Shown: one piece after another, positions 1 to 64,000 of the stretch | Layout of the letters: each line of letters begins with the position of its first letter | Position numbering within the stretch: position 1 is the stretch's first letter | Origin: Pseudotabrizicola formosa | GTDB taxonomy: Bacteria > Pseudomonadota > Alphaproteobacteria > Rhodobacterales > Rhodobacteraceae | Assembly: GCF_002900965.1 (NCBI RefSeq) | Contig: NZ_PJOM01000004.1 | Coordinates: 1-64,000 of the forward strand | Direction: 5' to 3' | Length of the DNA: 64,000 nt | The notes under the pieces: generated by a model | What the model was told of the DNA's origin: nothing | The model's input: the letters and a program-made list of their open reading frames with translations, nothing else | Database searches by the model: none | Translations under genes and position numbers: made by a program

Positions 1-204
1 CGCGTGATCCACAAGATGTACCCTGCCCGCGCCAGACCCAATCCCGCTCTCCATTCTCCGACTCGCCCCATATTGCCTCCAGCCGGACCATGGGCCGCAA
101 ATCTTAAGAAAAACCTCCATCCCCTCCAAGATCACGTTCATCCCCCCGTAAGGACCCGCTGCTAACCTCCGGCAGGACAAAGCTGAGGAGCACACAGAAA
201 CCGC

Positions 205-1803
205 ATGGGTTCACTTGCCGCGAGCGCATCCAACGCAACACAGTCCCCCCTCTCACAAGCAGGGATTGCCAGCCGTGACTCCTTTGCCGAACTTGCCGTG
301 CGTCTGGGGGATGTTCAGGCGGCCGTTCTCGCGCTGCTAGAGCTTTTTGCCGCCCTCGCAGACCATCTGGCGGCGGAAGGTACCGGTCCCGATCCCGTGG
401 CCGAGGCCGATCATGCCGCCCGCACATTGGTGGGTGTGTTGCCAGTCATCTCTGGCGATACCTATATCCGCGCCCTTGGTGAAACCCGCGCCGCCCTGCA
501 TGAGATTGCGCAAGAGGCGCGGTCGCTCAAGGCCTATGCCGCGCTGACCCGGCTCACCGCCGCCTCGTTGCGGGTGGATGTGCTGCAAGCCTATGTGGTC
601 GAGGTGCAGCAGATCGCCGAAGCCGTGCAGGAAAACGCCCAATCGCTGACCGAATGTGTGGAAGTGATCGATCTTGAACGCGGCCCAGCGGTTGCGGCCC
701 AGCGTATGGCGACGACCGGCCTGCAACGCATGCTGGATGAACTGGCTCAGGCCCATGCCGCCAGTGCTGGCCTCGCAAGCGAAGAACGGGCGTTCCGAGC
801 CGATCTGACGCGGCGGATTGATCGGCTGTCGCAAGGGGGGCGGACAGAGATTTCGGCTTTGATTTCCATGGTCCAGTTCGCCGATCAGTTTGCCCAAAGG
901 CTGGAGCATATCGAAACGATCCTGACGTCCGATGTCGACCCTGTCGACACTGCCCCCTTGGCCGCCGCGCTGGAGGCGGCGCTAGTTGCGGATGCGGGTT
1001 CGGTGTGTTCGGCCGCCGTCAACAGCCTTGACCGTCTTGCAAAGCTGGCACGGCGCTCTGCCTTGGTGGATGGGGCGGCGCTTGCGTCCAGCCCGCTTGG
1101 CCGGTTGTTGCAGAGCCGACGGGCCGCCCTGGATTGTGTGCAGCGTTGCAATCAGGAAACTGCGGCCTCGCTGTCCTCGGCAGCGGCGGCCGCGCGCCAG
1201 ATCTCCGGCGCGCTCGCCGGGGCGCAGCGCGAGTTTGATGCCCTGCGCGCCAGCGCCGCCAGCGTCAGCATCGCAGCAACCAACGCCCTGCTGCTGCCCG
1301 GTCGTACCGGCGAAGCACGGCTGCCGCTTGGCGTTCTGGCCAAGGCAGTGCAAGAAAGTTCGGCCGCTTTCCGCGACAAGACTGCCGCTGCCAGCCTGTC
1401 GATCAAGGGTCTGTCAGACGGGTTTGATGGCAGCGTCATCGCCGCGCTGGAACAGGGTCTGGCCGGATTTGATGAATCGGTCCAAACCTCTTCGGCCCGA
1501 ATCGATGCCGCTGATGACAGCCAGCGCCGGATTGCTGCGCTGCTGTCAGATATCGACGTTGCCGTTGCTGCACTGGACCACGCCGCCAAGGACAGTCAGG
1601 CGGCAATGGCCCGTGTTCTGGCCTCGCTGCGCATCCTGCGGAACTCGGCGGCACCGATCAATCATGGGCGGCCCAATCCCGGCAACCTTGAAAAGTTCAT
1701 CTCCATTTACACAATGGCAAGCGAGCGTGAGGTTCATGGCGCTGTGACCGGAATCGCCTTGCCAGAGCCTGAACCAACAGCATCAGAGATCGAATTTTTC
1801 TGA
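205..1803 (+). CDS. Cytoplasmic chemotaxis-like coiled-coil protein, function unknown
   Basis: A 532-residue soluble protein with no signal peptide or membrane span. It is rich in Ala, Ser, Leu, Glu and Gln in long helical stretches that should form coiled coils. Around residues 224-236 the stretch QFADQFAQRLEHI resembles the QFQD-x-x-x-QRLEHI motif found in chemotaxis-associated and MCP-like helical proteins. There is no recognisable sensor domain and no clear MCP hairpin tip, so a receptor role is not established. The ATG at 205 follows GAGGAG, at a rather long spacing of 14 bases. The 204 bases upstream hold no gene I can support. It may be a chemotaxis accessory or scaffold protein; the assignment rests only on composition and this one motif. 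Confidence 0.6.
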   Translation: MGSLAASASNATQSPLSQAGIASRDSFAELAVRLGDVQAAVLALLELFAALADHLAAEGTGPDPVAEADHAARTLVGVLPVISGDTYIRALGETRAALHEIAQEARSLKAYAALTRLTAASLRVDVLQAYVVEVQQIAEAVQENAQSLTECVEVIDLERGPAVAAQRMATTGLQRMLDELAQAHAASAGLASEERAFRADLTRRIDRLSQGGRTEISALISMVQFADQFAQRLEHIETILTSDVDPVDTAPLAAALEAALVADAGSVCSAAVNSLDRLAKLARRSALVDGAALASSPLGRLLQSRRAALDCVQRCNQETAASLSSAAAAARQISGALAGAQREFDALRASAASVSIAATNALLLPGRTGEARLPLGVLAKAVQESSAAFRDKTAAASLSIKGLSDGFDGSVIAALEQGLAGFDESVQTSSARIDAADDSQRRIAALLSDIDVAVAALDHAAKDSQAAMARVLASLRILRNSAAPINHGRPNPGNLEKFISIYTMASEREVHGAVTGIALPEPEPTASEIEFF

Positions 1804-1861
1804 CCCGCTGCTCACGACACGCTGCACAGTCAAGGCCCGTCTAGGCAACCGTGCGGTCGTG

Positions 1862-2875
1862 TCAGATCGTGGCAATCGGGGTCACTGGCGATCCCACCGC
1901 GCCCGGCAACCGCAAGGGCGGTGCCGTCAAAAACACAGCCGTACGCCCGCGCTGTTCCAAGGCACTGGCCAGATCACGCATGTACCACAACTCGGCCAGT
2001 GGCATCCCCAGTTTGAACAGGCAATGGTGGTGCAAGGGCAGCTTGAAACAGCAATCATCCGGGGTCAGATGCGGATTTTCCACCGCATAATTATCTGCCG
2101 CAATCGCAGCGATCCGGCTGTCGCTGATCCAGCGTTTCAACGCGTCATCTGTTCCGTCAAGCACTGCGCCAAACCGGTCCAGTGCCGCCGGATCGGGTGC
2201 TGACTGCATGTCCAGCAAAGCCTCGGCATATCCGGTGCGCAGCATGACGATATCGCCCTGCCGCACCTCAACCTGCTGCGCTGCCATCACCGCCTGCAGA
2301 TCATTCAGCCCGACACTCCGCCGCTCTGGCCCAAAAGCGCGCAGCAGATCAATTAGCACTCCGCGTCCCTGCACCCCGCTTTCCGCCATTCCCGCTACCG
2401 AAAGATGTCGGGCAAAAGACCCGTGCACGCTGCCATCGGTCTGGCCTTCAATGTCGGAACCGGCCCGGAACCCGTTGTAATAGACCGCTTCGCTCACGCC
2501 GTCGCCATCCGCGTCGAAGAGCGCACCGACATGGGCCAACGAATCCCATTGCGTTGAATACTGGGTGGACAGCAGCACCTGATCGTCGCTCAGCACATCC
2601 TGCAGCCCCGCCGCCACGTTTTCGAGCGGATAGTTGATATAGGGCGTATCGCCCAGAAACGTCGGCTGCAGGCGTGGCGGTTTGCGGCGCGGGTGGATCG
2701 AGACGGTGCCGGGGATGTCCAGCGGCAATGACAGGCAAAAAACCAGCCCTTCCCGGATTTCCTTTGCCGCTGCAAGCCGCTGCGCAGCACCGATATGGTT
2801 CAGCGTGCCCAGTTCATCCTGTGGGCCGAACCGGCCCCAGTTTGACCCTTCGGGGCTGTTCTTCCACCGCTTCAT
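1862..2875 (-). CDS. Cyclase-family hydrolase (kynurenine formamidase-like fold)
   Basis: A 337-residue protein of the cyclase / arylformamidase superfamily (PF04199), soluble metal-dependent hydrolases that open amide or lactone bonds. The N-terminus (GRFGPQDELGTLNHI) is typical of the roughly 330-residue bacterial cyclase subfamily. The metal-binding region is STQWDSLAH (residues 107-115). It keeps the Asp and final His of the family motif but has Gln where the short formamidases have the first His. It is divergent from the carboxylate-carrier operon starting at 3067, with 190 bp between them that would hold both promoters. The substrate is unknown; the neighbours (muconolactone isomerase, enol-lactone hydrolase) suggest a ring-cleavage or lactone intermediate. 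Confidence 0.82.
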   Translation of the reverse strand: MKRWKNSPEGSNWGRFGPQDELGTLNHIGAAQRLAAAKEIREGLVFCLSLPLDIPGTVSIHPRRKPPRLQPTFLGDTPYINYPLENVAAGLQDVLSDDQVLLSTQYSTQWDSLAHVGALFDADGDGVSEAVYYNGFRAGSDIEGQTDGSVHGSFARHLSVAGMAESGVQGRGVLIDLLRAFGPERRSVGLNDLQAVMAAQQVEVRQGDIVMLRTGYAEALLDMQSAPDPAALDRFGAVLDGTDDALKRWISDSRIAAIAADNYAVENPHLTPDDCCFKLPLHHHCLFKLGMPLAELWYMRDLASALEQRGRTAVFLTAPPLRLPGAVGSPVTPIATI

Positions 2876-2995
2876 TCCATCCCCCGTTTTGCCTTCTCAA
2901 CCGTTCCGCGCTCTCGGCAGTCCACAGGTGGCGCACATCACTGATATGACCCGCGACGCAAGGCTTGCGCAACCACATCCATCGCAATTTATGCG

Positions 2996-3061
2996 TTGAC
3001 AATATAACTACGAAGGTTTGATAAGCAATACATATAAGGTTCGGGGAAACCTTCGGAGGAG
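2996..3061 (+). promoter_or_regulatory. Promoter-like box and inverted repeat in the atoE leader
   Basis: A TTGACA hexamer lies at 2996-3001, followed by AT-rich DNA with only a weak -10 candidate. The 9-bp arms CGAAGGTTT (3011-3019) and AAACCTTCG (3047-3055) form a perfect inverted repeat. The right arm directly touches the ribosome binding site GGAGGAG just upstream of the ATG at 3067. The pair could be a transcription-factor operator or a leader stem that affects ribosome access. The symmetry is seen; the role is inferred. Confidence 0.45.
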
Positions 3062-3066
3062 AACAG

Positions 3067-4392
3067 ATGAACGCGATCGCCAATTTTTTCATGCGGATCA
3101 TGAGCCGCTATATGCCCGACCCTTTGGTCGTGGCCATTATCCTGACCGCATTGACCGTTGTCTTTGCGGTGCTGAGCCAGGGCACCGGTGTTCTGGAAGC
3201 CACGCAGTACTGGGGCGACAATTTCTGGAGCCTGCTGGCCTTCACCATGCAGATGACCATCATCCTGCTGGCCGGCTACATTCTGGCACGGACGCCGCTG
3301 GTCAACTGGCTGATGGACAAGCTGATTGCCCCGGTTACCACCCCGCGCGGCGCCGTCATTGCCGCAACCATGATCGCAGGTGTCGCCACCTGGTTGAACT
3401 GGGGCTTTGGTCTGGTCATCGGCACGTTGATCGCGCAGAAACTGGGCCACAAGGTCAAGGGGCTGCACTATCCGCTCGTCATCGCGGCGGGCTATTCCGG
3501 CTTTGCCATCTATGGCATCGGCCTGTCTGGCTCGGTCCCCTTGCTGATCAACACGCCGGGACATTTTCTGGAGGAGACCATTGGTCTGATTCCACTGAGC
3601 GAGACGATCTTTTCGCCCATCATGCTGATCACCAGCGCGTTTATCGTGCTGACCTTGCCCTTCTTCAACGCCATGCTGCTGCCGAAAAACCCGGCGGATA
3701 TCAAGGAGGTGGCGGCCAATGAGCAAGCGCGCGTAACCCAACCCGACACCGCCCGCGACTCGGTTGCCGAAAAGCTGAACAACAGCGCCATCATCGGCGT
3801 CGGTACCGGCCTGTTTGGGGTGCTGTATACCGGGCTGTACCTTTGGAACGGTGGAGCCATCACGCTGAACTTCGTCAACACCTTGTTCCTGTTTCTTGGC
3901 ATCCTGCTGTTTGTCACCCCCAACCGCTTTCTGGCGGCCCTGACGGACGGGGTGAAGATCTTGGGGGGTGTGATTATTCAATACCCGTTCTACGCCGGCA
4001 TTCTTGGCATCCTGTCCGGATCCGGCCTGATCGTGACCTTCGCCAGCTGGTTTGTTAGCATATCGACCGCCGAAACGCTGCCGATCTGGTCATTCATTTC
4101 GGCCGGCCTGATCAACATCTTCGTGCCTTCGGGTGGCGGTCAGTGGGTCATTCAGGGCCCGGTGATGATGGAAGCCGCCCGCCAGCTGGGCGCGCCAATC
4201 CCTGCCACCGCCGTGGCCGTGCAGATCGGCGACCAGTGGACCAACATGGTGCAACCGTTCTGGCTGTTGCCCGCCCTTGCGATCTCGGGGCTGAAGCTGC
4301 GCGACATCATGGGCTATATGGTGCTGATCCTGATCTATCTGGGTGTGATCTTCGGTGCTGCCGTCGCGATCTGGGGCCAAATGGGGGCCTGA
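3067..4392 (+). CDS. atoE: AtoE-family short-chain fatty acid / carboxylate transporter
   Basis: A 441-residue inner-membrane protein with about a dozen hydrophobic segments, matching the AtoE short-chain fatty acid transporter family in length and in its N-terminal segment (ADP-like MSRYMPDPLVVAIIL start). It should import a small carboxylate. Conserved-looking stretches include GFGLVIGTL, GHFLEE and FVPSGGGQW, the last typical of this carrier superfamily. The start at 3067 has a strong GGAGGAG site five bases upstream. It is the first gene of a tight operon with a YciI protein, a muconolactone isomerase-like protein and an SDR, so the imported acid is probably the substrate of that pathway rather than acetoacetate. 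The substrate remains open. Confidence 0.85.
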   Translation: MNAIANFFMRIMSRYMPDPLVVAIILTALTVVFAVLSQGTGVLEATQYWGDNFWSLLAFTMQMTIILLAGYILARTPLVNWLMDKLIAPVTTPRGAVIAATMIAGVATWLNWGFGLVIGTLIAQKLGHKVKGLHYPLVIAAGYSGFAIYGIGLSGSVPLLINTPGHFLEETIGLIPLSETIFSPIMLITSAFIVLTLPFFNAMLLPKNPADIKEVAANEQARVTQPDTARDSVAEKLNNSAIIGVGTGLFGVLYTGLYLWNGGAITLNFVNTLFLFLGILLFVTPNRFLAALTDGVKILGGVIIQYPFYAGILGILSGSGLIVTFASWFVSISTAETLPIWSFISAGLINIFVPSGGGQWVIQGPVMMEAARQLGAPIPATAVAVQIGDQWTNMVQPFWLLPALAISGLKLRDIMGYMVLILIYLGVIFGAAVAIWGQMGA

Positions 4393-4396
4393 CCAG

Positions 4397-4702
4397 ATGC
4401 CATACATGATCGAAACCTACGACAAAGCCGAAGCCGGAGACCTGCGTCTCCGGCTTCGGCCCGCGCATCTGGAGTATCTGGAGGCAAACCGCCACCTGTT
4501 GCTGGCCTGCGGTGCCAAGTTGTCAGATGACGGGCGCGCGGCAAGTGGTGGATTGTACCTTGTCGCACTCGAAACCCGTGCCGAGGCAGAGGCATTCATC
4601 GCCGCCGATCCCTTCCATCAGGGCGATTTGTTTGACCGGGTGGTCATCACCCGCTGGCGACAGGCCTATCTGGACAGGCGCAACACATTGGAAGAAGGCT
4701 GA
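4397..4702 (+). CDS. YciI-family protein
   Basis: A 101-residue protein of the YciI / YCII-related family (ferredoxin-like fold with a conserved His and Asp). The family includes 5-chloromuconolactone dehalogenase. The typical N-terminus (YDK followed by LRLRLRPAHLEYLE) and the FIAADPFHQGDLFD segment are present. I chose the ATG at 4397, five bases after the atoE stop; the earlier GTG at 4355 lies inside atoE and adds no family-like sequence. The only base between this stop and the next ATG (4704) is at 4703, so the genes are surely co-transcribed. Codons 11-22 form a perfect 15-bp hairpin (4427-4460). A role in removing a leaving group or isomerising a lactone is an inference from the family and the muconolactone isomerase next door. 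Confidence 0.85.
   Translation: MPYMIETYDKAEAGDLRLRLRPAHLEYLEANRHLLLACGAKLSDDGRAASGGLYLVALETRAEAEAFIAADPFHQGDLFDRVVITRWRQAYLDRRNTLEEG
4427..4460 (+). repeat. Perfect 15-bp hairpin inside the YciI coding sequence
   Basis: The left arm at 4427-4441 (starts GCCGAAGCC) and the right arm at 4446-4460 (ends GGCTTCGGC) are exactly complementary around the tetraloop CTGC. It lies 30 bases into the YciI gene, just after the atoE stop, and has no following T run, so it is not an ordinary terminator. On the mRNA it would be very stable. It could protect the 3' end of a processed atoE message or slow translation of the downstream genes. Confidence 0.7.
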
Positions 4703-4703
4703 C

Positions 4704-4994
4704 ATGCTGTATCAGGTAGAGATGACCGTTCTGCTGCCCGCTGACATGGACGAAGCGCAGGCGGCAGAAATCAAGGCGCGGGAAAAGGCCTATGCACAGG
4801 ATCTTCAGTGTCAGGGTATCTGGCGCCACCTGTGGCGGGTGGCAGGCAGCTACAGCAACCTGTCGATCTTTGATTGCCGCGACAACGCCCATCTGCACGA
4901 GGTGTTGACCGGCCTGCCGCTGTACCAGTGGATGAAGATCACCGTCGCACCGCTGTGCCGTCACCCCTCCTCAATCCATGAGGATGACCGATGA
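4704..4994 (+). CDS. catC: Muconolactone delta-isomerase-like protein
   Basis: A 96-residue protein, the standard length for muconolactone isomerase (PF02426), which moves the double bond of muconolactone to give 3-oxoadipate enol-lactone in the catechol branch of the beta-ketoadipate pathway. The MLYQVEMTV start, the E-x-K-A-R-E-K-A-like helix (residues 28-34), GIWRHLWRVAG and LPLYQWMKITVAPL segments are typical. I start at the ATG at 4704; the longer upstream reading frame overlaps YciI. It overlaps the SDR start by the ATGA at 4991. An enol-lactone hydrolase (5721-6506), the next step of that pathway, lies close by on the other strand. No catA or catB is seen, so the true substrate may be a related lactone. 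Confidence 0.85.
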   Translation: MLYQVEMTVLLPADMDEAQAAEIKAREKAYAQDLQCQGIWRHLWRVAGSYSNLSIFDCRDNAHLHEVLTGLPLYQWMKITVAPLCRHPSSIHEDDR

Positions 4995-5707
4995 CCCAGA
5001 CCGCCGTCATCACCGGCGGCGCGGGCGGAATCGGCGCGGCCATCACCGCACGACTGGCCGCTGACGGGTTCCGCACCGTGGTGCTGGACACCGCTGACCC
5101 CGAAATCCGCCCCGACCGCTTCGTCCAGGTCGACCTGTCCGATGCCGAGGCGACGCGCGCCGTCACGGCAGACCTGGTCGCCACGGAAAGTGTCACCTGT
5201 CTGGTCAACAATGTCGGCATCGTCGCCCCCGGCCCGCTGGAAGCCGTGGATCTGGACGAATTTGACCATTTGTTCCATGTGAACCTGCGCGCCTCGCTGA
5301 TCTGCGCGCAGGCCTTTGTGCCCGGCATGAAGGCGGCAGGCAGCGGGCGCATTGTGATGAACACCAGCCGGGTCACCTTGGGCAAGGAACAGCGCACGCT
5401 CTACAGCGCCACCAAGGGGGCAGCGCAGGCCATGGCCCGGACCTGGGCGCTGGAACTGGCCTCCAGCGGTATCACCGTGAACTGCGTTGCCCCCGGACCC
5501 ATAGGCACGGCAGCGTTCTGGGCCAACAATCCCCCGGATGCGCCTCTGACCCGCCAGATCATCGACAAAGTGCCCTTGCGCCGCATGGGCCAGCCCGAAG
5601 ATGTGGCCAATGCGGTGGCGTTCTTCTGCGCGGCCGCATCGGGGTTCGTTACAGGACAGACCCTGTTTGTCTGCGGCGGCGTTACGGTGGGCTTGGGCGG
5701 GGCCTGA
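4991..5707 (+). CDS. Short-chain dehydrogenase/reductase
   Basis: A 238-residue classical SDR that should use NAD(H) or NADP(H) to oxidise or reduce an alcohol/ketone. The cofactor motif TGGAGGIG is at residues 8-15. A NNVG variant of NNAG is at 73-76, the catalytic Ser is near 126, and the YSATK box gives Tyr138 and Lys142. The C-terminal GFVTGQTLFVCGG is the usual SDR ending. It starts at the ATGA overlap with the isomerase gene and is the last gene of the atoE operon. The stop codon lies inside an inverted repeat shared with the convergent gene. The specific substrate cannot be read from the sequence. Confidence 0.9.
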   Translation: MTQTAVITGGAGGIGAAITARLAADGFRTVVLDTADPEIRPDRFVQVDLSDAEATRAVTADLVATESVTCLVNNVGIVAPGPLEAVDLDEFDHLFHVNLRASLICAQAFVPGMKAAGSGRIVMNTSRVTLGKEQRTLYSATKGAAQAMARTWALELASSGITVNCVAPGPIGTAAFWANNPPDAPLTRQIIDKVPLRRMGQPEDVANAVAFFCAAASGFVTGQTLFVCGGVTVGLGGA

Positions 5708-5727
5708 TGGCCCCACCCCTTCAGGCC
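5701..5727. terminator. Inverted repeat between convergent genes, possible shared terminator
   Basis: GGCCTGA (5701-5707) and TCAGGCC (5721-5727) form a perfect 7-bp inverted repeat with a 13-base loop. Each arm contains the stop codon of one convergent gene. There is no T run, so termination strength is uncertain. Confidence 0.4.
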
Positions 5728-6506
5728 AGAAGCTGCGTCAGCAATGCCACAAACCGGTCTGGCTGCTCCACGCATGGCAGATGCCCCGCATCGGCAATTT
5801 CGACAAACTGCGCCCCGGCAATCTGCTCTGCCATGGCACGCACTAGCGCTGGCGGTGTCGATGCATCGTCACGCCCCACCACCACCAGCGTTTTCGCCCG
5901 AATGCGCGAAAGATCCGCAGTATAATCGGCATCGCGGATCGCGGCACAAACGTCGGCATAGCCCTGCGCCGGTGTCCGCTCCAGCATCATGCGCCACATC
6001 TGGAAATCGGGCGTCGTTGCATAGCCGGGGGCAAACCAACGTGACAGGATGGCATCGGAAATCGACGCGATGCCATTGTCCAGCACCGCAGCAATTCGGG
6101 GGTTCCAAAGCTCGGGTGAGCCGATCCTGGCCGCCGTATCCGCCAGCACCAGATGCGGCATGGCCTGCGCCCGGCGCAGCGTAAGGCGCTGCATGATCAG
6201 CCCGCCCACGGACAGGCCGACGCCCGCAAAACGGGTGATCTCCAGATGATCCAGCAGCATCTCCACATCATCGGCCATGGTCTCGATGCTCGGTGAAGTA
6301 CGCGCGACGCTCAGCCCATGCCCGCGCTTGTCATGCCGCAAGATACCCCAGTCAGCCGGCAGTCGCGCGCAGACCCGGTCCCAGACCCGCAGGTCAGTGC
6401 CAAGCGAATTGGCAAAGACCAGCACAGGGGCCTCTCCCTGCGCAGGACGATAGCCATAATGCACGCCTTGCAGCGCGCCGAACTCTTCTACACTCATCGG
6501 CGTCAC
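5721..6506 (-). CDS. pcaD: 3-oxoadipate enol-lactonase-like alpha/beta hydrolase
   Basis: A 261-residue alpha/beta hydrolase resembling PcaD/CatD, which hydrolyses 3-oxoadipate enol-lactone to 3-oxoadipate. NSLGTDLRVWD (residues 34-44) and HDKRGHGLS are family hallmarks. The nucleophile is Ser99 in GLSVGG, the acid Asp213 or Asp214 in GRDD, and the base His242 in ADAGHLP. The GTG at 6506 is preferred: GGAGGG sits seven bases upstream and the GTGA overlaps the LysR stop. The ATG at 6497 is an alternative. It is co-transcribed with the upstream LysR gene, which probably controls this cluster. The pathway role is inferred from the muconolactone isomerase on the opposite strand. Confidence 0.82.
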   Translation of the reverse strand: MTPMSVEEFGALQGVHYGYRPAQGEAPVLVFANSLGTDLRVWDRVCARLPADWGILRHDKRGHGLSVARTSPSIETMADDVEMLLDHLEITRFAGVGLSVGGLIMQRLTLRRAQAMPHLVLADTAARIGSPELWNPRIAAVLDNGIASISDAILSRWFAPGYATTPDFQMWRMMLERTPAQGYADVCAAIRDADYTADLSRIRAKTLVVVGRDDASTPPALVRAMAEQIAGAQFVEIADAGHLPCVEQPDRFVALLTQLLA

Positions 6507-7414
6507 GTCGCGATCCCTCCGTCGAAAACGTCTCTAATACTGGCCAAAAACAGGTTCAGCGGCGGGCTTTCCCTGTCGGCCCGGTAAATCAGCGCGATCG
6601 GCGCCGTCCGCGAGGTGCCCCGCAACGGGCGGTAGACCACTCCGGGCAACAGCGCATGCCGCATGGCCTCCGGCACGATCGCCACGCCAAGCCCGGCCCC
6701 GACCAAAGAGACAATGGCCGCAAACTGCGGCGCACGGTGAACGATATTAGGGGTCACCCCCGCCTCGGCCCAGGCGGCATGGGCGGCCGCTGAAAAACCG
6801 GTGTTCGGCGGCAAATGGGTCGCGATGAAATCGGCCCCATTCAGATCGGCAAGCGAAACTTCCTCCGCGCCAGCAAGTTCATGGGTTTCAGGCAGCGCGA
6901 TCCACAAGGCCTCGTGATGCAGGGTGTGCGCCACGACATCGGGCGGAATATCAGGATAGGGCAGCCGCACCAGCCCCACATCCAGGTTGCCGGCGGCGAC
7001 CTCTGGAAACTGGCGGTCCAGATCCATCATCACCAGCCGCAGGTCGATCTGGGCTGCACGGCCGCGGAAATCGGTCAGAATCCGTGTCAACACGCCATTG
7101 AAAGCGACCGCACCGACATAGCCCAGCGACAGCTCTCCCAAAATCCCGCGCCCGGCGCGCAGGGCGACGTCCTCGGCGCGCCGGGCATGGCGCACAACCG
7201 CCCGGGCATCGGGCAGAATCAGCGCGCCTGCAGGCGAAATCGACACCCGGCGCCGGGTCCGATCAAACAGAAGAGCCCCGACAATTTCTTCCATTTGTTT
7301 CAGATGCTGGGTAAGCTGCGGCTGAGACACGCCAAGCCGGGCTGCCGCCCGCCCGAAATGCAGCTCTTCGGCCAGAACGCACAGCAATTCATAATGCTTC
7401 AGCGTCAGCAACAC
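6503..7414 (-). CDS. LysR-family transcriptional regulator
   Basis: A LysR-type regulator of about 303 residues. The N-terminal winged helix (LKHYELLCVLAEELHFGRAAARLGV, read in pieces) uses LGVSQPQLTQHL as its recognition region; the co-inducer domain follows from about residue 90. I start at the GTG at 7414, which gives the standard LysR beginning with AAGGA just upstream. A TTG at 7411 is equally possible, and a TTG at 7483 would add 23 atypical residues. The stop overlaps the enol-lactonase start. It likely senses an intermediate of the lactone pathway and may also act on the divergent operon beginning at 7601. Confidence 0.88.
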   Translation of the reverse strand: MLLTLKHYELLCVLAEELHFGRAAARLGVSQPQLTQHLKQMEEIVGALLFDRTRRRVSISPAGALILPDARAVVRHARRAEDVALRAGRGILGELSLGYVGAVAFNGVLTRILTDFRGRAAQIDLRLVMMDLDRQFPEVAAGNLDVGLVRLPYPDIPPDVVAHTLHHEALWIALPETHELAGAEEVSLADLNGADFIATHLPPNTGFSAAAHAAWAEAGVTPNIVHRAPQFAAIVSLVGAGLGVAIVPEAMRHALLPGVVYRPLRGTSRTAPIALIYRADRESPPLNLFLASIRDVFDGGIAT

Positions 7415-7600
7415 ATTTCCTTTTCTAATCACTGAATGGTTTATATCAGAAAAAATGATAAGCGGCGGTGCAGTAAAATGCAACAGCCTGCCGGCATCTA
7501 GGGCTTTTGAAGCGCCCGTCCGTCACCAAATCGTCACTTGCACGATATCTGGCTGTGACATGCGGCTGCTAGGCGACCTCCAGTTGAAAAGGAGATCGCC

Positions 7601-8554
7601 ATGACCATCCGCACCATCCTGACCGCAACCGCCTTGACCTGCGTTGTCGCCTTCCCCGCCGCCGCCGAATTCGCGCTGGATCAGCGCTACACCGACGCGG
7701 ACGGCGACATGATTGCCGATATTCCGACCGACCCTGCCCAGTTGGTAGACCCTGACACGTTGATCTTTGCCTATACTCCGGTCGAAGATCCGGCCGTCTA
7801 TGCCGAAGCCTGGGCCGATTTCATCACCCATATGGAAACCGTTACCGGCAAGACCGTGCAGTTCTTCCCGATCAACAGCAACGCCGCCCAGATCGAGGCG
7901 ATGCGCGCGGGCCGTCTGCATATTTCCGGCTTCAACACCGGGTCGAACCCGCTGGCCGTGGCCTGTGCGGGGTTCCGCCCCTTTGCGATGATGGCCGCCG
8001 CCGATGGAAGCTTTGGCTATGAGATGGAGTTCATCACCCATCCGGAATCGGGCATCACGTCAGTGGAGGACATCAAGGGCCGCACCATGGCCTTTACGGC
8101 GGAAACCTCGAACTCCGGCTTCAAGGCACCGTCGGCCCTGCTGGCGTCGACCTACAACATGGTCGCCGGCACCGACTTTACCCCGGCATTTTCAGGCGCA
8201 CATGACAATTCCATCCTTGGTGTCGCCAACAAGGATTATGACGCTGCCGCAATTGCCAACTCGGTTATGGCCCGAATGATCGAACGCGACGTGATCAAGG
8301 CCGACCAGGTCGTCAGCATCTACAAATCCGATACCTTCCCGACCACAGGGTATGGCGTTGCCCATAACCTGACGCCGGACCTGCAGGACAAGATCCGTGA
8401 CGGGTTCTTCAGCTTTGACTGGGCCGGCACCAGCCTTGAGGCAGAATTCGGTAAATCGGGGGAGTCGCAGTTCATTCCGATCACGTTCAAGGACAACTGG
8501 ACTGTCGTGCGCGAAATCGACGCGGCAATGGGTGTTGAATACACCTGCCAGTGA
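7601..8554 (+). CDS. phnD: Phosphonate-type ABC transporter substrate-binding protein
   Basis: A 317-residue periplasmic binding protein of the PhnD family (phosphate/phosphite/phosphonate). A cleavable signal peptide covers residues 1-22, ending AAA before EFALDQ. The body shows the family features: LIFAYTPVEDP, the SGFNTGSNPLAVACAGF ligand-region segment, the S-N-SGFKAPSALL stretch and GAHDNSILGV. GGAGATCG precedes the ATG at 7601. It heads the operon phnD-phnC-phnE-phnE. No C-P lyase or phosphonatase gene is in the window, so the ligand (phosphonate, phosphite or another organic phosphorus compound) is open. Confidence 0.9.
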   Translation: MTIRTILTATALTCVVAFPAAAEFALDQRYTDADGDMIADIPTDPAQLVDPDTLIFAYTPVEDPAVYAEAWADFITHMETVTGKTVQFFPINSNAAQIEAMRAGRLHISGFNTGSNPLAVACAGFRPFAMMAAADGSFGYEMEFITHPESGITSVEDIKGRTMAFTAETSNSGFKAPSALLASTYNMVAGTDFTPAFSGAHDNSILGVANKDYDAAAIANSVMARMIERDVIKADQVVSIYKSDTFPTTGYGVAHNLTPDLQDKIRDGFFSFDWAGTSLEAEFGKSGESQFIPITFKDNWTVVREIDAAMGVEYTCQ

Positions 8555-8622
8555 CCGACTGACAGACCTTGATGCGGGCGGAGATTTCCGCCCGCATCCT
8601 GCATTTCTGCCAAGGACATCCC

Positions 8623-9444
8623 ATGCTGACCCTGACTGATCTGACCAAGACCTATCGGAGTGGAGACAAGGCACTGGCCGAAGTCAGCCTGACCGTGCCG
8701 AAGGGGCAGGTGGTGGGCCTGATCGGACCATCGGGGGCGGGCAAGTCAACGCTGATCCGCTGCATCAACCGTCTGGTGGAACCCAGCAGCGGCAGGATCA
8801 CCCTGTCGGGAACCGAGCTTTCCGGTCTGGGCACGCGCGCCCTGCGCCGGGAACGGCGGCGGATCGGGATGATCTTTCAGGAATACGCGCTGGTCGAGCG
8901 GCTGACCGTGATGGAAAACGTATTGTCAGGGCGGCTGGGCTATGTGTCGTTCTGGCAAAGCTTCACGCGACGCTTTCCCCCGGCGGATATAGAGCGGGCC
9001 TATCGCTTGCTGGACCGCGTTGGCCTTGTGGACCATGCCGACAAGCGCGCCGATGCCCTTTCGGGCGGGCAGCGCCAGCGGGTGGGCATTGCGCGGGCAT
9101 TGTCGCAAGAGCCGGAGCTGTTGCTTGTGGACGAGCCAACGGCCAGCCTAGACCCCAAGACGAGCCGTCAGATCATGCGGCTTTTGATCGAGATCTGTGC
9201 CGAACGCGGCCTGCCCGCGATTGTGAACATTCATGACGTGCCCTTGGCGCAGCAGTTCATGCAGCGCATCATCGGGCTGCGCGCCGGGCAGGTGGTGTTT
9301 GACGGACCGCCCGAACAGCTGACCGAAAGCGTGCTGACCACGATCTATGGGGCCGAGGACTGGACGGCCATGCGCAAGGATGGCGAGGCAGACCGCGTGG
9401 CCGAGGCCGAAGCCGTAGCGCGTCTGGCGATGATCAACGCATGA
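8623..9444 (+). CDS. phnC: Phosphonate-type ABC transporter ATP-binding protein
   Basis: A 273-residue ABC ATPase of the PhnC family that powers the importer encoded around it. Walker A is GPSGAGKST (residues 35-43), the signature is [15 protein letters not shown], and Walker B is [14 protein letters not shown] use the ATG at 8623, after AAGGACATCCC; the reading frame extends upstream to 8569 without family sequence. The stop overlaps the next start (ATGA at 9441), so the ATPase and permease are translationally coupled. Confidence 0.92.
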
Positions 9445-10241
9445 GCGGCTATCCCACCACATGGCGGCGTCCGCCGCAGATTGTCACCGACCGGCGGTGG
9501 CGTATTGCGCTGAGCGTGGCGGTGCTTGCCTATCTGGTGATCGGGATGGGCAGCGTCGAGGTGAACTGGGCGCGGATGATCGAGGGCGGTGAACGGGGCT
9601 TGCGCTTTATCAACGGGTTTCTGCAGCCCGATTTTACCTCGCGCTGGCGCGACATCTCGAACGGGCTGATTGAAAGTCTGACGATGACGCTGACCTCGAC
9701 TGTGGTCGGGGTCGCCATCTCGGTGCCCATCGGCATCGGGGCGGCCCGGAACATTGCGCCGCCGTGGATCTATTACATTTGCCGCAGCATCATCGCGGTC
9801 AGCCGCGCGCTGCAAGAAGTGATCATCGCGATCTTTCTGGTGGCCATGTTCGGCTTTGGCCCCTTTGCCGGGTTCCTGACGCTGAGTTTCGCCACGATCG
9901 GATTCATCGCCAAGTTGCTGGCCGAAGACATTGAGGACATTGACGAAGCGCAGGCCGAGGCGATCCGCGCAACGGGCGCAAGCTGGCTGCAACTGGTACA
10001 TTACGGCGTGCAGCCGCAGGTGATGCCCCGCCTGATCGGGCTGTCCCTCTACCGGCTGGACATCAACTTCCGCGAAAGCGCGGTGATCGGCATTGTCGGC
10101 GCAGGCGGCATCGGGGCCACCCTTAACACGGCGATTGACCGCTATGAATATGACAGTGCGGGGGCGATCCTTTTGGTTGTTATCGCCATCGTGATGGTGG
10201 CGGAGTATTCGTCGTCTTATCTGCGGAAGTTCCTGCAATGA
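9441..10241 (+). CDS. phnE: Phosphonate-type ABC transporter permease, first copy
   Basis: A 266-residue inner-membrane permease of the PhnE family with about six hydrophobic helices. The cytoplasmic EAA loop that docks on the ATPase is [21 protein letters not shown] (given in part: EAIRATGAS), followed by [22 protein letters not shown], which is diagnostic in type (DxNxRESA-IG-VGAGGIG). It overlaps both neighbours by four bases. Paired PhnE permeases are common in alphaproteobacterial phnCDE1E2 operons and probably form a heterodimer. Confidence 0.9.
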
Positions 10242-11041
10242 GTACCTTTCCACAAACATGGACCTTCCGTAGCCCGCGTGCCCGGCTGGCGCTGTGGTTT
10301 GGCTGGCTGTGCCTGGTGGCGCTGTTCGTCTATTGTTGGCAGGTGATGACCGCCAATACCATCTGGGCCTTCATCTGGGATGCTCCGCGTCAAGCGGCGG
10401 ACATTGGCGGGCGGATGATGCCACCGCGCCTGTCCTATCTGCCGGAACTGCTGGTGCCCTTGTGGGATACGCTCAACATGGCGACACTGGGCACGCTGCT
10501 GGGGGTGATCCTCGCCGTGCCGGTGGCCTTTCTGGCGGCGCGCAACACCTCGCCCTCCTTGCTTTTCCTGCGGCCTGTGGCGCTGTTCATCATCGTGGCC
10601 TCGCGGTCGATCAACTCGCTGATCTGGGCGCTTTTGCTGGTGGCCATCCTTGGGCCGGGGCTGCTGGCCGGGATCATCGCCATCGGCCTCCGCTCGATCG
10701 GGTTCATCGGCAAGCTGCTGTATGAGGCGATCGAGGAAACCGACATCCGCCAGATCGAGGCGGTGACGGCGACAGGGGCGAGCGCGGCGCAAGTGCTCAC
10801 CTATGGCATTGTGCCACAGATCATGCCTGCCTTCTGGGGCATCACGGTGTTTCGCTGGGATATTAACATCCGCGAAAGCGCCATTCTCGGGCTGGTGGGC
10901 GCCGGTGGGCTGGGGCTGAAGCTGCAGGCTTCTCTGAATACTCTGGCCTGGCCGCAGGTCACGATGATCCTGCTGCTGATTCTTCTGACCGTGGTGGCGT
11001 CAGAATGGGTGTCGGCCCGCGTGCGTGCCGCGATCATCTGA
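10238..11041 (+). CDS. phnE: Phosphonate-type ABC transporter permease, second copy
   Basis: A 267-residue paralogue of the preceding permease, also with about six membrane helices, the EAVTATGAS docking loop and the RWDINIRESAILGLVGAGGLG end of the domain. It begins at an ATGA overlap and completes the four-gene importer. A weak hairpin (CGGGCT / AGCCCG, 11069-11086) lies 28 bases past the stop but has no T run. Confidence 0.9.
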   Translation: MSTFPQTWTFRSPRARLALWFGWLCLVALFVYCWQVMTANTIWAFIWDAPRQAADIGGRMMPPRLSYLPELLVPLWDTLNMATLGTLLGVILAVPVAFLAARNTSPSLLFLRPVALFIIVASRSINSLIWALLLVAILGPGLLAGIIAIGLRSIGFIGKLLYEAIEETDIRQIEAVTATGASAAQVLTYGIVPQIMPAFWGITVFRWDINIRESAILGLVGAGGLGLKLQASLNTLAWPQVTMILLLILLTVVASEWVSARVRAAII

Positions 11042-11367
11042 TCTAAGGTCGCTGCCCACAGAGTCGCCCGGGCTCTTTGCAGCCCGATGCCCGCGGTGTG
11101 ATCGACGGATTTTGCTCGCGCCATGCTCCGCTGGCGGCAGGTCGGGTGCCTGCACTAAGTATCGTTTTGCTGAAATCCGTTCACAATGACCCGTCATGTT
11201 TGCTGACAGCCGGCGAAATCTGCGGGGCGGAACGGTCCCCATAGCATGACCTTGTGCGGGACGGGCATCCCGGTGCCAGCGGCGTTAACCTGCTTCATTC
11301 TGGCCAGATCGCGGCGCGCTGCCCGCCCGGTTTCGCCAGAGCCCCTTTCCGGCCCGCGGAGTATTGG
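11042..11367. other. Gene-free stretch after the phn operon
   Basis: No reading frame here has family-like sequence or a good start site. The only structure I see is the 6-bp stem at 11069-11086, which may weakly end phn transcription, and the downstream region of the SH3 gene on the other strand. Confidence 0.5.
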
Positions 11368-11670
11368 TCAGAGTTTGCGCAGATAGGACGCAGAGACATA
11401 GCCTTTGAGCCCGCGCACCCGGTCTAGCGTGACGCTGCACCAACGGGTGCTTCCGGATTGTTCACATCGGTGAACCCGCACCACGGCACCGTTCGGCAGG
11501 CCGACGATCACCACATACCCAACCCCCGGACCGGCACGCATCTTGAGCATGTCATCGTCATCGACGCCAAAAACCTCATGCCTGCCCAAGGGATCGGCCG
11601 CAGCAGGGGTGATCGCGGACACGGTCGCCAGCATGGCTGCCACGATCGAACCAAGGAGTGCGTTTCGCAT
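11368..11670 (-). CDS. Small exported SH3-like domain protein
   Basis: A 100-residue protein with an N-terminal signal peptide (MRNALLGSIVAAMLATVSA, cleavage near PAAA-DPLG) and a bacterial SH3 fold. Family-like marks are LKMRAGPGVGYVVIVGLPNG and W-CSVTLDRVRGLKGYVSASYL, both read only as segments. Such domains bind peptidoglycan or peptide partners in the periplasm. Two Cys residues (in HRCEQS and WCSV) could form a disulfide. I use the ATG at 11670, where the signal peptide begins; the frame is open further upstream. No functional partner is evident next to it. Confidence 0.8.
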   Translation of the reverse strand: MRNALLGSIVAAMLATVSAITPAAADPLGRHEVFGVDDDDMLKMRAGPGVGYVVIVGLPNGAVVRVHRCEQSGSTRWCSVTLDRVRGLKGYVSASYLRKL

Positions 11671-12607
11671 TGTTTTGCCTGTTTGTTGTTCGCACCTTGT
11701 ATTAGGAGCTCTGAACGTCAAACGGAATAGCCGCATGCGGCCGAGACGACCGCCCTTGTCAGGCACGACCGGTCCCCTGCGGGATCACTTGCCCTGGTGG
11801 AGATGTAGTCTTCGGCCACACCACGCGTCGATGGCCTGCCGAAACCCTTCGCAAGGCCAAGACTTTTTTACGAAATCAATGATCGAGTCGCTCTTAGTGC
11901 AGGCAAATGTCCATCAAGCAAGAGCGCACGCACATTACCATCCGGAGGGGCTCAGCAATAGCCCGTTGTCCCCGATACTGGCCCTGAACGGGCGACCCTC
12001 GGTACAGACGCGGCCGAAGGGGCGGCGTTGATATTGTCATGTGTTGCGATGCCGAGAAAATGCGCCACAAGATCCAGCGCCGCCCGGCAGTCCAAACTCG
12101 TTACCACTACCATCACCCCTCCCGAGGCTTTGCCCCAAACCGATTCGCACGTTTGTCGCTCAGAATTGGGGTTGCAATTTGTCTTAACAGCGAAGCTCCC
12201 CCATGGACTGTGTTCTTTTTGCCGTAATGTGGTCACATTTTGTTGTGGGGTTCTGGCCCGAGTCTTGCCTTCGGCAACGCGGTATGAAGCGGCCAGACTG
12301 GGCCGCGCCAATGGTTTCGGAGCAGCGAACAAACCCGCATCTTCACCACAATTCGAGGTTGTATTGGCCGGACCGCGTACATTTTGTAAGTCCCACAGGG
12401 AAACAGAGGTGCATCAGCCCCTGTAACGACGACCCGAGCCTTGGTCCTTCGGCCAGACCGCCAGTTGCAAAATTGGAAACATTTCGCAAAGACCATCCGC
12501 GCAGTTGGTAAAAGTCCTTGCAATGTCCGCCTCGCATCTTAACGTATTGTTAACTAATGAGGTCGTGCAGCAGGCCCTTCCAAACCGAACTCTGGAGTCT
12601 TCCTTCC
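11671..12607. other. Long gene-free region upstream of the methyltransferase gene
   Basis: Over 900 bases without a reading frame I can support. Overlapping open frames occur on both strands, but none has a ribosome site or recognisable protein segment. It holds a palindromic site AATGTG-GT-CACATT (12226-12239) and the TTAAC/GTTAA repeat just before the methyltransferase. It may be a regulatory region, decayed genes, or hold an RNA I cannot recognise. Confidence 0.4.
12539..12553 (+). promoter_or_regulatory. Inverted repeat TTAAC-N5-GTTAA upstream of the methyltransferase
   Basis: TTAAC (12539-12543) and GTTAA (12549-12553) flank GTATT. The site is AT-rich in GC-rich DNA and lies 54 bases before the ATG at 12608, a good place for an operator or the -10 region. 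The regulator is unknown; the kinase/regulator pair downstream is a candidate. Confidence 0.4.
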
Positions 12608-13378
12608 ATGCCGTCACACACACGTGTCGAGGGGTCCGATCTTGTGACTCTTCAAAAAAGTGATGCTGCCGATCGCAGTGTCCGCGTCGACTGGAACAGC
12701 TACGCATCGGCCTACGATCTGCTGTCCGAGCACAACCCAGAGTATCAAGCGTTGCTGCACGACTTTGAGGCCTTTCTGGCAACAATAGAAAAACCGCGGC
12801 TGATTTATGACATCGGTGGCGGCACCGGAAATTATACCAAGATTGCCGCGCGCATCTGCCCCGAGAGCGAAATTCGCCTGATGGAGCCCGATGCAGGCAT
12901 GATCGGCATGGCCAAATCCAAACTCGCGACGCATGGCAACATCAGCTATGGCACCCTCGCTCTGGAAGACATCGCTGCAAGCGAAGCCGCAGATCTGGTG
13001 ATCTGCGTGCACGCGCTTTACACTATGCCCTCCCCAGAGGAGCGGCTTGTTGACCTGCGTCGGCTGCTGCGCCCGGGCGGCTGGCTCTATCTGATCGATA
13101 TGGGTCGGCACATGGATGTACGCGACTGGCGCAATTACCTGTTCTCGAGTCTGAGACAACAACTCGGGCTGGCGGGCGCGCTTCGGGTCTTCTGGCAGGG
13201 TCGCGAAATCGCCAAGCAGAACAAGAACATCTTCGAGGCACAAAAGGCCGGCGACTACTGGACGCATAGCGAAGCAGAGCTGGCAACTGCGGCCACCGCT
13301 GCCGGTTTCGAAATCGTCAGGAAGCAATCTGTCTATCGTGGATACAGTGACCTGCTCGTCTGTCGCGCACGGGCATAG
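12608..13378 (+). CDS. Class I SAM-dependent methyltransferase
   Basis: A 256-residue protein with a class I methyltransferase fold. Motif I is IYDIGGGTGNY, the acidic residue ending beta 2 is in RLMEPD, and the post-motif LLRPGGWLYLIDMG is typical of small-molecule methyltransferases. The ATG at 12608 has GGAG about ten bases upstream; the ATG at 12557 is open but lacks a ribosome site and lies at the promoter-like repeat. It is 24 bases upstream of a FeeM-like acyltransferase and in line with a histidine kinase gene, so it may modify the product of the acyltransferase. The acceptor is not readable from sequence. Confidence 0.85.
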   Translation: MPSHTRVEGSDLVTLQKSDAADRSVRVDWNSYASAYDLLSEHNPEYQALLHDFEAFLATIEKPRLIYDIGGGTGNYTKIAARICPESEIRLMEPDAGMIGMAKSKLATHGNISYGTLALEDIAASEAADLVICVHALYTMPSPEERLVDLRRLLRPGGWLYLIDMGRHMDVRDWRNYLFSSLRQQLGLAGALRVFWQGREIAKQNKNIFEAQKAGDYWTHSEAELATAATAAGFEIVRKQSVYRGYSDLLVCRARA

Positions 13379-13402
13379 CGGCGCAGAAAGACAGAAAAAC
13401 CA

Positions 13403-14095
13403 ATGATGAACCCACATGTCATCGAAGCGCTGCAACGCTCCCGCTATAAAGTTCTCAGCGAAAGGGCCGAGCTCGAAGAGATCTATCGCCTGCGCTACAA
13501 ATGCTATCTCGCCGAAGAAGCGATTGGCGAAAATGAGACGGGGATGCTCACCGACGCGCTCGATGACGCGCCGAACTGCGTCCATGTCGCGATCGAGGTC
13601 GATGGGAAGGTGCAGGCGGCGATGCGGTTGCACCTTCTGTCAGATCTCTCGCTTACTTCGCCGACGCTGGATGTGTTTCCCGAATTGGCGGAGCATCTCA
13701 AGAAGGGGCAGACAATTCTGGATCCCACCCGCTTCGTGATCGATCCAGAGGCCCGCAAGATGCGCGTGCCAATACATTTTCTGGCCCTGCGTATTCCGTT
13801 TCTTGCCGCGATCTTCTACGATATAGACTTGGCGCTTGCCTCTGTAAGAACTGAGCATATTGCATTTTACCGCCGGTACCTTGGGTATACGCTGGCGATC
13901 AAAGCGCGCGACTATCCTGGGCTAAAAAAGCCGCTGCATCTTCTGACTGCAAATTTCAGAAAACAGCGCGACGCCGTTCTGGCACGTTCACCGGTCTTTG
14001 GCCCCATCGAAGAATTCCCGCATGCCGACATCGCCTTTCCGGCGCTTTCGGGGGTCTATACCGCTTCGAAGGCGGGCAGGTCCGAGGCCGCCTGA
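13403..14095 (+). CDS. FeeM-like N-acyl amino acid synthase / autoinducer-synthase-fold acyltransferase
   Basis: A 230-residue GNAT-fold protein resembling FeeM, the N-acyl amino acid synthase related in fold to LuxI homoserine-lactone synthases. Such enzymes move a fatty acyl group from acyl carrier protein to an amino acid. The typical N-terminal Y-R-x-R-Y-x-x-Y helix is present as IYRLRYKCYLAEEAI, as are MRLHLLSDL and the DPTRFVIDPEARK segment (like the E/D-x-x-R-x-x-v of this superfamily), then FYRRYLGYT. The ATG at 13403 has only a weak ribosome site; a second ATG follows at 13406. It lies between a methyltransferase and a membrane histidine kinase, a context suggesting a diffusible acyl signal. 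Substrate and product are not known. Confidence 0.72.
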   Translation: MMNPHVIEALQRSRYKVLSERAELEEIYRLRYKCYLAEEAIGENETGMLTDALDDAPNCVHVAIEVDGKVQAAMRLHLLSDLSLTSPTLDVFPELAEHLKKGQTILDPTRFVIDPEARKMRVPIHFLALRIPFLAAIFYDIDLALASVRTEHIAFYRRYLGYTLAIKARDYPGLKKPLHLLTANFRKQRDAVLARSPVFGPIEEFPHADIAFPALSGVYTASKAGRSEAA

Positions 14096-14308
14096 CAGGC
14101 ATCTGATGTGGCGTTGATGGCGCAACACGGTACAAGACAAGCCACACCGCCGCGCCTTTGCTGATTGTCGCGCAAAGCGCAACTTGCAATGTCAGCCTTA
14201 TATTTGCCATTATCATCTGAGGAAAAGCCACGCGCCGCCCGTCGTATGGCCGAATTTCGACACATTGGCACAATAGGGCTCGCATTTACGACAGCGGCAG
14301 AGGCATGC

Positions 14309-15727
14309 ATGATTGACCTGCAGATGGTTAGGGCGGCCTGGGCGAACCGGTTCAACACGGACGGTCGCGAAAAACTGATCCGAGATTACGTGGTCCTTCT
14401 CAACCAGGTGGTCTGGCAGCGGCAGGCGAGCTTCTTTGCCGCCGCCGTTTTGGCGGCGCTGTATTTTGATCCGATCTCTACCTTCGCATCTTACGCGCTG
14501 GTCGTTGTCACCGAGATGCTGGACTTGATGCTTGCCCGAAAATCCAATGCCTGGGATGGACGAGACCCCGTGGTGGGCCGAAAAATCCTCAGGGGCATTG
14601 CTGTTAACACGGTCCTCAGTGCTGTGGCGATCAGCATTTTCAGTATCAACATAGCGGTTCAGCAGACATCCGGGGGACATTTCACCCCCCTGTTCTTTTT
14701 GTTTTCTGCATCCCTGTTCGCGGCAATGTACAACAGCCAGATGGTCGGCATCCTGCTTTTGCGTCTGTCGATCTACGGGGCCGCGTTTCTCTTTATCGCG
14801 TTTCTTGACGTCTACCGCTACTTTCCTCCCCTGAGCTCTCCGGTCTGGCTGGAGTTCTTCACGATCATATTCGTGCTCTATTTCATCGTGGATATCTCGG
14901 CGAAGTTCTATCGAAACTATCAGGACCGGCTGGACCAGATGAAACTGCTCGAGGCGGAAAACGAGCGGACCAAAGTTGCCTTGGAAATCAAGTCTCAGTT
15001 TCTTTCGACGGTCAGCCATGAATTGCGCACGCCGCTGACCTCGATCATCGGCGGGCTGGACCTTGTCAACAATGGCGTCCTTGGTGAGGTGCCTGAAAAC
15101 CTCAGGCCCGTGATCGGCGTCGCGGCCAAAAACGGACATCGGCTTGCCAGCCTGATTGACGACCTGCTGGACCTGCAGAAGATCGAGGCAGGAGAGATCG
15201 TGTTTCATCTCAAACCAATAGACGCAAACGATCTGGTGGCCGATGCCGTGGAATCGACCATCGGTTATGCAGACAAGCTCGGTCTCCGGGTTGCAACCGT
15301 TCCCTGCGGTGACGCGTGCCGCTTCATGGGCGACCGCAGCCGCATGATCCAAGTGATGAACAATCTGCTTTCCAACGCACTCAAGTTTTCCAAACCGGGC
15401 GGCACCGTCACGGTGCGCGTTGAAACCCGCGGCTCGCGTGTCCGCATCCTGGTCGAGGATGAAGGCGTTGGCATTCCGAGCGGGGCGAATGAGCGCGTTT
15501 TTGGCAGATTCAGTCAGGTCGATTCTTCGGATATACGCAAGGTCGGTGGCACCGGCCTTGGACTCAACATCACCAAGCAGATCGTCGAGCGCCACCACGG
15601 CATGATCGACTATATCAGCGAACTCGGTGTCGGATCGACATTTTTCATTGAATTTGAGCGCCTTACGGGTAAGGACGGGATAAACGCAGGTGCCAGTCCG
15701 GATGTCGCAAGCGGAACCACAGTATGA
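14309..15727 (+). CDS. Six-TM membrane histidine kinase
   Basis: A 472-residue sensor kinase. About six hydrophobic segments (roughly residues 40-190) form the sensor with almost no periplasmic domain, followed by a coiled linker and a complete kinase core. His237 in STVSHELRTPLTS is the phospho-acceptor; the N box is NNLLSNALKFSKPGG, then VEDEGVGIP, FGRFSQVD and GGTGLGLNI. I start at the ATG at 14309 with CAGAGG upstream. The frame is open back to 14165, with an ATG at 14189, but that extension looks atypical. A six-helix sensor recalls CqsS/LqsS-type quorum-sensing kinases, which detect hydrophobic signals in the membrane. The receiver encoded convergently at 15758 is the obvious partner. 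Confidence 0.85.
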   Translation: MIDLQMVRAAWANRFNTDGREKLIRDYVVLLNQVVWQRQASFFAAAVLAALYFDPISTFASYALVVVTEMLDLMLARKSNAWDGRDPVVGRKILRGIAVNTVLSAVAISIFSINIAVQQTSGGHFTPLFFLFSASLFAAMYNSQMVGILLLRLSIYGAAFLFIAFLDVYRYFPPLSSPVWLEFFTIIFVLYFIVDISAKFYRNYQDRLDQMKLLEAENERTKVALEIKSQFLSTVSHELRTPLTSIIGGLDLVNNGVLGEVPENLRPVIGVAAKNGHRLASLIDDLLDLQKIEAGEIVFHLKPIDANDLVADAVESTIGYADKLGLRVATVPCGDACRFMGDRSRMIQVMNNLLSNALKFSKPGGTVTVRVETRGSRVRILVEDEGVGIPSGANERVFGRFSQVDSSDIRKVGGTGLGLNITKQIVERHHGMIDYISELGVGSTFFIEFERLTGKDGINAGASPDVASGTTV

Positions 15728-15757
15728 CAGAAAACATCGCCCGGGCCAGAGGCGCGC

Positions 15758-16150
15758 TTACTGTGACGCGTTATACGTACGCCACAGGTCACGCAGCCGG
15801 TCGGCGAGACGCATCGGATCAAAGGGCTTTGGAATAACCTCCAAGGCGCCTTCCTTGATCAGACCATTCGAAAATTCCTCCCCGATCCGCGCCGTCATGA
15901 AGACAACCGGGACATCGCTCAGGCCGGGCAATTTGCGGAGTGCGTAAAGCGTTTCCCTGCCATCCATTTCCGGCATCATGTAGTCCAGCAGGAACATGTC
16001 CGGACCAAAGGCGACAGCCTCTGCGATTGCTTGTTTGCCGGAACTGCATTGCAGAAGCTCAAATTTGCCGATCTGTTTCAGCGCGAGATTCGCTATGAAC
16101 AAAACGTCTTCGGCATCATCTACGTGCAGAATCCGCTGCAGCTCTCTCAT
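15758..16150 (-). CDS. Single-domain response regulator
   Basis: A 130-residue receiver with no output domain. All catalytic positions are present: Asp11/Asp12 (HVDDAED), the phospho-acceptor Asp56 (LLDYMMPEMDG), Thr86 (FMTAR) and Lys108 (IPKPFDP). The ATG at 16150 has GAGGA seven bases upstream; an ATG at 16204 extends the frame without conserved sequence. It is convergent with the kinase gene, with only 30 bases between stops. Lone receivers act by protein contact or in a phosphorelay, so the output target lies outside this locus or is another protein. Confidence 0.88.
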   Translation of the reverse strand: MRELQRILHVDDAEDVLFIANLALKQIGKFELLQCSSGKQAIAEAVAFGPDMFLLDYMMPEMDGRETLYALRKLPGLSDVPVVFMTARIGEEFSNGLIKEGALEVIPKPFDPMRLADRLRDLWRTYNASQ

Positions 16151-16490
16151 CACGTCGTCCTCAGAATGTGTCGGCCTTTGGGTCAACCTGAAAGCAGATT
16201 GCATGGTAAAGGCATGACTTCCAGCAGTTTATCACATGCGACTCTCCCGCAGAGCGCGGAGCCGGATTGAAACCGGTCCTCTCGGCAGGCCCCTTTTCCA
16301 ATTTGGAAGGCTCGAAATAGCAAGAAAATGGGCAGATGCACAGGATAAAAAGATTTGCTGCACTTTGACTGATGGCGAAATCCTGCTGCGCCAGAGATCC
16401 GAGAGAGCGCTCGGGCGTCTCATCTCCAAGGTCTTTCTGCCAAAGCGAATGACGGTCTGCCGGCCTGTTCTTGAGCGCTCCTTGCTTGGC
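16151..16490. other. Intergenic region between regulator and GntR gene
   Basis: No supported gene. An 88-codon frame at 16236-16502 (+) has an ATG but no ribosome site and no recognisable features. The DNA is more AT-rich than its surroundings around 16320-16370. It carries the promoter of the receiver gene at its left end. Confidence 0.4.
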
Positions 16491-17300
16491 TTACCCTCTT
16501 GAGCGCCTCTCTGGTGAAAAGCCGGTTGCATCTTCCGGTGCCAAGAGCTGTTCGCGCTGATCCAGCGTAACGCGCGCCATGCCGTGCAGGTCGATGTCCG
16601 ACCCCTCAAAGACCTCGGGGGTTCGCGCCTGATGCACAACCAGATCCTGCAGGATGGTGCGCAAATGAAGGCGCATCGCAGCTTCGGCCCGGGGTGGATC
16701 TTTCGCTTCGATCCCGTCAACGACCGCAGCATGCTGTGTGACAATGCGATCTATGTCCAGATTTTGGGTCGTCAGATAGCGCACCCTGTCCATCTGCGAC
16801 TTCACGCCATCCATGACTTGCCACAGATGCTGACGCCCGGCCGCTTCGGCCAGCGTCCGGTGGAAAAGATCGTCAAGCCGGAGGAATTCGGTGCGATTCG
16901 GCTGGGTCAGACCAAGGCTGCACAGGCGGGTCTGCGCCTCCAGCTGACGCCGCAGTTCCCGTACCAACGCGCCGTCTGACGCCGCCGCAACAATCCTTAC
17001 CAGATCACTTTCGATCGCTTCGCGAATAAAGCGGGCATCTTCAACGGCACGCAAAGAAATCTTGCAGACAAAGGTACCACGCTGTGGACGAACCTGAACC
17101 AGACCTTCCTCTGCCAACTTGATGAATGCTTCACGGACGGGCTGCCGGCTGACGCCGAACTGAACGCTCAGCTCGGCCTCTGATACCCGTTCCCCAGGCA
17201 TCATCCGGTTTTCAATAATCCGTGTCCGGAGGATCTGAACCAATTGCCGCCCGACAGAGCCACGCGGATCGATCTGATCGCTGTTGATCCCTGTAGCCAT
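16491..17300 (-). CDS. GntR-family regulator, FCD (FadR-like) subfamily
   Basis: A 269-residue repressor-type protein. The N-terminal winged helix contains RTRIIENRMMPGERVSEAELS and FGVSRQPVREAFIKLAEEGLV (read as segments). The helical FCD ligand domain follows, with the metal-site pattern D-x-x-x-H (DDLFHRTL) and later His residues (QHAAVVDGI, LHLRTILQDL). It is divergent from uxuA, suggesting control by a hexuronate or its derivative, as UxuR/ExuR do. The tail after residue 240 is short and charged. The ligand is inferred from context. Confidence 0.88.
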   Translation of the reverse strand: MATGINSDQIDPRGSVGRQLVQILRTRIIENRMMPGERVSEAELSVQFGVSRQPVREAFIKLAEEGLVQVRPQRGTFVCKISLRAVEDARFIREAIESDLVRIVAAASDGALVRELRRQLEAQTRLCSLGLTQPNRTEFLRLDDLFHRTLAEAAGRQHLWQVMDGVKSQMDRVRYLTTQNLDIDRIVTQHAAVVDGIEAKDPPRAEAAMRLHLRTILQDLVVHQARTPEVFEGSDIDLHGMARVTLDQREQLLAPEDATGFSPERRSRG

Positions 17301-17816
17301 GCCGCTTCATGTTTCTGTTCAGCAGACCGGTCGCGTCCGGAACGGTCTTTCGCCACTAGTATGGTAGCGCCAAGCGGGCTGCCGGGCAATGGCGGAGCAG
17401 GGCATCGCCTTGCCTGGTATGGTAGTATGGTTTAAATTATTCCAGCAGAGAGATTCGCAATGGCAAATTGCCTTGCGCCTTCGTACTGGTCGAAGCCGCC
17501 GCGATGCGGTCTACGGTCTGCAATCGCGTGGTGCCAAGGTACGGCAGGGTGTGGCCGGACCAACACCGCTGTGGCGCAACATTGGGGTGGGCAAGGAAAT
17601 TGTGTTCAACGAGCCGCGATGCCTTGATACCGCAGTGTCAGCGCCATCGTGCTAACTGGGCCAGGCATCATCGAACGGGCCCATGATCACCGGCACCTTT
17701 GTACTGGCCACGGCACTGGCCGCCCATGACGCCACTTGCGACCGCACCAAAGTGGTCAGGCTGCAACTTTGTTTTGCCGGCACCCGAGCGCGGCGTATCT
17801 GTTGGGAGGAGTGAAG
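17301..17816. promoter_or_regulatory. GntR-uxuA intergenic region with repeated TATGGTAG
   Basis: A 516-base divergent control region. TATGGTAG occurs at 17360-17367 and 17418-17425, the second followed at once by another TATGG (17426-17430). These look like half-sites for the divergent GntR regulator. The part from about 17440 to 17790 has open frames that do not resemble a family I know and may be a decayed gene. GGGAGGAG before 17817 is the uxuA ribosome site. Confidence 0.45.
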
Positions 17817-19034
17817 ATGAGACAGACGTGGCGTTGGTTCGGCCCCAAGGATCTGGTATCCGTTGACGACATGCTGCAAGCCGGTGTGGAAGGGGTCGTG
17901 ACGGCGCTGCACCAGGTCTCGACCGGTGATGTCTGGTCCCCGCAAGCCATTGCGCAGCGTCAGGCAGAATTGGCGGTGATGAAAAGCGGTGCCGCCTCCG
18001 GACTGAAATGGGAGGTGGTGGAAAGCCTGCCAGTGTCGGAAGACATCAAACGACAGACCGGTGACTGGAAGACCCATATCGCCAACTGGATCACCTCCAT
18101 GCGCAACCTGCGGTCTGCGGGGATCGAGGTGATCTGCTACAACTTCATGCCTATTCTGGACTGGACACGCACCGATCTGGCCTACCGGCTGGCCAATGGC
18201 GCAACATGCATGCGTTTTGACGCCGTCGACTTTGCTGCGTTTGATCTGTTCCTGTTGCAGCGCAAGGGCGGCGAGTCTGATTACAGCCGCGAGGTGGAGG
18301 AAGCAGCCCGTGCCCGCTTTGCCGACATGTCAGATGCCCGCAAGCAAGAGCTGTGCGGCAACGTGGTCTTTGGCCTGCCCGGGTCAGCAGAGCGGATGTC
18401 GATGGAGGATGTGAAGACGCATCTGGCCCGCTACGACAACATTTCGGCCGAACAGCTTCGGGGGCATCTGATCGATTTTCTGGCTGAGGTCAGCCCGATC
18501 GCACAAGAAATCGGGGTACGGCTGTGCTGCCACCCGGATGACCCACCCTTCCCGCTGTTGGGCCTTCCACGCATCATGTCGACCGAGGCCGACTACCGGG
18601 CCGTGATGGATGCGGTGGATCTGCACGCCAACGGTATCACGCTGTGCACCGGATCCTTGGGCGCGCGTGCCGACAATGATCTGCCGGGTATGATGAAGCG
18701 GCTGGGCGACCGCGTGCATTTCCTGCATTTGCGCAATGTGGCGCTGGAGGAACGGCATCTGGGTGGGTCTTTCCATGAGGCGGCACATCTTGAGGGCAAC
18801 ACCGACATGGTGGCGATGATCGCGGCAGTTCTCGCCGAGCAGGCCAAGCGCAAGGCTGTGGGTCGCGCCGACTGGCAGATCCCCATGCGTCCGGATCACG
18901 GACAGGACATTCTGGATGATCAAAATCGCAAGGCTCAACCAGGCTATCCGGCCATCGGGCGCCTCAAGGGGCTGGCAGAACTGCGCGGCATCATGACGGC
19001 GCTGTCCCATCCGGCGGTCAGAGCCGCGGGCTAG
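17817..19034 (+). CDS. uxuA: Mannonate dehydratase
   Basis: A 405-residue UxuA-family enzyme that dehydrates D-mannonate to 2-keto-3-deoxygluconate in D-glucuronate breakdown, using a divalent metal in the cytoplasm. The start MRQTWRWFGPKDLVSVDDM, the segments CCHPDDPPFPLLGLPRI, CTGSLGAR, VHFLHLRNV and MRPDHGQD carry the family metal and catalytic Cys/His residues. The ATG at 17817 has a strong GGGAGGAG site; the frame extends upstream to 17736 without family sequence. Length is normal. It lies between two GntR regulators and upstream of a TRAP importer. No kdgK or eda is in the window. Confidence 0.94.
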   Translation: MRQTWRWFGPKDLVSVDDMLQAGVEGVVTALHQVSTGDVWSPQAIAQRQAELAVMKSGAASGLKWEVVESLPVSEDIKRQTGDWKTHIANWITSMRNLRSAGIEVICYNFMPILDWTRTDLAYRLANGATCMRFDAVDFAAFDLFLLQRKGGESDYSREVEEAARARFADMSDARKQELCGNVVFGLPGSAERMSMEDVKTHLARYDNISAEQLRGHLIDFLAEVSPIAQEIGVRLCCHPDDPPFPLLGLPRIMSTEADYRAVMDAVDLHANGITLCTGSLGARADNDLPGMMKRLGDRVHFLHLRNVALEERHLGGSFHEAAHLEGNTDMVAMIAAVLAEQAKRKAVGRADWQIPMRPDHGQDILDDQNRKAQPGYPAIGRLKGLAELRGIMTALSHPAVRAAG

Positions 19035-19054
19035 CGCCCTGCGTGCATCCCGAC

Positions 19055-19780
19055 CTACCCCTGAACCATGCCGCCCAAGGCAAGGGTCAGGGATTGATCA
19101 ATGTGATGCGAAAGAGCACGGGTTGCGGCATCGGCATCGCCCGCCAGCATCGGCATCAGAAACGCCAGATGTTCTTTGATCACCCGCGTCGCATTCTGCC
19201 GGGTCACCCTGACGCGCGACTGCGCCGCCATACGGATCTTGATGGCTGTCACACGGTACACATTCGAAATCAGGCGATTTTCCATCACGCTGACCATCTG
19301 TGCATGCATGTCCCAGTCATAAAGCTGAAAGTCGCGTAGAAATTCTGCCACGTCAGATCCGTCACCCTGCCCAAGCCGCACCTGCGCGGCCTGGTGCCAG
19401 TCGATCCATTCGGTGACAAGGCAACGGTCCAGCCGGGCCAGAATGTCCGGCACAGCCTCCAGCTCGATCATGCGCCGCATCTGATACGCTTCGCGGATGA
19501 AGGTGACATCCAGACTGGGCACCATCAGACCCCGCTGTGGCAGGGTCAGAAGCAGCCCCTCCGCCTCAAACCTCGGAATGGCTTCGCGCACCGAACCCAA
19601 GCTGACCCCGGCCATTTCCATCAACTCGCGCTGCGAGATGATCTGGCCCGGTCGGACCTTGCCCCAGTTCAGAAGTTCCTCAATCCGGTCATAGGCAATC
19701 TGGCGCAATGAGGGCTCTGCAGCAGAGCCGGCCGCGTCGCGCCGGGCTGCGGCAGGCTGGGTGACCATCGGTTCGGACAT
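19055..19780 (-). CDS. GntR-family regulator, FCD subfamily, next to the TRAP operon
   Basis: A 241-residue GntR/FCD regulator. The winged helix includes YDRIEELLNWGKVRPGQIIS and GVSLGSVREAIPRFEAEGLL (segments), and the FCD domain contains YDWDMHAQMVSVMENR and IKEHLAFLMPML, carrying the metal-binding Asp and His residues. I use the ATG at 19780; a GTG at 19792 is in frame. It is divergent from dctP, with a 14-bp palindrome between them, so it probably represses the TRAP/lyase operon and itself. It is convergent with uxuA. Confidence 0.88.
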   Translation of the reverse strand: MSEPMVTQPAAARRDAAGSAAEPSLRQIAYDRIEELLNWGKVRPGQIISQRELMEMAGVSLGSVREAIPRFEAEGLLLTLPQRGLMVPSLDVTFIREAYQMRRMIELEAVPDILARLDRCLVTEWIDWHQAAQVRLGQGDGSDVAEFLRDFQLYDWDMHAQMVSVMENRLISNVYRVTAIKIRMAAQSRVRVTRQNATRVIKEHLAFLMPMLAGDADAATRALSHHIDQSLTLALGGMVQG

Positions 19781-19812
19781 TGCGTTGCTCACTGACCTAT
19801 TGCTAACATGAC

Positions 19813-19826
19813 ACTAACATGTTAGT
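19813..19826. promoter_or_regulatory. 14-bp palindromic operator between GntR and dctP
   Basis: ACTAACATGTTAGT is a perfect palindrome, 32 bases upstream of the GntR start and about 100 bases upstream of dctP. A half-site, CTAACATG, lies just left of it at 19803-19810. This is the likely binding site of the adjacent GntR regulator. Confidence 0.6.
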
Positions 19827-19924
19827 TGCAGGAACGGTAGTGCAATGTTTTCCGGCCGGCAGAGGAGCGCCGGTCAAAAGAAGACAGGCGCGGACACCGA
19901 TATATTCTGGGAGGAGTAGACAGA

Positions 19925-20941
19925 ATGACATATTCGACACCCCGCCGGGCTTTCCTGGCGTCTGCCGGAGCCTTGGCACTTTTCGCCGCCAGCCTTGCCC
20001 CGTTTGCCGCAGCGGCCCAGGACTTGCCTGTGATCCGCATGTCGACCCCGGCATCCGAGACAGACCAGCGGTCGGTCGCACTTGCCACCGTGTTCGGCCC
20101 GGCCATCGCCGAATTCGCCACCTACCAGCCGCATTACAATGCATCGTTGGTGGCGCAAGGGTCTGAGCTGGAAGCGATTGCTTCGGGTGATCTGGAGATG
20201 TCGATCGCCTCTGCCCAGGAACTGGCGAACTTCTTCCCCGAATTCTCGATCTTCACGGCGGGTTATGTGCACCAGAGTGCCGAGCATCAGCTTGCGGTGT
20301 TCAGCGACCCGCTGATGGACCCGTTCAAGCAAAAGGTCGAGGATGAGCTTGGGGTCAAGTTGCTCTCGGTCATGTATCTGGGCAAGCGCCATGTAAACCT
20401 GCGCTTTCCACGCAGCGAAAAGGAAGTGATGACCCCCGCAGATCTGGCCGGCGTGAACCTGCGGATGCCGGGATCCGATGCCTGGCAGTTCCTGGGTCGC
20501 GCCATCGGTGCCAATCCGACGCCAATGGCCTTTACCGAGATCTACACCGCGCTGCAGACCGGGTCGGTCGACGGGCAAGACAACCCACTGCCCACGGTGG
20601 TGGATGCCAAGTTCTACGAGGTGACCAAGCAGGTCAGCCTGACCGCTCATCTGGTGGACCTGAACTATATCGCGATGTCCAAGGCAGTCTGGGACACGCT
20701 GACACCAGACCAGCAAACGGCCGTGCAACAGGCGGCAGATGATGCTGCCACGGCCGCGCGTGAGGGGCAGATGGCCAAGGAAGAAGAGCTTGTCACCTTC
20801 CTGAAAGAGCAGGGGCTCGAAGTCTACGAGCCCGATCTGGAAGCGTTCCGCACCCATGTGCAGGCACAATACATCGGGTCCGAATTCGCTCAATCCTGGC
20901 CCGAAGGCGTGCTGGAACAGATCAACGCCCTTGGCAACTGA
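19925..20941 (+). CDS. dctP: TRAP transporter substrate-binding protein
   Basis: A 338-residue DctP-family periplasmic binding protein. A signal peptide with a Tat-like beginning (PRRAFLASAGALAL) ends near AAAQD. The conserved Arg that pairs with the ligand carboxylate lies in the VNLRMPGSDAW region, followed by MAFTEIYTALQTGSVDGQDNPL, the DctP signature area. It heads the dctPQM-lyase operon and has a GGGAGGAG site before the ATG at 19925. With uxuA adjacent, a hexuronate or related sugar acid is the likely ligand; this is inference. Confidence 0.92.
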   Translation: MTYSTPRRAFLASAGALALFAASLAPFAAAAQDLPVIRMSTPASETDQRSVALATVFGPAIAEFATYQPHYNASLVAQGSELEAIASGDLEMSIASAQELANFFPEFSIFTAGYVHQSAEHQLAVFSDPLMDPFKQKVEDELGVKLLSVMYLGKRHVNLRFPRSEKEVMTPADLAGVNLRMPGSDAWQFLGRAIGANPTPMAFTEIYTALQTGSVDGQDNPLPTVVDAKFYEVTKQVSLTAHLVDLNYIAMSKAVWDTLTPDQQTAVQQAADDAATAAREGQMAKEEELVTFLKEQGLEVYEPDLEAFRTHVQAQYIGSEFAQSWPEGVLEQINALGN

Positions 20942-21037
20942 TCTGGCGTGATATCCTGGCCGGGGAGCAGCCACTGCGCAGCACCCCGGCCTTGTTCCCC
21001 TTTTGCGTCGCGCCCTGTGGCGTGCCGGAGGCAGTTC

Positions 21038-21616
21038 ATGGCCCGTGTTATATCCCTGCTGCGCACGTCTGCCGAAGGCTTTGCTGCGGCGTTGATGGCC
21101 GCAATGTTCGCCACTTTCATCCTGCAGGTCGTGGTGCGCTATGCCGCTCGGATCGAGTGGGTGACGGAGACCCTGCCGTGGTTGCAGCCGCTCTATTACG
21201 GATGGACATTGGAATTCTGCCTCGCGGTCTGGGTCTGGCTGATTTTCTGGGGCAATGCCTTTATCGTACGCCAGGCCGATCACGTGACCTTTGACATCCT
21301 GTACATCGCGGTGCCGCCCCGGGTGCGGCGGGTGTTCACCATCATCACCGGGCTGGCCATCGGCATCGCCCTGCTGGCCTCGGTCTTGCCGACATGGGAT
21401 CGCTTCATGATCCTTCGGCTGAAGACCACCGCCACATTGGGCGATCTGTTCGGCGACTGGATCCGGATGCGCGATATTTATGTGATCTACATGCTGTTCC
21501 TTCTGGCCGTCGCCGCACGCTATTTCTGGATGGTCTGGCATGCCTTTCGTCATGGCGTGGAAGAACCCGTGCTGCCTGGACTGGAACCACCGGGCACGGA
21601 ACGGACAAAACCATGA
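21038..21616 (+). CDS. dctQ: TRAP transporter small permease
   Basis: A 192-residue DctQ-type membrane protein with four hydrophobic helices, the expected number. EFCLAVWVWLIFWG and the VRQADHVTFDIL segment (like the family R-x-x-x-H-i) are typical. I use the ATG at 21038 with GGAGG in good position; the frame is open upstream into the 96-base gap after dctP. It overlaps dctM by ATGA. Confidence 0.9.
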   Translation: MARVISLLRTSAEGFAAALMAAMFATFILQVVVRYAARIEWVTETLPWLQPLYYGWTLEFCLAVWVWLIFWGNAFIVRQADHVTFDILYIAVPPRVRRVFTIITGLAIGIALLASVLPTWDRFMILRLKTTATLGDLFGDWIRMRDIYVIYMLFLLAVAARYFWMVWHAFRHGVEEPVLPGLEPPGTERTKP

Positions 21617-22908
21617 GCTTCGAATTTCTTCTGTGCCTGGTTGCGCTGATGGGTCTGGCCGCCATCGGAATGCCGATTGCCTATGCGATCCTGGTGGCCT
21701 CGATGGCCTATCTGGTGGCGGCGGGCCAGAGCATCGGGATCAGCGGCAAGGTGCTGATGGACGGGCTGTATCAGAGCTATATCCTGCTCGCGGTGCCGCT
21801 GTTCATTGTGGCGGCCAATATCATGAACGCCGGGACGGTGTCTGATCGGCTGCTGCAGTTTTGTATCGCTATCGTGGGGCGGTTCCGGGGCGGGCTTGGC
21901 CATGTGAACGTGATGGCCTCGCTGGTGTTTTCCGGCATGTCAGGGTCGGCTGTGGCGGACGCCGCAGGGATCGGCAAGCTGATCATCGACATGATGGTCA
22001 AGTCCGGCCATTACACGCGCGGCTATGCGGCAGCGATCACGGCGGCGTCGGCAACGATCGGACCGATTATTCCGCCCTCCATTCCCATGGTGCTCTATGC
22101 GCTGGTGTCGAACACGTCGATCGGGTTCCTGTTTCTGGGCGGCATCGTGCCGGGGCTGTTCATGGGCGGTGTTCTGATGGCAATGAATGCCTGGATCTCG
22201 CACCGGCGTGGCTTTGCCAAGGATGAACCGGTCCCGCTGAGCGAACTGCCGAGCATCACCTTCAGGGCCGGTCCGGCGCTGCTGATGCCCGCCATCCTGC
22301 TTTACGGCATCTATGGCGGCGTAACCACGCCGACCGAGGCCGCAGCCGTGGCCGCGTTTTACGCGCTGATCCTTGCGGCGGTGTTCTACAGATCGCTGTC
22401 ACTGAAAACCTTTTACGGCATTCTGGTTGATTCTGCGCGGTCATCTGCGGCAGTCGGTCTGGTGATCGGCGGGGCGCTGATCCTGAATTATATCGTGGCG
22501 TCAGAAAACATTCCGGGCGTTGTGGCGCAGGCGCTTGTGGGCCTCGACATTCATCCGCTCGTGTTCCTGCTGTGCGTGAACCTGCTGCTATTGGTGCTGG
22601 GCTGCTTCTTGGACGCGTCGACCATCATTCTGGTCATCATTCCGCTGTTCATTCCCAGTTGCCGCGAACTTGGCATTGATCTGGTCCATTTCGGTGTGGT
22701 GGCCATCGTCAACTGCATGATTGGGCTGATCACACCGCCTTACGGCATCCTGTTGTTTGTGATCAACGCCGTCACCCGCATTCCGCTGGCCGAGATCATA
22801 CAAGAGGTTTGGCCGTTTCTGGCGGTTCTGGTGGCCGCGCTGCTGGTGATGATCCTGGTGCCAGATGTCATCCTGATGCTGCCGCGCGCCTTTGGCTATG
22901 CCGGCTGA
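21613..22908 (+). CDS. dctM: TRAP transporter large permease
   Basis: A 431-residue DctM-family permease with about a dozen membrane helices, the subunit that carries the transport path driven by a sodium gradient. Family marks include FSGMSGSAVADAAGIGKLIID, SATIGPIIPPSIPMVLYA and GVTTPTEAAAVAAFYAL (segments). It begins at the ATGA overlap with dctQ. Confidence 0.93.
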   Translation: MSFEFLLCLVALMGLAAIGMPIAYAILVASMAYLVAAGQSIGISGKVLMDGLYQSYILLAVPLFIVAANIMNAGTVSDRLLQFCIAIVGRFRGGLGHVNVMASLVFSGMSGSAVADAAGIGKLIIDMMVKSGHYTRGYAAAITAASATIGPIIPPSIPMVLYALVSNTSIGFLFLGGIVPGLFMGGVLMAMNAWISHRRGFAKDEPVPLSELPSITFRAGPALLMPAILLYGIYGGVTTPTEAAAVAAFYALILAAVFYRSLSLKTFYGILVDSARSSAAVGLVIGGALILNYIVASENIPGVVAQALVGLDIHPLVFLLCVNLLLLVLGCFLDASTIILVIIPLFIPSCRELGIDLVHFGVVAIVNCMIGLITPPYGILLFVINAVTRIPLAEIIQEVWPFLAVLVAALLVMILVPDVILMLPRAFGYAG

Positions 22909-22942
22909 CCTCCTCTTATCCCAAGTTCCAAGGACTCTCCCA

Positions 22943-23872
22943 ATGTCGCATGCCATGCAAGGTATCTTTCCGGTCGTCATCACGCCGTTCAAACCAGACA
23001 ACACCATCGATTGGGAGGGCTATGCCCGGCTGATCGATTGGTACATCGACAACGGTTCGCATGGCTTGTTTGCGGTGTGCCAATCATCGGAAATGCTGTT
23101 TCTGACGCTGGAAGAACGCCGCGATCTGGCGGCCTTCACGGTCAGGCATGTGGCGGGCCGGGTGCCGGTGGTGGCCTCGGGGCATATCTCGGCCGCAATG
23201 GACGATCAGAAGCTGGAGCTGCGCACCATCGCCGAAACCGGGGTCGATGCGGTGGTTCTGGTGACCAACCGTCTGGCGGCAGCGGATGAGGGCAGCGACG
23301 TGTTCCGCGCGCGGATGGATGACCTGCTGACCGCCCTGCCATCCGACATGGCGCTGGGGCTGTATGAATGCCCCGCGCCCTATCGCCGCCTGCTGACGGA
23401 TGACGAGGTCAGCTGGTGCGCACAAAGCGGGCGGTTTGCCTTCCTCAAGGACGTGACCTGCAATCTTGATGACGTAAAGCGGCGGCTGCGGTTGGTCGAA
23501 GGCTCGCCACTGGCGATCAACAATGCGAACGCGGCGATCGCCTGGCCTGCCATTCTGGCGGGCGGTCACGGCTTTTCCGGCGTGATGAACAACTTTCATC
23601 CCGATCTTTATCGCTGGCTGATGGACCATGGCCGCGAGCATCCCGAATTGGCGGCGGAGCTGGACACCTTCCTCGTGCTGTCGGCCATGTCCGAAGGCAT
23701 GGGCTATCCCAAGCTGGCCAAGCATTACCACCGCCGGATCGGCACCTTCGACTGCGTCCACAGCCGCACGATCCCCTATGACATTGCCGAAAAACACTGG
23801 GCGGTCGAGGTGGTCCTTGATCACATCGTCGAGGGAGCGTCCCGGTTCCGCGATCGCATCAGGGCCCTGTAG
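22943..23872 (+). CDS. DapA/NanA-family aldolase or dehydratase
   Basis: A 309-residue member of the Schiff-base-forming dihydrodipicolinate synthase superfamily. Lys169 in FAFLKDVT is the expected Schiff-base lysine and Tyr141 in GLYECPAPYR the catalytic tyrosine. The usual GTTGE pyruvate-binding box reads QSSEM (residues 47-51), so it is not a standard DapA. As the last gene of the TRAP operon it probably cleaves or dehydrates the imported sugar acid or its product. It overlaps the convergent TAXI-TRAP permease gene by 14 bases at the stop. KdgD or a keto-deoxy-acid aldolase are possibilities, not shown. Confidence 0.85.
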   Translation: MSHAMQGIFPVVITPFKPDNTIDWEGYARLIDWYIDNGSHGLFAVCQSSEMLFLTLEERRDLAAFTVRHVAGRVPVVASGHISAAMDDQKLELRTIAETGVDAVVLVTNRLAAADEGSDVFRARMDDLLTALPSDMALGLYECPAPYRRLLTDDEVSWCAQSGRFAFLKDVTCNLDDVKRRLRLVEGSPLAINNANAAIAWPAILAGGHGFSGVMNNFHPDLYRWLMDHGREHPELAAELDTFLVLSAMSEGMGYPKLAKHYHRRIGTFDCVHSRTIPYDIAEKHWAVEVVLDHIVEGASRFRDRIRAL

Positions 23873-25931
23873 GGGCCCCGATGCTAGGGTCGGCGCGCAG
23901 GGCCAGCCACTGGCGCAAGGCGACCGCGCCGAGGATGGCAGCCCCCAGTGCCGTCGAGATGACCTCCGGTGCGATCATCAAAAGGGCGGCGATAGGCAGA
24001 ATCACCCTCTCGATCTTCCACAGCGGGGCCATCAGCCAATTGGTGATCGCGGCAGACAGCGCCAGGATGCCCAGCACAGCCCCGGTAAAGGCCAGCGCAA
24101 AGGCACTCCACGTGAAGCCTTCGGTCACCAGCAGCAGCGAGGGCGAGAAGACGAACATGAACGGCACCAAGGCCTTGCCCATTGACAGGCGGAAGGCGGT
24201 GTTGCCCGCCTTGAACGCATTTGCCCCCGCGATGCCCGAGGCGGCATAGGCCGCCAGCGCCACCGGCGGTGTCACATCGGCAAGCACCCCGTAATAGAAC
24301 ACGAAGAAATGGGCGACCAGCGGCTCGACATTCATCATGCTCAGCACCGGGGCGGCGACAGCGACCATGATGATATAATTCGCCGTGGTCGGGATGCCGC
24401 AGCCCATCAGGATGCAGACCACCGCTGTCATCATCAGAGTAAACAAAAGCGCGAGCGTTTGGATGCCAAAAAGCTCGAACGGCAGGAAGCCGAGGAAAGC
24501 ATGGGTGCTGACTGCCCAGCTTTGCGCCAGGCTGGTCAACATGAAGGCGATCTTGAAGCCGATTCCGGTCAACGTAACCACGCCGATCACCACGCCCACC
24601 AAAGCCGCCGCCGCCGTAACGGCAAGAGAGCTCTTGGCGCCGGAGACGAAGCCTTCGTAGATCCCGGCAACAAATTCCTTGGCCCCGTCCGTAACGCCGG
24701 ACGCCATGACGCGCTGGATTGCGTAGACCGCGATACAGGCGGTGATGGCCCAGAATGCTGCCAGAAACGGCGTGCGCCCCGACATCAGCATCCACACCAG
24801 AAGGAGCAACGGCAACATCGACAGCCAGCCTTCGCGCAGAACCTTTACAGCGTTGGGCAGCTCTTCCTTGGTCAGGCCCCGGATGCCCAGACGCTTTGCC
24901 TCCAGATGCACCTGCACCAACACGCCGAAGAAATGCATGAAGGCCGGCACGATGGCCGCAATCAGAATCGTGCGCAGCGGGATGCCCAGGTATTCCACCA
25001 TCAGAAAGGCCACGGCCCCCATCACCGGCGGTGTAATCTGCCCGCCGGTGGAAGAAGCCGCCTCGACCGCCGCCGCAAAATGGCGCTTGAAGCCGATCTT
25101 GATCATGGTGGGAATGGTCAGCGCGCCGGTGGTGACCGTGTTGGCGATGGACGAGCCAGAGATTGACCCGAGCAGGGCGGAGGACACGACGGAAACCTTG
25201 GCCGGCCCCCCGGCATAGCGCCCGGTCAGCGCGGTGGCCAGATTGATGAACAATTGCCCAAGGCCGATCTTCTGCGCCATCACGCCGAACAGCACGAAGT
25301 GGAACACATAGGTGGCAATCACGCCGAGCGCGGTGCCGTAGACACCTTGGGACGAGAGATAAAGGTGATTGACGATCCCGGCCCAGTCAGAGCCGGGATG
25401 CACGAAAATGCCAGGCATCGATTGCCCGAAATAGGCGTAACCGATGAACAACAGCGCAATCACCGGCAGCGGCCAGCCCATCGAGCGGCGGACAGCCTCG
25501 AACAGTGTCACCAGCAGGACAGTGCCCATCGCCACATCCAGCGGCAGCGGGTTGCCGATGCGAAAGGCCAGTTGGTCATAGATCCATGGCACGTAAAGTG
25601 CGCTGATCAGCGCAGCAATGGCAAACAGCCAGTCCAGCACTGGCAGGCCAAGGATGACAAAGCCTGTGGTCTTCTGACGCCCCGAAGAGAAGGCGGCAAA
25701 GCTCAGATAGATCAGGAACAGCGACACGCCCATATGCACGCCGCGATGCGTGGTCGCGCGCGGGATGCCGAAACCGGCTGTGTAATAATGATAGACCGCC
25801 AAGGCGAACAAGATAACGCCTGACAGCAGCGCCACAGGGCGTGTGATGGTTCTGAACCGCGCTTCGGGATCAAATTCTTCTTCGATTGCCCGCAGTTCCG
25901 CCTCGGTCAGGGTGCGCGTGTCGTTGCTCAT
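23859..25931 (-). CDS. TRAP-TAXI transporter fused 4TM/12TM permease
   Basis: A 690-residue inner-membrane protein in which DctQ-like and DctM-like parts are fused, as is normal for TAXI-TRAP systems. The N-terminal 30 residues are acidic and cytoplasmic, followed by many hydrophobic helices. The DctM region contains SALLGSISGSSIANTVTTGA, EAASSTGGQITPPVMGAVAFLM and GCGIPTTANY (segments). I start at the ATG at 25931 with AAGGA seven bases upstream; the frame is open to 25979. It is downstream of the TAXI binding protein gene (26020-27030), its partner. Substrate unknown; related systems have been linked to glutamate-like and other carboxylates. Confidence 0.92.
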   Translation of the reverse strand: MSNDTRTLTEAELRAIEEEFDPEARFRTITRPVALLSGVILFALAVYHYYTAGFGIPRATTHRGVHMGVSLFLIYLSFAAFSSGRQKTTGFVILGLPVLDWLFAIAALISALYVPWIYDQLAFRIGNPLPLDVAMGTVLLVTLFEAVRRSMGWPLPVIALLFIGYAYFGQSMPGIFVHPGSDWAGIVNHLYLSSQGVYGTALGVIATYVFHFVLFGVMAQKIGLGQLFINLATALTGRYAGGPAKVSVVSSALLGSISGSSIANTVTTGALTIPTMIKIGFKRHFAAAVEAASSTGGQITPPVMGAVAFLMVEYLGIPLRTILIAAIVPAFMHFFGVLVQVHLEAKRLGIRGLTKEELPNAVKVLREGWLSMLPLLLLVWMLMSGRTPFLAAFWAITACIAVYAIQRVMASGVTDGAKEFVAGIYEGFVSGAKSSLAVTAAAALVGVVIGVVTLTGIGFKIAFMLTSLAQSWAVSTHAFLGFLPFELFGIQTLALLFTLMMTAVVCILMGCGIPTTANYIIMVAVAAPVLSMMNVEPLVAHFFVFYYGVLADVTPPVALAAYAASGIAGANAFKAGNTAFRLSMGKALVPFMFVFSPSLLLVTEGFTWSAFALAFTGAVLGILALSAAITNWLMAPLWKIERVILPIAALLMIAPEVISTALGAAILGAVALRQWLALRADPSIGAPTGP

Positions 25932-26019
25932 CAGACGGTCCTTGCAAGCTGTCATGCAGATGAAAGGGACGCGGCCCATGCGCAGGCCGCGTCCCGGTCG
26001 TCAGGTCAGATCGGGCTGA

Positions 26020-27030
26020 TCACTCGATCGCGCCGACTTCCTTGTAGAACTTCTCCGCACCCGGATGGAATGGGATGCCTGCCCCTTGGACGGCATTTTC
26101 CAGCGTGATGAACTTGCCCTTGGCATGACCATTGGCGAACAGACCCTGCGTCGTCTCGTTGAACAGCGATTTGGTGATCCCGTAGACCAGATCTTCGGAC
26201 AGATCGGCCGAGGTCACCATCTGCGCGCCCACCGAAATGGTGGCCACTTCAGCGTCCTGTCCGTTGTAGGTGCCGGCTGGGAAGGTGTCGGTGGCGAAGA
26301 AGCTGTATTCCTCGCGCAGTGCGTCGATTTCCGGGCCGGTGATCGGCACGATCACGACATCATGCTGGCTGGACAGTTCCGCAATCGCGCCTGCCGGATA
26401 GCCGCCAACAAAGAAGAACGCATCCATCGCGCCATCGCGCATCCGGTCCGATGCCTGATCGGGCTTGAGGTATTCCGGGGTAATATCGGCTTCGGTCAGG
26501 CCAAACGCCTCAAGGATGATCTTGGCATCCACCAGCGTGCCCGATCCCGGCTCGTCCAGCGACACGCGCTTGCCGCGCAGATCGGCGACCGAGGCGATGC
26601 CCGAGTCCGCACTGGCCACCAGATGGATGCTTTCAGGATAGAGGTTGGCAATCAGCCGCAGTTTTTCGACCGCAGGTTGACCCTCGAACAGGCCGGTGCC
26701 GGTTTGCGCCCAATAGGCCACGTCAGACTGGCTGAAGCCAGCCTCCAACGTGCCGCCGTTGATCGAGTTCACGTTGCCGACCGACCCATTCGACGCCACA
26801 GCCGTGGCAATCAGGCCCGGCACGCCGCAAGAGCCACCTTCTTCACAGGCGCGCGACCCGGGCGGGTTGGAAATCGCGTTCGCGATCAGGCCACCGATTG
26901 GGTAATAGGTGCCTGCCGTGCCGCCGGTGCCGATGCGGAAAAACTGCATGTCCTGCGCCACTGCGCCTTGTGCCATCAGCCCGACCGCAAGCGCGGCCCC
27001 TGCCAGAGCGTTGAAGGATATGATTTTCAT
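26020..27030 (-). CDS. TAXI-family TRAP substrate-binding protein
   Basis: A 336-residue periplasmic binding protein. The signal peptide ends near GAVAQDM. The mature start FFRIGTGGTAGTYYPIGGLIA, then CEEGG-CGVPGLIATAVASNGSVGNVN and SQSDVAYWA, are hallmarks of the TAXI family (read in segments); two Cys residues (in RACEE and SCGVP) may form a disulfide. It is upstream of, and on the same strand as, the fused permease, with an 88-base gap. Together they form a two-gene TAXI-TRAP importer. Confidence 0.92.
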   Translation of the reverse strand: MKIISFNALAGAALAVGLMAQGAVAQDMQFFRIGTGGTAGTYYPIGGLIANAISNPPGSRACEEGGSCGVPGLIATAVASNGSVGNVNSINGGTLEAGFSQSDVAYWAQTGTGLFEGQPAVEKLRLIANLYPESIHLVASADSGIASVADLRGKRVSLDEPGSGTLVDAKIILEAFGLTEADITPEYLKPDQASDRMRDGAMDAFFFVGGYPAGAIAELSSQHDVVIVPITGPEIDALREEYSFFATDTFPAGTYNGQDAEVATISVGAQMVTSADLSEDLVYGITKSLFNETTQGLFANGHAKGKFITLENAVQGAGIPFHPGAEKFYKEVGAIE

Positions 27031-27145
27031 GCCTACCTCCTAGGTGGTCTTTCCTCGAAATGCTGCCGCCCTTCCGGACGATCTGATCAAATCCTAAGCG
27101 ATGATCGCCCAGAGGTCGAGACTGATTGATCGCTGCGTTCAGAAG

Positions 27146-28909
27146 TTAACGGCCGGAGCGCGGCCCGGAACCAGCCAGCACCACAGCACCGTCCGGAGCC
27201 CCGCCGGTCAGCGTCATGAACGCTTCGTGCTGCGACAGGAAAATCTGGCCCTTGAAGTGATCCATGAAATCCGACCGCATCAATGCATCCGTCACCGGAC
27301 CTTTGACCTCGGACAGGTGAAAGCCGATCCCGGCAGAGCCAAGACGGTGCGCGATGGCTTCAAGACTTTCCAGCGCGCTTGCGTCGATGGCGTTCACGGC
27401 CGGGCACATCAGGACAACATGCTGCAACTGCGGCAGACCAGCAACACGGTCATAGATCGCGTCTTCAAGGGCGCGGGCATTGGCGAAATACAGGCTTTCA
27501 TCGACCCGGATCGACAGGATGCGCGGATCGGTGATGACATCATGGCGCTCAACGTTTCTAAAATGCTCGGTCCCCGGCACCTGGCCGACAATGGCGATAT
27601 GCGGGCGCGAGGTGCGCCACAAAAACAGCGCCAGCGAAAGCGACACACCGGCCAGGATCCCCGCTTCGACCCCCACCAGCAGCACCGCGAGGATGGTCAC
27701 GGCCATCGCGGCGAAATCAGCCTTGGAATAGGCCCAGGTGCGACGGATCGCGGCGATGTCCACCAGAGACAGGACGGCCACGATGATCGTTGCGGCCAGC
27801 ACGGCCTGTGGCAGGAGTTGGAACAGGGGGGTCAGGAAAATGGTCGCCGCAAGGATACCTGCCGCGGTAAAGGCACCCGCCATCGGGGTTTCGGCACCTG
27901 CGTCGAAATTCACCACGGACCGGGCAAACCCACCCGTCACCGGATAACCACCCGACAGGGCAGAGGCGATGTTGGACGCACCAAGGGCAGTCAGTTCTTG
28001 GTTGGGCACAATGCGTTGCCGCCGTTTCGCGGCCAGAGTCTGCGCCACCGAGACCGATTCCACAAAACCGACCAGGCTGATCAGCACCGCAGGCAGCAGC
28101 AATTCCTGCCACAGGCCCGGATCAAACGATGGCAGCGCAAAGGGTGGCAAATGGCCGGGGATATTGCCAACGATCCTGACTCCCTTATCCGCCAGCCCAA
28201 AGCCGACCACCGCAAGGATGGACAAGACGATGGCGACCACAGGACCGGTCTTGGCGATTAGATCCGACGCCCGTGCCGGCACCCCGCGTGCCAGCAACAG
28301 CGGCTTCAACTGCTTGCGTGTCCAGAACAGGAACGCGGTCGCAGTGGTGCCGATGACAAAGGTATATGGGTTCAGTCCATCAAGTCCCGCGGCGATCCCG
28401 GCCAGCACGCGCAACAGGCTGTCGCCCTCCACCCTGATCCCCAAAATGTGCTGCAGCTGGCTGATCGCAATCAGAAGTCCAGACGCGGTGATGAAGCCCG
28501 AAATCACCGGATGCGACAGGAAATTGGCCAGAAACCCCAAGCGCAGCAAAGACATCGCCACAAGGACAAGCCCGGACAAGAATGCCAGCGTGATAGCCGC
28601 CGTCAGATATTCCGCGCTCCCGGGGTCCGCCACTTGCCCCACCGCCGCCGCTGTCATCAGGGACACCACCGCCACCGGCCCGACCGCGAGTGCCCGGCTG
28701 GTGCCAAAGATTGCATAGGCGATCAGAGGCAGGATCGAGGCATAAAGCCCCACCTGCGGCGGCAGGCCCGCCAGCATGGCATAGGCAAGGCTTTGCGGCA
28801 CCAGCATGATGGTCACGATCACCGCCGCGATCAGATCGCTTTGCGCGTCGGATGTCGTATAGGCTGGTGCCCACCCAAGGATGGGGAACAGAGACGAGAA
28901 ACGTTTCAA
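27146..28909 (-). CDS. SulP-family anion permease with STAS domain
   Basis: A 587-residue SulP/SLC26-type membrane protein with about a dozen helices (residues 20-420) and a C-terminal cytoplasmic STAS domain (about 450-555) containing the NAIDASALESLE loop. The SulP signature area is VPQSLAYAMLAGLPPQVGLYAS (segment). The start is a TTG at 28909 with AAAAGG seven bases upstream; the resulting KRF-LFPILGW beginning fits the family. SulP proteins move sulfate, bicarbonate or other anions. It is last in the persulfide-response operon, so handling of sulfate, sulfite or thiosulfate is plausible. Confidence 0.9.
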   Translation of the reverse strand: MKRFSSLFPILGWAPAYTTSDAQSDLIAAVIVTIMLVPQSLAYAMLAGLPPQVGLYASILPLIAYAIFGTSRALAVGPVAVVSLMTAAAVGQVADPGSAEYLTAAITLAFLSGLVLVAMSLLRLGFLANFLSHPVISGFITASGLLIAISQLQHILGIRVEGDSLLRVLAGIAAGLDGLNPYTFVIGTTATAFLFWTRKQLKPLLLARGVPARASDLIAKTGPVVAIVLSILAVVGFGLADKGVRIVGNIPGHLPPFALPSFDPGLWQELLLPAVLISLVGFVESVSVAQTLAAKRRQRIVPNQELTALGASNIASALSGGYPVTGGFARSVVNFDAGAETPMAGAFTAAGILAATIFLTPLFQLLPQAVLAATIIVAVLSLVDIAAIRRTWAYSKADFAAMAVTILAVLLVGVEAGILAGVSLSLALFLWRTSRPHIAIVGQVPGTEHFRNVERHDVITDPRILSIRVDESLYFANARALEDAIYDRVAGLPQLQHVVLMCPAVNAIDASALESLEAIAHRLGSAGIGFHLSEVKGPVTDALMRSDFMDHFKGQIFLSQHEAFMTLTGGAPDGAVVLAGSGPRSGR

Positions 28910-28968
28910 CGGCTTGGCCTTTTCAGTCGCGCGCAGAAAGCCGGGGGCGGCGGTGTGGTCCTGAAGGC

Positions 28969-29871
28969 TTAAAGCCCGTTGATCGGCACTTTGAGAAAGC
29001 GCTTGCCGCTTTCATCCGGGGGCGGAAGGTCACCCGCGCGCATGTTCACCTGCAGGGATGGGATGATCAGTTTCGGCATGGCTAGGGTCGCATCCCGCGC
29101 TTCACGGAGCTGGACGAACTCATCTTCAGTGATACCGTCCTTGATATGAATATTATGGGCCCGCTGTTCGGCCACGGTCGTCTCCCAGCGAATTTCACGG
29201 CCGTTGGGCCCGTAATCATGGCACATGAACAAGCGCGTTTCGGCGGGCAGCGACAGCACGCGCTGGATCGACCGGTACAGCGTGCGTGCGTCCCCGCCCG
29301 GGAAATCGGCACGGGCCGATCCGCCATCCGGCATGAACAACGTATCACCGACAAAAGCGGCATCGCCCGCCACATGCGTCATGCAGGCTGGCGTGTGACC
29401 GGGCGTGTGCAGGGCAAACACCGTCATGCCACCGATCTGATAGGTGTCGCCATCCTTGAACAGCCGGTCAAACTGCGACCCATCGCGTTGGAATTCGGTG
29501 CCTTCGTTGAAGATCTTGCCAAAGGTGTCCTGAACGAGGGTGATGTGTTCACCAATGCCGATCTTGCCGCCAAGCTTGCCCTGAATATAGGGGGCACCAG
29601 ACAGGTGGTCGGCATGAACATGCGTCTCGATCAGCCATTCCAGCGTCAGGCCCTGCGCGCGGATGAAGTCGATCACCGCATCGGCCGAGGCATAGGAAAT
29701 GCGGCCTGCGGCATAGTCGATGTCCATCACGGAATCGATGACGGCGCAGGCGGTGCTGGCCGGATCGCGCACCACATAGGTAACCGTGTTGGTCGGTTCA
29801 TCAAAGAAGGCCATCACCTCTGGTTTGACCGAAAGGTCAACGGCATGGGGAATCGTTGCAAAATTTGTCAT
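28969..29871 (-). CDS. blh: MBL-fold persulfide dioxygenase-like protein
   Basis: A 300-residue metallo-beta-lactamase-fold protein of the ETHE1/Blh type, which oxidises glutathione persulfide to sulfite. The metal site starts with THVHADH (His84, His86, Asp88, His89), continues with HTPGHTPAC, FVGDTLF and ends with MCHDYGP. The ATG at 29871 has GGAGG eight bases upstream; the frame extends to 29940 but overlaps the next gene. The neighbours (ArsR/BigR-type regulator, YeeE/YedE halves, DUF2892) match the bigR operon layout known from plant-associated bacteria, supporting a role in sulfide detoxification. The symbol follows that operon. Confidence 0.88.
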   Translation of the reverse strand: MTNFATIPHAVDLSVKPEVMAFFDEPTNTVTYVVRDPASTACAVIDSVMDIDYAAGRISYASADAVIDFIRAQGLTLEWLIETHVHADHLSGAPYIQGKLGGKIGIGEHITLVQDTFGKIFNEGTEFQRDGSQFDRLFKDGDTYQIGGMTVFALHTPGHTPACMTHVAGDAAFVGDTLFMPDGGSARADFPGGDARTLYRSIQRVLSLPAETRLFMCHDYGPNGREIRWETTVAEQRAHNIHIKDGITEDEFVQLREARDATLAMPKLIIPSLQVNMRAGDLPPPDESGKRFLKVPINGL

Positions 29872-29890
29872 CGGTGTGTCCTCCGGACTG

Positions 29891-30325
29891 TCAGGTGCTT
29901 CGGCGACGGGGCAAGGCTTGCAGCCAGCGTGCAATGACAATACCGCCAGCCATCGAGATCAGGAACAGGGCGGTCGGCCAGGGCGCAAAGCCCAAGGCCG
30001 GAATGGCACCCCCGGGACAAAAGCCCGCAATGCCCCAGCCCAGGCCGAACACGGCAGAACCGCCGATCAGTTTGGCATCGATCACTCGTGCCATCGGCAG
30101 ATGGAATGTCGTGTCGAACAGCGGCGCTTTGCGCTGGCCAAAGATGACGCGATAACCAATGGCCGTGGTGATCAATGCGCCACCCATCACAAAGGCAAGG
30201 CTTGGGTCCCATGTACCGAGGGGATCAAAGAAGTTCAGAACCTTGGCCGGGTTGCCCATGCCCGAGATGGCGATACCAAGCCCAAAGATCAGGCCCGCGA
30301 CAAGGGCAGACAGGATATGTTTCAT
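29891..30325 (-). CDS. YeeE/YedE-like half-protein (DUF6691), PmpB-like
   Basis: A 144-residue membrane protein with four hydrophobic helices. It carries the GLGIAISGMGNPAKVLNFFD and GWGIAGFCPGGAIPALG motifs (segments) typical of the second half of YeeE/YedE sulfur transporters. The Cys in GFCPGGA is the conserved residue thought to handle sulfur. It starts five bases after the other half (30331-30756), and the two probably assemble into one channel. Operon context: persulfide response. Confidence 0.88.
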   Translation of the reverse strand: MKHILSALVAGLIFGLGIAISGMGNPAKVLNFFDPLGTWDPSLAFVMGGALITTAIGYRVIFGQRKAPLFDTTFHLPMARVIDAKLIGGSAVFGLGWGIAGFCPGGAIPALGFAPWPTALFLISMAGGIVIARWLQALPRRRST

Positions 30326-30330
30326 CTGCG

Positions 30331-30756
30331 TTACCCTCCAAAGCCATGTCGGATCAGCGTGACGGTGGCAAAGGTCGTGGCCATGAAGGTCAGCGTTGCC
30401 ACCAGCGACCGGGGTGACAGCCGGGCCAGACCGCAGACGCCATGACCCGAGGTGCAGCCCGAAGCGAATGTAACGCCAATCCCCACGATCACCCCTCCCA
30501 AGGCCAGCAGCGCCCCATTGGTCGGTGAGACGAAGTCAAATTCTGCGCCAAATCGCGTCGCAAGAAACGGTGCGACCACCGCACCGGCCAGAAACGCCAG
30601 CCGCCAAGGACTGTCGGGGTTTCGGGGGTCCAGCACGCCACTCAACATGCCGGTCATGCCCGCGATGCGCCCGTTGAAGACCATCAGAACAACGGCCCCA
30701 AGGCCGATCAGGATGCCGCCAAAGAGGGAGGCCCAGGGGGTAAAGTCAGTGATCAT
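30331..30756 (-). CDS. YeeE/YedE-like half-protein, PmpA-like
   Basis: A 141-residue membrane protein with about four helices and the conserved GFTFASGCTSGHGVCGLARLS-type motif (here GCTSGHGVCGLARLSPRS), containing two Cys residues. It pairs with the DUF6691 half directly downstream. YeeE/YedE proteins carry thiosulfate or related sulfur species across the inner membrane. The direction and substrate here are not shown by sequence. Confidence 0.88.
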   Translation of the reverse strand: MITDFTPWASLFGGILIGLGAVVLMVFNGRIAGMTGMLSGVLDPRNPDSPWRLAFLAGAVVAPFLATRFGAEFDFVSPTNGALLALGGVIVGIGVTFASGCTSGHGVCGLARLSPRSLVATLTFMATTFATVTLIRHGFGG

Positions 30757-30837
30757 CGTATGGCAAGCTCCGGCATGAAAGGGGGATCAGATGCTTTGTC
30801 ACAGGCGCCGCACCACCCGTCGGTCGGGACGTTCGGG

Positions 30838-30861
30838 CCTTCAGCGCCGTGGCGCTGAAGG
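30838..30861. terminator. Strong hairpin between DUF2892 and YeeE/YedE genes
   Basis: CCTTCAGCGC (30838-30847) and GCGCTGAAGG (30852-30861) are exactly complementary around CGTG. It lies six bases past the DUF2892 stop. No T run follows on the minus strand, so it may act as a partial terminator or an mRNA-stabilising stem separating the small first gene from the rest of the operon. Confidence 0.55.
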
Positions 30862-30867
30862 AATGGC

Positions 30868-31092
30868 TTATTTCTTTGTCATCGGGCAAGTATTGATGCC
30901 AAACAGGGTATAGGCAGGGCAGAAGCGAAAGAGGGCGGTTCCGATCATCACGACGCCGACAGCCGCCAAAGCAAATTTCCATGCGCCCCAGGCAGCAAGC
31001 AGATCTGCAGACACGGGGAGAAAAGGCGCAGCCAGCAGAACCGCACCCAGAACACCGCGCAGCAGCCGATCAAGAGGTCCAACGTTTGTCAT
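30868..31092 (-). CDS. DUF2892 small membrane protein
   Basis: A 74-residue protein with two hydrophobic helices and the family ending FRFCPAYTLFGINTC. DUF2892 (YgaP membrane part) proteins often sit next to rhodanese or persulfide genes. It is the first gene of the minus-strand operon, divergent from the ArsR-type regulator with a 53-base gap containing two dyads. The two Cys residues near the end could take part in sulfur chemistry; that is inference. Confidence 0.85.
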   Translation of the reverse strand: MTNVGPLDRLLRGVLGAVLLAAPFLPVSADLLAAWGAWKFALAAVGVVMIGTALFRFCPAYTLFGINTCPMTKK

Positions 31093-31110
31093 TCCGCATT
31101 CCTTGTTTAC

Positions 31111-31139
31111 AAGCGATGTTGCTTATTACTTTCGAAAGT
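31111..31139. promoter_or_regulatory. BigR-type operator region
   Basis: A 12-bp perfect palindrome ACTTTCGAAAGT (31128-31139) sits six bases before the ArsR-type gene. Beside it is a second dyad, AAGC-N6-GCTT (31111-31124). Both lie in the 53-base divergent gap, so repressor binding here would shut off both directions. Confidence 0.6.
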
Positions 31140-31145
31140 GCTTAA

Positions 31146-31478
31146 ATGTCAAGTATGAAAACCGATATCACTCTTGAAGACATGACAGCCCTGGAAACCA
31201 AGGCTGAAGAAGTGTCTGAAACCCTGGCGGCCATGGCCAACCCCAAGCGGTTGCTGGTGCTGTGTTCGCTTTTGGCCGGTGAAAAATCGGCTGGCGATCT
31301 GGCCGCGATCGTCCAGCTGACACCCGCCGCCTTGTCGCAACATCTTGGCAAGATGCGGGCCTTGCGCCTTGTGGTGACGCGCCGCGACGGACAGACCATC
31401 TATTACAGCCTTGCCAGCGCCAAGGTCCGCGCCCTGCTGGAAACCCTCTACCGCGTATATTGCGCCACAGATGACTAA
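31146..31478 (+). CDS. bigR: ArsR-family regulator, BigR/SqrR-like persulfide sensor
   Basis: A 110-residue winged-helix repressor. AMANPKRLLVLCSLLAGEKS, LTPAALSQHLGKMRALRLV and RRDGQTIYYSL (segments) are typical of the BigR/SqrR/YgaV group. The two Cys that sense persulfide by forming a disulfide or tetrasulfide link are both present, in LVLCSLL and near the end in VYCATDD. ATGs at 31146 and 31155 are both possible starts. It is divergent from the persulfide operon it should control. Confidence 0.88.
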   Translation: MSSMKTDITLEDMTALETKAEEVSETLAAMANPKRLLVLCSLLAGEKSAGDLAAIVQLTPAALSQHLGKMRALRLVVTRRDGQTIYYSLASAKVRALLETLYRVYCATDD

Positions 31479-31913
31479 ATCGGGCAAGATTTTTACGTCC
31501 GCCCTCTGCCAACAGGGCAGCGCCACCGAGGCTTGCGTGCGGGCCACTGCCTGTCTTGTCTCTCCAAGCGCCGCAGCGGTCGCGATCATCGCACGCCTTC
31601 AATCTTTGCCTGTTTCGGCAAACATGCAAAGGTAAAACGGGCGAGAGGCGACCGTTTGACGGCCTTCACAGCACATTCCCTGCGATGCAGCCCCATCCTC
31701 CGGTTGAACTTTCGCTCCAAACCGGCGAAAACGCGCCTATGTGCCGCCCTTGGGCAACACAACTTTCGCACGGACGCATTAGCAGGGGAACAGCGGCGCG
31801 TCCAAACCTGGCCTGTGGTCGCAGGCCGATCCATCCGGGACGACCCGCCGTCATCTGCTGACGGGCAAACCAAGCGTAAACCGCGCCGGGTCTGACACCA
31901 AAAGAGGGACATC
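31479..31913. other. Gene-free stretch upstream of the BCCT gene
   Basis: Open frames exist on both strands (for example 31533-31895) but none has a ribosome site or family-like sequence. I see no clear terminator, repeat or riboswitch. It presumably holds the BCCT promoter. Confidence 0.4.
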
Positions 31914-33581
31914 ATGACCGACACCCCAAACGCGCTTCAGCGCGACGACGAACCGATCAGCGACATCGAGGCAATCCCCGAACCCGAGGGTGAGACCGAG
32001 ATCATCACCACCGACTATTCCATCGGGCAGGACAATGTGGCGCCAAGCTACATCCTGCAGTTCGACTTTCACCAGAAGGTCTTCAGCATTTCTGCGCTTG
32101 GGATCGTGGCTTTCACCATTCTGACTCTGGCGTTCCAGAACCAGATCGAGCCGGTGTTCACCGGCATGCGCGACTGGCTGACCGGAAATCTGGGCTGGTT
32201 CTTCCTGATCGCAGGCAACATCTTTGTGCTGCTGTGCCTGTTCCTGATCGTCTCACCGCTGGGCAAGATCCGCCTCGGCGGGCCAGAGGCCACGCCTGAC
32301 TATGGCTATATCGGCTGGTTTTCGATGCTGTTTGCCGCCGGCATGGGAATCGGGCTGATGTTTTATGGCGTGTCAGAACCTTTGTCGCATTACACTGCGG
32401 CCTTGGGCGGCGTGACCGTGGATGAAACCGGTGCCCGCACCGATTGGGCACCGCTCGGGGGGGCGGCAGGCGACACGGCAGAGGCCGCGCGTCTGGGCAT
32501 GGCGGCCACGATCTTTCATTGGGGCCTTCACCCTTGGGCAATCTACGCGGTCGTGGCGCTGGCCTTGGCGCTGTTCTCTTACAACAAGGGCTTGCCTCTG
32601 ACCCTGCGTTCCACCTTCTATCCGATCTTCGGGGAAAGAATCTGGGGCTGGCCGGGCCATATCATCGACATTCTGGCCATCTTTGCCACGATCTTCGGAC
32701 TTGCCACCTCGCTCGGCATCGGCGCGCAACAGGCGGCGGCGGGGCTGGACTACCTGTTCGGCTTTGGCCAGTCGGATTCGAGGCTGATTATGCTGATCGT
32801 GTTCATCACCATTCTGGCGATTGTCTCGGTGGTGCGGGGGCTGGAAGGCGGGGTGAAGATCCTGTCGCAGCTCAACATGTTTCTGGCCCTGGCGCTGCTG
32901 ATCTTTGTCGTGGCCCTTGGGCCCACGGCCAGCATCTTTACCGGATTTTTTACCAACCTTGTGGCCTATGGTGAATATCTGCCGGCACTGGCCAATCCGT
33001 TCGGCCGGGACGACGCCAACTTTGCCGCAGGCTGGACGGCGTTCTACTGGGCATGGTGGATCAGCTGGTCACCCTTTGTCGGCATGTTCATCGCCCGCGT
33101 CTCGCGCGGCAGAACGGTGCGGGAGTTTCTGATTGCCGTGCTGATCGTGCCAAGCCTGTTCTCGGTGCTGTGGATGACAGCGATGGGTGGCAGCGCAATC
33201 TCTCAGGTTGTCAACGACGGCTTTACCGGAGTTCAGACGGCGGCACTTGAACTGCAGCTGTTTGAAATGCTCAGCCAATTGCCGCTGGCGGCGATCAGTT
33301 CTCTGATCGGCATCGTGCTGGTCGTTGTGTTCTTCGTCACCTCGTCCGACTCCGGCTCTTTGGTGATCGACACCATCGCAGCAGGGGGCAAGACCAATGC
33401 GCCAGTCGTGCAACGGGTGTTCTGGGCCACTTTCGAAGGGCTGGTGGCGATTGCGCTCTTGCTGGGCGGTGGTCTGGCGGCCTTGCAGGCCATGGCGGTT
33501 TCAACCGGGCTGCCCTTTACTCTGGTGTTGCTGGCAGCCTGCTATTCCATCTTGCGCGGCCTGATGAACGAACCGCGCTGA
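31914..33581 (+). CDS. BCCT-family transporter
   Basis: A 555-residue carrier of the betaine/choline/carnitine family with twelve expected helices after an acidic cytoplasmic N-terminus of about 50 residues. The family core is visible: GWFSMLFAAGMGIGLMFYGVSEP, HWGLHPWAIYA, and FYWAWWISWSPFVGMFIARVSRGRT (segments), with the Trp-rich helix that binds quaternary ammonium groups. AGAGGG precedes the ATG at 31914. Likely substrates in a marine relative are glycine betaine, choline or DMSP; none is provable here. A terminator follows the stop. Confidence 0.93.
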   Translation: MTDTPNALQRDDEPISDIEAIPEPEGETEIITTDYSIGQDNVAPSYILQFDFHQKVFSISALGIVAFTILTLAFQNQIEPVFTGMRDWLTGNLGWFFLIAGNIFVLLCLFLIVSPLGKIRLGGPEATPDYGYIGWFSMLFAAGMGIGLMFYGVSEPLSHYTAALGGVTVDETGARTDWAPLGGAAGDTAEAARLGMAATIFHWGLHPWAIYAVVALALALFSYNKGLPLTLRSTFYPIFGERIWGWPGHIIDILAIFATIFGLATSLGIGAQQAAAGLDYLFGFGQSDSRLIMLIVFITILAIVSVVRGLEGGVKILSQLNMFLALALLIFVVALGPTASIFTGFFTNLVAYGEYLPALANPFGRDDANFAAGWTAFYWAWWISWSPFVGMFIARVSRGRTVREFLIAVLIVPSLFSVLWMTAMGGSAISQVVNDGFTGVQTAALELQLFEMLSQLPLAAISSLIGIVLVVVFFVTSSDSGSLVIDTIAAGGKTNAPVVQRVFWATFEGLVAIALLLGGGLAALQAMAVSTGLPFTLVLLAACYSILRGLMNEPR

Positions 33582-33586
33582 GCATT

Positions 33587-33610
33587 CGGGCAGCCCCAAG
33601 GGGCTGCCCG
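33587..33610 (+). terminator. Hairpin terminator of the BCCT gene
   Basis: CGGGCAGCCCC (33587-33597) and GGGGCTGCCCG (33600-33610) are exact complements, forming a ten- or eleven-bp stem that begins five bases after the BCCT stop. No long T run follows. Confidence 0.65.
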
Positions 33611-33687
33611 TCACTTGCGATGGGAAAGCCCGACATGGCGGGCAATGGTGCTGACGGTGAACACCTGCCGCGGGCGGTTTGCACGGG

Positions 33688-33803
33688 AATCAAACCGGCA
33701 TTTCTGCAGCCGCTGTCGCAAGCCCCTGACAAACCGCCAAATTTCAATGAGCCTTCTGGTGATCCCGACAGGACTTGAACCTGTAACCTGCCCCTTAGGA
33801 GGG
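33688..33803. repeat. Left attachment-site repeat with displaced tRNA-Arg 3' half
   Basis: A 116-base stretch that aligns without gaps to 46878-46993, with roughly five of six bases identical. The last 27 bases (33777-33803, beginning GAACCTGTAACC) are exact and match the tRNA-Arg(CCT) gene from T arm to anticodon loop. The tRNA-like part outside this core has three changes, as expected for a displaced, non-functional 3' half. This is the end of the element beside the integrase gene. Confidence 0.85.
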
Positions 33804-33805
33804 AT

Positions 33806-34912
33806 TCATTCATTTTCCTGATCCTTCTTTGTTTTCTTATGCTTGAGCGGTCGAGGTTCGGTCGGTTGTACATAGTTTGTACGAAACCGCGCCCTGACAT
33901 CGGCCTCGTCCGTCTCGGCGTGGGCATAGATGCGCATGGGCAGATTGGGGTCTGACCAGCGCCCGGCCTTGGCCGCCGTGACCGGATCGACGCCTTGTCG
34001 CACTACCAGTTCGGTGAAAAACCCGTGCCGCCCGGCGGGGTGTGCCGACAGGTAAGGGATGCCCGCGCGCTTGCATATCGTCTTCCAGCGGTTGTTGTAG
34101 CCGGTCGGGCTGCCATAGCCAAAGACGCGTGGCGACAACAGTTGCCCCGTCTTTAGGTTCTTGGGCCGCTTCGGCTTCAACACCACCAGCTCGGCCATCA
34201 TCTGCGGCGAAACGGTGATCCAGCCCTCCGGGTGGCCTTTCTGCGCCTTGATGCACACCTCGCAGGTGGCAGGCCGCAGATCATCCGGTTCGATGGACAC
34301 CGCCTGATCGATCCGCGCCGCTGTCTCGAACATGAAACGCACCATGGCGGCGTTGTAGGGGTCGGCGGCGGCACAGAAGGCTTCGATCCAGTCGCGCGTC
34401 GCAGGGATGCGCTCGATCCGGCTGGGCTTGCGCCGCCGCTGGTCCTGCGCGATGCGCTCAAACTTGTCGTAACGCTTCACGCGCAGTAACGGCGTGCCCT
34501 TGTGCTCATGCGCGTTGTTGATGACTGCCCGCGCGGGCGTCACGATCTCGCGCCACCAGGTATCGGTGCAGGCGTTCGGCTTGAGCTTGCGACCGAGGCA
34601 TTTCAGCAGCGCGCCCGTTATCGCGCCCAGCGGCATATCCCCGATCTCGTCGAGGATCGGCAGAAGCTGCTTCGCCGTCTTGGCGGAGGGGTGATAGAAA
34701 TCGACTGCATCGGCAAAGCGCAGACTGTGCTCTTCCCCGATCAGGTACTTGCGGACCTGAAGCTGGGTTTCGTCGTTTATCCAGTCCCGCGCGCCAGCTT
34801 CAGTAGTCGCTCGCGTGCTTTGGCGGTATGGACCGGCGATCGGTCGGCCATTGTATTCGACCCAGCCCTTGACCCAGAAGACGGAGCCACGCTTGTAGAT
34901 TTCGAGCGGCAT
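33806..34912 (-). CDS. int: Tyrosine recombinase (integrase)
   Basis: A 368-residue site-specific recombinase that should insert and excise the element at tRNA-Arg. The catalytic residues are visible: Arg200 (FETAARIDQAVS), a Lys near 225 (IKAQKGH), the H-P-A-G-R-H-G variant of the H-x-x-R box (Arg295, His296), Trp319 (GRWSDPN) and the nucleophile Tyr329 (RIYAHAE). The N-terminal part carries the arm- and core-binding domains. Its stop lies two bases from the attachment core. The ATG at 34912 lies inside the 3' end of the excisionase-like gene. Confidence 0.93.
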   Translation of the reverse strand: MPLEIYKRGSVFWVKGWVEYNGRPIAGPYRQSTRATTEAGARDWINDETQLQVRKYLIGEEHSLRFADAVDFYHPSAKTAKQLLPILDEIGDMPLGAITGALLKCLGRKLKPNACTDTWWREIVTPARAVINNAHEHKGTPLLRVKRYDKFERIAQDQRRRKPSRIERIPATRDWIEAFCAAADPYNAAMVRFMFETAARIDQAVSIEPDDLRPATCEVCIKAQKGHPEGWITVSPQMMAELVVLKPKRPKNLKTGQLLSPRVFGYGSPTGYNNRWKTICKRAGIPYLSAHPAGRHGFFTELVVRQGVDPVTAAKAGRWSDPNLPMRIYAHAETDEADVRARFRTNYVQPTEPRPLKHKKTKKDQENE

Positions 34913-35145
34913 GCCTGTCCTTCCTCGAAGATGGTGTCAATTTGCGCGGGGGTGATCAGCATGGTCCGTCCCAGCCGGAAGAACGCGCCGGTGTCGTTGG
35001 CCTTTTCGCGTAGCGTCCGCTCAGAAATCTCGATCCCGTGGTCGGCCATGATCTCGACCCATTGGGCCGGGGTCTTGCCGATGGTGAGGATCTGGGAGCT
35101 TTCAATTATCTCAATCTCCGCCACTTGGATCGTCCTTTCTTGCAT
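34777..35145 (-). CDS. Excisionase-like small DNA-binding protein
   Basis: A 122-residue protein whose middle part (ISERTLREKANDTGAFFRLGRTMLITPAQIDTIFE, read in pieces) looks like an AlpA/Xis winged helix that bends DNA for excision. I start at the ATG at 35145; the frame is open to 35169. The last 45 residues overlap the integrase gene by 136 bases in another frame and are Ser/Arg-rich and probably unstructured. Such a long overlap is unusual and ties translation of the two genes together. It is divergent from the repressor gene. Confidence 0.65.
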   Translation of the reverse strand: MQERTIQVAEIEIIESSQILTIGKTPAQWVEIMADHGIEISERTLREKANDTGAFFRLGRTMLITPAQIDTIFEEGQACRSKSTSVAPSSGSRAGSNTMADRSPVHTAKARERLLKLARGTG

Positions 35146-35187
35146 GTGTCCACGACTACGCCTACGCATAGAATCGCTTGTTCAGCA

Positions 35188-35242
35188 CCATCTGACGTGT
35201 TCAGATGGGATCAAACGTATATTGTCGTCATTTTGTGCGACA
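35188..35242. promoter_or_regulatory. Lysogeny-type control region with two operators
   Basis: Between the divergent excisionase and repressor genes are two dyads. One is the perfect CCATCTGA-N5-TCAGATGG (35188-35208); the other is TGTCG-N10-CGACA (35223-35242), 39 bases before the repressor ATG. A TATATT (35218-35223) lies between them as a -10 candidate. The XRE repressor is the likely binder. Confidence 0.6.
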
Positions 35243-35281
35243 TTCGCCCAAATGGTAATGCACGTCAATCGGAAAACGCAC

Positions 35282-35704
35282 ATGACGCGAGAGCCATCAG
35301 ATCTGTTCGCCGAGATGGGCCCGCGCCTTGCGATCACTCGCAACGACATTGGCCTGTCGCAAGCGGCCATGGCGGAAGCGCTGGGCGTGTCCCCTCGGGC
35401 CTATCACAGCTACGAAAAAGGCAAGCGCGGTATACCAGTCGAGGCCTTGGTCGCGATGATCGAACGGTTCGACCTAGACGTGCGCTGGTTGTTGATCGGA
35501 GCAAAATCGGTACGGGCAAACCATGATTTTGAGGCGCTGAAGAACATCGAAAACTCACTGGACAGGCATCTGATGGCGGAAGGCATCAAGATCAAAAGCG
35601 AGAAGCGGGGGGCGATCATCGCCCGCTGGTATCAATCGCATATCGAAGGGCGCGAGGTCGTCGACGACGATGTGCACACTTGGATCGAACTGGTAAGGGA
35701 CTAG
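35282..35704 (+). CDS. XRE-family repressor of the element
   Basis: A 140-residue protein with an N-terminal lambda-Cro-type HTH (ITRNDIGLSQAAMAEALGVSPRAYHSYEKGKRGIP in segments, roughly residues 15-50) and a C-terminal helical part that may dimerise. I choose the ATG at 35282 with CGGAAA upstream; ATGs at 35252 and 35258 are in frame. Facing away from the excision genes with operators between, it fits the role of maintenance repressor. Confidence 0.82.
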   Translation: MTREPSDLFAEMGPRLAITRNDIGLSQAAMAEALGVSPRAYHSYEKGKRGIPVEALVAMIERFDLDVRWLLIGAKSVRANHDFEALKNIENSLDRHLMAEGIKIKSEKRGAIIARWYQSHIEGREVVDDDVHTWIELVRD

Positions 35705-35708
35705 ACTG

Positions 35709-36005
35709 TTGGAAAGACCGAGCAAAAAGTGGCAGAGCGTGCGCAGGGCAACTTTGGAGCGAGCCCGCAGAGCAGCGATACAACCGCTTGAGCACCTACA
35801 TTTAATCTACTTCGGCGTCTGCATCTGCTACCTTACTGGCTTCGTGCGCTTTCAGTTCTTCGACCCCGCGGCAGGTTTCACTTGGATCACTGGGACGCAA
35901 CTCCTGATCGTTGCGTTCGCGGGTGCGCTTATGCCGATCCTCACCGGATCGGTGCTCACTCTGCATTTCGCCAGTCGAAAACTGCAACGTCTGGCGACCG
36001 AATGA
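35709..36005 (+). CDS. Small two-helix membrane protein
   Basis: A 98-residue protein starting at a TTG four bases after the repressor stop, with AAGGGA eight bases upstream. A basic N-terminus (about 25 residues) is followed by two hydrophobic segments (near residues 31-48 and 62-82). I know no family for it. The tight coupling to the repressor gene suggests it is real. It precedes the HigA-type gene by 27 bases and could be a small effector or a superinfection-exclusion type protein; nothing in the sequence proves either. Confidence 0.55.
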   Translation: MERPSKKWQSVRRATLERARRAAIQPLEHLHLIYFGVCICYLTGFVRFQFFDPAAGFTWITGTQLLIVAFAGALMPILTGSVLTLHFASRKLQRLATE

Positions 36006-36032
36006 CAGGTAGGAGCTTATGAGGAGGCGAAA

Positions 36033-36368
36033 ATGAAGCGCGACCCCAACAGCTGTCCCACACACCCGGGGGAACTGCTCCGCAAGGATGTGATCCCTGC
36101 GACGGGGGAATCCAAGGCAGCGGTCGCACGGTTACTCGGCATCTCGCGTCAGCACCTGCATAGCGTTCTGGCCGAGCGAAAGCGGGTAAGTCCAGAGGTC
36201 GCTGTGCGCCTTGCCAAGCTTTTCGGAAATGAGCCCCTGTTCTGGATCAGGATGCAGGGTGTCTATGACGCATGGCATGCTTGCCAAGACGTGGATGTTT
36301 CGGCGGTGCCGACGCTAATTCCTTCCGAGCGCGGCGTAGCAAGTCGCCGGTCGGCGTCTTCGCGGTGA
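36033..36368 (+). CDS. higA: HigA/VapI-type HTH protein without a HigB
   Basis: A 111-residue protein with a standard HigA antitoxin HTH: HPGELLRKDVIP, ARLLGISRQHLHSVLAERKRVSPEVAVRLAKLFG and FWIRMQGVYDAWHA (segments). GAGGAGG precedes the ATG at 36033. HigB-type toxins normally lie directly upstream; here that place is taken by the membrane protein, and no RelE-like protein is nearby. Five bases separate it from the next gene, so it probably serves as transcriptional regulator of the defence-like operon 36374-38942. The Ser/Arg-rich last 15 residues are unusual for the family. Confidence 0.82.
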   Translation: MKRDPNSCPTHPGELLRKDVIPATGESKAAVARLLGISRQHLHSVLAERKRVSPEVAVRLAKLFGNEPLFWIRMQGVYDAWHACQDVDVSAVPTLIPSERGVASRRSASSR

Positions 36369-36373
36369 CCCCC

Positions 36374-37222
36374 ATGCTCCAGTTCGACGGCCGTTGGAGA
36401 TTTGACAGTCCAGGTCCGATAGAAACCGGCGTCGACAACGCTTTCCGTGACCTCATTAATCGGATTGCTGGACAAGCTCCGCGTAAATCCATCCTCGAGC
36501 ATTTCAAGTCACGGTTTGCCTCTGCGGCCAACATCCAATACTGGCCGAGCAGCAACGAGCGGTTCGCCGCCGAGGATCTCACGACCGCCATGTCCGCAGC
36601 AGCGACGAACGCGCCTCTATTCATCGAAGCGTTCTGGCTCGGCTGTGAGGAACTCCGGCTCCGTCATCCCGAAATGGTGTTGCCCGACGCGGGTCGGATC
36701 AACCGCATCCTCACCGACACAAACGCCGGCTATCAGCTCGATCCGCCCCTGCTGGTTGCCACCCGTGTGCATATCCCCATCGCGGTTCCGACCCCGCCCC
36801 CATCACTGGATGTGCAGGCCCGGTCGCTCATCGAGCAGGCGCTGCAAGCCTCAGAACACGCCCTGGCCGAGGGGAACGGCCGACAGGCCGTCCAGGAAGT
36901 CTTGTGGCTACTGGAGACCATCTCCACTGCATTTCGCAGTCCTGAGGTGTTCGACGGCACCATTCAGGGACGCTACTTCAACAAAATAGTCGGTGAGTTG
37001 CGCCTGCGCGGTCGCGGGCATCAGGAACAGATCCTGCAATGGATGATGACATTGCATGGATACCTGTCCTCCCCCACCGGCGGCGGGGTGCGCCATGGCG
37101 TCGATCTCAAGGAAGGCCTCGCTCTGGGAATCGAAGAGGCGCGTCTCTACTGCAATCTCATCCGTAGCTACCTGACATTTCTCATGGCGGAGCATGAGCG
37201 CCTGACAAGGCGCGTCGCATGA
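36374..37222 (+). CDS. Abortive-infection-like protein with Abi C-terminus-like domain
   Basis: A 282-residue soluble protein. Its C-terminal third (GGGVRHGVDLKEGLALGIEEARLYCNLIRSYLTFLMAEH in pieces) resembles the Abi C-terminal domain (PF14355), a helical RN/HG-type module of abortive-infection proteins related to HEPN folds. The middle part (INRILTDTNAGYQLD) resembles the N-terminal halves of such proteins. I use the ATG at 36374; the frame is open upstream inside higA. It overlaps the next gene by ATGA. Function in phage defence is inferred from this similarity, the neighbours and the mobile context; no nuclease motif is certain. Confidence 0.65.
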   Translation: MLQFDGRWRFDSPGPIETGVDNAFRDLINRIAGQAPRKSILEHFKSRFASAANIQYWPSSNERFAAEDLTTAMSAAATNAPLFIEAFWLGCEELRLRHPEMVLPDAGRINRILTDTNAGYQLDPPLLVATRVHIPIAVPTPPPSLDVQARSLIEQALQASEHALAEGNGRQAVQEVLWLLETISTAFRSPEVFDGTIQGRYFNKIVGELRLRGRGHQEQILQWMMTLHGYLSSPTGGGVRHGVDLKEGLALGIEEARLYCNLIRSYLTFLMAEHERLTRRVA

Positions 37223-38106
37223 CCGTCTATATGACGAAGACGTGGGGATTTGGATCGCCATCCGGGCCACTTCAATTTAGCCAGCGCGGGTGGCGGGACC
37301 GAGCCCGCGGCCTCCTCCGGCCAGGCGATCTTGTAGTGATCGTCGGCACGATGGGCGATGAAACCCATTCCGAAGAGCGCGGCATGATCCTTGGCCTCAT
37401 GGAGCCGACCACGACGATCGTCAGCTCACTCGACTACGACCTCGCCCGTGGCCCACGCGATTTCGATGAGGCTGGCAACTACCGCTGGCCGTTCGGGCTC
37501 GAACTCTTGCGTGCCTGGCGCTTCCTCGAAACAAGGACCGCCTTGTCGGCGATCTCGCCACGGCGCTTCAGCATGGATTCCGCGCAGGGAATCGTACCGC
37601 TCCTCGCAGATGAGGCCGAGGCGATCCTGCTCTTGCCCAGAGAACCGGTCGCGCTGCTCCGGCCCGCTCGAACCGAGGCACGGGTCGCGGGTCTAGAGGC
37701 AGCTCGCCGGCGAGGCGCACCGCCACCAACGACCAAGCGCACCGGCATCATGCATATGCGGAGGGCACCAGCCTTCACCTACGCCATGATGATCGAAGGC
37801 GCTTCACCCCCTTCGTTCAAGATTGGCTGGGCCTTTGACTGGAGGCGGCGGGAGCGCAATTTCAACCAGTCAGCCATGCCCGAGCTCGGTGGCGTTCGAT
37901 ACCGCACGATCCTCCACGAACTGTGGGACACGGCCATAGATGCCTTTCGCATGGAGCAGGCGATCCTCCACCATTTCGATGCTCTCCGGCATGCGCGCAA
38001 TCAAGAGGTGGTATCCGCGGTCTCGGCGGACACGATCCAGAAGTCGTGGATCGATTACCTTTCGAACTACAGGAAGCGGAGCACACGGGGAGGAAAAGGC
38101 ACATGA
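37219..38106 (+). CDS. Two-domain protein: EVE/PUA-like N-terminus and GIY-YIG-like (T5orf172) C-terminus
   Basis: A 295-residue protein. Residues 1-100 (GLLRPGDLVVIVGTMGDE, SEERGMILGLMEPTT) look like an EVE/PUA-type beta fold that reads modified bases. Residues 180-270 (FTYAMMIEG, SFKIGWAFDWRRRERNFN, DAFRMEQAILHHF) resemble the T5orf172/Mug113 branch of GIY-YIG nucleases, with KIG, the following Arg residues and a late Glu in expected places. Translation is coupled on both sides through ATGA overlaps. A nuclease guided by DNA modification would suit a defence operon; this is a hypothesis from weak similarity. Confidence 0.55.
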   Translation: MTVYMTKTWGFGSPSGPLQFSQRGWRDRARGLLRPGDLVVIVGTMGDETHSEERGMILGLMEPTTTIVSSLDYDLARGPRDFDEAGNYRWPFGLELLRAWRFLETRTALSAISPRRFSMDSAQGIVPLLADEAEAILLLPREPVALLRPARTEARVAGLEAARRRGAPPPTTKRTGIMHMRRAPAFTYAMMIEGASPPSFKIGWAFDWRRRERNFNQSAMPELGGVRYRTILHELWDTAIDAFRMEQAILHHFDALRHARNQEVVSAVSADTIQKSWIDYLSNYRKRSTRGGKGT

Positions 38107-38942
38107 AGAAGCCGTCCGCGATGGTCAGCAAGAGCACCAGGTTTCCCTTCCAGGTTGCCGTATCCTGTTGGATTGACCTGCTCGGCTATGGCGAGATGAT
38201 CTCCGCCTCCGGGTTCAATCCACTGCACGCCGAAGCGCGCGATGCCCTCGCTCGCATCAGGACGTTTCATCGCATCGTCGCCGACCACAGCGCGAGATAC
38301 TTTCCGACATTGGTGATGAATGATGGGGCGGTCGCCTATCGTGATCTCTCCCTGCGAGCGCGTTCACCTACTCACGATTTTCTCGTGCGGGCGTGGAAGA
38401 TGTTCGAGGCGGTCCGGATCGAGGACATGAAGAGTGGCCATCCAGGACCGCGGATGGTCTTGGCCTGCGGGTTTCGCATGCTGGGACGGCGTGCCGGCCT
38501 GGACGCGTCTCGCGACCACTTCAAATCAATCGTCGATCGGTTGCAGAGGGGCGATATCGGCGCCGAGCAAGCGGTACGCGAGGCAGCATCGATGCGGCCG
38601 CGCTTTGATATCGTCCCGCAACTGCAAGCGAACTTCGCCTTCACAAAAGCCTACATCGCCGAGCAGACCGGGACGAAGGGCAAACTTCCCGGTCCTGCAT
38701 TCTACGTGGACATGGCGATATTCGGCGGCGACCGTCCGCAATGGATTGATCTGGGCCCTGACATTGACTGGGCACACCCCAAGTTGAACTTGCATGCGGT
38801 TTTCGCTGAGGTCCGTGGCATGCAGGATGGGCGACATCCGAGCGGCGGGCCGACCGATATTCGCGATGGCCTTGCCGTTGCGCAGACGCTTGCCAACGAC
38901 CCAGATGTCCTTATGGCACTACGCGCCGCGGAAAAATCGTAG
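38103..38942 (+). CDS. Unknown protein with class III cyclase-fold-like motifs
   Basis: A 279-residue protein that I cannot place in a named family. Three segments occur in the order seen in class III nucleotide cyclases: SCWIDLLGYGEMI near residue 20 (like F-x-D-I-x-G-F), FPTLVMNDGAVAYRD near 65 (like the second metal Asp region) and RMVLACGFRMLGRRAG near 120 (like R-x-G-I-x-x-G). The residues around the second Asp differ from active cyclases. The C-terminal half (FAFTKAYIAEQTG, GPAFYVDMAIFGG) is unassigned. It is the last gene of the operon, coupled by ATGA. A second-messenger role is speculative. Confidence 0.5.
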   Translation: MKKPSAMVSKSTRFPFQVAVSCWIDLLGYGEMISASGFNPLHAEARDALARIRTFHRIVADHSARYFPTLVMNDGAVAYRDLSLRARSPTHDFLVRAWKMFEAVRIEDMKSGHPGPRMVLACGFRMLGRRAGLDASRDHFKSIVDRLQRGDIGAEQAVREAASMRPRFDIVPQLQANFAFTKAYIAEQTGTKGKLPGPAFYVDMAIFGGDRPQWIDLGPDIDWAHPKLNLHAVFAEVRGMQDGRHPSGGPTDIRDGLAVAQTLANDPDVLMALRAAEKS

Positions 38943-38978
38943 CCATCGCCCGGGAACGGTCCGCTTCCCATCGACGGC

Positions 38979-41900
38979 TTAGTCCGGGCATGCACCCTTT
39001 CCACCGGTCTGCTTCTTTGAACGCTTCTGACTGCGTCGGACCAAGGCGGCGGTCATCTCTGCCGGCCGCGATACATCCAACACAATGACCTCCAATTTGC
39101 CTTTCAGGGGTATCGGAATATCGTCAAGGAGCATCGTCTCCAGCCCCTTAGCGCTTGAAGGGGCTTCCCGGCCATCGCTCCGGGCGGGGATCGAAAACTC
39201 GGTCCCGAACCAGAAGACCAAATAAATTCCGTAGCCATCGGCCCCCACGTCCGATGCGTAGCCATTGAGCTGACTGAGGGGTGCCGTCCAAAGCTCCCTA
39301 TTGTAGTGCCGCTTTGCTTCGATCGGCAGGTTCTTGCCGGCGTGGCTGAGTAGCAGAACGTCGGCTCGCTTGTTCTCCCCGCGCCGTGCTTCAGGGAAAC
39401 TGCCGACAATCCCGTATCTCTCCAGACGAACCCGCATTAGTTCGAGCAGACGGTCCCGATCCTCGTTTTCGATCTGTGGTGTCGTTGCCGCTCCGTCCTT
39501 GTCGGTGTTCCAGAACCGCTTCCATGGGGTTTCGCTGCCTGTTCGCAACGTGCTCCTGTACCGATCGATCTCCTCAAGAACCACTGCTGTGAGATCTGCC
39601 GGACTTGCAGGGGCTCCCCCAGAAAGCGCCACGACGAGGTCACCCACCGGCGGCGCCGCATAGAGATCATCCCGCTTCATCCTGGCATGTTCGGCGGCCG
39701 CGTGGGCGAGTTGCGGCTTCCAACTCGGATGTACCTCTGATGAGAGCGTTCTTAGAATCTCGCCTGCGTCGGCACTTTTCGAAGCGCTCAGACGACGGAT
39801 GGCTGCCCTGATGATCCCGCTGACGGTGTTGGAGTGCAGCCAGTCATCGTCGTCGGCCTCGTGGGCTTTCCCAAGAACTGCGATTCGGATGCGATCCAGC
39901 ACATTGGGCTGCGGAGATAGTTCAAAGAGGGCAGTCGCCAGATCGCCGTTGGGCCGCAACAACGCGCCTCGGACCTGCTCATCGGGAACTTCGGCAGAAA
40001 AAGTAGTCGGATCGAGAGCCAGCGCAACAAAGCTCCAGATCTCGCGCTGCTCATCACCTAGATCGGTTCGCTTTAGTGCCTCGTCGGCAAAGCCCGCCAA
40101 ATCGTCGTCAGCAAGAACAGATGCAGCAGCGACCAAAGCCTGCCGCAATGCGGGCATCGGCAGGTGGGGCCGATGGTTCAGCAGTTCATGAAGGATGGCG
40201 GCGATGAACCCATGCTCTTCGGCGCTCACCAAGTGATGAAGGCCATCGAGATCGTCGTCTCCAGCGTCAAGGGCAGCATTCCAGTACCGCAACATCTGGC
40301 TGACGCCCTGCTCGCGATCCTGCGCGAGACGTTGCACCGCCCAAGTGGCAAGCCAGGGTCCGTCGTCGCCCGCAAAATAGCTCTGACGCATTCCAACCAG
40401 CGCGCAGACCAGTGGGGCCGCTGCAAGCTCGGCTTCCCGACCATGCAAGAGCCCCTGATGTATTCCAGCGGCTACAACATATTCCTGAGCGTAGGCGCCG
40501 TTGGTTGCCTCCGCCCGTCCGAGACTCTCCGCATCGACCTTGATGTCGGTGTGTATCGCGAACTGGACAAACCCTTCTGCAATGGCTGCGGCAATCTCCT
40601 CATTGGTATAGGTCGTGACTTTGGCGAGCGGCTCCTCCTTCTTTGATATTCTCGCGTTGCGGTAATGGTCGGCGGCCCACTTCAGCGCGCCGAACTCGCT
40701 CGCGACGCCGCTCGCGATCGCGGCGAGCTTCGGTGTCAACTCAGCGATGTTGTCTTTCCGTGAGACTTCTGTCTTTGCGTCCTGCTGAGCCTGCCTTTGC
40801 GCCTGCTGCTTTTTCCACTTGGCGTTCGGATCGGACAGCAGCGACTTTATGAATCCAACGTGGCCACCTTCCTCTTTGAGAATGACGACCATCTTTTCGC
40901 GCCACGTCGACCAATGCGCCTCACCGCGCGCCGTGTACGCGGCAATCTGAAAGAGCCGTTTGCGCCGTGGTCCCTTCGCCTCGTCCCGGGCCAACGCAAT
41001 CAGCGCCTCCACCAAGGACTCCGACGGAAGGCGGCGCATGGTCGAAATGTATTGGTTCACAACAACCCAAGGCCCATCTGTGGGTTCGCCGGATTTCGCC
41101 ATGGCGAGAAAAAAGTCCAGCTCCCGCGGCTGAGGTTCGGCGTCCATCCACTTCTGTATCACCTCGACCACGCCGCTATCGAGCATGTCCCAGACATGCT
41201 CGCGGGCATTGTTTATCCAAGTCCACAAGCGCTCGGCGTCAACATCGGGACGACGCTCAATTGTGGAGACCAGCGCCTGATCGATGAAGAAGCGAACTTG
41301 CGATTTCTGTCGGCGCCCGCCAGTCGACCCGTGCAAAATCGGTAGTTCGAAGAGGTCTTCCGGGGTAGACCGACGCAGGGCAAGAGCCAGCGCATTCAAA
41401 GCCCCGCGGTCTTTCACCTCATCATCATCATCCGATGGTGCGGGCAGTGCGCTGAAGTCAGCCAGGAGTTTTCGGATCTCGGATGCCGCTATCGCGTCGG
41501 CCGGCATCCCCGCCAGCAGTCTCGCCCTCAGTACCACCTGGCCGGCGTCGACGGGCTGACGCTCCAGCTCCGATATCAGGGCTCGCCGTATTGCCGTTCG
41601 GTCCCCTCCGGCTCTGACGGTCACTTCCGAGGCGCGTTCCCGCATCCACAACGGTCGGCCGGCTTCGAGAACGATCTCACGAAGTTTGCTCTGTATTCCC
41701 TGCACCGGCGGTCCATCTGCAAGAGCCTGCAGGACGGTAAGTTGGAGATGCCTACGGACGTCCGTGTCCAAGATCGTCGCGAAATCTCCGGCAAGATCCT
41801 CGCCGGCAAGCCCGCCCAGTACGGTCGCGTCGTCCTGCGCCGACAGGAAATAGGGATCGTCCCGGTCAAGATTGAAAAGGATCGCTTTTCGCCCGGAGGT

Positions 41901-43049
41901 GTCGAAAGCGGCAGCATCGCCATAGGCGAGCACGGTCGCGGCATCGCGATCGATGAGACGGAGTGCGCCCTGGGTGTCTCCCAGCTTATGAAGATGCGCC
42001 GCGAACCAGGCATAAAGTCCTCGAAGCTCGCTGGGTGCCTGGCGATCCGCGCCGGTGATGAACGCGAGGGCACGACGCAGGGGGAAAGCGTGATTGTTTC
42101 CCGTCCCCGTCACGATCCTTGCCAGGAAACGAGCAGCGAGAAACTCCGCCACTGTGCGATGGCAGACCTCGAAGGCATGACCCTCGCCGCGAAACAACGC
42201 CGTGTCCAAGGCGGCAGCGACCTGTGCAGGCTCGATGTCGAGCCCGTTGGTGCTCAGATACTCATTCGCGCTATCCGAATGAGGCGGCATGGCATTGGAG
42301 CGCCAGACCGCCCTGGCACCGGAAGCAAGGACGTAAAAGAATAGTCTGGAAGCAGTTTCGACAATGGCCTCGACGCTAGGTCTGGGATCGGTCACGCGTT
42401 CGGGATCGTACTCGTGGGCCAGTGCCCAGATGGCCTTTTCGAACAACTCGAAGCGCGTTCGAGGCCATGTTCCATCGGCCACCACGACCGAGTGAAGTAG
42501 CCGGAGACTCAGGGGGCTTTCGAGAAAGGCCGCTGCGCCGCGCGTCCGCGCCTCGATCACGAATGCTCGCGGATCAGCAGCGCCAAGCGCTGTGAGGACG
42601 GCCTGGGCCTCAGTTTCGTCCAAGGGCAGAAGGCGCGCGACGACGATGGAGCCGTTGTTGGCCGCCCGTCGCATGGCCCCAAGATCTGCGGCATCACGCC
42701 AGTCCTCAGCCCGACAGGTCAGGCGCCAGCGATGGCGTTTGCTCGCTGACAACGCGCTGGCAAGTTGCAGGAGCTTGTCTTTGCCGTTCTCGCCCGTCCG
42801 ATATTCGTCTAAGGCATCGAGATATACCGTATCGGCGGCCGGCAGCGCCGCGCCACTCATCGCTTCACGACAGGTGAAGACCTCGCCCCCTTCGGCCGCG
42901 GCCTCATAGCGCAACGCCGTCGACTTCCCGAGGCCGGGCTCGCCAAGCAGAACGACGAACGGTTCGTCGCGCAGCGAGCTCAGTTGGCGCTCGCTCGCTT
43001 CTGCCTCGCTGTGAACAAGGACGCGTCGGTCCAAGGATGCAATCTTCAT
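38979..43049 (-). CDS. STAND-type NTPase with C-terminal PD-(D/E)XK-like domain
   Basis: A 1356-residue protein. Near the N-terminus is a P-loop NTPase: Walker A GEPGLGKST (residues 36-44), Walker B VYLDALDE (to about 82), and a sensor-like RWRLTCRAEDW. A long helical-repeat region with no known domain fills about 350-1180. Near the C-terminus, RADVLLLSHAGKNLPIEAKRH places Asp1230, Glu1244 and Lys1246 in the order of PD-(D/E)XK nucleases, with a Gln at about 1260. I use the ATG at 43049; a TTG at 43082 is in frame. The design (NTPase, sensor repeats, nuclease) recalls Avs-type phage sensors, which usually carry the effector at the N-terminus. It is convergent with the preceding operon. Confidence 0.75.
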   Translation of the reverse strand: MKIASLDRRVLVHSEAEASERQLSSLRDEPFVVLLGEPGLGKSTALRYEAAAEGGEVFTCREAMSGAALPAADTVYLDALDEYRTGENGKDKLLQLASALSASKRHRWRLTCRAEDWRDAADLGAMRRAANNGSIVVARLLPLDETEAQAVLTALGAADPRAFVIEARTRGAAAFLESPLSLRLLHSVVVADGTWPRTRFELFEKAIWALAHEYDPERVTDPRPSVEAIVETASRLFFYVLASGARAVWRSNAMPPHSDSANEYLSTNGLDIEPAQVAAALDTALFRGEGHAFEVCHRTVAEFLAARFLARIVTGTGNNHAFPLRRALAFITGADRQAPSELRGLYAWFAAHLHKLGDTQGALRLIDRDAATVLAYGDAAAFDTSGRKAILFNLDRDDPYFLSAQDDATVLGGLAGEDLAGDFATILDTDVRRHLQLTVLQALADGPPVQGIQSKLREIVLEAGRPLWMRERASEVTVRAGGDRTAIRRALISELERQPVDAGQVVLRARLLAGMPADAIAASEIRKLLADFSALPAPSDDDDEVKDRGALNALALALRRSTPEDLFELPILHGSTGGRRQKSQVRFFIDQALVSTIERRPDVDAERLWTWINNAREHVWDMLDSGVVEVIQKWMDAEPQPRELDFFLAMAKSGEPTDGPWVVVNQYISTMRRLPSESLVEALIALARDEAKGPRRKRLFQIAAYTARGEAHWSTWREKMVVILKEEGGHVGFIKSLLSDPNAKWKKQQAQRQAQQDAKTEVSRKDNIAELTPKLAAIASGVASEFGALKWAADHYRNARISKKEEPLAKVTTYTNEEIAAAIAEGFVQFAIHTDIKVDAESLGRAEATNGAYAQEYVVAAGIHQGLLHGREAELAAAPLVCALVGMRQSYFAGDDGPWLATWAVQRLAQDREQGVSQMLRYWNAALDAGDDDLDGLHHLVSAEEHGFIAAILHELLNHRPHLPMPALRQALVAAASVLADDDLAGFADEALKRTDLGDEQREIWSFVALALDPTTFSAEVPDEQVRGALLRPNGDLATALFELSPQPNVLDRIRIAVLGKAHEADDDDWLHSNTVSGIIRAAIRRLSASKSADAGEILRTLSSEVHPSWKPQLAHAAAEHARMKRDDLYAAPPVGDLVVALSGGAPASPADLTAVVLEEIDRYRSTLRTGSETPWKRFWNTDKDGAATTPQIENEDRDRLLELMRVRLERYGIVGSFPEARRGENKRADVLLLSHAGKNLPIEAKRHYNRELWTAPLSQLNGYASDVGADGYGIYLVFWFGTEFSIPARSDGREAPSSAKGLETMLLDDIPIPLKGKLEVIVLDVSRPAEMTAALVRRSQKRSKKQTGGKGACPD

Positions 43050-43513
43050 GAGCAAAAATACTTTCGCTTCTGTCAGCGACAAAGAACAAAATGCGAGTCC
43101 TTGCCCGCTACACGCTCAGCAGACCTTGAAACACGCCTTCGTAGGGCAGCTTTTCGTCCCCAATTTCCGAAAAGCCGACAGTCTTGGGCAAGCTCCTACC
43201 CAAATCTGATCACGGTGAAAATCAGATTCTGATCGACGGAAACCCTCCGTATGCTGCGCATCGTCGGCGCGCTTAGCCTATTTCATTCCTTGATCTTTGT
43301 GCCAAGGCTTAGCGCACCTCCGGCGAGCTACAGGAAGCCCCAAACGGGGATGCTTTTGCAAGGTTGAAGTCCACCAGGTTCGCGATGGATAAGGCAGCAG
43401 ATATAATCACTGCTCGCTCTTGCGTAGCGCGGCTAATAGCCCTTGAGCTATGATGATTGATTATCGTCTATGGACTATATTGACAGAATATCGCCAAAAG
43501 ACTATCAGAGCCT
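43050..43513. promoter_or_regulatory. Intergenic region with the hipBA promoter
   Basis: No gene is supported in these 464 bases. At the right end, TTGACA (43480-43485), a 17-base spacer and TATCAG (43503-43508) form a good sigma-70-type promoter. It ends only five bases before the hipB ATG, so the transcript may have almost no leader. GACTAT repeats at 43473-43478 and 43499-43504 flank the -35 box and may be HipB sites. The left end holds the promoter of the STAND gene. Confidence 0.5.
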
Positions 43514-43762
43514 ATGCTGAACGCGCCTGCATATCCCATCAGAAGCCTTCGGCAAGCCGGGGCCGTCCTGCGCGCCAGGCGTGCTTCGCGCAGGATCAGC
43601 CAGAAGCAATTGGGGCAGATGACGGGAACGGCACAATCTACCATCTCGGACATCGAGAATGGCGTGGTGTCGGTCAGCCTCGATGTCTATCTGCGCCTCC
43701 TCGAAGCTCTGGATGCGGAGTTGTCAGCGACCGATCGTCTGGTCGACCGGGACGTGACCTGA
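43514..43762 (+). CDS. hipB: HipB-type antitoxin/HTH regulator
   Basis: An 82-residue XRE-type protein: AVLRARRASRRISQKQLGQMTGTAQSTISDIENG (segments) is the HTH, and VSLDVYLRLLEALDAEL the following helix. It should neutralise HipA and repress its own operon. It ends one base before the hipA ATG. Confidence 0.88.
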   Translation: MLNAPAYPIRSLRQAGAVLRARRASRRISQKQLGQMTGTAQSTISDIENGVVSVSLDVYLRLLEALDAELSATDRLVDRDVT

Positions 43763-43763
43763 G

Positions 43764-45089
43764 ATGGCGCGTATTGCCCGCGCTGCTCGCGGCACACGCC
43801 AGAGCCAGACCGCAGTCTGGTACGAGAGATCCAGGGTAGGCACGCTGGCGCGTGCGACCGATGGAGCGATCAGCTTCACCTATGATGCTGCATGGCTCGT
43901 GTCCGAGACAGCCTTTCCTGTGGCCAGCGCCTTGCCGCTGTTGAAGGCCAGATGGCAAGGCGATCCCGTGGTGGCGGCCTTCGACAACCTTCTGCCCGAC
44001 GCGGAGGGTGAGCTGCGCGAAAAGATCGCCGCACGAGTTGGTGCACAGGGCAAGGATGTATTCTCGCTGCTATCGGTGTTGGGGCGCGACTGCGTCGGTG
44101 CGCTCCAGTTTCTGCCGATGGATGAGGCCCCTGCAGAACAGGACATGCAGTATCGGCTCATCTCGGAAGAAGAGATGGTTGCCGATCTGAGAAATCTCGC
44201 GGCTGCCCCGCTCGCGCAAGGCGACGATGAGGATTTCAGGATTTCCATCGCAGGCGCCCAGGAAAAGACTGCCTATCTGCATGTGGATGGTCAGTGGGCA
44301 AAGCCGCGCGGCATCACGCCCACCAGTCATATCTTTAAGACACCCATGGGCATCCTGCCCGGCCCGGACCAGATCGACTTAAGCGACAGCGTCGAAAACG
44401 AACTGTTCTGCATGACCCTTGCACGGGAAATCGGGTTGCCCGCCGCGCATGTCGAGAAGATCGTCCTTCCCGGGCAAGTAGTACTGTCGGTCGAACGATT
44501 CGATCGGGTTTGGCAGGGTGAGACGCTAAAACGTTTGCCACAGGAGGATATTTGCCAGTCGCTGGGGTACCCCTCAGCTATGAAGTACCAGAAGGTGGGC
44601 GGCCCGGGCATCGCGCAAATCATGGAGCTTTTGCGGGAATCCGATACACCGATCGAGGATCGGGAGACCTTCTTTCAGGCGCAGATTTTCTACTTCCTGA
44701 TCGGTGCGTCGGATGGCCATGCCAAGAATTTTAGTTTGCGTCTGGGACGCCAGGGCCGCTTCAGCCTCGCGCCCCTGTATGACATCCTGAGCGTCGCTCC
44801 AGTCGTTCGCGCCGGGCGCTTGCAGCGCAAGCGTTACCGGCTCGCCATGTCGGTCGATGGCCATTACGGCGTTGACGAGATCGTGCCCCGACACTTCGAG
44901 TCCGAAGGGCGCGCCGCAGGTCTTCCCAAGGGCCGCGCCTTGGAGCTGCTGCAGGACGTGACGGACCAGCTGGGTCCGGCGCTGGAACGCGCGATGGTGG
45001 CAGTCGGCACCCAGGTGCCTCAAAGCGTCAGCGACCCGATAGCAGATGACGCGATGCAGCGGGCTGCGCAGGTCAAGGAACTGCTTTAG
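43764..45089 (+). CDS. hipA: HipA-family serine/threonine kinase toxin
   Basis: A 441-residue HipA-type kinase; E. coli HipA inactivates glutamyl-tRNA synthetase by phosphorylation and causes dormancy. The HipA N-terminal domain is followed by the kinase core: ISIAGAQEKTAY (nucleotide loop), VENELFCMTLAREIGLP, VERFDRV, the catalytic-loop Asp in GASDGHAKNFSL and the metal Asp in PLYDILS. All key residues seem intact. It lies on the tRNA-Arg element, where it may act in element maintenance or phage defence. Its stop overlaps the convergent MobC-like gene by four bases. Confidence 0.92.
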   Translation: MARIARAARGTRQSQTAVWYERSRVGTLARATDGAISFTYDAAWLVSETAFPVASALPLLKARWQGDPVVAAFDNLLPDAEGELREKIAARVGAQGKDVFSLLSVLGRDCVGALQFLPMDEAPAEQDMQYRLISEEEMVADLRNLAAAPLAQGDDEDFRISIAGAQEKTAYLHVDGQWAKPRGITPTSHIFKTPMGILPGPDQIDLSDSVENELFCMTLAREIGLPAAHVEKIVLPGQVVLSVERFDRVWQGETLKRLPQEDICQSLGYPSAMKYQKVGGPGIAQIMELLRESDTPIEDRETFFQAQIFYFLIGASDGHAKNFSLRLGRQGRFSLAPLYDILSVAPVVRAGRLQRKRYRLAMSVDGHYGVDEIVPRHFESEGRAAGLPKGRALELLQDVTDQLGPALERAMVAVGTQVPQSVSDPIADDAMQRAAQVKELL

Positions 45090-45661
45090 GGATCTGGCCC
45101 CTTGGTGGCCAACCCTGCTAGCGCCTTGTCAACCTCTCGCGTCATCGCAACTTGTCTTGCCTCCCAGAGGGTGCGGAAGTTTTCGACGAAGTCGACAAAG
45201 AACCCCGCGAAGGTGCGGATAGTGGTCATGTCTTCGACGGTGAAAGGGATCGGGCGGCCGCGCAGTTTGGCCTCGTTGAGTTTGCGGGCCACTTGGTTGA
45301 TTGCGGCGCCGTGTGTCTTAATCTCTGCGCCCCAGTCTTGAATCTGGTCGATCAGGCTCTGATCGGTCGGACGCAGCAGGACATCCGCAGCACCCATCAG
45401 GCAACGCAGTGCGGCGGGGTGGTCAGTGATGTCCCGCTTCACCATCCCGTTCTTGAAGCCCGCCAGTTCGCGTCTACTGACGCGTAGGCTGATCGTTCGG
45501 GTGCGCGACGGGCACGCTCCTTGGGCCTTGGTCAACGTGTTGTAGACCGTCCGGCGCGAGACCCCGAATTGGCGGGCAAGCGCCTTGACGGGCGTGCCTT
45601 CGGCGCGGGTTTCGATGATCTGGCGGCGTTCGTCGTCGGTCAGTTTGCGGTGGTGGCGCAT
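45086..45661 (-). CDS. MobC-like mobilisation protein with resolvase-type HTH N-terminus
   Basis: A 191-residue protein. Residues 1-45 (KLTDDERRQIIETRAEGTPVKALARQFGVSRRTVYNTL in pieces) form a Hin/resolvase-type HTH. The rest resembles MobC relaxosome proteins: ISLRVSRRELAGFK and especially GAAINQVARKLNEAK. MobC helps a relaxase open DNA at oriT. No relaxase is present, so mobilisation would need one in trans, or the protein has another job in replication or partition. The fusion of HTH and MobC-like parts is notable. Confidence 0.7.
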   Translation of the reverse strand: MRHHRKLTDDERRQIIETRAEGTPVKALARQFGVSRRTVYNTLTKAQGACPSRTRTISLRVSRRELAGFKNGMVKRDITDHPAALRCLMGAADVLLRPTDQSLIDQIQDWGAEIKTHGAAINQVARKLNEAKLRGRPIPFTVEDMTTIRTFAGFFVDFVENFRTLWEARQVAMTREVDKALAGLATKGPDP

Positions 45662-45948
45662 GTGAAGTTTACGTTCCTATTTCTTGCCAACTTCATCCAA
45701 GCTTCCCGCCTCCCAGCGTCAGCGGAGGCGGATCAGAGGCTTGGAGTCCGTTTCAGTGGTTCTGCTTGGTGGGGCGGGATGCGGGGCGCGATGCGGGAAA
45801 CGTGAAGCGTGTGGCGGCGAGCACGGAACGCGGCGCAGAGGACGCAATGCGGTGGGCGAGGTGCAGAAGACACGGGGCGCGATGCACGGTCCAGAAAGCC
45901 CAATGCACGGGACGCAGTGCGCGGTGCGCCCTGCCAAGAACGCGCCTC
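45662..45948. repeat. Repeat-rich non-coding region between MobC-like and replication genes
   Basis: No gene supported. Two near-identical 12-mers stand in tandem, GGGGCGGGATGC (45771-45782) and GGGGCGCGATGC (45783-45794); a third, identical to the second, is at 45874-45885. Further ATGC/GCACGG fragments follow up to 45930. Lying between mobilisation and replication genes, it is a candidate oriT or part of a replication origin. Confidence 0.5.
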
Positions 45949-46812
45949 TCATGCCGCCAGCCCCGCCGCGCGCAGCTGGCCATCGGTCACCAACCCCGCC
46001 GTCACCAGCGCCGCCAACTGCGGGGCGGTGATGTGCTTGCACATCGGGCTGCGGTCGCGGACCCAAGTGGCCAGCCGGGCGTGGTGGTCGGCCGCGAGGG
46101 CCGTCTGCGCCTGCCGCTCCTCGGCCAACGCATCGAGGAAGCGCTGCCACCGCCGGTCGGCGAACCAGTTATCCGCGAAACAGACTTTTGACCTCGTGAA
46201 GCCCACACTCTCGGTGGCGTAGGCCTGCACAGCGCGCAGCAGGTCGTCGGGGTCAACACCCTCCTTCACGGCCTCCCTGATCCGGGCAAGGCACGCAGCT
46301 TTGCCGCGTTGCCGGTCCTTCGGGTAGGCGGCCAAGATCTTCTCGAACCTTTCATCCTCCACTGCCGCCGCCTTCGCGCGCTCGCGCGTAGGTGGTTTAT
46401 GGATGGTTTTAGGGTGGTTTGGGGTCCACAGTGGACCCCGTACCCCGTCCACGGTGGACCCCGTACCGGGTTCAGGCTGGACGGGGTCCACCGTGGACCC
46501 CGTCCCGTCATCGGGTTCGGCCATCGATTCCAATTGCATCACGCGTGCCAGAACGATGCGATAGATCACTGTGAAACCATTCTTGCAGGGGCGGCGTCCG
46601 GTTTCGATCAAGATGCCCTCGCGCAGGAAATCGCTGATCGTCCGCTTCACGGTGCTTTCGCCCAGCTCGGTGTGGCGCTGGACCGTGCCCTTTGAGCACC
46701 AGATGCCAGAGCCATCGTCGCTCGCCTTGTCGGCCAGGAACATGATGATCTGTTTGCGGGCGGCACTGCCGAACCTGCGGTCGGCACATTCGTTCGCAAC
46801 GCGCCAGCTCAT
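45949..46812 (-). CDS. Helix-turn-helix replication protein, phage-O-like
   Basis: A 287-residue protein. The N-terminal winged helix (CSKGTVQRHTELGESTVKRTISDFLREGILIETG in segments, residues 38-75) is like those of phage and plasmid replication initiators. A linker of GTGSTVD repeats (residues about 100-125) follows, then a helical C-terminal domain (FEKILAAYPKDRQRGKAACLARIREA) typical of O-like proteins that load a helicase. GAGG precedes the ATG at 46812. The linker is encoded by palindromic repeats (46421-46503), the arrangement seen in lambda O, whose gene contains the origin. Confidence 0.72.
   Translation of the reverse strand: MSWRVANECADRRFGSAARKQIIMFLADKASDDGSGIWCSKGTVQRHTELGESTVKRTISDFLREGILIETGRRPCKNGFTVIYRIVLARVMQLESMAEPDDGTGSTVDPVQPEPGTGSTVDGVRGPLWTPNHPKTIHKPPTRERAKAAAVEDERFEKILAAYPKDRQRGKAACLARIREAVKEGVDPDDLLRAVQAYATESVGFTRSKVCFADNWFADRRWQRFLDALAEERQAQTALAADHHARLATWVRDRSPMCKHITAPQLAALVTAGLVTDGQLRAAGLAA
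46421..46503. repeat. Three palindromic iterons inside the replication gene
   Basis: GGGGTCCAC-N-GTGGACCCC occurs at 46421-46439 and 46483-46501, the latter extended to 11-bp arms (46481-46503). A shorter copy, GTCCAC-N-GTGGAC, is at 46447-46459. They encode the GTGSTVD linker. T/G-rich DNA (46390-46420) lies next to the first copy. This is a candidate origin bound by the encoded protein. Confidence 0.65.
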
Positions 46813-46877
46813 TGCAGGGCCTCAACTTGTACAGGTTTTGTACAGAAATCCCGACTGCCGCCCCAGATTTCCCGCGA

Positions 46878-46993
46878 AATCAAACGGGCGTTTCCGCAGC
46901 CGCCTTCGCAAGCCCCTGACAAAACTCTATGTTTTATTGGGTTTTTTGGTGACCCCGACAGGATTCGAACCTGTAACCTGCCCCTTAGGAGGG
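46878..46993. repeat. Right attachment-site repeat overlapping tRNA-Arg
   Basis: The partner of 33688-33803, the same length and gap-free. It contains the 3' half of the intact tRNA and about 70 bases beyond it, including the shared block from GCAGCCGC to CCCCTGACAAA. The exact core is 46967-46993. The similarity beyond the tRNA is more than simple integration requires. Confidence 0.85.
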
Positions 46994-47023
46994 GGCTGCT
47001 CTATCCAGTTGAGCCACGGGACC
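46947..47023 (-). tRNA. tRNA-Arg (anticodon CCT)
   Basis: A 77-base gene with encoded CCA. The acceptor strands GGTCCCG / CGGGGTC, D stem GCTC / GAGC, anticodon stem GCCCC / GGGGC around CTCCTAA (anticodon CCT) and T stem ACAGG / CCTGT with TTCGAAT are all present. Its 3' half was supplied by the integrated element. Confidence 0.95.
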
Positions 47024-47200
47024 ACGCATTTCCTTCATGCGGAAAAACCCATCTGGTTTCAAGCGTGGACTTCGGGACAAAGACGTGGCGGGCGGTAAAA
47101 GGGGGAGTGAGTTTTGGCCCACCACTCCCCCTCAGGGTCCAGCGCGTCCGGGTTGAGAGCTTGCAAGGCGCGCAGGATTTCACCAGCCTGTCGATGCGGC

Positions 47201-47260
47201 TGTTAGCGGTAACATAACAGATGAAACGGTCTTGGACAAGGGATCTGTTTGGCGCTAACA
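47201..47260 (+). promoter_or_regulatory. GntR/IdnR-type operator pair before the LacI-family gene
   Basis: TGTTAGCGGTAACA (47201-47214) is a TGTTA-N4-TAACA dyad very like the gluconate-regulator operators of enterobacteria. A weaker partner, TGTTTGGCGCTAACA, is at 47246-47260. Spaced 45 bases apart, they could support looping or autorepression. Confidence 0.6.
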
Positions 47261-47292
47261 AGAAAAGGCTCCGCCGCAGAAGGCCGTATCCA

Positions 47293-48327
47293 TTGACAAA
47301 GCCCGTTGTTCCCGATTTCCGCCGTACCCTGACCTTGCGCGATGTCTCCGAAGCATCGGGCGTCAGTGAAATGACTGTCAGCCGCGTGCTGCGCAACCGT
47401 GGCGATGTTTCGGACAGCACGCGCGAGCGCGTGCTGGAGGCGGCACGGCGGTTGGGCTATGTGCCCAACAAGATCGCGGGTGCCTTGGCCAGCCAGCGGG
47501 TCAATCTGGTGGGAGTCATCATCCCCTCGCTGTCGAACATGGTCTTTCCCGAAGTGATGACCGGAATTTCCGATGTGCTGGAAGACACCGGGTTGCAGCC
47601 GGTGGTTGGGGTCACAAACTACCTGCCGGAACGCGAGGAAGCGGTCATCTATGAGATGCTGAGCTGGCGGCCTTCCGGGTTGATCCTGGCCGGGCTGGAA
47701 CACAGCGAAGCCAGTCAGGCCATGCTGGCGCAGGCGGGTGTGCCAGTGGTGGAGATCATGGATATCGACGGCACGCCGGTGGATTCCGCCGTGGGGATTT
47801 CCCATCGCCGGGCGGGGCGGCAAATGGCCGAAGAAATTGTGGCCGCGGGGTATCGGCGCATTGCCTTTCTGGGCACGCAAATGCCGAATGACCACCGTGC
47901 CAAGAAGCGGCTGGCCGGATTTGAAGAAGCCCTGGCCCGTGCAGGGCTGACACTGGCCGATCGGGAGTTCTATTCGGGCGGGTCTGCCCTGCTGAAAGGC
48001 CGCGAGATGACCGAAGCGGTTCTCAAGCGCAGCCCGGATGTCGATTTTCTCTATTACTCCAATGATATGATTGGTGCGGGCGGGTTGCTGTACTGTCTTG
48101 CCGAAGGAATTGACGTGCCGGGACGCGTAGGCTTGGCCGGGTTCAACGGGGTGGAGTTGCTGGACGGTCTGCCGCGACGCCTGGCAACGATGGACGCGTG
48201 CCGCCTGGATATCGGACGGCTGGCCGCAGAGATCATCGCGGGCAAGCGCCCCGACGGGATTGTCAGCGGTGAGATCATCGAGCTGTCGCCAACCTTGCAA
48301 CGGGGCGACACCATCCGCAACGGTTAG
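47293..48327 (+). CDS. LacI-family regulator, GntR/IdnR subgroup
   Basis: A LacI-type repressor of 344 residues. The HTH is TLRDVSEASGVSEMTVSRVLRN, the hinge helix region RLGYVPNKIAGALASQR, and the sugar-binding domain opens with LVGVIIPSLSNMVFPEV (segments). I prefer the TTG at 47293, with AGAAGG nine bases upstream; an ATG at 47221 is in frame but lacks a ribosome site and precedes one of the operator-like repeats. Its subgroup binds gluconate or its phosphate. No gluconate gene is in the window, so its targets lie elsewhere besides itself. Confidence 0.88.
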   Translation: MTKPVVPDFRRTLTLRDVSEASGVSEMTVSRVLRNRGDVSDSTRERVLEAARRLGYVPNKIAGALASQRVNLVGVIIPSLSNMVFPEVMTGISDVLEDTGLQPVVGVTNYLPEREEAVIYEMLSWRPSGLILAGLEHSEASQAMLAQAGVPVVEIMDIDGTPVDSAVGISHRRAGRQMAEEIVAAGYRRIAFLGTQMPNDHRAKKRLAGFEEALARAGLTLADREFYSGGSALLKGREMTEAVLKRSPDVDFLYYSNDMIGAGGLLYCLAEGIDVPGRVGLAGFNGVELLDGLPRRLATMDACRLDIGRLAAEIIAGKRPDGIVSGEIIELSPTLQRGDTIRNG

Positions 48328-48944
48328 GTCGGCGGCACCAGCCGTTTGATCGCGGCCACATGGTCTGCACTTGCAGCCATGGCATCCTGCGCCAGCGCCT
48401 GCGCCTCGACCATCAGAGCCTCTGGAGCGGTGACACGATCAATCAACCCCCAGTCAAGGGCTTCGGCCGCGTCGATGTGAACGCCGCCCATCAGAATCAT
48501 CTTGGTGCGCGCCGGGCCGATCAGCGCTGCCATGCGCCTCGGGTCAGTGGGTTGCGGCAAAAAGCCGAGTTTCATCACCGGATAGAAGAATTTGGCCGAA
48601 GCCACCGACAGCCGCACATCGCAGGCCAAGACCATTCCCATCGCGCCGCCCGCCAGCGTGCCATTCAGCGCGGCGATGGTCAGACAGGGCAGGCCGGCCA
48701 CCCGGGCAGACAGTCGTTCCCACACCGGGTCAACGGCCAGCCCGGCGCGGGCATCATCAAGATCAGCCCCGGCAGAAAAGACATGGCCCGCCCCGGTCAG
48801 GATAACGGCACGCACTCCCTTGAGTTCGGCATGCGCAAGGGCGGCATCCAGTTCCTCCAGCATAAGGCGGGTCAGTGAATTGGCCTTGTCCGGACGGTTC
48901 AGCGTCAGGGTCAGCAGCCGGCCGTCAAGTTCGACATTGATCAT
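48324..48944 (-). CDS. Crotonase (enoyl-CoA hydratase/isomerase) family protein
   Basis: A 206-residue crotonase-fold protein, shorter than the usual 260. The CoA-binding and oxyanion segments are present (NRPDKANSL, FSAGADLDDA, LNGTLAGGAMGMVLACD). The two catalytic Glu of true hydratases are missing: GGAMGM has Gly in place of the first, and FYPVMKLG has Val in place of the second. It may be an isomerase, hydrolase or a non-catalytic member. Its start overlaps the stop of the upstream SDR gene by four bases, so the two act together; its stop overlaps the convergent LacI gene. Confidence 0.86.
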   Translation of the reverse strand: MINVELDGRLLTLTLNRPDKANSLTRLMLEELDAALAHAELKGVRAVILTGAGHVFSAGADLDDARAGLAVDPVWERLSARVAGLPCLTIAALNGTLAGGAMGMVLACDVRLSVASAKFFYPVMKLGFLPQPTDPRRMAALIGPARTKMILMGGVHIDAAEALDWGLIDRVTAPEALMVEAQALAQDAMAASADHVAAIKRLVPPT

Positions 48945-49687
48945 TCCAACACTCCGATGGCGCGGCGAATGGACTCGTCGCGCAGTTTCACTTCCTCGCC
49001 AAGCCAGGCGTCACCGCCCGGACCGCACATCCACAGCAGGCACTTTGCGGGCCATTCCGGCGGCACATGCACCGCCGGGTCAAGCGCAGCGACGGGATTG
49101 ATCCCGCTGGCCTTTATTCTGACCTGCATGTCGGTGGCGACCGTTCCCGGGGACAGGCCCATGATGCGCAATCCGTTGCTGCCTTCTTCCAGATGGGCGG
49201 CGCGGGTCAGCATGGCGGCCCCGGCCTTGGCGGCACAATAGGCGCTCCACCCTTCATAAGGGTTACTGGCCGCCCCAGAACTTACGGTAATGATCGTGCC
49301 GCCCCCTCCCGCCTTCATCACCGGTATGGCCGCGTGCATGCCGTTGAAAACCCCCTTGAGGTTCACATCGATGGACTGGCCCCAGATCTGCGCATCCGCG
49401 TCTTCCAACCGGGCGATGGGGTCGATCATGCCGGCATTGTTGATCAGTGCGTCCAGCCGGCCCCAGCGGTGCAGCACAGTCTGCACGGCGGTCTGCATGG
49501 CAGCCGGATCGGCCACATCGCAGGGCAGCGCCATGGCGGCAGCACTGATCTGGTCTGCCAGCGTCTCTATATCGGCCCCAGACCGGGCGACCAGCGCGAC
49601 CCGCCATCCCGCATCTGCAAAGACACGGGCCGCAGCGGCCCCGATACCGCGACTGGCCCCGGTGATGATGACGGTCTTATCGGTCAT
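48941..49687 (-). CDS. Short-chain dehydrogenase/reductase
   Basis: A 248-residue classical SDR. TGASRGIG is the cofactor motif (residues 9-16), NNAG is at about 88, and the catalytic Ser, Tyr and Lys are in VSSGAASN and YCAAK. The ATG at 49687 has GGAGCGG upstream; the longer frame to 50182 runs through the antisense of pmbA. It is coupled to the crotonase by ATGA, suggesting a two-step conversion of an acyl-CoA or keto compound. Substrate unknown. Confidence 0.9.
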   Translation of the reverse strand: MTDKTVIITGASRGIGAAAARVFADAGWRVALVARSGADIETLADQISAAAMALPCDVADPAAMQTAVQTVLHRWGRLDALINNAGMIDPIARLEDADAQIWGQSIDVNLKGVFNGMHAAIPVMKAGGGGTIITVSSGAASNPYEGWSAYCAAKAGAAMLTRAAHLEEGSNGLRIMGLSPGTVATDMQVRIKASGINPVAALDPAVHVPPEWPAKCLLWMCGPGGDAWLGEEVKLRDESIRRAIGVLE

Positions 49688-49925
49688 GGTCCGCTCCATT
49701 CTGCTTTGACAGGCACAGTTAGCAGCAGCGGACCACAGTCGGAAAGTCTTGACCCGCCTGTGTGGCCCGGGAAGGATGTGGTTCATTCCAAAGGCTGGCG
49801 CACGAGGTGCAGTATGCGAGACGCAACAGGAGCAGCGTCCTGTGCCGTTCTGGGGCAAGTGTGATGACTTGCAGGCCCGGCCCTGACGGACTACCTCGGC
49901 CAGAGCACAGTGCAAGGAAACCGCC

Positions 49926-51266
49926 ATGACCGATCTTTCGCGCCTGACCGATGCCCTTTTGTCTGCCGCCCGGCGCGCCGGTGCGGATGAGGCGGATGCG
50001 CTTGCCATGGGTGGCACCTCGCTGTCGATCGACATCCGTGCGGGCAAGCTGGAACAGGCGGAACGCTCCGAAGGGGTAGAAATCGGTCTGCGCGTCCTCA
50101 TCGGCGGGCGGCAGGCCTGCGTTTCGGCCTCGGATATCTCTGATGCGACGATCGCAGCCCTTGCCGAACGGGCCGTCGCCATGGCGCGTGAGGCCCCGGC
50201 AGACCCGACCGTGGGGCTGGCAGACCCCGGTCAGATTGCACGCAGCTGGGATCTTGCCGCACTGGAACTGGCCGATCCGGCTCCAGAACCCAGTGCAGCA
50301 GAGCTGGAGGCGGCGGCACGGGCGGTAGAGGCGGCGGCGATGGACCGGGCCGGGATCACCCAAGTAGAGGCATCGGCCAGCTATGGCCGCCGGGCGATGC
50401 ATCTGGCGGCGTCGAACGGGTTTTCCGGCGGCTATGGCCGCACATCACATTCGCTGTCAGCGGTCGCCTTCACCGGGGAAGGCACCGCGATGGAACGTGA
50501 CTGGGCTGCAGAGGGGCGCATTTACGCCAGTGACATGCCGGAGGCAGAAGGAATCGGCCAACTGGCCAGCGAACGCGCCTTGCAGCGCGCGGGGGCGGTA
50601 CGACCCAAGACCGGCACCTATCCGGTGCTGTTTGATGAACGCGTGGCCTCCAGTTTGATCGGGCACTTGCTGTCGGCCACCAATGGCGCGGCCATTGCAC
50701 GGGGCGCGTCCTGGCTGCGCGATGCCTTGGGCCAGCAGGTGCTGCCTGCGCATCTGTCGGTGATAGAGGACCCGCACCGGGTGCGGATCGGGGCCAGCCG
50801 CCCGTTTGATGGCGAAGGGCTGCCGACCCAGCGTCGGGTGATCGTGGAAAACGGCGTGTTGACGGGGTGGACCCTGGATCTGGCCACGGGGCGCAAGCTG
50901 GGGATGCCATCCACGGCCAATGCGGCGCGGGGGGCCTCTTCGCCGCCTTCGCCATCGACCAGCAACATCGACCTGACACCAGGCAGCCTCAGCCGCGATG
51001 ATCTGCTGGCGCAGATGGGCACCGGGTTGCTGGTGACCTCAATGATCGGCTCCACCATCAGTCCGACCACCGGCGATTATTCCCGCGGCGCAGCGGGGTT
51101 CTGGGTGGAGAACGGGGTGATCCAGTATCCGGTGAATGAATGCACCATCGCCGGCAATCTGCGCGACATGCTGCTGCGGATCATCCCGGCCAATGATGCG
51201 CGCGCGCATCTGTCCACCCGCGTGCCATCGCTGCTGATCGACGGGATGACCCTTGCCGGAGCGTGA
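49926..51266 (+). CDS. pmbA: TldD/PmbA-family metallopeptidase subunit
   Basis: A 446-residue PmbA/TldE protein. With TldD it forms a heterodimeric protease that matures ribosomally made peptides and degrades CcdA in E. coli. Family features include SIDIRAGKLEQAERSEG near the N-terminus, GRTSHSL, LFDERVASSLIGHLLSA in the middle and FWVENGVIQYPVNECTIAGNL near the end. No TldD is in the window; its gene would lie elsewhere. The stop overlaps the start of the downstream phosphatase gene, a pairing common in Rhodobacteraceae. Confidence 0.93.
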   Translation: MTDLSRLTDALLSAARRAGADEADALAMGGTSLSIDIRAGKLEQAERSEGVEIGLRVLIGGRQACVSASDISDATIAALAERAVAMAREAPADPTVGLADPGQIARSWDLAALELADPAPEPSAAELEAAARAVEAAAMDRAGITQVEASASYGRRAMHLAASNGFSGGYGRTSHSLSAVAFTGEGTAMERDWAAEGRIYASDMPEAEGIGQLASERALQRAGAVRPKTGTYPVLFDERVASSLIGHLLSATNGAAIARGASWLRDALGQQVLPAHLSVIEDPHRVRIGASRPFDGEGLPTQRRVIVENGVLTGWTLDLATGRKLGMPSTANAARGASSPPSPSTSNIDLTPGSLSRDDLLAQMGTGLLVTSMIGSTISPTTGDYSRGAAGFWVENGVIQYPVNECTIAGNLRDMLLRIIPANDARAHLSTRVPSLLIDGMTLAGA

Positions 51267-52023
51267 TCTGGATCTGCTGGCCGAGGCGGCCCGCGACGCG
51301 GGCAACATTGCCATGCGCTTCTGGCGCCGCGATCCGCAGGTCTGGGACAAGGGCGGCGATCATGGTCCGGTGACCGAGGCGGATCTGGCCGTCAACGACA
51401 TGCTGAAATCACGGCTGCTGGCGGCGCGGCCAGATTACGGTTGGCTGTCCGAGGAAACGCCGGACTCGGCGGAGCGTCTGGCAACGCAGCGCGTGTTCAT
51501 TCTGGACCCGATTGATGGCACCCGGGCCTTTGTGGCTGGCGAAGACAACTTTGCCGTGTCGCTGGCAGTGGCAGAAGCTGGGCGCGTGATTGCGGGGGCG
51601 GTGATGATGCCCGCCAAAAACCGGCTCTATACCGGCGAAATCGACGGCCCGGCACGGTGCAATGGCAATGTGATCCGCACTGGCACGCGGGCCGATCTGG
51701 TGGGGTCAAACCTGCTGGCGACCAAGGCCAATATGGAACCGTCGCATTGGCCAGGCGGCGTGCCAGAGTTGAAACGCAGCTTCCGCACCTCGCTCGCCTA
51801 TCGGCTGTGCCTGGCGGCCGAGGGCCGCTATGACGGGATGATCACCTTCCGCGACACCTGGGAATGGGACATCGCGGCGGGCAGCCTGATCTGCGACTGC
51901 GCCGGAGCACGGGTGACCGACCGCATCGGTGCCGCGCTGCGGTTCAACTCTCCCGGTGCCATGACGGCGGGGATTATTGCGACCAACCCGGCCCTGCACA
52001 GCGCCATCATGGCACGGTTGTAA
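51253..52023 (+). CDS. cysQ: Inositol monophosphatase-family protein, CysQ-like
   Basis: A 256-residue magnesium-dependent phosphatase. The metal motifs are all visible: GPVTEADLAVN, WLSEETPD, FILDPIDGTRAF and DTWEWDIAAG. This fits 3'(2'),5'-bisphosphate nucleotidase, which removes the by-product of sulfate assimilation, or a related phosphatase. The TTG at 51253 overlaps the pmbA gene by 14 bases. A bidirectional terminator follows. Confidence 0.85.
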   Translation: MPERDLDLLAEAARDAGNIAMRFWRRDPQVWDKGGDHGPVTEADLAVNDMLKSRLLAARPDYGWLSEETPDSAERLATQRVFILDPIDGTRAFVAGEDNFAVSLAVAEAGRVIAGAVMMPAKNRLYTGEIDGPARCNGNVIRTGTRADLVGSNLLATKANMEPSHWPGGVPELKRSFRTSLAYRLCLAAEGRYDGMITFRDTWEWDIAAGSLICDCAGARVTDRIGAALRFNSPGAMTAGIIATNPALHSAIMARL

Positions 52024-52027
52024 CAAA

Positions 52028-52055
52028 AAAGGGGAAGGCCACAGCCTTCCCCTTT
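52028..52055. terminator. Bidirectional terminator between cysQ and the helicase gene
   Basis: A perfect 12-bp stem: AAAGGGGAAGGC (52028-52039) with GCCTTCCCCTTT (52044-52055), loop CACA. A-rich sequence on the left and T residues on the right allow it to end transcription in both directions. It lies four bases after the cysQ stop and 22 bases from the helicase stop. Confidence 0.85.
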
Positions 52056-52077
52056 GTCATTTCAATCAAGGGCAGGA

Positions 52078-54345
52078 TCAGCGCTTCGCGCCCTTTGGCG
52101 GAACAAAGCGTTTCGAGGTATCCTTGGCATCGGCGCGCGGGCGGGCCGGGGCGTCAGACTTGCGGGCAAAGGGCTTTTTGGCATCACCACCCGCTTTGAA
52201 CCCCGATGGTTTGCCAGCCGGTTTTCCGTCGCGCTTGGCATAGGGCCGCGCATCATCACCCTTGGGGGCATAGGTGCGCTTTTCGGCCCGGTCGCCTTCG
52301 GCCTTTGGCTTATAGCCGGTGCCTTCCGCGGCGTGGCTTTTGAACCCGGCCGCACGGGCCGGTTTGCCATCACTGCCGCCAAAGGATTTGTAGCCAGCCG
52401 ATTTGAACTTGGCACCACCAGCCGGACCGTCCTCGCGCTTTACATAAGGTTTGCGCTCTGCCCCATCCCGCGGGGCATAGGGCTTGCGGTCACCGTCTTC
52501 GCGCTTGGCATAGGGCTTGCGCTCCGCGCCGTCACGCGGCGCGTAGGGCTTGCGTTCTGCAGCGGCGCGTGGCGCGTAGGGCTTGTCTTCACGCGGGGTA
52601 TACGGTTTGCGCTCGGCGTCGTCGCGCTTGGCATAGGGTTTGCGCGCCGGGGCCGGGGCAGCGATGATCGCATCATCCTCAACCACACGCGATGGCTTTG
52701 GCTTATAGGCCGGGCGGTCTTCGCGCGGCGCAGGGCGCGGGGCCCGCTCAGGCCGGTCAAGGCTTGGCTCGCCCTCCATGCGCGACATGGTCAAGCCGGG
52801 TTCCAGCTCCAGCTGCGGTCCGAAACGGCCTGCCAGGGGTTCCGCGATCTGGACATAGGTCACATCTTCCTTGACCCGGATCGCGCCGATCCCGTCCTTG
52901 GAAATGCCGGCCCCGTCACAGATTTTCGGCAAGATCCAGCGCGCTTCGGCCCGGCCGGAATGGCCGACGGTCAGGGTGAACCAGACGGAGGGGCCAAATT
53001 CGCTGCGCTCACGCGGGGCACTTGCCGGCGGCGGCGGCAGACTGTCGGACAGCACTTCGGGGGCCGACCGGCCTTCGCGCCACAAGCGGATAAAGGCGGC
53101 AGCGGTCTGTTCCGCACCGAACCGTTCAATCAGGGTCGAGACCATCGCCGCTTCGTCGCCCACAGCCTCGGTCAGGGCGGGGTGTTCCAGAATGCGCTGG
53201 TCATCCTTGGCCTGCACTTCTTCGGCGCTGGGGGCCTTGACCCATTGCGCCACGACCTTGGCCCCGGCCAACAGACGCTGGGCCTTTTTCGCCTCCGCCG
53301 GGGGCACGATCAGCGCTGACACGCCCTTGGCACCTGCGCGCCCCGTGCGGCCAGACCGGTGCAACAGGGTATCGGAATTCGACGGCAGATCGGCGTGGAT
53401 CACCAGTTCCAGACCCGGCAGGTCGATGCCGCGCGCGGCCACATCGGTGGCAATACAGACCCGAGCCCGGCCATCGCGCAGCGATTGCAGCGCGTGGGTC
53501 CGTTCCTGCTGGCTCAGTTCACCCGACAGGGCCACAGCCTGAAACCCACGATTCGTCATGCGGGCCATCAGATGGGTCACGTTCATCCGCGTTTTGCAGA
53601 ACACGATCGCGGTGGGCGCATCGTAATAGCGCAGCGTGTTGAAAATCGCATGCTCGCGGTCGCGCGACGCGACCGACATGGCGCGATATTCGATATCGGC
53701 GTGCTGCTTGGTCTCGCCCTTGGCGATGATGCGCATGGCATCACGTTGGAAGGTGCGGGCCAGCGTTTCGATCTCTTTCGGCACGGTGGCCGAAAACATC
53801 AGGGTGCGGCGGTCCTGCGGGGCCGCGCCCAGAATGAACTCCAGATCCTCGGCGAAGCCCAGATCCAGCATCTCATCAGCCTCGTCCAGCACGGTGGCGC
53901 GGCAGAAAGACAGGTCCAGCGAGCCGCGTTCGATATGGTCGCGCAGACGGCCGGGCGTGCCGACCACGATATGCGTGCCCCGGTCCAGCACGCGCTTTTC
54001 CGTGCGGTAATCCATGCCGCCGACGCAGGACGCGATCTGCGCTCCCGCCACGCCATACAGCCAGTCCAGCTCACGCTTGACCTGCAGGGCCAGTTCGCGC
54101 GTCGGGGCGACGACCAGCGCAATCGGCTTGTCAGCATAGAGCAGGCGGTCAGACCCGGCCAGAATTTCGGGCGCAATCGCCAGACCAAAGGCCACCGTCT
54201 TGCCCGACCCGGTCTGCGCCGAAACCAGCAGGTCGCGCCCTTCGACACCATCGGCCAAAACAGCCATCTGCACTGCCGTAAGGGCTTCATAGCCCTTGGC
54301 TTCCAAAGCCTGCGCCAGCGGCGCGGCCACGTTTACATCGATCAT
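52078..54345 (-). CDS. DEAD-box RNA helicase with DbpA-type RNA-binding domain and repetitive basic tail
   Basis: A 755-residue helicase of the DeaD/CsdA type. The core holds SAQTGSGKT, APTRELALQV, TPGRLRDHI, the DEAD box in VLDEADEMLD, FSATVP, and HRSGRTGRAG. A DbpA-like RNA-binding domain follows (WFTLTVGHSGRAEARWILP near residue 480). The last roughly 190 residues are low-complexity, with repeats of R-K-P-Y-A-x-R-D-x-A-E that are strongly basic and likely bind RNA or drive condensation. I use the ATG at 54345 with GGAAA upstream; an ATG at 54372 is in frame. Expected role: ribosome assembly and mRNA decay, notably in the cold. Confidence 0.92.
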   Translation of the reverse strand: MIDVNVAAPLAQALEAKGYEALTAVQMAVLADGVEGRDLLVSAQTGSGKTVAFGLAIAPEILAGSDRLLYADKPIALVVAPTRELALQVKRELDWLYGVAGAQIASCVGGMDYRTEKRVLDRGTHIVVGTPGRLRDHIERGSLDLSFCRATVLDEADEMLDLGFAEDLEFILGAAPQDRRTLMFSATVPKEIETLARTFQRDAMRIIAKGETKQHADIEYRAMSVASRDREHAIFNTLRYYDAPTAIVFCKTRMNVTHLMARMTNRGFQAVALSGELSQQERTHALQSLRDGRARVCIATDVAARGIDLPGLELVIHADLPSNSDTLLHRSGRTGRAGAKGVSALIVPPAEAKKAQRLLAGAKVVAQWVKAPSAEEVQAKDDQRILEHPALTEAVGDEAAMVSTLIERFGAEQTAAAFIRLWREGRSAPEVLSDSLPPPPASAPRERSEFGPSVWFTLTVGHSGRAEARWILPKICDGAGISKDGIGAIRVKEDVTYVQIAEPLAGRFGPQLELEPGLTMSRMEGEPSLDRPERAPRPAPREDRPAYKPKPSRVVEDDAIIAAPAPARKPYAKRDDAERKPYTPREDKPYAPRAAAERKPYAPRDGAERKPYAKREDGDRKPYAPRDGAERKPYVKREDGPAGGAKFKSAGYKSFGGSDGKPARAAGFKSHAAEGTGYKPKAEGDRAEKRTYAPKGDDARPYAKRDGKPAGKPSGFKAGGDAKKPFARKSDAPARPRADAKDTSKRFVPPKGAKR

Positions 54346-54623
54346 TCGTTTTTCCAAAAGAGAGGATGCCATTGCATCCGTGAAGCCCTGTGCGGCGCCT
54401 TCTTTCCCTTTTGGCCGCGGGCCTCCTCGCCCGACGTGCCCCCGGAATCCTCGGGCCGACAGCAAGCGCAATAGCGCAAAACCCCCCCGATGTATAGCGA
54501 AACTGACACCAGGGCAGGTTCTGCGCGGTGGAACGCCTCGCTCCATTTGCCTGAAGGCAGGAATAGAGCGTTGTCAACACGGGGCAGAGGGCCTGACAAT
54601 CGGACGACAGATCAGGAGGTTGC

Positions 54624-55910
54624 ATGACGGCGACGCATTTCAAGACCGGCACGGCAATGGGCGCGCAGGCCGCAGACCTGTCGGCCAAAGTCAGCGCCAT
54701 GCTGGCCGATCTGGAGACCGGGGGCGAGGCCACGGCACGGCGCATGGCGCGGGATCTTGATGGCCATGCCGGCGATATCGTGATGTCCGAGCAGACCATC
54801 GCAGAGGCCTGCGCCCGTGTCCCGCAAGCGTTGAAAGACGATATCGCCTATGCACATGAAAACATCGCCCGCTTTGCGCAGGCCCAGCGCGACAGCATCA
54901 CGGAAACCGAAGTCGAGCTGCGCCCTGGCCTGACCGCGGGGCAGCGGCTGATCCCGGTACAGGCTGCGGGCTGCTATGTGCCGGGGGGGCGCTACAGCCA
55001 CATCGCCAGCGCAATGATGACAGTGACCACGGCGCGGGTGGCGGGAGTGCCCCATATCGCCGCCGTCTCGCCGCCACGCGCAGGCGCTGCGGGCGGCATT
55101 CCAGACGCAATTCTGTACACGCTGCACCACTGCGGGGCCGACCGGATTCTTGCGCTGGGGGGCATTCAGGGCATCGCGGCCATGGCCTTTGGCCTGTTCG
55201 GGCTGCCCCGCGCCGATATCCTCGTCGGTCCTGGCAATCCCTATGTGGCCGAGGCCAAGCGGTTGCTCTATGGCCGCGTCGGCATCGACATGGTGGCGGG
55301 GCCAACTGACTCGCTCGTCGTCGCGGATGCGACGGCGGACCCGCTGACCGTCGCATGGGATCTGATCGGGCAGGCCGAACACGGCGCGAATTCACCGGTC
55401 TGGCTGGTAACCGACTGCGCTGCACTGGCGACCGAGGTGGCGCGGCTGGCACCGCTATGCGCCGCAGACCTGCCGCAGCCCAACCGCGCGGCGGCCGAGG
55501 CCGCTTGGCAGACGCTGGGAGAGATCATCCTCTGCGCCGACCGCGAGGCGATGGCGCGCGAGGCCGACCGTATCGCTCCCGAGCACCTGCATGTGCAGGC
55601 CACCGATCTGGACTGGTGGAAATCCCGGCTCACCGCCTATGGCTCGTTGTTTCTGGGCGAGGAGTCGACAGTGGCCTTTGGCGACAAGGCGGCGGGCACC
55701 AATCATGTTCTGCCAACCTCGGGTGCTGCACGCTATACCGGCGGGCTGTCGGTCCATAAATTCCTGAAAACCGTCACCTGGCAGCGGGTTACCGCCGAGG
55801 CCCTGCCCCGGCTTGCTTCTGTCACCGCCAACATCAGCCGGTTCGAAGGAATGGAAGGCCACGCCCGCACCGCCGATCTGCGGCTGCATAAGGTTGCAGC
55901 GCAGCTTTAA
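54624..55910 (+). CDS. hpsN: Sulfopropanediol 3-dehydrogenase (HisD-family)
   Basis: A 428-residue protein of the histidinol dehydrogenase family that resembles HpsN, which oxidises (R)-2,3-dihydroxypropane-1-sulfonate to (R)-3-sulfolactate with NAD. HpsN-like marks are RLIPVQAAGCYVPGGRY, QAEHGANSPVWLVT, SLFLGEESTVAFGDKAAGTNHVLPT and SVHKFLKTVTWQR (segments). The zinc-binding His and Asp residues of the family (QAEHG, and EH in APEHLHV) are kept. Its neighbour is a cysteate lyase-like gene, supporting a sulfonate role over histidine synthesis. GGAGG precedes the ATG. Confidence 0.88.
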   Translation: MTATHFKTGTAMGAQAADLSAKVSAMLADLETGGEATARRMARDLDGHAGDIVMSEQTIAEACARVPQALKDDIAYAHENIARFAQAQRDSITETEVELRPGLTAGQRLIPVQAAGCYVPGGRYSHIASAMMTVTTARVAGVPHIAAVSPPRAGAAGGIPDAILYTLHHCGADRILALGGIQGIAAMAFGLFGLPRADILVGPGNPYVAEAKRLLYGRVGIDMVAGPTDSLVVADATADPLTVAWDLIGQAEHGANSPVWLVTDCAALATEVARLAPLCAADLPQPNRAAAEAAWQTLGEIILCADREAMAREADRIAPEHLHVQATDLDWWKSRLTAYGSLFLGEESTVAFGDKAAGTNHVLPTSGAARYTGGLSVHKFLKTVTWQRVTAEALPRLASVTANISRFEGMEGHARTADLRLHKVAAQL

Positions 55911-55964
55911 GTCGGGTTCATATTGGCGGGCAAAGCCCGGTCATCCAGCAGAAAGACACTCATC

Positions 55965-56966
55965 ATGCACCTCTCCCGCTTTCCCCGGATCCGCCTGGCC
56001 CATCTGCCGACCCCGCTGGAACCCATGCCGCGTCTTACCGCGCTGTTGGGCGGGCCAGAGTTGTGGATCAAGCGCGACGATTGCACCGGCTTGTCGACAG
56101 GCGGCAACAAGACCCGAAAGCTCGAATACCTGATGGCCGAGGCGCTGGAACAGGGCGCCGATATGGTGCTGACCCAAGGAGCGACGCAATCAAACCACGC
56201 GCGCCAGACGGCGGCGGCGGCGGCAAAGCTGGGGCTGGACTGTCATATCATCCTGGAAGACCGCACCGGCTATAACGAGCCGAACTATCGGCTCAACGGC
56301 AATGTGCTGCTGGATGTGTTGCATGGTGCCACGATCGAGCACCGCGGCCCGGGGCTGGACATGAATGGCGAGCTTTTGGCCGTAACAGAGACGTTTCGCG
56401 GCAAGGGGCGCAGGCCCTATGCCATTCCAGGCGGTGGTTCGAATGCCACCGGAGCGCTTGGCTATGTCAACTGCGCGCTGGAACTGCTGGGGCAGATGGT
56501 GGACCGAGGGCTCGCCTTTGACCACATGGTCACCGCCACCGGCTCTGCGGGAACTCATGCCGGCCTGATCGTGGGGCTGAAGGCACTGAATGCTCAACTG
56601 CCGCTGCTGGGCATCGGCGTGCGCGCACCACAGGAGGTACAGGAGGGGAATGTGTTCCGCCTTGCGCAAGCGGTCGAGGAAAAGCTGGGCACGCAAGGCG
56701 TGGTCAGCCGCGCCGATGTGGTGGCCAATTGTGATTACATCGGGCAAGGCTATGGCATCCCCGCTGACAGCACGCTGGAGGCCATCGACCTCTTTGCCCG
56801 GCAAGAGGCGATCCTGCTGGACCCGGTCTATTCCGGCAAAGGCGCAGCCGGGCTGATCGACCTCATCCGCAAAGGTCATTTCAAAAAGGGGGAGCGGGTG
56901 GTGTTCCTGCACACCGGCGGAGCCATCGGCTTGACCGGCTATACCCACGTTCTGCCCCACGCATGA
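55965..56966 (+). CDS. cuyA: L-cysteate sulfo-lyase / D-cysteine desulfhydrase-family PLP enzyme
   Basis: A 333-residue PLP enzyme of the ACC deaminase / D-cysteine desulfhydrase family, close to CuyA, which splits L-cysteate to pyruvate, sulfite and ammonia. [23 protein letters not shown] contains the PLP lysine in GGNKTRK, then [20 protein letters not shown] and [14 protein letters not shown] (segments). I use the ATG at 55965; a TTG at 55923 is in frame. It overlaps the racemase gene by ATGA. Sulfite released here would need detoxification or export, a possible link to the sulfur genes at 27-31 kb. Confidence 0.85.
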
Positions 56967-57625
56967 AAACCGTGGGCATCCTTGGCGGCATGGGGCCAGA
57001 GGCGACGATTCTGCTGATGCAGAGACTGTTGCGGGCCGTTCCTGCCCGCGATGACGCCGACCATATCCCATTGATCGTCCACCAGAACCCCGCGGTGCCC
57101 AGCCGGATTGTCCGGCTGATCCACGGGCGTGGCGATGACCCCGGCCCGGTGCTGGCCGCCATGGCGCGAGATTTGCTGGCGGCAGGCGCGCAGGCGCTGG
57201 CAATGCCCTGCAACACCGCCCATGCCTATGCGCCGCACATCCTTGCCGCGACACCGCTGCCATTTCTGGACATGCGGCAGGCAACAGTGGCAGCCCTGCC
57301 TCCTGGACGGGTCGGCATGCTCGCCTCGCCAGCGCTGCGACGGACCGGTGCCTTTGACGATGCCTTCAAAACCGCCGGGATAGAGCCTGTCTGGCCCGAA
57401 AGCGACGCCCCGCTTCTGGCCCTGATCCAACGGGTCAAGGCGGGGGAGAGCGGGCCGGGGGCACAGGCAGAGTTCGCCCAGCTTGCACAACAGATGGCGG
57501 AGGAAAGCGACCATCTGCTGGTGGCTTGCACAGAACTGTCCTTGCTGTCCGCAGGAATCGAAAGCGCGTTCACCGACAGTCTGGATTGTCTGGTGGCAGA
57601 AATTCTGCGGTTTTCGCAAGGTTAG
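56963..57625 (+). CDS. Aspartate/glutamate racemase-family protein
   Basis: A 220-residue Asp/Glu racemase-type protein. It begins [14 protein letters not shown] and has the two catalytic Cys residues in MPCNTAHAY and VACTELSLL. It may interconvert D- and L-amino acids, perhaps D- and L-cysteate in this operon; that is inference. It is coupled to cuyA by ATGA and stops four bases from the convergent LysR gene. Confidence 0.9.
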
Positions 57626-57629
57626 AGCC

Positions 57630-58607
57630 TTAGTCGTCTTCTGCCACCTCGATCGCGCCGGCCAATGCCGGTGCAATCGCGTCAAACCGGGGCACCAGAC
57701 GGCTGCGGATCAGCGCGCGACAATCGCGGGCCAGCGCATCGGGCAAATGCCCCAGTTCATCCACCCGCGCGATCAGATGCACCCGCCGCACATCGCCGGC
57801 AAAGGGCAGCGGCATCACCTCCAGGTCCGGCAGAAAGCGTTCGGCATCCATCAGGTTCAGGGGCGTGGTGATCGTCCAGCCGCCGGTCTGCACCACCATG
57901 GCCAGAACCGAGCGCGTTGCCTCCAGCGCGAAACGACGGTCGGGGTTCAGCCGCACGCGGGCCAGATGCCGTGCGATGCGCTGCCCGATCGGCAGGCTTT
58001 CGGAATATTGCACGAATGGCAGCCGATCCAGTGCCGCGCGCACATCGCCGCGCACCGATCCTTTGCCCGCCACCAGCACAAAGGGTTCGCGCAGGATTGG
58101 CAGCACGCGAAAGGCCGACGGGTCAGGCGGCATCATTGCCGATACCCCGATATCCGCCTCACGCGCCATCAATCTGTCGATAACATGGTCGGACCTGCCT
58201 GAAAACGCATGCACAAAGCAGCGCGACAGCCGTGATTGCAGCGCGGACACCAGGACCGGAGTGAGGGACGCGTCCAGATCGTCGATGATTGCAAGGTTCA
58301 GCTGCGGCAGGCTGGCAAGGCTGATCTCGGCCAGATCGGCCTGCGCCTCTGACAGGGCTGCAAGCAGCCTGTGCGCGTGGCGGCGCAGCACCTGCCCTGC
58401 CGGGGTCAGCGTCACAGGCTTGGCCTTGCGGTCAAACAGCCGTGCGCCCACGGCTGCCTCCAGCGCGGTGATGTGCTGGCTGACGCCTGAGGGCGATCCG
58501 CCAATCCGCGTGGCGGCCCCGATGACCGACCCCGTCTCCTCCAGCGCGACAAACACCCGCAAGCCCCGCAGGGTCAGCTCTGGTGTTGTCTTGCCCGTAT
58601 CGTTCAT
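57630..58607 (-). CDS. LysR-family transcriptional regulator
   Basis: A 325-residue LysR protein. The HTH lies in LRGLRVFVALEETGSVIGAATRIGGSPSGVSQHITALE (segments), followed by the co-inducer domain. The ATG at 58607 overlaps the stop of the proline iminopeptidase gene, so it is translated as the second gene of that unit. It is convergent with the sulfonate cluster and may regulate it. The frame is open further upstream inside pip and should not be used. Confidence 0.9.
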   Translation of the reverse strand: MNDTGKTTPELTLRGLRVFVALEETGSVIGAATRIGGSPSGVSQHITALEAAVGARLFDRKAKPVTLTPAGQVLRRHAHRLLAALSEAQADLAEISLASLPQLNLAIIDDLDASLTPVLVSALQSRLSRCFVHAFSGRSDHVIDRLMAREADIGVSAMMPPDPSAFRVLPILREPFVLVAGKGSVRGDVRAALDRLPFVQYSESLPIGQRIARHLARVRLNPDRRFALEATRSVLAMVVQTGGWTITTPLNLMDAERFLPDLEVMPLPFAGDVRRVHLIARVDELGHLPDALARDCRALIRSRLVPRFDAIAPALAGAIEVAEDD

Positions 58608-59578
58608 CAGGGGCGCAAACTGTCCATCACGCGGACAAGTCCGGCAGAAATACCGGGTTCTGACAGCGCATGACCGGCCAGCGGGATCATGTTGAGATGG
58701 CAACCATCCCACCCTTCCGCCAGTTTCCAGGCAGAGGTGGGGGGACAGATCATGTCATAGCGGCCCTGGATGATATGGGCAGGCAGATGCCTGATCCGGT
58801 GTTTTTCGCGCAAGATCCAGCCGTCTTCCTCCAGAAAACCGCGCGCATGGAAATAGTGGTTTTCCAGCCGCGCAAAGGCCCGCGCATACTCGCCCGGGCT
58901 TTCACCCACCGGCCCGTCATGATGCACCGAAGCCAAGGCGTTTTCCCAATTGGCCCAGACCCGGGCGTAACGGGTTTCCTCCATCAGATTGCCGGAAAAC
59001 AGGCGCCGGTGATAGGCGGCGATCAGATTCCGGCGTTCATCCGGTGGGATGGGCGCAACAAATCGTGCCCAGAGTTCGGGGAAAAATGCTCCCGCACCGC
59101 CACCATAGAACCAGTCAAGCTCGGCCTGGGTCATCAGAAACACGCCCCGCAACACCAGATGCAGGGCACGGTCCGGGTGGCTGATCGCATAGATCAGCGC
59201 CAGGGTTGCCCCCCAGCTTCCCCCAAACAGAACAAAAGCCTGTATGCCCAGCGCCTTGCGGAGGGTTTCGATATCCCGAACCAGATGCCAGGTGGTGTTG
59301 TCCGATACACTGGCATGCGGCCGCGACCGCCCGCAGCCGCGCTGGTCAAACAGCACGACGCGGTAAACGCTCGGGTCGAAATAGCGCCGCATCGCGGGGG
59401 AACAGCCGCCCCCCGGCCCGCCGTGCAGCACCAGGACCGGAATGCCATCGGGCCGCCCGCATTGTTCGACATAGATCTTGTGACCGTCGCCCATGTCGAT
59501 CAGCCGCTGGTCGAACGGATCGACCGGCGGGTAAAGATATTCAACTGCGCGCTTTTGGCCTGATCTCTGATCCATCAT
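58607..59578 (-). CDS. pip: Proline iminopeptidase
   Basis: A 323-residue alpha/beta hydrolase that removes N-terminal proline from peptides. HGGPGGG forms the oxyanion region, DQRGCGRSRPHA follows, the nucleophile Ser is in GGSWGATLAL, the acid Asp in GRYDMICPP and the base His in PLAGHALSE. Length and motifs fit the cytoplasmic S33 family. The start is the ATG at 59578 (a second at 59575). It is divergent from ubiG with a 57-base gap. Confidence 0.93.
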   Translation of the reverse strand: MMDQRSGQKRAVEYLYPPVDPFDQRLIDMGDGHKIYVEQCGRPDGIPVLVLHGGPGGGCSPAMRRYFDPSVYRVVLFDQRGCGRSRPHASVSDNTTWHLVRDIETLRKALGIQAFVLFGGSWGATLALIYAISHPDRALHLVLRGVFLMTQAELDWFYGGGAGAFFPELWARFVAPIPPDERRNLIAAYHRRLFSGNLMEETRYARVWANWENALASVHHDGPVGESPGEYARAFARLENHYFHARGFLEEDGWILREKHRIRHLPAHIIQGRYDMICPPTSAWKLAEGWDGCHLNMIPLAGHALSEPGISAGLVRVMDSLRP

Positions 59579-59635
59579 CGCTCTATATAACGCCGAAGCG
59601 TCCTGCATCCAAAGGGCATTCGGAAGGGAAAAGTG

Positions 59636-60376
59636 ATGGAAAGTCAAACAACCGTCGATCCGGCAGAAGTGGCGAAATTCGAGGCTATGGCCGCCGAATG
59701 GTGGGATCCGAATGGAAAATTCAAGCCACTGCACATGCTCAACCCCTGCCGGCTGGATTACATCACCAGCCAGATCGCGGCCGAGTTTGACCGGGATCTG
59801 ACAAAGCCGCTGCCGTTCAAGGGGCTGCGCCTGCTGGATATTGGCTGCGGCGGCGGATTGCTGGCCGAGCCGATGGCGCGGCTGGGGGCCGATGTGGTTG
59901 GGGCCGATGCTGCCGCGCGCAACATTCCCGTGGCACAGGTTCATGCCGCACAATCGGGGCTGACCATAGACTACCGCCACACCACTGCCGAAGCGATGGC
60001 AGCGGCGGGCGAGCAGTTTGACGTGGTGCTGAACATGGAGGTGGTCGAGCATGTGTCGGACCCGCTGGCCTATCTGACCGCCTGCCAGCACTTGCTGGTG
60101 CCCGGCGGGCTGATGATCTGTTCCACTCTGAATCGGAACACGAAATCCTTCCTGATGGCCATCATCGGCGCCGAGCATGTGATGCGCTGGCTGCCCAAAG
60201 GCACACATGACTGGAAAAAGTTCATCACCCCCGATGAGTTGTGTGATCTGATCCGCAAAGCCGGGCTGGACCCGGTGGATCGCAAGGGAATGGTGTTCAA
60301 TCCGGTCACATGGTCCTGGAGCCTGTCATCGCGCGATCTGAGCGTGAACTACGTGACGTCCAGCCTGAAACGCTAG
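59636..60376 (+). CDS. ubiG: Ubiquinone biosynthesis O-methyltransferase
   Basis: A 246-residue UbiG/COQ3-type enzyme that carries out the O-methylation steps of ubiquinone synthesis. [23 protein letters not shown] is the family beginning, [19 protein letters not shown] the SAM site, and [10 protein letters not shown] and INRTxKSF-like [15 protein letters not shown] later marks (segments). The ATG at 59636 follows AAGGGA; a GTG at 59633 is adjacent. Confidence 0.95.
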
Positions 60377-60474
60377 CCTGTCTGCCGCGGGCGTTAGGGT
60401 GATCTTCATGCCTGCCGTGACAGCATCTTTGCAGCGGCAAGAGCCCGGACCGGTTCAGACAGGACGTGCAGAAA

Positions 60475-62226
60475 ATGAAAGTTGCGCCCGTCAGCGTTGA
60501 CCTGGCTGCCGGTCAGTTTGAAACGGCTCGCGCCGAATTGACCCGAGCCGCCCGGCAGACTCGGGGCCTGCTGATCGCAGCTGTCGTGTTCAGTGTCTTC
60601 GTCAACCTGCTGATGCTGACAGGTCCGCTGTATATGCTGCAGGTCTATGACCGGGTGTTGGGCAGCCGGTCAGAGGCGACTCTGGTGGCACTGTCCCTTC
60701 TGGTGCTGCTCCTGTTTCTGGCGATGGGGCTGCTGGACCATGCGCGCGGGCGGTTGCTGGCGCGAATCGGCGCATGGCTGCAAATGCGGCTGGACCACCG
60801 GGTGTTCACTGCCGCGCTGGCACGCGCCAGCCTGTCCCCGGAGGATCCTCTTGCCGCCTCGGCCCAGCGCGACCTTGAGGCGATGCAGCGGTTCTGGACC
60901 TCGCCCCTTGCCTCAGCGGTGATGGATCTGCCGTGGACGCCGCTGTTTCTGCTGGCGATTTTTCTGTTTCATCCAATGCTGGGCTGGCTCGCACTGGCCG
61001 GTGGCGCGGTTCTGGTGGCTTTGGCGCTGGGGAATCAGGTCACTGGCAAGGGGCAGGTGCTGCAGACTGCGGCGGCACTACGCGTGGCCGACCAGATGGC
61101 AGACCGGCTGAAGGCAGATGCAGAAGTGCTGGGCGCCTTGGGAATGGTGCGGCCAGCCTTTCAGCGCTGGTCTGCCGCGCGTGGCACCGCCCTGAGCAGC
61201 CTGGTGCAAAGTGGTGATTTGACGGGCAGGTTCGGTGCCGCGACCCGGGCGCTGCGCATGATGCTGCAATCGGCCATCCTTGGCCTTGGCGCCTGGCTGG
61301 TGCTGCAGGATCAGCTGAGCGCGGGCGCAATGATCGCGGCATCCATCATCATGGGCCGCGCTCTGGCCCCGATCGAGCAGGCGGTGGCGCATTGGGCGGT
61401 TCTGACCCGCGCACGCGACGGGCGGGCGCGGTTGCTGCGGCTGCTGGCTGCCCACCCGCCCGACACCGCCCGCACCGCCCTGCCCAAACCCCGCGCCATG
61501 CTGGAGGTGAAGGGGGTGTCGCTGATTCTGCCCGGCACCCCGGCACCGGTTCTGCGCGACATCGGTTTCCGATTGGACCCGGGGCAGGCGCTTGGCATCA
61601 TCGGGCCTTCGGGCGCGGGCAAGTCGACGCTGGGACGGGCGATTGTCGGGGGAGTGCAACCGTTCGCGGGCAAGATTCGGCTGGGTGGCGCAGATCTGGC
61701 GCAATATGATCCGGATACCTTGGGGCGCTATATCGGCTATCTGCCGCAATCGGTTACGCTGTTCGATGCCAGCGTGGCTGAAAACATCGCACGCCTGGAC
61801 CCGCAGCCTGATGCCGCAAAGGTGGTTGCCGCCGCCACCGCGGCGGCGGCGCATGACATGATCCTTCGGCTTCCGAAAGGCTATGATACGCCACTGTCCT
61901 CAATCGGGGCGCCGTTGTCAGGCGGGCAGATACAGCGCATCGGTCTGGCGCGCGCGCTGTATGATGACCCGGTTCTGTTGGTGCTGGATGAACCCAACTC
62001 GCACCTCGACAATGACGGATCTGTGGCTCTGAACGCAGCAATCCGCAGGGTAAAGGCCTCGGGCGGCGCGGTGATCGTCATCGCGCATCGCCCCGCCGCC
62101 ATTCAGGAATGTGACATCCTGTTGGTGCTGGAAGAAGGCCAGTGCCGCGCCTTCGGCCCTCGAGATGATGTGCTGCGCGGCATGGTGCGCAACCATACCG
62201 AACTGGTGCGTGGGAGCATGGCATGA
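60475..62226 (+). CDS. Type I secretion ABC transporter (PrtD family)
   Basis: A 583-residue fused membrane/ATPase protein of type I secretion systems. Five or six helices fill the first 300 residues, with TGPLYMLQVYDRVLGSRS typical of PrtD/RsaD types. The ATPase has Walker [10 protein letters not shown], signature LSGGQIQRIGLARAL and Walker B LLVLDEPNSHLD. I use the ATG at 60475; a GTG at 60466 is in frame. It works with the membrane-fusion protein downstream and an outer-membrane TolC not seen here. No RTX-type substrate gene is in the window. Confidence 0.9.
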   Translation: MKVAPVSVDLAAGQFETARAELTRAARQTRGLLIAAVVFSVFVNLLMLTGPLYMLQVYDRVLGSRSEATLVALSLLVLLLFLAMGLLDHARGRLLARIGAWLQMRLDHRVFTAALARASLSPEDPLAASAQRDLEAMQRFWTSPLASAVMDLPWTPLFLLAIFLFHPMLGWLALAGGAVLVALALGNQVTGKGQVLQTAAALRVADQMADRLKADAEVLGALGMVRPAFQRWSAARGTALSSLVQSGDLTGRFGAATRALRMMLQSAILGLGAWLVLQDQLSAGAMIAASIIMGRALAPIEQAVAHWAVLTRARDGRARLLRLLAAHPPDTARTALPKPRAMLEVKGVSLILPGTPAPVLRDIGFRLDPGQALGIIGPSGAGKSTLGRAIVGGVQPFAGKIRLGGADLAQYDPDTLGRYIGYLPQSVTLFDASVAENIARLDPQPDAAKVVAAATAAAAHDMILRLPKGYDTPLSSIGAPLSGGQIQRIGLARALYDDPVLLVLDEPNSHLDNDGSVALNAAIRRVKASGGAVIVIAHRPAAIQECDILLVLEEGQCRAFGPRDDVLRGMVRNHTELVRGSMA

Positions 62227-63530
62227 CGGCACAGCACGTGCCACCCGGCCTTGGGGCCAGTGGCCCGCTCTGGCTTGGGAGCCTGACGCTTCTGGCGCTG
62301 ATCGGCGGTGTTGGTCTGTGGTCGGTGACCACGACGATTGCCGGGGCCATCGTCGCGCCCGGTCAGGTCGAGGTCGAGCGCAACCGCCAGATTGTGCAGC
62401 ACCCCGACGGCGGCGTTGTGGCCGAGATCATGGTGACCGAAGGGGAAACGGTTGTTGCAGGCGAGGTTCTGCTGCGGCTGGAAGGCGGACCCATCAAATC
62501 GGATCTGGCCATCATCGAAGGCCAGTTGTCGGAATTGCAGGCCCGGCGCGCGCGGCTGGAGGCAGAGCGAGAGGGTGCGGCGCAAATGTCTGTGCCGCAG
62601 GCGCTGTTACAGCGCGCAAAGGGAAACCCTGACACGGCAGACCAGATCCAAGGCCAGCAACGCCTGTTCGCGGCACGTCAGGAAACGCTTGCCGGCACCA
62701 CCCTTCAATTGACGGAGCGTATCGCCCAGATATCGTCCTACATCGCGGGTATCGAGGCACAGGCGGAGGCGCTGTCTGACCAGCGCGACCTGATCAGGCA
62801 AGAGCTTGCAGATCAGCAGGCGCTTCTGGCCAAGGGTTTGGCCCAGGCCCCGCGCGTGCTTGCATTGCAGCGCGAGGCGGCAAGGCTGGCCGGTCAGGCC
62901 GGAGAATTGGCGGCATCACGCGCGCAGGCCCAAGGGCAGATCACGGAAATCAAAATGGAAATCCTTGGCCTGTCGTCGCAGCGCCGCGAAGACGCAAGCC
63001 TGCAGCTGCGCGATATCGGCACGACCGAACTGGAATTGATCCAGCGGCAACGCGCCCTGTCAGACCAGGTTGCGCAACTTAATATCCGCGCGCCAGTGGC
63101 GGGCATTGTGCTTGGCCTGCAGATCACGACCCCGCGCGCCGTGCTGCGCCCGGCAGAAGCGGTGGCCCATATCATCCCGCAGGACAGGCCGCTGGTGATT
63201 GCGGCCCGGATCGCACCGATCCATATTGATGAGGTGTATTCAGGCCAGCCGGTCAAACTGATGTTTCCGGCCTATTCGGCCCGGACCACGCCAGAGGTGA
63301 CCGGCTTTGTCACCACCGTTTCAGCCGATGTGCTGACCGACCCGACAACCCAGTCTCTCTATTACCGCGCCGAAATTGCGATTCCACCGGCAGAGGCGAC
63401 GCGGCTGGGTCAAACCCTGGTGCCGGGCATGCCGGTAGATGCCTTTCTGCAAACCGGGGCGCGGACGCCCCTTGCCTATCTGCTCAAACCCTTTTCCGAC
63501 TACTTCGCGCAGGCGTTCCGCGAAAGCTGA
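62223..63530 (+). CDS. HlyD-family membrane-fusion protein of type I secretion
   Basis: A 435-residue periplasmic adaptor (PrtE/HlyD type). One membrane helix near residues 18-38 is followed by a split lipoyl domain (IVQHPDGGVVAEIMVTEGETV), a long coiled coil (about 110-270) and a beta-barrel part with IRAPVAGIVLGLQ and PQDRPLVIAARIAPIHID. It is coupled to the ABC gene by ATGA. The C-terminus ends three bases from the convergent purU gene. Confidence 0.9.
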   Translation: MTAQHVPPGLGASGPLWLGSLTLLALIGGVGLWSVTTTIAGAIVAPGQVEVERNRQIVQHPDGGVVAEIMVTEGETVVAGEVLLRLEGGPIKSDLAIIEGQLSELQARRARLEAEREGAAQMSVPQALLQRAKGNPDTADQIQGQQRLFAARQETLAGTTLQLTERIAQISSYIAGIEAQAEALSDQRDLIRQELADQQALLAKGLAQAPRVLALQREAARLAGQAGELAASRAQAQGQITEIKMEILGLSSQRREDASLQLRDIGTTELELIQRQRALSDQVAQLNIRAPVAGIVLGLQITTPRAVLRPAEAVAHIIPQDRPLVIAARIAPIHIDEVYSGQPVKLMFPAYSARTTPEVTGFVTTVSADVLTDPTTQSLYYRAEIAIPPAEATRLGQTLVPGMPVDAFLQTGARTPLAYLLKPFSDYFAQAFRES

Positions 63531-63533
63531 CGG

Positions 63534-64000
63534 TCAGCCCATCCGCTCCGACGCGTAAGACCCCGGGGACGCAGGGAAAACCACGGTCTTGCTGCCATTG
63601 ATGAACACCCGGCCATGCACATGGGCATGGATCGCGCGCGACAACACCTGGCTTTCCACATCGCGGCCCAGCGAGACGTAATCCTCATTCGATTGCGCAT
63701 GGGTGACACGAATGATGTCCTGCTCGATGATCGGGCCTTCGTCCAGATCAGCGGTCACATAATGCGACGTGGCCCCGATCAGTTTGACGCCCTTTTCAAA
63801 AGCCTGCTTGTAGGGGTTGGCGCCCTTGAAGCTGGGCAGGAAGGAATGGTGAATGTTGATGATCCGGCCCGACATCTTGCGGCACATCTCATCGGACAAG
63901 ACCTGCATATAGCGCGCCAGCACGATCAGTTCGGCCCCGGTTTCCTCGACGATCCGCATCTGCTCGGCCTCGGCCTGCGCCTTGTTCTGCGGGGTGACCT
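63534..64000 (-). CDS. purU: Formyltetrahydrofolate deformylase, C-terminal part
   Basis: The last about 155 residues of a PurU-type enzyme that splits 10-formyl-THF to formate and THF; the gene runs off the window end. Family motifs are [43 protein letters not shown] and RVTHAQS, with the catalytic His in the HHS region and Asp in DLDEGP. The N-terminal ACT domain is not visible. Confidence 0.93.

Follow-up and report, generated by a model that had tools for sequence, protein, structure and literature searches.

The window analyzed here, a 64,000-nucleotide stretch of the Pseudotabrizicola formosa genome (NZ_PJOM01000004.1:1-64000), carries at 12608-16150 the genes for a class I SAM-dependent methyltransferase, a FeeM-type N-acyl amino acid synthase, a sensor histidine kinase, and a convergent lone receiver (Table 1). 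The four genes that a sequence-only reading of this DNA had described as packed together are all present with their motifs intact; that reading overlooked a divergent micro-ORF upstream of the operon. Start codons were chosen from alignments with relatives, in which 12608 was the best start for the methyltransferase. The AT-rich stretch TTGTTAACTAATGAGG, which lies 5′ of the methyltransferase gene at 12541-12570 and is partly retained in relatives, may be a promoter element. Because the genome encodes a separate, canonical LuxR/LuxI pair elsewhere (G000:C10:106895-108231), the locus would represent a second, parallel signaling channel. A LuxR-type solo is also present in this genome (C7:838663).

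Table 1. Features of the locus, in window coordinates
Feature	Position	Strand	Supporting match or remark
Micro-ORF, 53 aa	11952..12113	-	Divergent from operon; starts MVVVTSLDCRAALDLVAHFLGIATHDNINAAPSA
Class I SAM-dependent methyltransferase, 256 aa	12608..13378	+	PF13489 1.4e-13, PF08241 5e-13
FeeM-type N-acyl amino acid synthase, 229 aa	13406..14095	+	PF21926 1.3e-38
Sensor histidine kinase, 472 aa	14309..15727	+	PF00512 (HisKA) 1.8e-17, PF02518 (HATPase_c) 2.6e-27
Six-helix membrane sensor domain of kinase	14420..14911	+	Family-average hydropathy
Lone receiver domain	15758..16150	-	PF00072 1.4e-19; convergent with kinase

The methyltransferase has an intact SAM motif I (DIGGGTGN), and its matches to PF13489 and PF08241 assign it to the SAM-dependent fold. 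Its closest models include C-, N-, and O-methyltransferases, and class I methyltransferase families do not disclose the substrate; we propose that it acts as a carboxyl methyltransferase on an N-acyl amino acid. The acyltransferase matches the FeeM model PF21926 over model residues 1-158 of 158 with 132.7 bits against a cut-off of 27, whereas its score with the AHL synthase model PF00765 (Autoind_synth), 19.5 bits (E 0.00078), falls below the cut-off of 24. Residues R31, D51, D54, R75, D107, and R110 are invariant among the 13 relatives compared. These matches point to a FeeM-type N-acyl amino acid synthase, for which acyl-ACP and an amino acid are the predicted substrates.

The core of the kinase is complete, with an H-box (SHELRTPL), an N-box, and G1 and G2 boxes, as in two-component kinases. 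When hydropathy is averaged over 46 relatives, the profile is that of six membrane segments joined by short loops, with no space for a periplasmic domain, and so bears out the sensor architecture first proposed; the first of these segments (approximately residues 38-56) was identified by reading the sequence, the script not having called it. The original proposal had also named a match of this membrane domain to a different known sensor class as evidence against itself, and no known Pfam sensor class was matched: none of 46 family members gave a Pfam domain in the sensor, and a sequence search returned no solved relative of it. With a profile of the sensor, the family was found, among the genomes sampled, only in the Rhodobacteraceae, where it occurs in about one genus in eight, and no member was detected outside this family among 337 genomes drawn from the whole class.

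A LuxI-fold synthase stands beside this sensor family in 33 of the 40 loci counted, the window and Pseudotabrizicola sediminis among them; 26 of these enzymes are LuxI-type and 7 are FeeM-type, while the remaining 7 loci, some on short contigs, have neither. For genomes of some four thousand genes that hold about one LuxI gene each, we estimate that chance would give well under one LuxI adjacency. The LuxI-type enzymes are nearly all within 1 kb of the kinase (3 kb in L063), and the four tested score above the PF00765 cut-off. The window kinase belongs to the family by both its match to the sensor profile and its adjacent LuxI-fold synthase. The usual partners of the sensor family also include receiver proteins of ~350 residues, one of them with a recognizable GGDEF-like domain. 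Two further kinds of neighbor were observed at LuxI-type loci. A family of small proteins (~130 residues), of which the one member scanned gave no Pfam match, is encoded directly upstream of the kinase in L069, L070, L071, L077 (8605-9012, minus strand), and L082; and in L058-L062, from five genera, genes assigned by eye as Ser/Thr protein kinase-like and PP2C-like phosphatase genes lie, together with a conserved companion, a few kilobases from the LuxI-kinase pair.

Homologues of the acyltransferase were first sought in 295 genomes, which represent the family at about one per genus; a profile search then covered 394. Strong homologues were found in only 8 of the 394 genera; all eight adjoin a methyltransferase, and seven also adjoin a kinase whose sensor is of the same family. 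The exception (G107) sits by a transposase-like gene, at a contig end bearing an insertion sequence; there, a divergent methyltransferase-FeeM pair (L020, 5464-8138) lies by a possible LuxR-type HTH regulator. OlsB-like acyltransferases, considered as possible relatives, were set aside, since they gave weak matches and occur in housekeeping surroundings with neither methyltransferase nor kinase. When the set was extended with P. sediminis, Sulfitobacter and Loktanella plasmids, and congeners, the class I methyltransferase, acyltransferase, and kinase were found together in 14 loci from at least six genera, down to ~58% identity and with unrelated flanks. A second type of cassette has an ICMT/PEMT membrane methyltransferase in place of the class I enzyme, beside a FeeM enzyme that matches PF21926 at 1e-33 to 1e-39; it comprises seven loci, six of which include the kinase (L158 being the exception). 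Across FeeM loci of this kind a methyltransferase is present in 22 of 22, and the kinase adjoins the FeeM homologue in 20 of 22. The expectation that these families co-occur in the Rhodobacteraceae was thus borne out, and the opposite finding that would have spoken against a module, acyltransferases mostly without the kinase, did not emerge. Because the trio is kept together in 14 loci with unrelated flanks, the gene set is far beyond chance association. No such recurring methyltransferase neighbor was seen at the LuxI-type kinase loci.

The lone receiver is retained in all four cassettes of the window's own genus and, among FeeM cassettes, only there. Thus, of the four-gene module originally envisaged, the methyltransferase, acyltransferase, and kinase are conserved, whereas the receiver is rejected as a core component because its conservation is limited to one genus. 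The cassettes of Sulfitobacter and Loktanella are plasmid-borne. In one Sulfitobacter plasmid cassette (L090, 2782-4973) the methyltransferase is interrupted by an IS256-family transposase gene, and beside another Sulfitobacter cassette (L089, 8553-10007) there is a second kinase, an odd fusion of GAF, HisKA, and HATPase domains with a C-terminal, DNA-binding Ros/MucR domain.

In a maximum-likelihood tree of the sensor, the kinases from class I methyltransferase cassettes group together in a single clade (support 100/99), and those of the ICMT cassettes form a separate clade (100/100) within a well supported group that contains LuxI-type kinases. A single origin of the FeeM-associated kinases was rejected on this tree (AU p = 0.010); the acyltransferase tree points in the same direction but only marginally (p = 0.042, with long branches). 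Both trees therefore suggest that a LuxI-type synthase was probably replaced twice by a FeeM-type enzyme plus a methyltransferase, the two methyltransferases being of unrelated fold. At kinase residue 143, within the sensor, all 14 nearest LuxI-type kinases have NHQ, with H at this position, and the class I methyltransferase cassettes have NSQ; this is a candidate ligand-specificity position. A search for sensor residues that converged in both FeeM kinase clades relative to the LuxI-type kinases yielded three positions only and was unpersuasive.

The divergent micro-ORF is present in all 14 class I methyltransferase cassettes (the window, L005, L015-L017, L089, L090, L097, L154-L157, L163, and L164) and in none of the ICMT cassettes, and it is unannotated in the public records examined. 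In several cassettes a Shine-Dalgarno-like GGAG precedes its ATG. Mean pN/pS is 0.25 in frame, compared with 1.2 and 2.8 for the two alternative sense frames, and in the core LDLVAHFLGIATHDNIN third codon positions vary most, with a mean of 3.0 different bases versus 1.8 and 1.5 at the other positions. The micro-ORF is under protein-level selection, and the idea that this upstream region is a conserved noncoding element was rejected, the conserved stretch behaving as protein. The next best matches to the micro-ORF profile (E ~0.05) are receivers from the regulators that usually partner the kinase, and the resemblance is to the first ~34 residues (β1-α1) of the receiver; in L015 and L163 the N-terminus is still receiver-like (MKVLAVDDDQ... 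and MKVLMIDDDQ...). Receivers in two-component systems use helix α1 to dock on their kinase. A reasonable guess from this resemblance is that the product is a kinase-binding microprotein.

Collectively, these observations suggest that a compact set of genes, inherited together, probably directs both the synthesis of a fatty-acyl amino acid methyl ester and its detection by a dedicated membrane kinase. The pairing of a FeeM-type enzyme with a methyltransferase points to a product of the N-acyl amino acid methyl ester (NAME) family. The sequence-only reading had left open whether the signal was an N-acyl amino acid or its methyl ester; the ester is favored because an unrelated membrane methyltransferase fills the same place in the second cassette type, which narrows the predicted product to this form. 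We infer the substrates, the methyl ester product, the sensing of a ligand, and all phosphotransfer steps as follows. The FeeM-type enzyme would acylate an amino acid with a fatty acyl chain taken from acyl-ACP, and the methyltransferase would cap the free carboxylate to give a methyl ester, a neutral, membrane-permeable, AHL-like lipid. On the most economical reading, FeeM alone would yield a charged free acid, and esterification would restore a neutral molecule resembling an AHL. The six-helix kinase would then sense the ester within the membrane and control receiver phosphorylation, the target being the lone convergent receiver, receivers elsewhere, or both, and the micro-ORF product, which is similar to the partner receiver's docking end, may modulate the kinase. 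Genomic linkage lends strong support to a self-contained module of synthesis and sensing, as first suggested, and we are inclined to accept, with some reserve, that the product of FeeM and the methyltransferase is an acyl signal perceived in the membrane by the six-helix kinase.

Other functions could be served by the same genes. The product of the cluster might be an N-acyl amino acid, free or as its methyl ester, with surface-active or antimicrobial properties, and the kinase might monitor membrane stress or self-damage of the producer rather than cell density; the kinase could sense membrane disturbance instead of the lipid itself, and just beyond the Loktanella cassette there is an efflux pump (HlyD plus MFS) with a TetR regulator. 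However, the same kinase family stands by LuxI-type synthases in 26 loci, and the window-type cassettes have no conserved transporter, which makes this explanation unlikely. RefSeq annotates the Loktanella enzyme as an acyl-homoserine-lactone synthase, and related kinases are paired with LuxI-type enzymes, so a LuxM/LuxN-like system can be envisaged in which the acyltransferase is an AHL synthase of divergent sequence, the kinase perceives AHLs, and the methyltransferase has some other substrate. We consider this improbable: the enzyme matches FeeM at 1.3e-38 but Autoind_synth only at 0.00078, below the cut-off, a methyltransferase always accompanies FeeM and was not seen to recur beside LuxI-type loci, and the genome holds its own canonical LuxI/LuxR pair. 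There is similarly little to recommend a third explanation, in which the product of the enzymes is a membrane aminolipid and the kinase, encoded alongside, regulates membrane composition. Acyltransferases of the ornithine-lipid type (OlsB-like, by resemblance) are remote relatives, but their weak matches come from other, housekeeping contexts that have neither methyltransferase nor kinase, and the cassette has no second acyltransferase. Finally, although the Sulfitobacter and Loktanella cassettes are on plasmids, it is very improbable that the genes merely co-travel without a shared function, because order and content are kept across large divergence while the flanks change, and because the same functional set was assembled twice independently.

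The preferred reading, that the locus produces and perceives a methyl ester, connects it to compounds already found in this family. N-acylglycine methyl esters have been obtained from the Loktanella isolates D3, F13, and F14 as native products rather than work-up artifacts, and Roseovarius strains produce the alanine, aminobutyrate, and valine analogues (PMC6296433). The gene for NAME synthase was still unknown in 2024 (PMC11580390), and no paper naming NAME genes was found in the open literature. The locus and these compounds are connected in that FeeM together with a carboxyl methyltransferase is predicted to make NAMEs, and in that genomes of Loktanella, a producing genus, carry the cassette. 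In one genome (G006) the acyltransferase is a 99% match to Loktanella salsilacus, and of the 9 species genomes in the genus to which this Loktanella match belongs, 8 carry one or both cassette types, whereas family-wide a strong acyltransferase match was obtained in 8 of 394 genera; the link between cassette and NAME producer thus stands at the genus level, via Loktanella. The fullest version of the proposal, in which the genetic basis of NAMEs, a new six-helix receptor family, two swaps of LuxI for FeeM plus methyltransferase, and a receiver-derived microprotein that tunes the kinase together make up a complete new channel, is put forward tentatively, as we would not expect every part of it to hold. 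If true, it would provide genes, a receptor, and a role for NAMEs, which are known only chemically, with testable genes in named genera. It also suggests a widespread class of non-LuxR acyl-signal receptors in the Rhodobacteraceae, and a kinase family that keeps a LuxI-fold neighbor while the type of synthase changes would be a natural experiment in the coevolution of signal and receptor.

In LuxM/LuxN, CqsA/CqsS, and LqsA/LqsS, the signal synthase adjoins a multihelix kinase that lacks a periplasmic domain. These systems are likened to the window locus by description, and their synthases are unrelated to the one encoded here. Known FeeM enzymes belong to the same Pfam family (PF21926) and have the LuxI-like fold, but they release a free acid, in contrast to the ester predicted here, and we know of no kinase partner for them. 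In the Ralstonia PhcB/PhcS/PhcR system, a SAM-dependent methyltransferase makes methyl 3-hydroxymyristate, which is sensed by a membrane kinase (PMC10576176). The logic of a methyl ester signal and a membrane kinase is the same, the sensors being likened by description; unlike the window locus, however, the Ralstonia system uses a fatty acid ester and has no N-acyl amino acid synthase. A further parallel is offered by the roseobacter loci of orphan luxI and a histidine kinase, topologies H, I, and J (Cude and Buchan 2013, PMC3824088), which likewise place a LuxI-fold synthase by a sensor kinase in the Rhodobacteraceae. They probably share their kinase family with the window locus, and a Sulfitobacter pontiacus plasmid has a J-like divergent LuxI/kinase arrangement. 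The sequence-only reading mentioned neither these LuxI-kinase pairs (PMC3824088) nor the ester-kinase logic of Ralstonia (PMC10576176); in the open literature searched, no description was found of the FeeM/methyltransferase form, the NAME link, the double swap, or the micro-ORF. The roseobacter loci have a LuxI-type enzyme and no methyltransferase, whereas the window locus combines a FeeM-type enzyme with a methyltransferase and a divergent micro-ORF.

Follow-up and report, generated by a model that had tools for sequence, protein, structure and literature searches.

Three consecutive genes of the alphaproteobacterium Pseudotabrizicola formosa, here called P2, P3 and P4, form a mobile cassette that is carried as cargo by a tRNA-Arg integrative element, in the slot immediately behind a carrier gene encoding a HigA-family regulator. 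The trio moves as one piece among bacteria of soil and water. On balance we favour the view that this cassette is a set of separable modules that serve defence. It is probable that the trio is directed against phages or plasmids, and rather doubtful that the three proteins depend on one another.

Layout, copies and carrier of the cassette

The window, i.e. the entire stretch of 64,000 nucleotides that was analysed (contig NZ_PJOM01000004.1, positions 1 to 64,000), contains the cassette and the carrier features collected in Table 1. The higA stop codon and the P2 start lie five bases apart, and P2/P3 as well as P3/P4 overlap by ATGA; the reading frames and the operon-like spacing given in the first-pass annotation of this DNA were confirmed in every respect, coordinates, gap and overlaps included. 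P2, P3 and P4 are real genes with orthologues in three other genomes that are 91-99% identical at the protein level, and their dN/dS values (mostly 0.05-0.27, with one pair at 0.44) reveal purifying selection on all three.

Table 1. Features of the tRNA-Arg element and its cargo, in coordinates of the window
Feature	Position	Strand	Evidence or remark
att copy, integrase side	33665..33803	.	27-nt identical core at 33777-33803
Tyrosine integrase of the carrier	33806..34912	-	Pfam Phage_integrase, E 4.4e-8
HigA-family regulator	36033..36368	+	TIGR02607, E 8e-23
Cassette leader	36329..36373	+	left homology limit with L021; start of the segment common to 4/4 copies
P2, 282 aa	36374..37222	+	LSxPxGGxVRHG conserved near the C terminus
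P3, 295 aa	37219..38106	+	predicted EVE-like N-terminal (PUA-type) and T5orf172/GIY-YIG-like C-terminal domains; matches below curated cut-offs
P4, 279 aa	38103..38942	+	predicted class III nucleotidyl-cyclase fold (AlphaFold2, Foldseek, motifs)
EruA-like NACHT/STAND protein, convergent to the trio	38979..43082	-	NF058535, E 2.4e-282
HTH regulator and HipA toxin (HipBA-like), additional cargo	43514..45089	+	
att copy overlapping the tRNA-Arg(CCT) gene	46855..46993	.	tRNA at 46947-47023, - strand

At the nucleotide level the cassette spans 36329-38942 and is 92-98% identical to copies in Shinella (L019), Oryzibacter (L020) and a Mesorhizobium MAG (L021), all of which are found without HigA and in different surroundings. 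Homology to the window starts at 36329 in each of them, inside the 3' end of higA; upstream of this point the Shinella and Oryzibacter loci stay homologous to each other, and the Mesorhizobium locus diverges at the window's own breakpoint. The first two have both flanks in common and differ solely in an EruA-like gene that in L019 (10878-15182) separates P4 from the right flank, which makes the trio the smallest shared unit and its NACHT neighbour optional. The four copies occupy at least three contexts, namely the HigA backbone, the vicinity of a type IIG-like methylase (L021) and the common flanks of L019 and L020. Within the latter, the Oryzibacter locus encodes, after the trio, a 227-aa protein with an RHEIMH stretch that belongs to no Pfam family (L020:4775-5458).

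The EruA-like gene of the window matches NF058535 over its full length with 940 bits, against a curated cut-off of 1000. It accompanies the trio in L019 and L021 and is missing from L020, and is therefore separable from it. By eye, the C-terminal region of its product is apparently nuclease-like. A literature search found no paper on the NACHT EruA; the EruA described in PMC12839154 is an unrelated regulator.

Complete trios are represented by four closely related copies only. The idea that the three effector genes are co-conserved elsewhere holds for the three other genomes, but distant relatives of P2, P3 and P4 keep different neighbours, each gene in different company. Judging from these comparisons, the spread of the trio reflects joint transfer within one recent lineage and not deep conservation. 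Since the co-conservation falls within this lineage and distant relatives have other partners, it does not establish the three genes as one interdependent system.

The carrier was correctly recognised at the outset as a tRNA-Arg integrative element: a direct repeat of 139 nt (33665-33803 versus 46855-46993, 79% identical) overlaps the tRNA-Arg(CCT) gene on one side and adjoins the tyrosine integrase on the other. Another member of the family, from a different genus (G041), harbours a 13.2-kb tRNA-Arg element that aligns to the window from the att site to HigA, with a match of 87.5% over 33685-36331 that covers att site, integrase, regulators and HigA and ends at 36331. Past this point it carries GNAT-like, ShosA/DprA-like, multi-ubiquitin/E2, ThiF-JAB and capP-like peptidase genes (L107, G041:C48:1-17000). 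The comparison points to a tRNA-Arg element with an exchangeable defence slot, which the cassette would have entered directly behind higA, and from whose higA side it is now probably transcribed. Towards the right end of the element, a 23-nt GTCCACNGTGGACCCCGT repeat occurs three times (window 46424-46508).

The three proteins and their relatives

P2 had been thought to be an Abi-like protein of the Abi_C type, an identity that profile comparison does not bear out. Abi_C (PF14355) yields no Pfam match to P2, is hit by 2 of 13 relatives with a best E of 0.028, and reaches an hhalign probability of 2.5%; SsdA_C was likewise discarded, its E values of 0.08-0.19 being taken as chance. P2 has many relatives on rhizobial plasmids, often encoded immediately downstream of AbiEi-AbiEii, and P2 relatives also adjoin TIGR02391 genes (Hypoth_Ymh, PADLOC PD-Lambda-3_B) at three loci (L043, L048 and L007); scans of viral contigs returned none. 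P2 would be an accessory protein of a kind that is repeatedly appended to AbiE-type toxin operons. In the relative on the Agrobacterium Ti plasmid NC_002377 (L008:5001-5846), the stretch that aligns to P2 is interrupted by an in-frame stop codon.

The N-terminal domain of P3 compares to EVE with an hhalign E of 0.0013 and to the PDB UPF0310/EVE-family protein 1wmm with an E of 0.11, both below curated cut-offs, and Pfam EVE is detected in one relative at a likewise sub-threshold E of 0.062. The C-terminal domain compares to T5orf172 with an hhalign E of 0.0033; Pfam T5orf172 matches P3 and two close relatives at the same position (E 0.0045-0.045, below the cut-off), and a distant relative at the matching position (E 0.23). 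The EVE/GIY-YIG architecture proposed in the first-pass annotation is consistent with this series of weak matches, although each of them is under its curated cut-off, and their combination makes it reasonably likely that P3 is a modification-dependent nuclease. In one locus (L041) a relative of the N-terminal domain ends in an HNH-like stretch instead (E 0.15), and other P3 relatives are encoded downstream of AbiEii or of a restriction-endonuclease gene. No relative was found in the viral contig scans and no match in the phage records. The structure model of P3, computed from four near-identical sequences, failed (pLDDT 35.5).

The AlphaFold2 model of P4, built from an alignment of 18 sequences, has a pLDDT of 82.6, and all 41 matches below E 1e-3 that Foldseek retrieved from the PDB are class III cyclase domains, with Cya2 as the best (E 2.9e-6); the cyclase fold suspected from the sequence is hence upheld by the predicted structure. 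The motifs WIDLLGYG and NDGA, conserved family-wide, put D25 and D74 at the class III metal-binding positions; all full-length family members examined retain both aspartates, together with N177 and a basic residue at position 182. Profile-profile comparison of the family with Guanylate_cyc gave no signal, so that the cyclase call rests on fold and motifs and the family must be highly divergent from ordinary cyclase domains. It appears to be undescribed in the libraries searched. Whether P4 is an active cyclase is an evenly balanced call.

Relatives of P4 lie directly downstream of a PDC-S24 Fic candidate (L022) and of PDC-S06 AAA_13 ATPase genes (L033, L034), behind AbiEii with one small gene between (L010), and also alone. 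No recurrent partner outside the trio emerged across 19 loci, and no cyclic-nucleotide-binding effector was present among the neighbours scanned. In Phyllobacterium (L028) a truncated P4 relative is accompanied by a few bases that resemble the end of P3. The viral contig scans contain a P4 relative at one locus, and the phage records no match. A TIR reading of the small gene ahead of P4 in L012 was dropped, as it has no Pfam match.

Possible modes of action

The most likely scenario is that the EVE-like domain of P3 reads a modified base and the T5orf172/GIY-YIG-like domain cuts the DNA, in the manner of a type IV-like restriction enzyme. P4 would most likely be a nucleotidyl cyclase or a cyclase-derived protein that either contributes a step of nucleotide signalling or controls the other products of the operon.

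A different arrangement, which we regard as unlikely, is a single interdependent signalling system with Pycsar-like logic and a new effector, in which P4 would respond to infection by synthesising a cyclic nucleotide as activator of the nuclease P3, or of P2. The overlapping genes, the joint transfer in four contexts and the congruent divergence are all in keeping with such a system, and so is the conservation of the metal-binding aspartates; but a nucleotide-binding effector domain was not detected in P2 or P3, P4 relatives are found alone or with varied partners of which none is common to the 19 loci, and P2 and P3 have relatives that exist without P4. Less probable still is a role for P4 in which its cyclase fold produces no signal but, being catalytically dead or ligand-sensing, controls or restrains toxins or nucleases encoded nearby, P3 among them. 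That P4 is repeatedly encoded right after Fic, AAA_13 and AbiE-type genes would suit this role, as would the spacing of the basic residue, which follows the conserved Asn at N+5 and in class III cyclases at N+4. Against it, the retention of both aspartates in all full-length members examined would be unexpected for a dead enzyme, and P4 is also found alone.

The proposal of the first-pass annotation, a four-gene toxin-antitoxin-like operon with HigA as its antitoxin or regulator, could draw on the gap of just five bases and on the control that HigA could exert over the downstream genes in this strain, but is hardly tenable and has already been largely refuted by genome comparison, given that HigA belongs to a carrier backbone with unrelated cargo in another genus, is missing from the other three trio loci, has near relatives that align only up to residue 95-106, and is separated by some 228 kb of the contig from the nearest HigB, the only match in the genome (C9:264725). 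As the antitoxin half of HigBA, HigA itself is well matched (TIGR02607, E 8e-23); no HigB adjoins it, and a 98-aa ORF upstream has no family match. The last 13 codons of the window's higA (36329-36368) fall within cassette sequence. On these alignments HigA is a backbone gene of the carrier element and stands outside the cassette, and any regulation of P2-P4 by HigA in this strain may be a local accident at most.

Relation to named systems and wider meaning

P2-P4 match no named system in PADLOC, NCBIfam, Pfam or PHROGs, as had been surmised. The combination is new; apart from the P4 family, its components belong to types already known or predicted. Fusions of EVE and GIY-YIG domains have been predicted to act as type IV enzymes (Bell et al. 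2020, PMC7641849), and P3 resembles these and the EVE-HNH type IV enzymes (PMC7641849; VcaM4I, PMC7897488) in its predicted succession of an N-terminal EVE-like domain and a nuclease domain; it differs in that its EVE and T5orf172 matches are under curated cut-offs and in being encoded alongside P2 and P4. CMoRE (PMC12923530) likewise combines a modification-sensing domain and a GIY-YIG-type nuclease in a single protein, but is a single-component system whose nuclease is N-terminal, whereas in P3 the putative sensor comes first and the T5orf172-type domain last.

With Pycsar (PycC and PycTIR/PycTM; PMC11224242) P4 shares the predicted class III cyclase fold, the two metal-binding aspartates and the defence context. 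Unlike Pycsar, the trio is devoid of a CNBD-TIR or CNBD-TM effector (a cyclic-nucleotide-binding domain with TIR or TM was found in neither P2 nor P3), and P4 has no PADLOC match and cannot be aligned to Guanylate_cyc by profile. The type IV toxin-antitoxin operons of AbiE (PMC3985639) are related by company, since relatives of P2, P3 and P4 each occur in or beside AbiEi-AbiEii elsewhere, but the operon in the window has neither AbiEi nor AbiEii (no AbiE match among P1-P5). A further parallel is provided by nuclease-protease pairs that recurrently join unrelated defence systems (PMC12799240), much as P4 and P2 are repeatedly attached to unrelated operons; the genes themselves are unrelated.

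It is tempting, if rather improbable in this full form, to see in P4 the founder of a class III cyclase-fold family that has been repeatedly acquired by unrelated defence operons (Fic, AAA_13, AbiE-type and EVE-nuclease) and would add nucleotide-signal or nucleotide-sensing control without the CNBD effectors of Pycsar. Overall, the comparison corrects the unit of interest to three genes, with HigA excluded, and brings to light in P4 an apparently undescribed family of predicted cyclase fold. Its recurrence downstream of various unrelated defence genes raises the question of nucleotide signalling beyond CBASS and Pycsar.

Follow-up and report, generated by a model that had tools for sequence, protein, structure and literature searches.

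A candidate replication origin inside the O-like initiator gene of a tRNA-integrated mobile element of Rhodobacterales

The window (the whole stretch of 64,000 nucleotides of Pseudotabrizicola formosa analysed here) contains a 13.2-kb integrative element (33757-46993) inserted in a tRNA-Arg(CCT) gene (46947..47023, minus strand), its integration target. Its borders are marked by an integrase and by the duplicated tRNA 3' end: a partial, 47-bp copy of this end (33757..33803, plus strand; 3 mismatches to 46947-46993) lies at the other border, beside a tyrosine integrase gene (33806..34912, minus strand; PF00589, 4.4e-8). The outer chromosome at one border (33665-33756) also resembles the inner flank by the tRNA (46855-46946; together with the core, 139 bp at 79%), which may have been left by a tandem or an older integration event. 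Among 11 genomes of the same genus that were searched, the partial tRNA copy was found in three (G588, G590 and G591), and precisely these have the initiator gene described below. The three sister elements, of ∼8, 13 and 21 kb, have differing cargo and conserved ends (integrase and initiator); they share the integrase (88–96% identical), a 191-aa HTH protein, hipA (a fragment in G588) and the initiator. tRNA-Arg(CCT) is an integration hotspot in the genus, and it was present at 13 of the 60 homologue loci scanned; in 12 of the 13 it stops exactly 155 bp short of the gene.

Directly downstream of the initiator gene lies the gene of the 191-aa protein (45086..45661, minus strand; HTH_23/HTH_7), whose HTH is of the resolvase type. 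This protein forms a cluster of 27 loci and is conserved beside the class A initiators defined below; its C-terminal half, considered as a candidate MobC, was rejected for want of a Pfam match. A hipA toxin-family gene occupies 43515-45089, with a small XRE-type reading frame seen by eye upstream of it, and the 1367-aa protein encoded at 38979-43082 matches nSTAND3/AAA only weakly, below the cut-off, and is a possible NTPase cargo, perhaps for defence; PADLOC gave no match on four cargo proteins, this one included. Across 154 homologue loci, the neighbours comprise hipA-like (67), relaxase-type (32) and NikA/MobC-type genes (28), the families having been verified on one locus, L101 (relaxase PF03432 and NikA/MobC). 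This gene content gives many relatives the appearance of integrative mobilizable elements; no relaxase was seen in the window's own element.

The initiator gene itself (45949..46812, minus strand) encodes a 287-aa protein with profile matches to phrog_270 and phrog_391. In the PHROG profile search, phrog_270 ('replication initiation protein') matched residues 1–242, covering both halves of the protein (8.5e-22), and phrog_391 ('replication initiation O-like') matched at 5e-9, while no Pfam or NCBIfam family scored over its cut-off. These profiles identify the gene as an O-like, phage-type initiator gene, placed at one end of the integrative element. An AlphaFold2 model predicts an N-terminal winged-helix DNA-binding domain (DBD; residues 1–92, 46537..46812, minus strand) made of helices 17–29, 41–48 and 52–65 and strands 68–76 and 79–86, residues 52–65 being the predicted recognition helix (46618-46659, minus strand). 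A linker with pLDDT below 50 at residues 99–142 and 144–147, predicted to be disordered, leads to a helical C-terminal part; the C-terminal domain (residues 143–287, 45952..46386, minus strand) is recognized by phrog_270, phrog_26426 and phrog_35955 and is common to homologues with differing DNA-binding domains. A PDB fold search with the winged-helix model returned generic winged helices only (E of 0.01 and above) and a PDB sequence search with the initiator protein gave no relevant match. Viral structure models matched O-like proteins with good E-values and low TM-scores, the latter being expected because two domains sit on a floppy linker.

The linker-coding DNA holds four iterons, all on the minus strand. 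Iteron 1 is a 27-bp perfect palindrome, GGACGGGGTCCACCGTGGACCCCGTCC (46479..46505, cds offsets 307–333); iteron 2 is the degenerate GTCCAGCCTGAAC (46470..46482, offsets 330–342), whose counterpart in the class C relatives (see below) is GTCCAGACTGGAC, in some relatives the clearest palindrome of the array; iteron 3 is GTCCACGGTGGAC, with the palindromic core GTCCACCGTGGAC (46447..46459, offsets 353–365); and iteron 4 is a 19-bp perfect palindrome, GGGGTCCACAGTGGACCCC (46421..46439, offsets 373–391). Set against a ∼19-bp (imperfect) inverted repeat, iterons 1 and 4 are perfect, iteron 3 is perfect in its core and iteron 2 is degenerate. Their centres lie at cds offsets 320, 336, 359 and 382, that is at spacings of 16, 23 and 23, and fall in codon phases 2, 0, 2 and 1, hence in all three phases. 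The original prediction had placed three palindromes in the replication gene, between the winged helix and the C-terminal domain; the position agrees with the AlphaFold2 model and all three are present within 45949..46812 (46421-46439, 46447-46459 and 46479-46505), the array growing to four with the degenerate copy at 46470-46482. It had also read the palindromes as coding for the peptide GTGSTVD, which applies to iterons 1 and 3 only (counted in gene order), since 46421-46439 is read in another frame and yields RGPLWTP.

Directly 3' of the iterons follow three 11-bp repeats, AAACCACCCTA, AAACCATCCAT and AAACCACCTAC, in an AAACCA/AACC run (46388..46420, minus strand). They too occupy three codon phases, and since both the iterons and the 11-bp repeats are spread over three phases, the encoded peptide cannot be their cause. 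This block is a local A+T maximum (56% vs 23–30% over the iterons) and its coding strand is devoid of G, which makes it a candidate unwinding element. The four iterons and the AACC block belong together as one array. The 3.7-Mb genome contains just two mismatch-free copies of the 15-mer GGTCCACNGTGGACC, at 46423-46437 and 46485-46499, both within this gene; allowing one mismatch adds the third palindrome and two isolated single sites in the whole genome. The DNA of the array had no match in phages and a single match in plasmids, a Paracoccus record.

We showed by several means that the array is maintained as DNA. Firstly, in synonymous-codon shuffles within the gene, which hold the protein and the codon usage constant, the summed score of the three best palindromes was reached by 0/1000 shuffles of the window gene, and its repeat score by 0/300 gene-wide shuffles. 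The palindrome-only test covered 16 genes; class C was weaker there (20–36/1000 shuffles) and the remote or divergent homologues L119, L121, L127 and L154 were not significant. Secondly, we compared synonymous change between homologues, drawn from family genomes (matches in 71 of 295), three viral contigs, one plasmid and named-genome contigs, for which 135 of 165 pattern hits were confirmed and 80 kept. The codon alignment comprised 107 of the 154 loci (full-length, no N, identical coding sequences removed; 123 before that removal). Skipping pairs with a synonymous divergence below 0.3, synonymous differences fell to 0.15–0.4 of expectation at codons 101–150 (46363..46512, minus strand), the proposed origin, against 0.9–1.5 over most of the rest, and this stretch coincides exactly with the iterons plus the AACC block. 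The same dip recurred in each group taken on its own, namely class A (24 genes), class B (51, L126 being omitted), class C (19) and the unrelated DBD types 1 (16) and 2 (12), the threshold here being 0.15. The check set beforehand, that homologues keep the palindromes at the DNA level, was thereby borne out, synonymous change collapsing at the array alone.

Some copies of the gene are damaged: the initiator of the sister element in G590 (L279) has an in-frame stop (TAA), and those of L042, L052 and some other loci are truncated or interrupted; decayed copies are therefore not rare. Two IMG/VR 'viral' contigs (L031 and L032) carry class B and C initiators and may be integrative elements mistaken for viruses.

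A search with the C-terminal domain alone gave matches in 110 of 390 genomes from the order. Among its matches without a locus, 60 were fetched, a part of all such matches, and the requirement of an ATG start and a length of 225 aa or more led to a set of 181 distinct genes with five DBD types: type 0 (143), 1 (18), 2 (17), 3 (2) and 4 (1). Types 0, 1 and 2 each have their own palindrome at the same place in the gene. Type 1 iterons are TTTGCCC..GGGCAAA repeats and type 2 iterons GTCTCA..TGAGAC, remote type 2 members having AACTCCA..TGGAGTT, GACTCCACT..AGTGGAG or GTGTCCG..CGGACA repeats; in both types the repeats occupy the interdomain region, with AACC/AACCT repeats after them. In 177/181 genes (141/143, 17/18, 17/17, 2/2 and 0/1 for types 0 to 4), the linker surpassed 95% or more of the synonymous shuffles in 7-mer self-similarity, while a control window in the C-terminal domain was significant in 2/181. 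A linker that kept its peptide and lost the DNA symmetry is thus not the rule, four of the 181 (L120, L228, L148 and L240) being without significant repeats. AACC copies are spaced by 11 bp in 271 of 277 type 0 intervals, by 12–13 bp in type 2 and by 12 bp in type 1 (15/16). Taken alone, they went beyond codon shuffles in 86/143 type 0 genes, 0/18 of type 1 and 2/17 of type 2; the evidence from AACC therefore rests on type 0. Among the relatives, the DNA-binding domain and its matching iterons have been swapped together, at least three different DBDs being involved. More distant relatives of the DBD are encoded on two Sulfitobacter pontiacus plasmids (L255 and L256), beside the partition gene repB (and repA in L256), and these proteins may be the replicases of the two plasmids; a replicon role of these HTH relatives was rejected on the array test, with no significant array (16/300 and 39/300 shuffles).

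Within the 107 aligned genes, the half-sites fall into class A (24 genes; GTGGACCCC), class B (52; GTGAACCCC/GTGACCCCC) and class C (19; GTGGCCCCC), and 12 genes fit none. Classes A and C differ in both arms of the palindrome and, along with these, in two amino acids (S to A and D to A). This joint change of both arms despite altered amino acids, and the different palindromes at the same place next to unrelated DBDs, again show upkeep at the DNA level. In seven class A genes (L069, L073, L106, L107, L108, L111 and L113) the C-terminal half is class-B-like (79–93% identity to L012, 50–52% to the window protein); the array is therefore not bound to the remainder of the gene. At L071 and ∼23 other loci, a reading frame, GGEYRNRTGVHGFAIQ, lies ∼300 bp upstream and resembles a tRNA 3' end read on the opposite strand, which we take to be that of tRNA-Cys; this suggests another integration site, used by class B elements.

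The iteron bases change together with the DNA-binding domain. Genes in which half-site base 4 is mostly G have G at residue 51, and those in which it is mostly A have S there (54 + 52 rows, 0/106 exceptions, L118 being excluded for a gap at this residue); R at residue 60 coincides exactly with a base 5 that is mostly C (22 vs 85 rows, 0/107 exceptions). Both residues belong to or adjoin the predicted recognition helix, and they are the only informative error-free positions among the 237 scanned outside the linker; position 151 has zero errors too, trivially, with one differing row among 68. These base traits were defined after inspection of the data and exclude iteron 2. On the tree of the C-terminal part, the traits change four times for residue 51 and twice for residue 60, two and two of these changes falling on well-supported branches, and all are concordant; with so few independent changes a phylogenetic sign test of the residue/base link cannot reach 0.05. 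On the whole we lean towards a modular rule for phage-type initiators of mobile elements, in which DBD and origin would form one gene-internal cassette exchanged as a unit in front of a common C-terminal domain. Initiator and origin would then be hard to separate by recombination, and new specificities would come from swapping the domain or from one or two changes in the recognition helix, residue 51 reading base 4 and residue 60 reading base 5.

We propose that the array is very probably the replication origin of the integrative element, located inside the initiator gene as in phage lambda, from which we infer the steps of binding, opening, helicase recruitment and replication. Excision at the tRNA-Arg site would precede replication. 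The N-terminal winged helix would then bind, probably as dimers, the four ∼19-bp palindromic iterons in its own linker-coding DNA, and the resulting complex would open the adjacent AACC-repeat/A-rich block. The C-terminal domain would recruit the replicative helicase, directly or via host factors, and theta replication of the excised circle would keep the element from being lost while excised.

The main rival, which we consider improbable, is an intragenic operator through which the protein represses its own gene, as a roadblock or by looping, the origin being elsewhere. The residue/base covariation points to binding by the protein's own DBD, which alone is no proof of an origin, and iteron binding of the lambda type could serve both roles. 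However, no iteron copies with up to one mismatch were found near the initiator promoter or elsewhere in the element, and an operator leaves unexplained both the conserved AACC block, always on the same side, and the lambda-like size and spacing of the array. It is less probable still that the palindromes act as mRNA stem-loops controlling translation or termination. The linker RNA does fold better than shuffles (z −4.7; relatives −2.4 to −4.7), but the known DNA origin of lambda folds better still (z −6.6), and since it folds best of all, we rejected RNA folding as a discriminator. The asymmetric half-sites of class B moreover break a pair in dozens of species, covariation with a recognition helix is not expected of stem-loops, and a simple promoter/terminator scan found nothing, including no terminator-like site. 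Least credible of all is that these are mere repeats of a disordered linker, produced by peptide-repeat expansion or gene conversion or kept for a function of the protein: the low pLDDT of the linker and the two repeats coding for the same GTGSTVD fit this reading, but it is largely refuted already by the constraint on synonymous sites in five separate groups, by copies read in different frames and by the loss of the signal in peptide-preserving codon shuffles.

If the array is the origin, the integrative elements common in Rhodobacterales (the initiator is present in 71/295 family genomes) are suggested to self-replicate after excision, a stage that the accessible text of a 2017 review of integrative mobilizable elements (IMEs) terms unexplored (PMC5704250). 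The gene with its array is a candidate replicon for Rhodobacterales, and the 181 natural initiator/origin pairs, with recognition residues and bases changing together, make the reading code of O-like proteins testable without a structure. Origins inside O genes are already known; in the literature covered, which included few subscription journals, we found no description of this initiator family, of the joint swap of DBD and iterons or of the residue/base code.

The closest functional parallel is lambda O. According to the accessible part of PMC7466680, the lambdoid origin lies midway along gene O and is made up of iterons plus an AT-rich tract, the minimal binding site of lambda is a 19-bp imperfect inverted repeat, and O acts as a dimer. 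In lambda (NC_001416) the four annotated iterons lie at cds 349–433, spaced by 20, 24 and 23, and are followed by an A+T peak; used as a positive control, lambda O gave a repeat score that peaked at the annotated origin (0/300 shuffles), the same signal as in the window gene, and the likeness to lambda O put forward originally is supported on this comparative evidence. Both genes have four ∼18–19-bp (imperfect) palindromes between the DNA-binding and C-terminal parts, nearly equal spacings (20, 24 and 23 in lambda, 16, 23 and 23 in the window) and an A-rich tract just 3' of the array (A+T of 76% in lambda, a modest 56% in the window). They differ in iteron sequence, and the window has 11-bp AACC repeats instead of the A-tract of lambda. 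A direct profile comparison between the initiator and lambda O revealed no similarity; the two share PHROG families 391, 678 and 345, in part through different regions of each protein. Lambda is a phage with an adjacent P gene, whereas the window carries an integrative element in which no virion genes were noticed and in which no P-like helicase-loader gene adjoins the initiator, the next gene being that of the 191-aa HTH protein; in relatives, the adjoining genes are relaxase/MobC or hipA. Because a direct sequence match to lambda O and an adjoining P-like gene are both missing, we file the gene as one that would work like lambda O.

O-like initiators of six phages extend the comparison: those of mEp460, Vibrio D67, 236O40-1 and Acinetobacter LZ35, AP22 and MD-2021a have 24–29% protein identity to the window protein and an array at the same place in the gene, each with a different iteron sequence. 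The repeat score was reached by 0/300 shuffles in mEp460, D67, 236O40-1 and MD-2021a, and by 5/300 and 8/300 in AP22 and LZ35. The three Acinetobacter phages have a gene for a DnaB-type helicase downstream of the initiator, whereas the window's element has none. In Rhodobacterales, the plasmid replicases RepQ, RepY and RepW belong to replication modules of mobile DNA that were tested as replicons in Phaeobacter inhibens (PMC9025767); the accessible text of that paper does not contain the word iteron. Among IMEs, the 2017 review, in its accessible text, lists Rep_3 initiators and phage-type replisome organizers (PMC5704250). Salmonella genomic island 1 (SGI1) and other IMEs with replication genes are likewise integrative, with replication after excision suspected or shown (same source); SGI1 has a Rep_3 initiator (PMC5704250), while the window's element has an O-like initiator with its proposed origin inside the gene.
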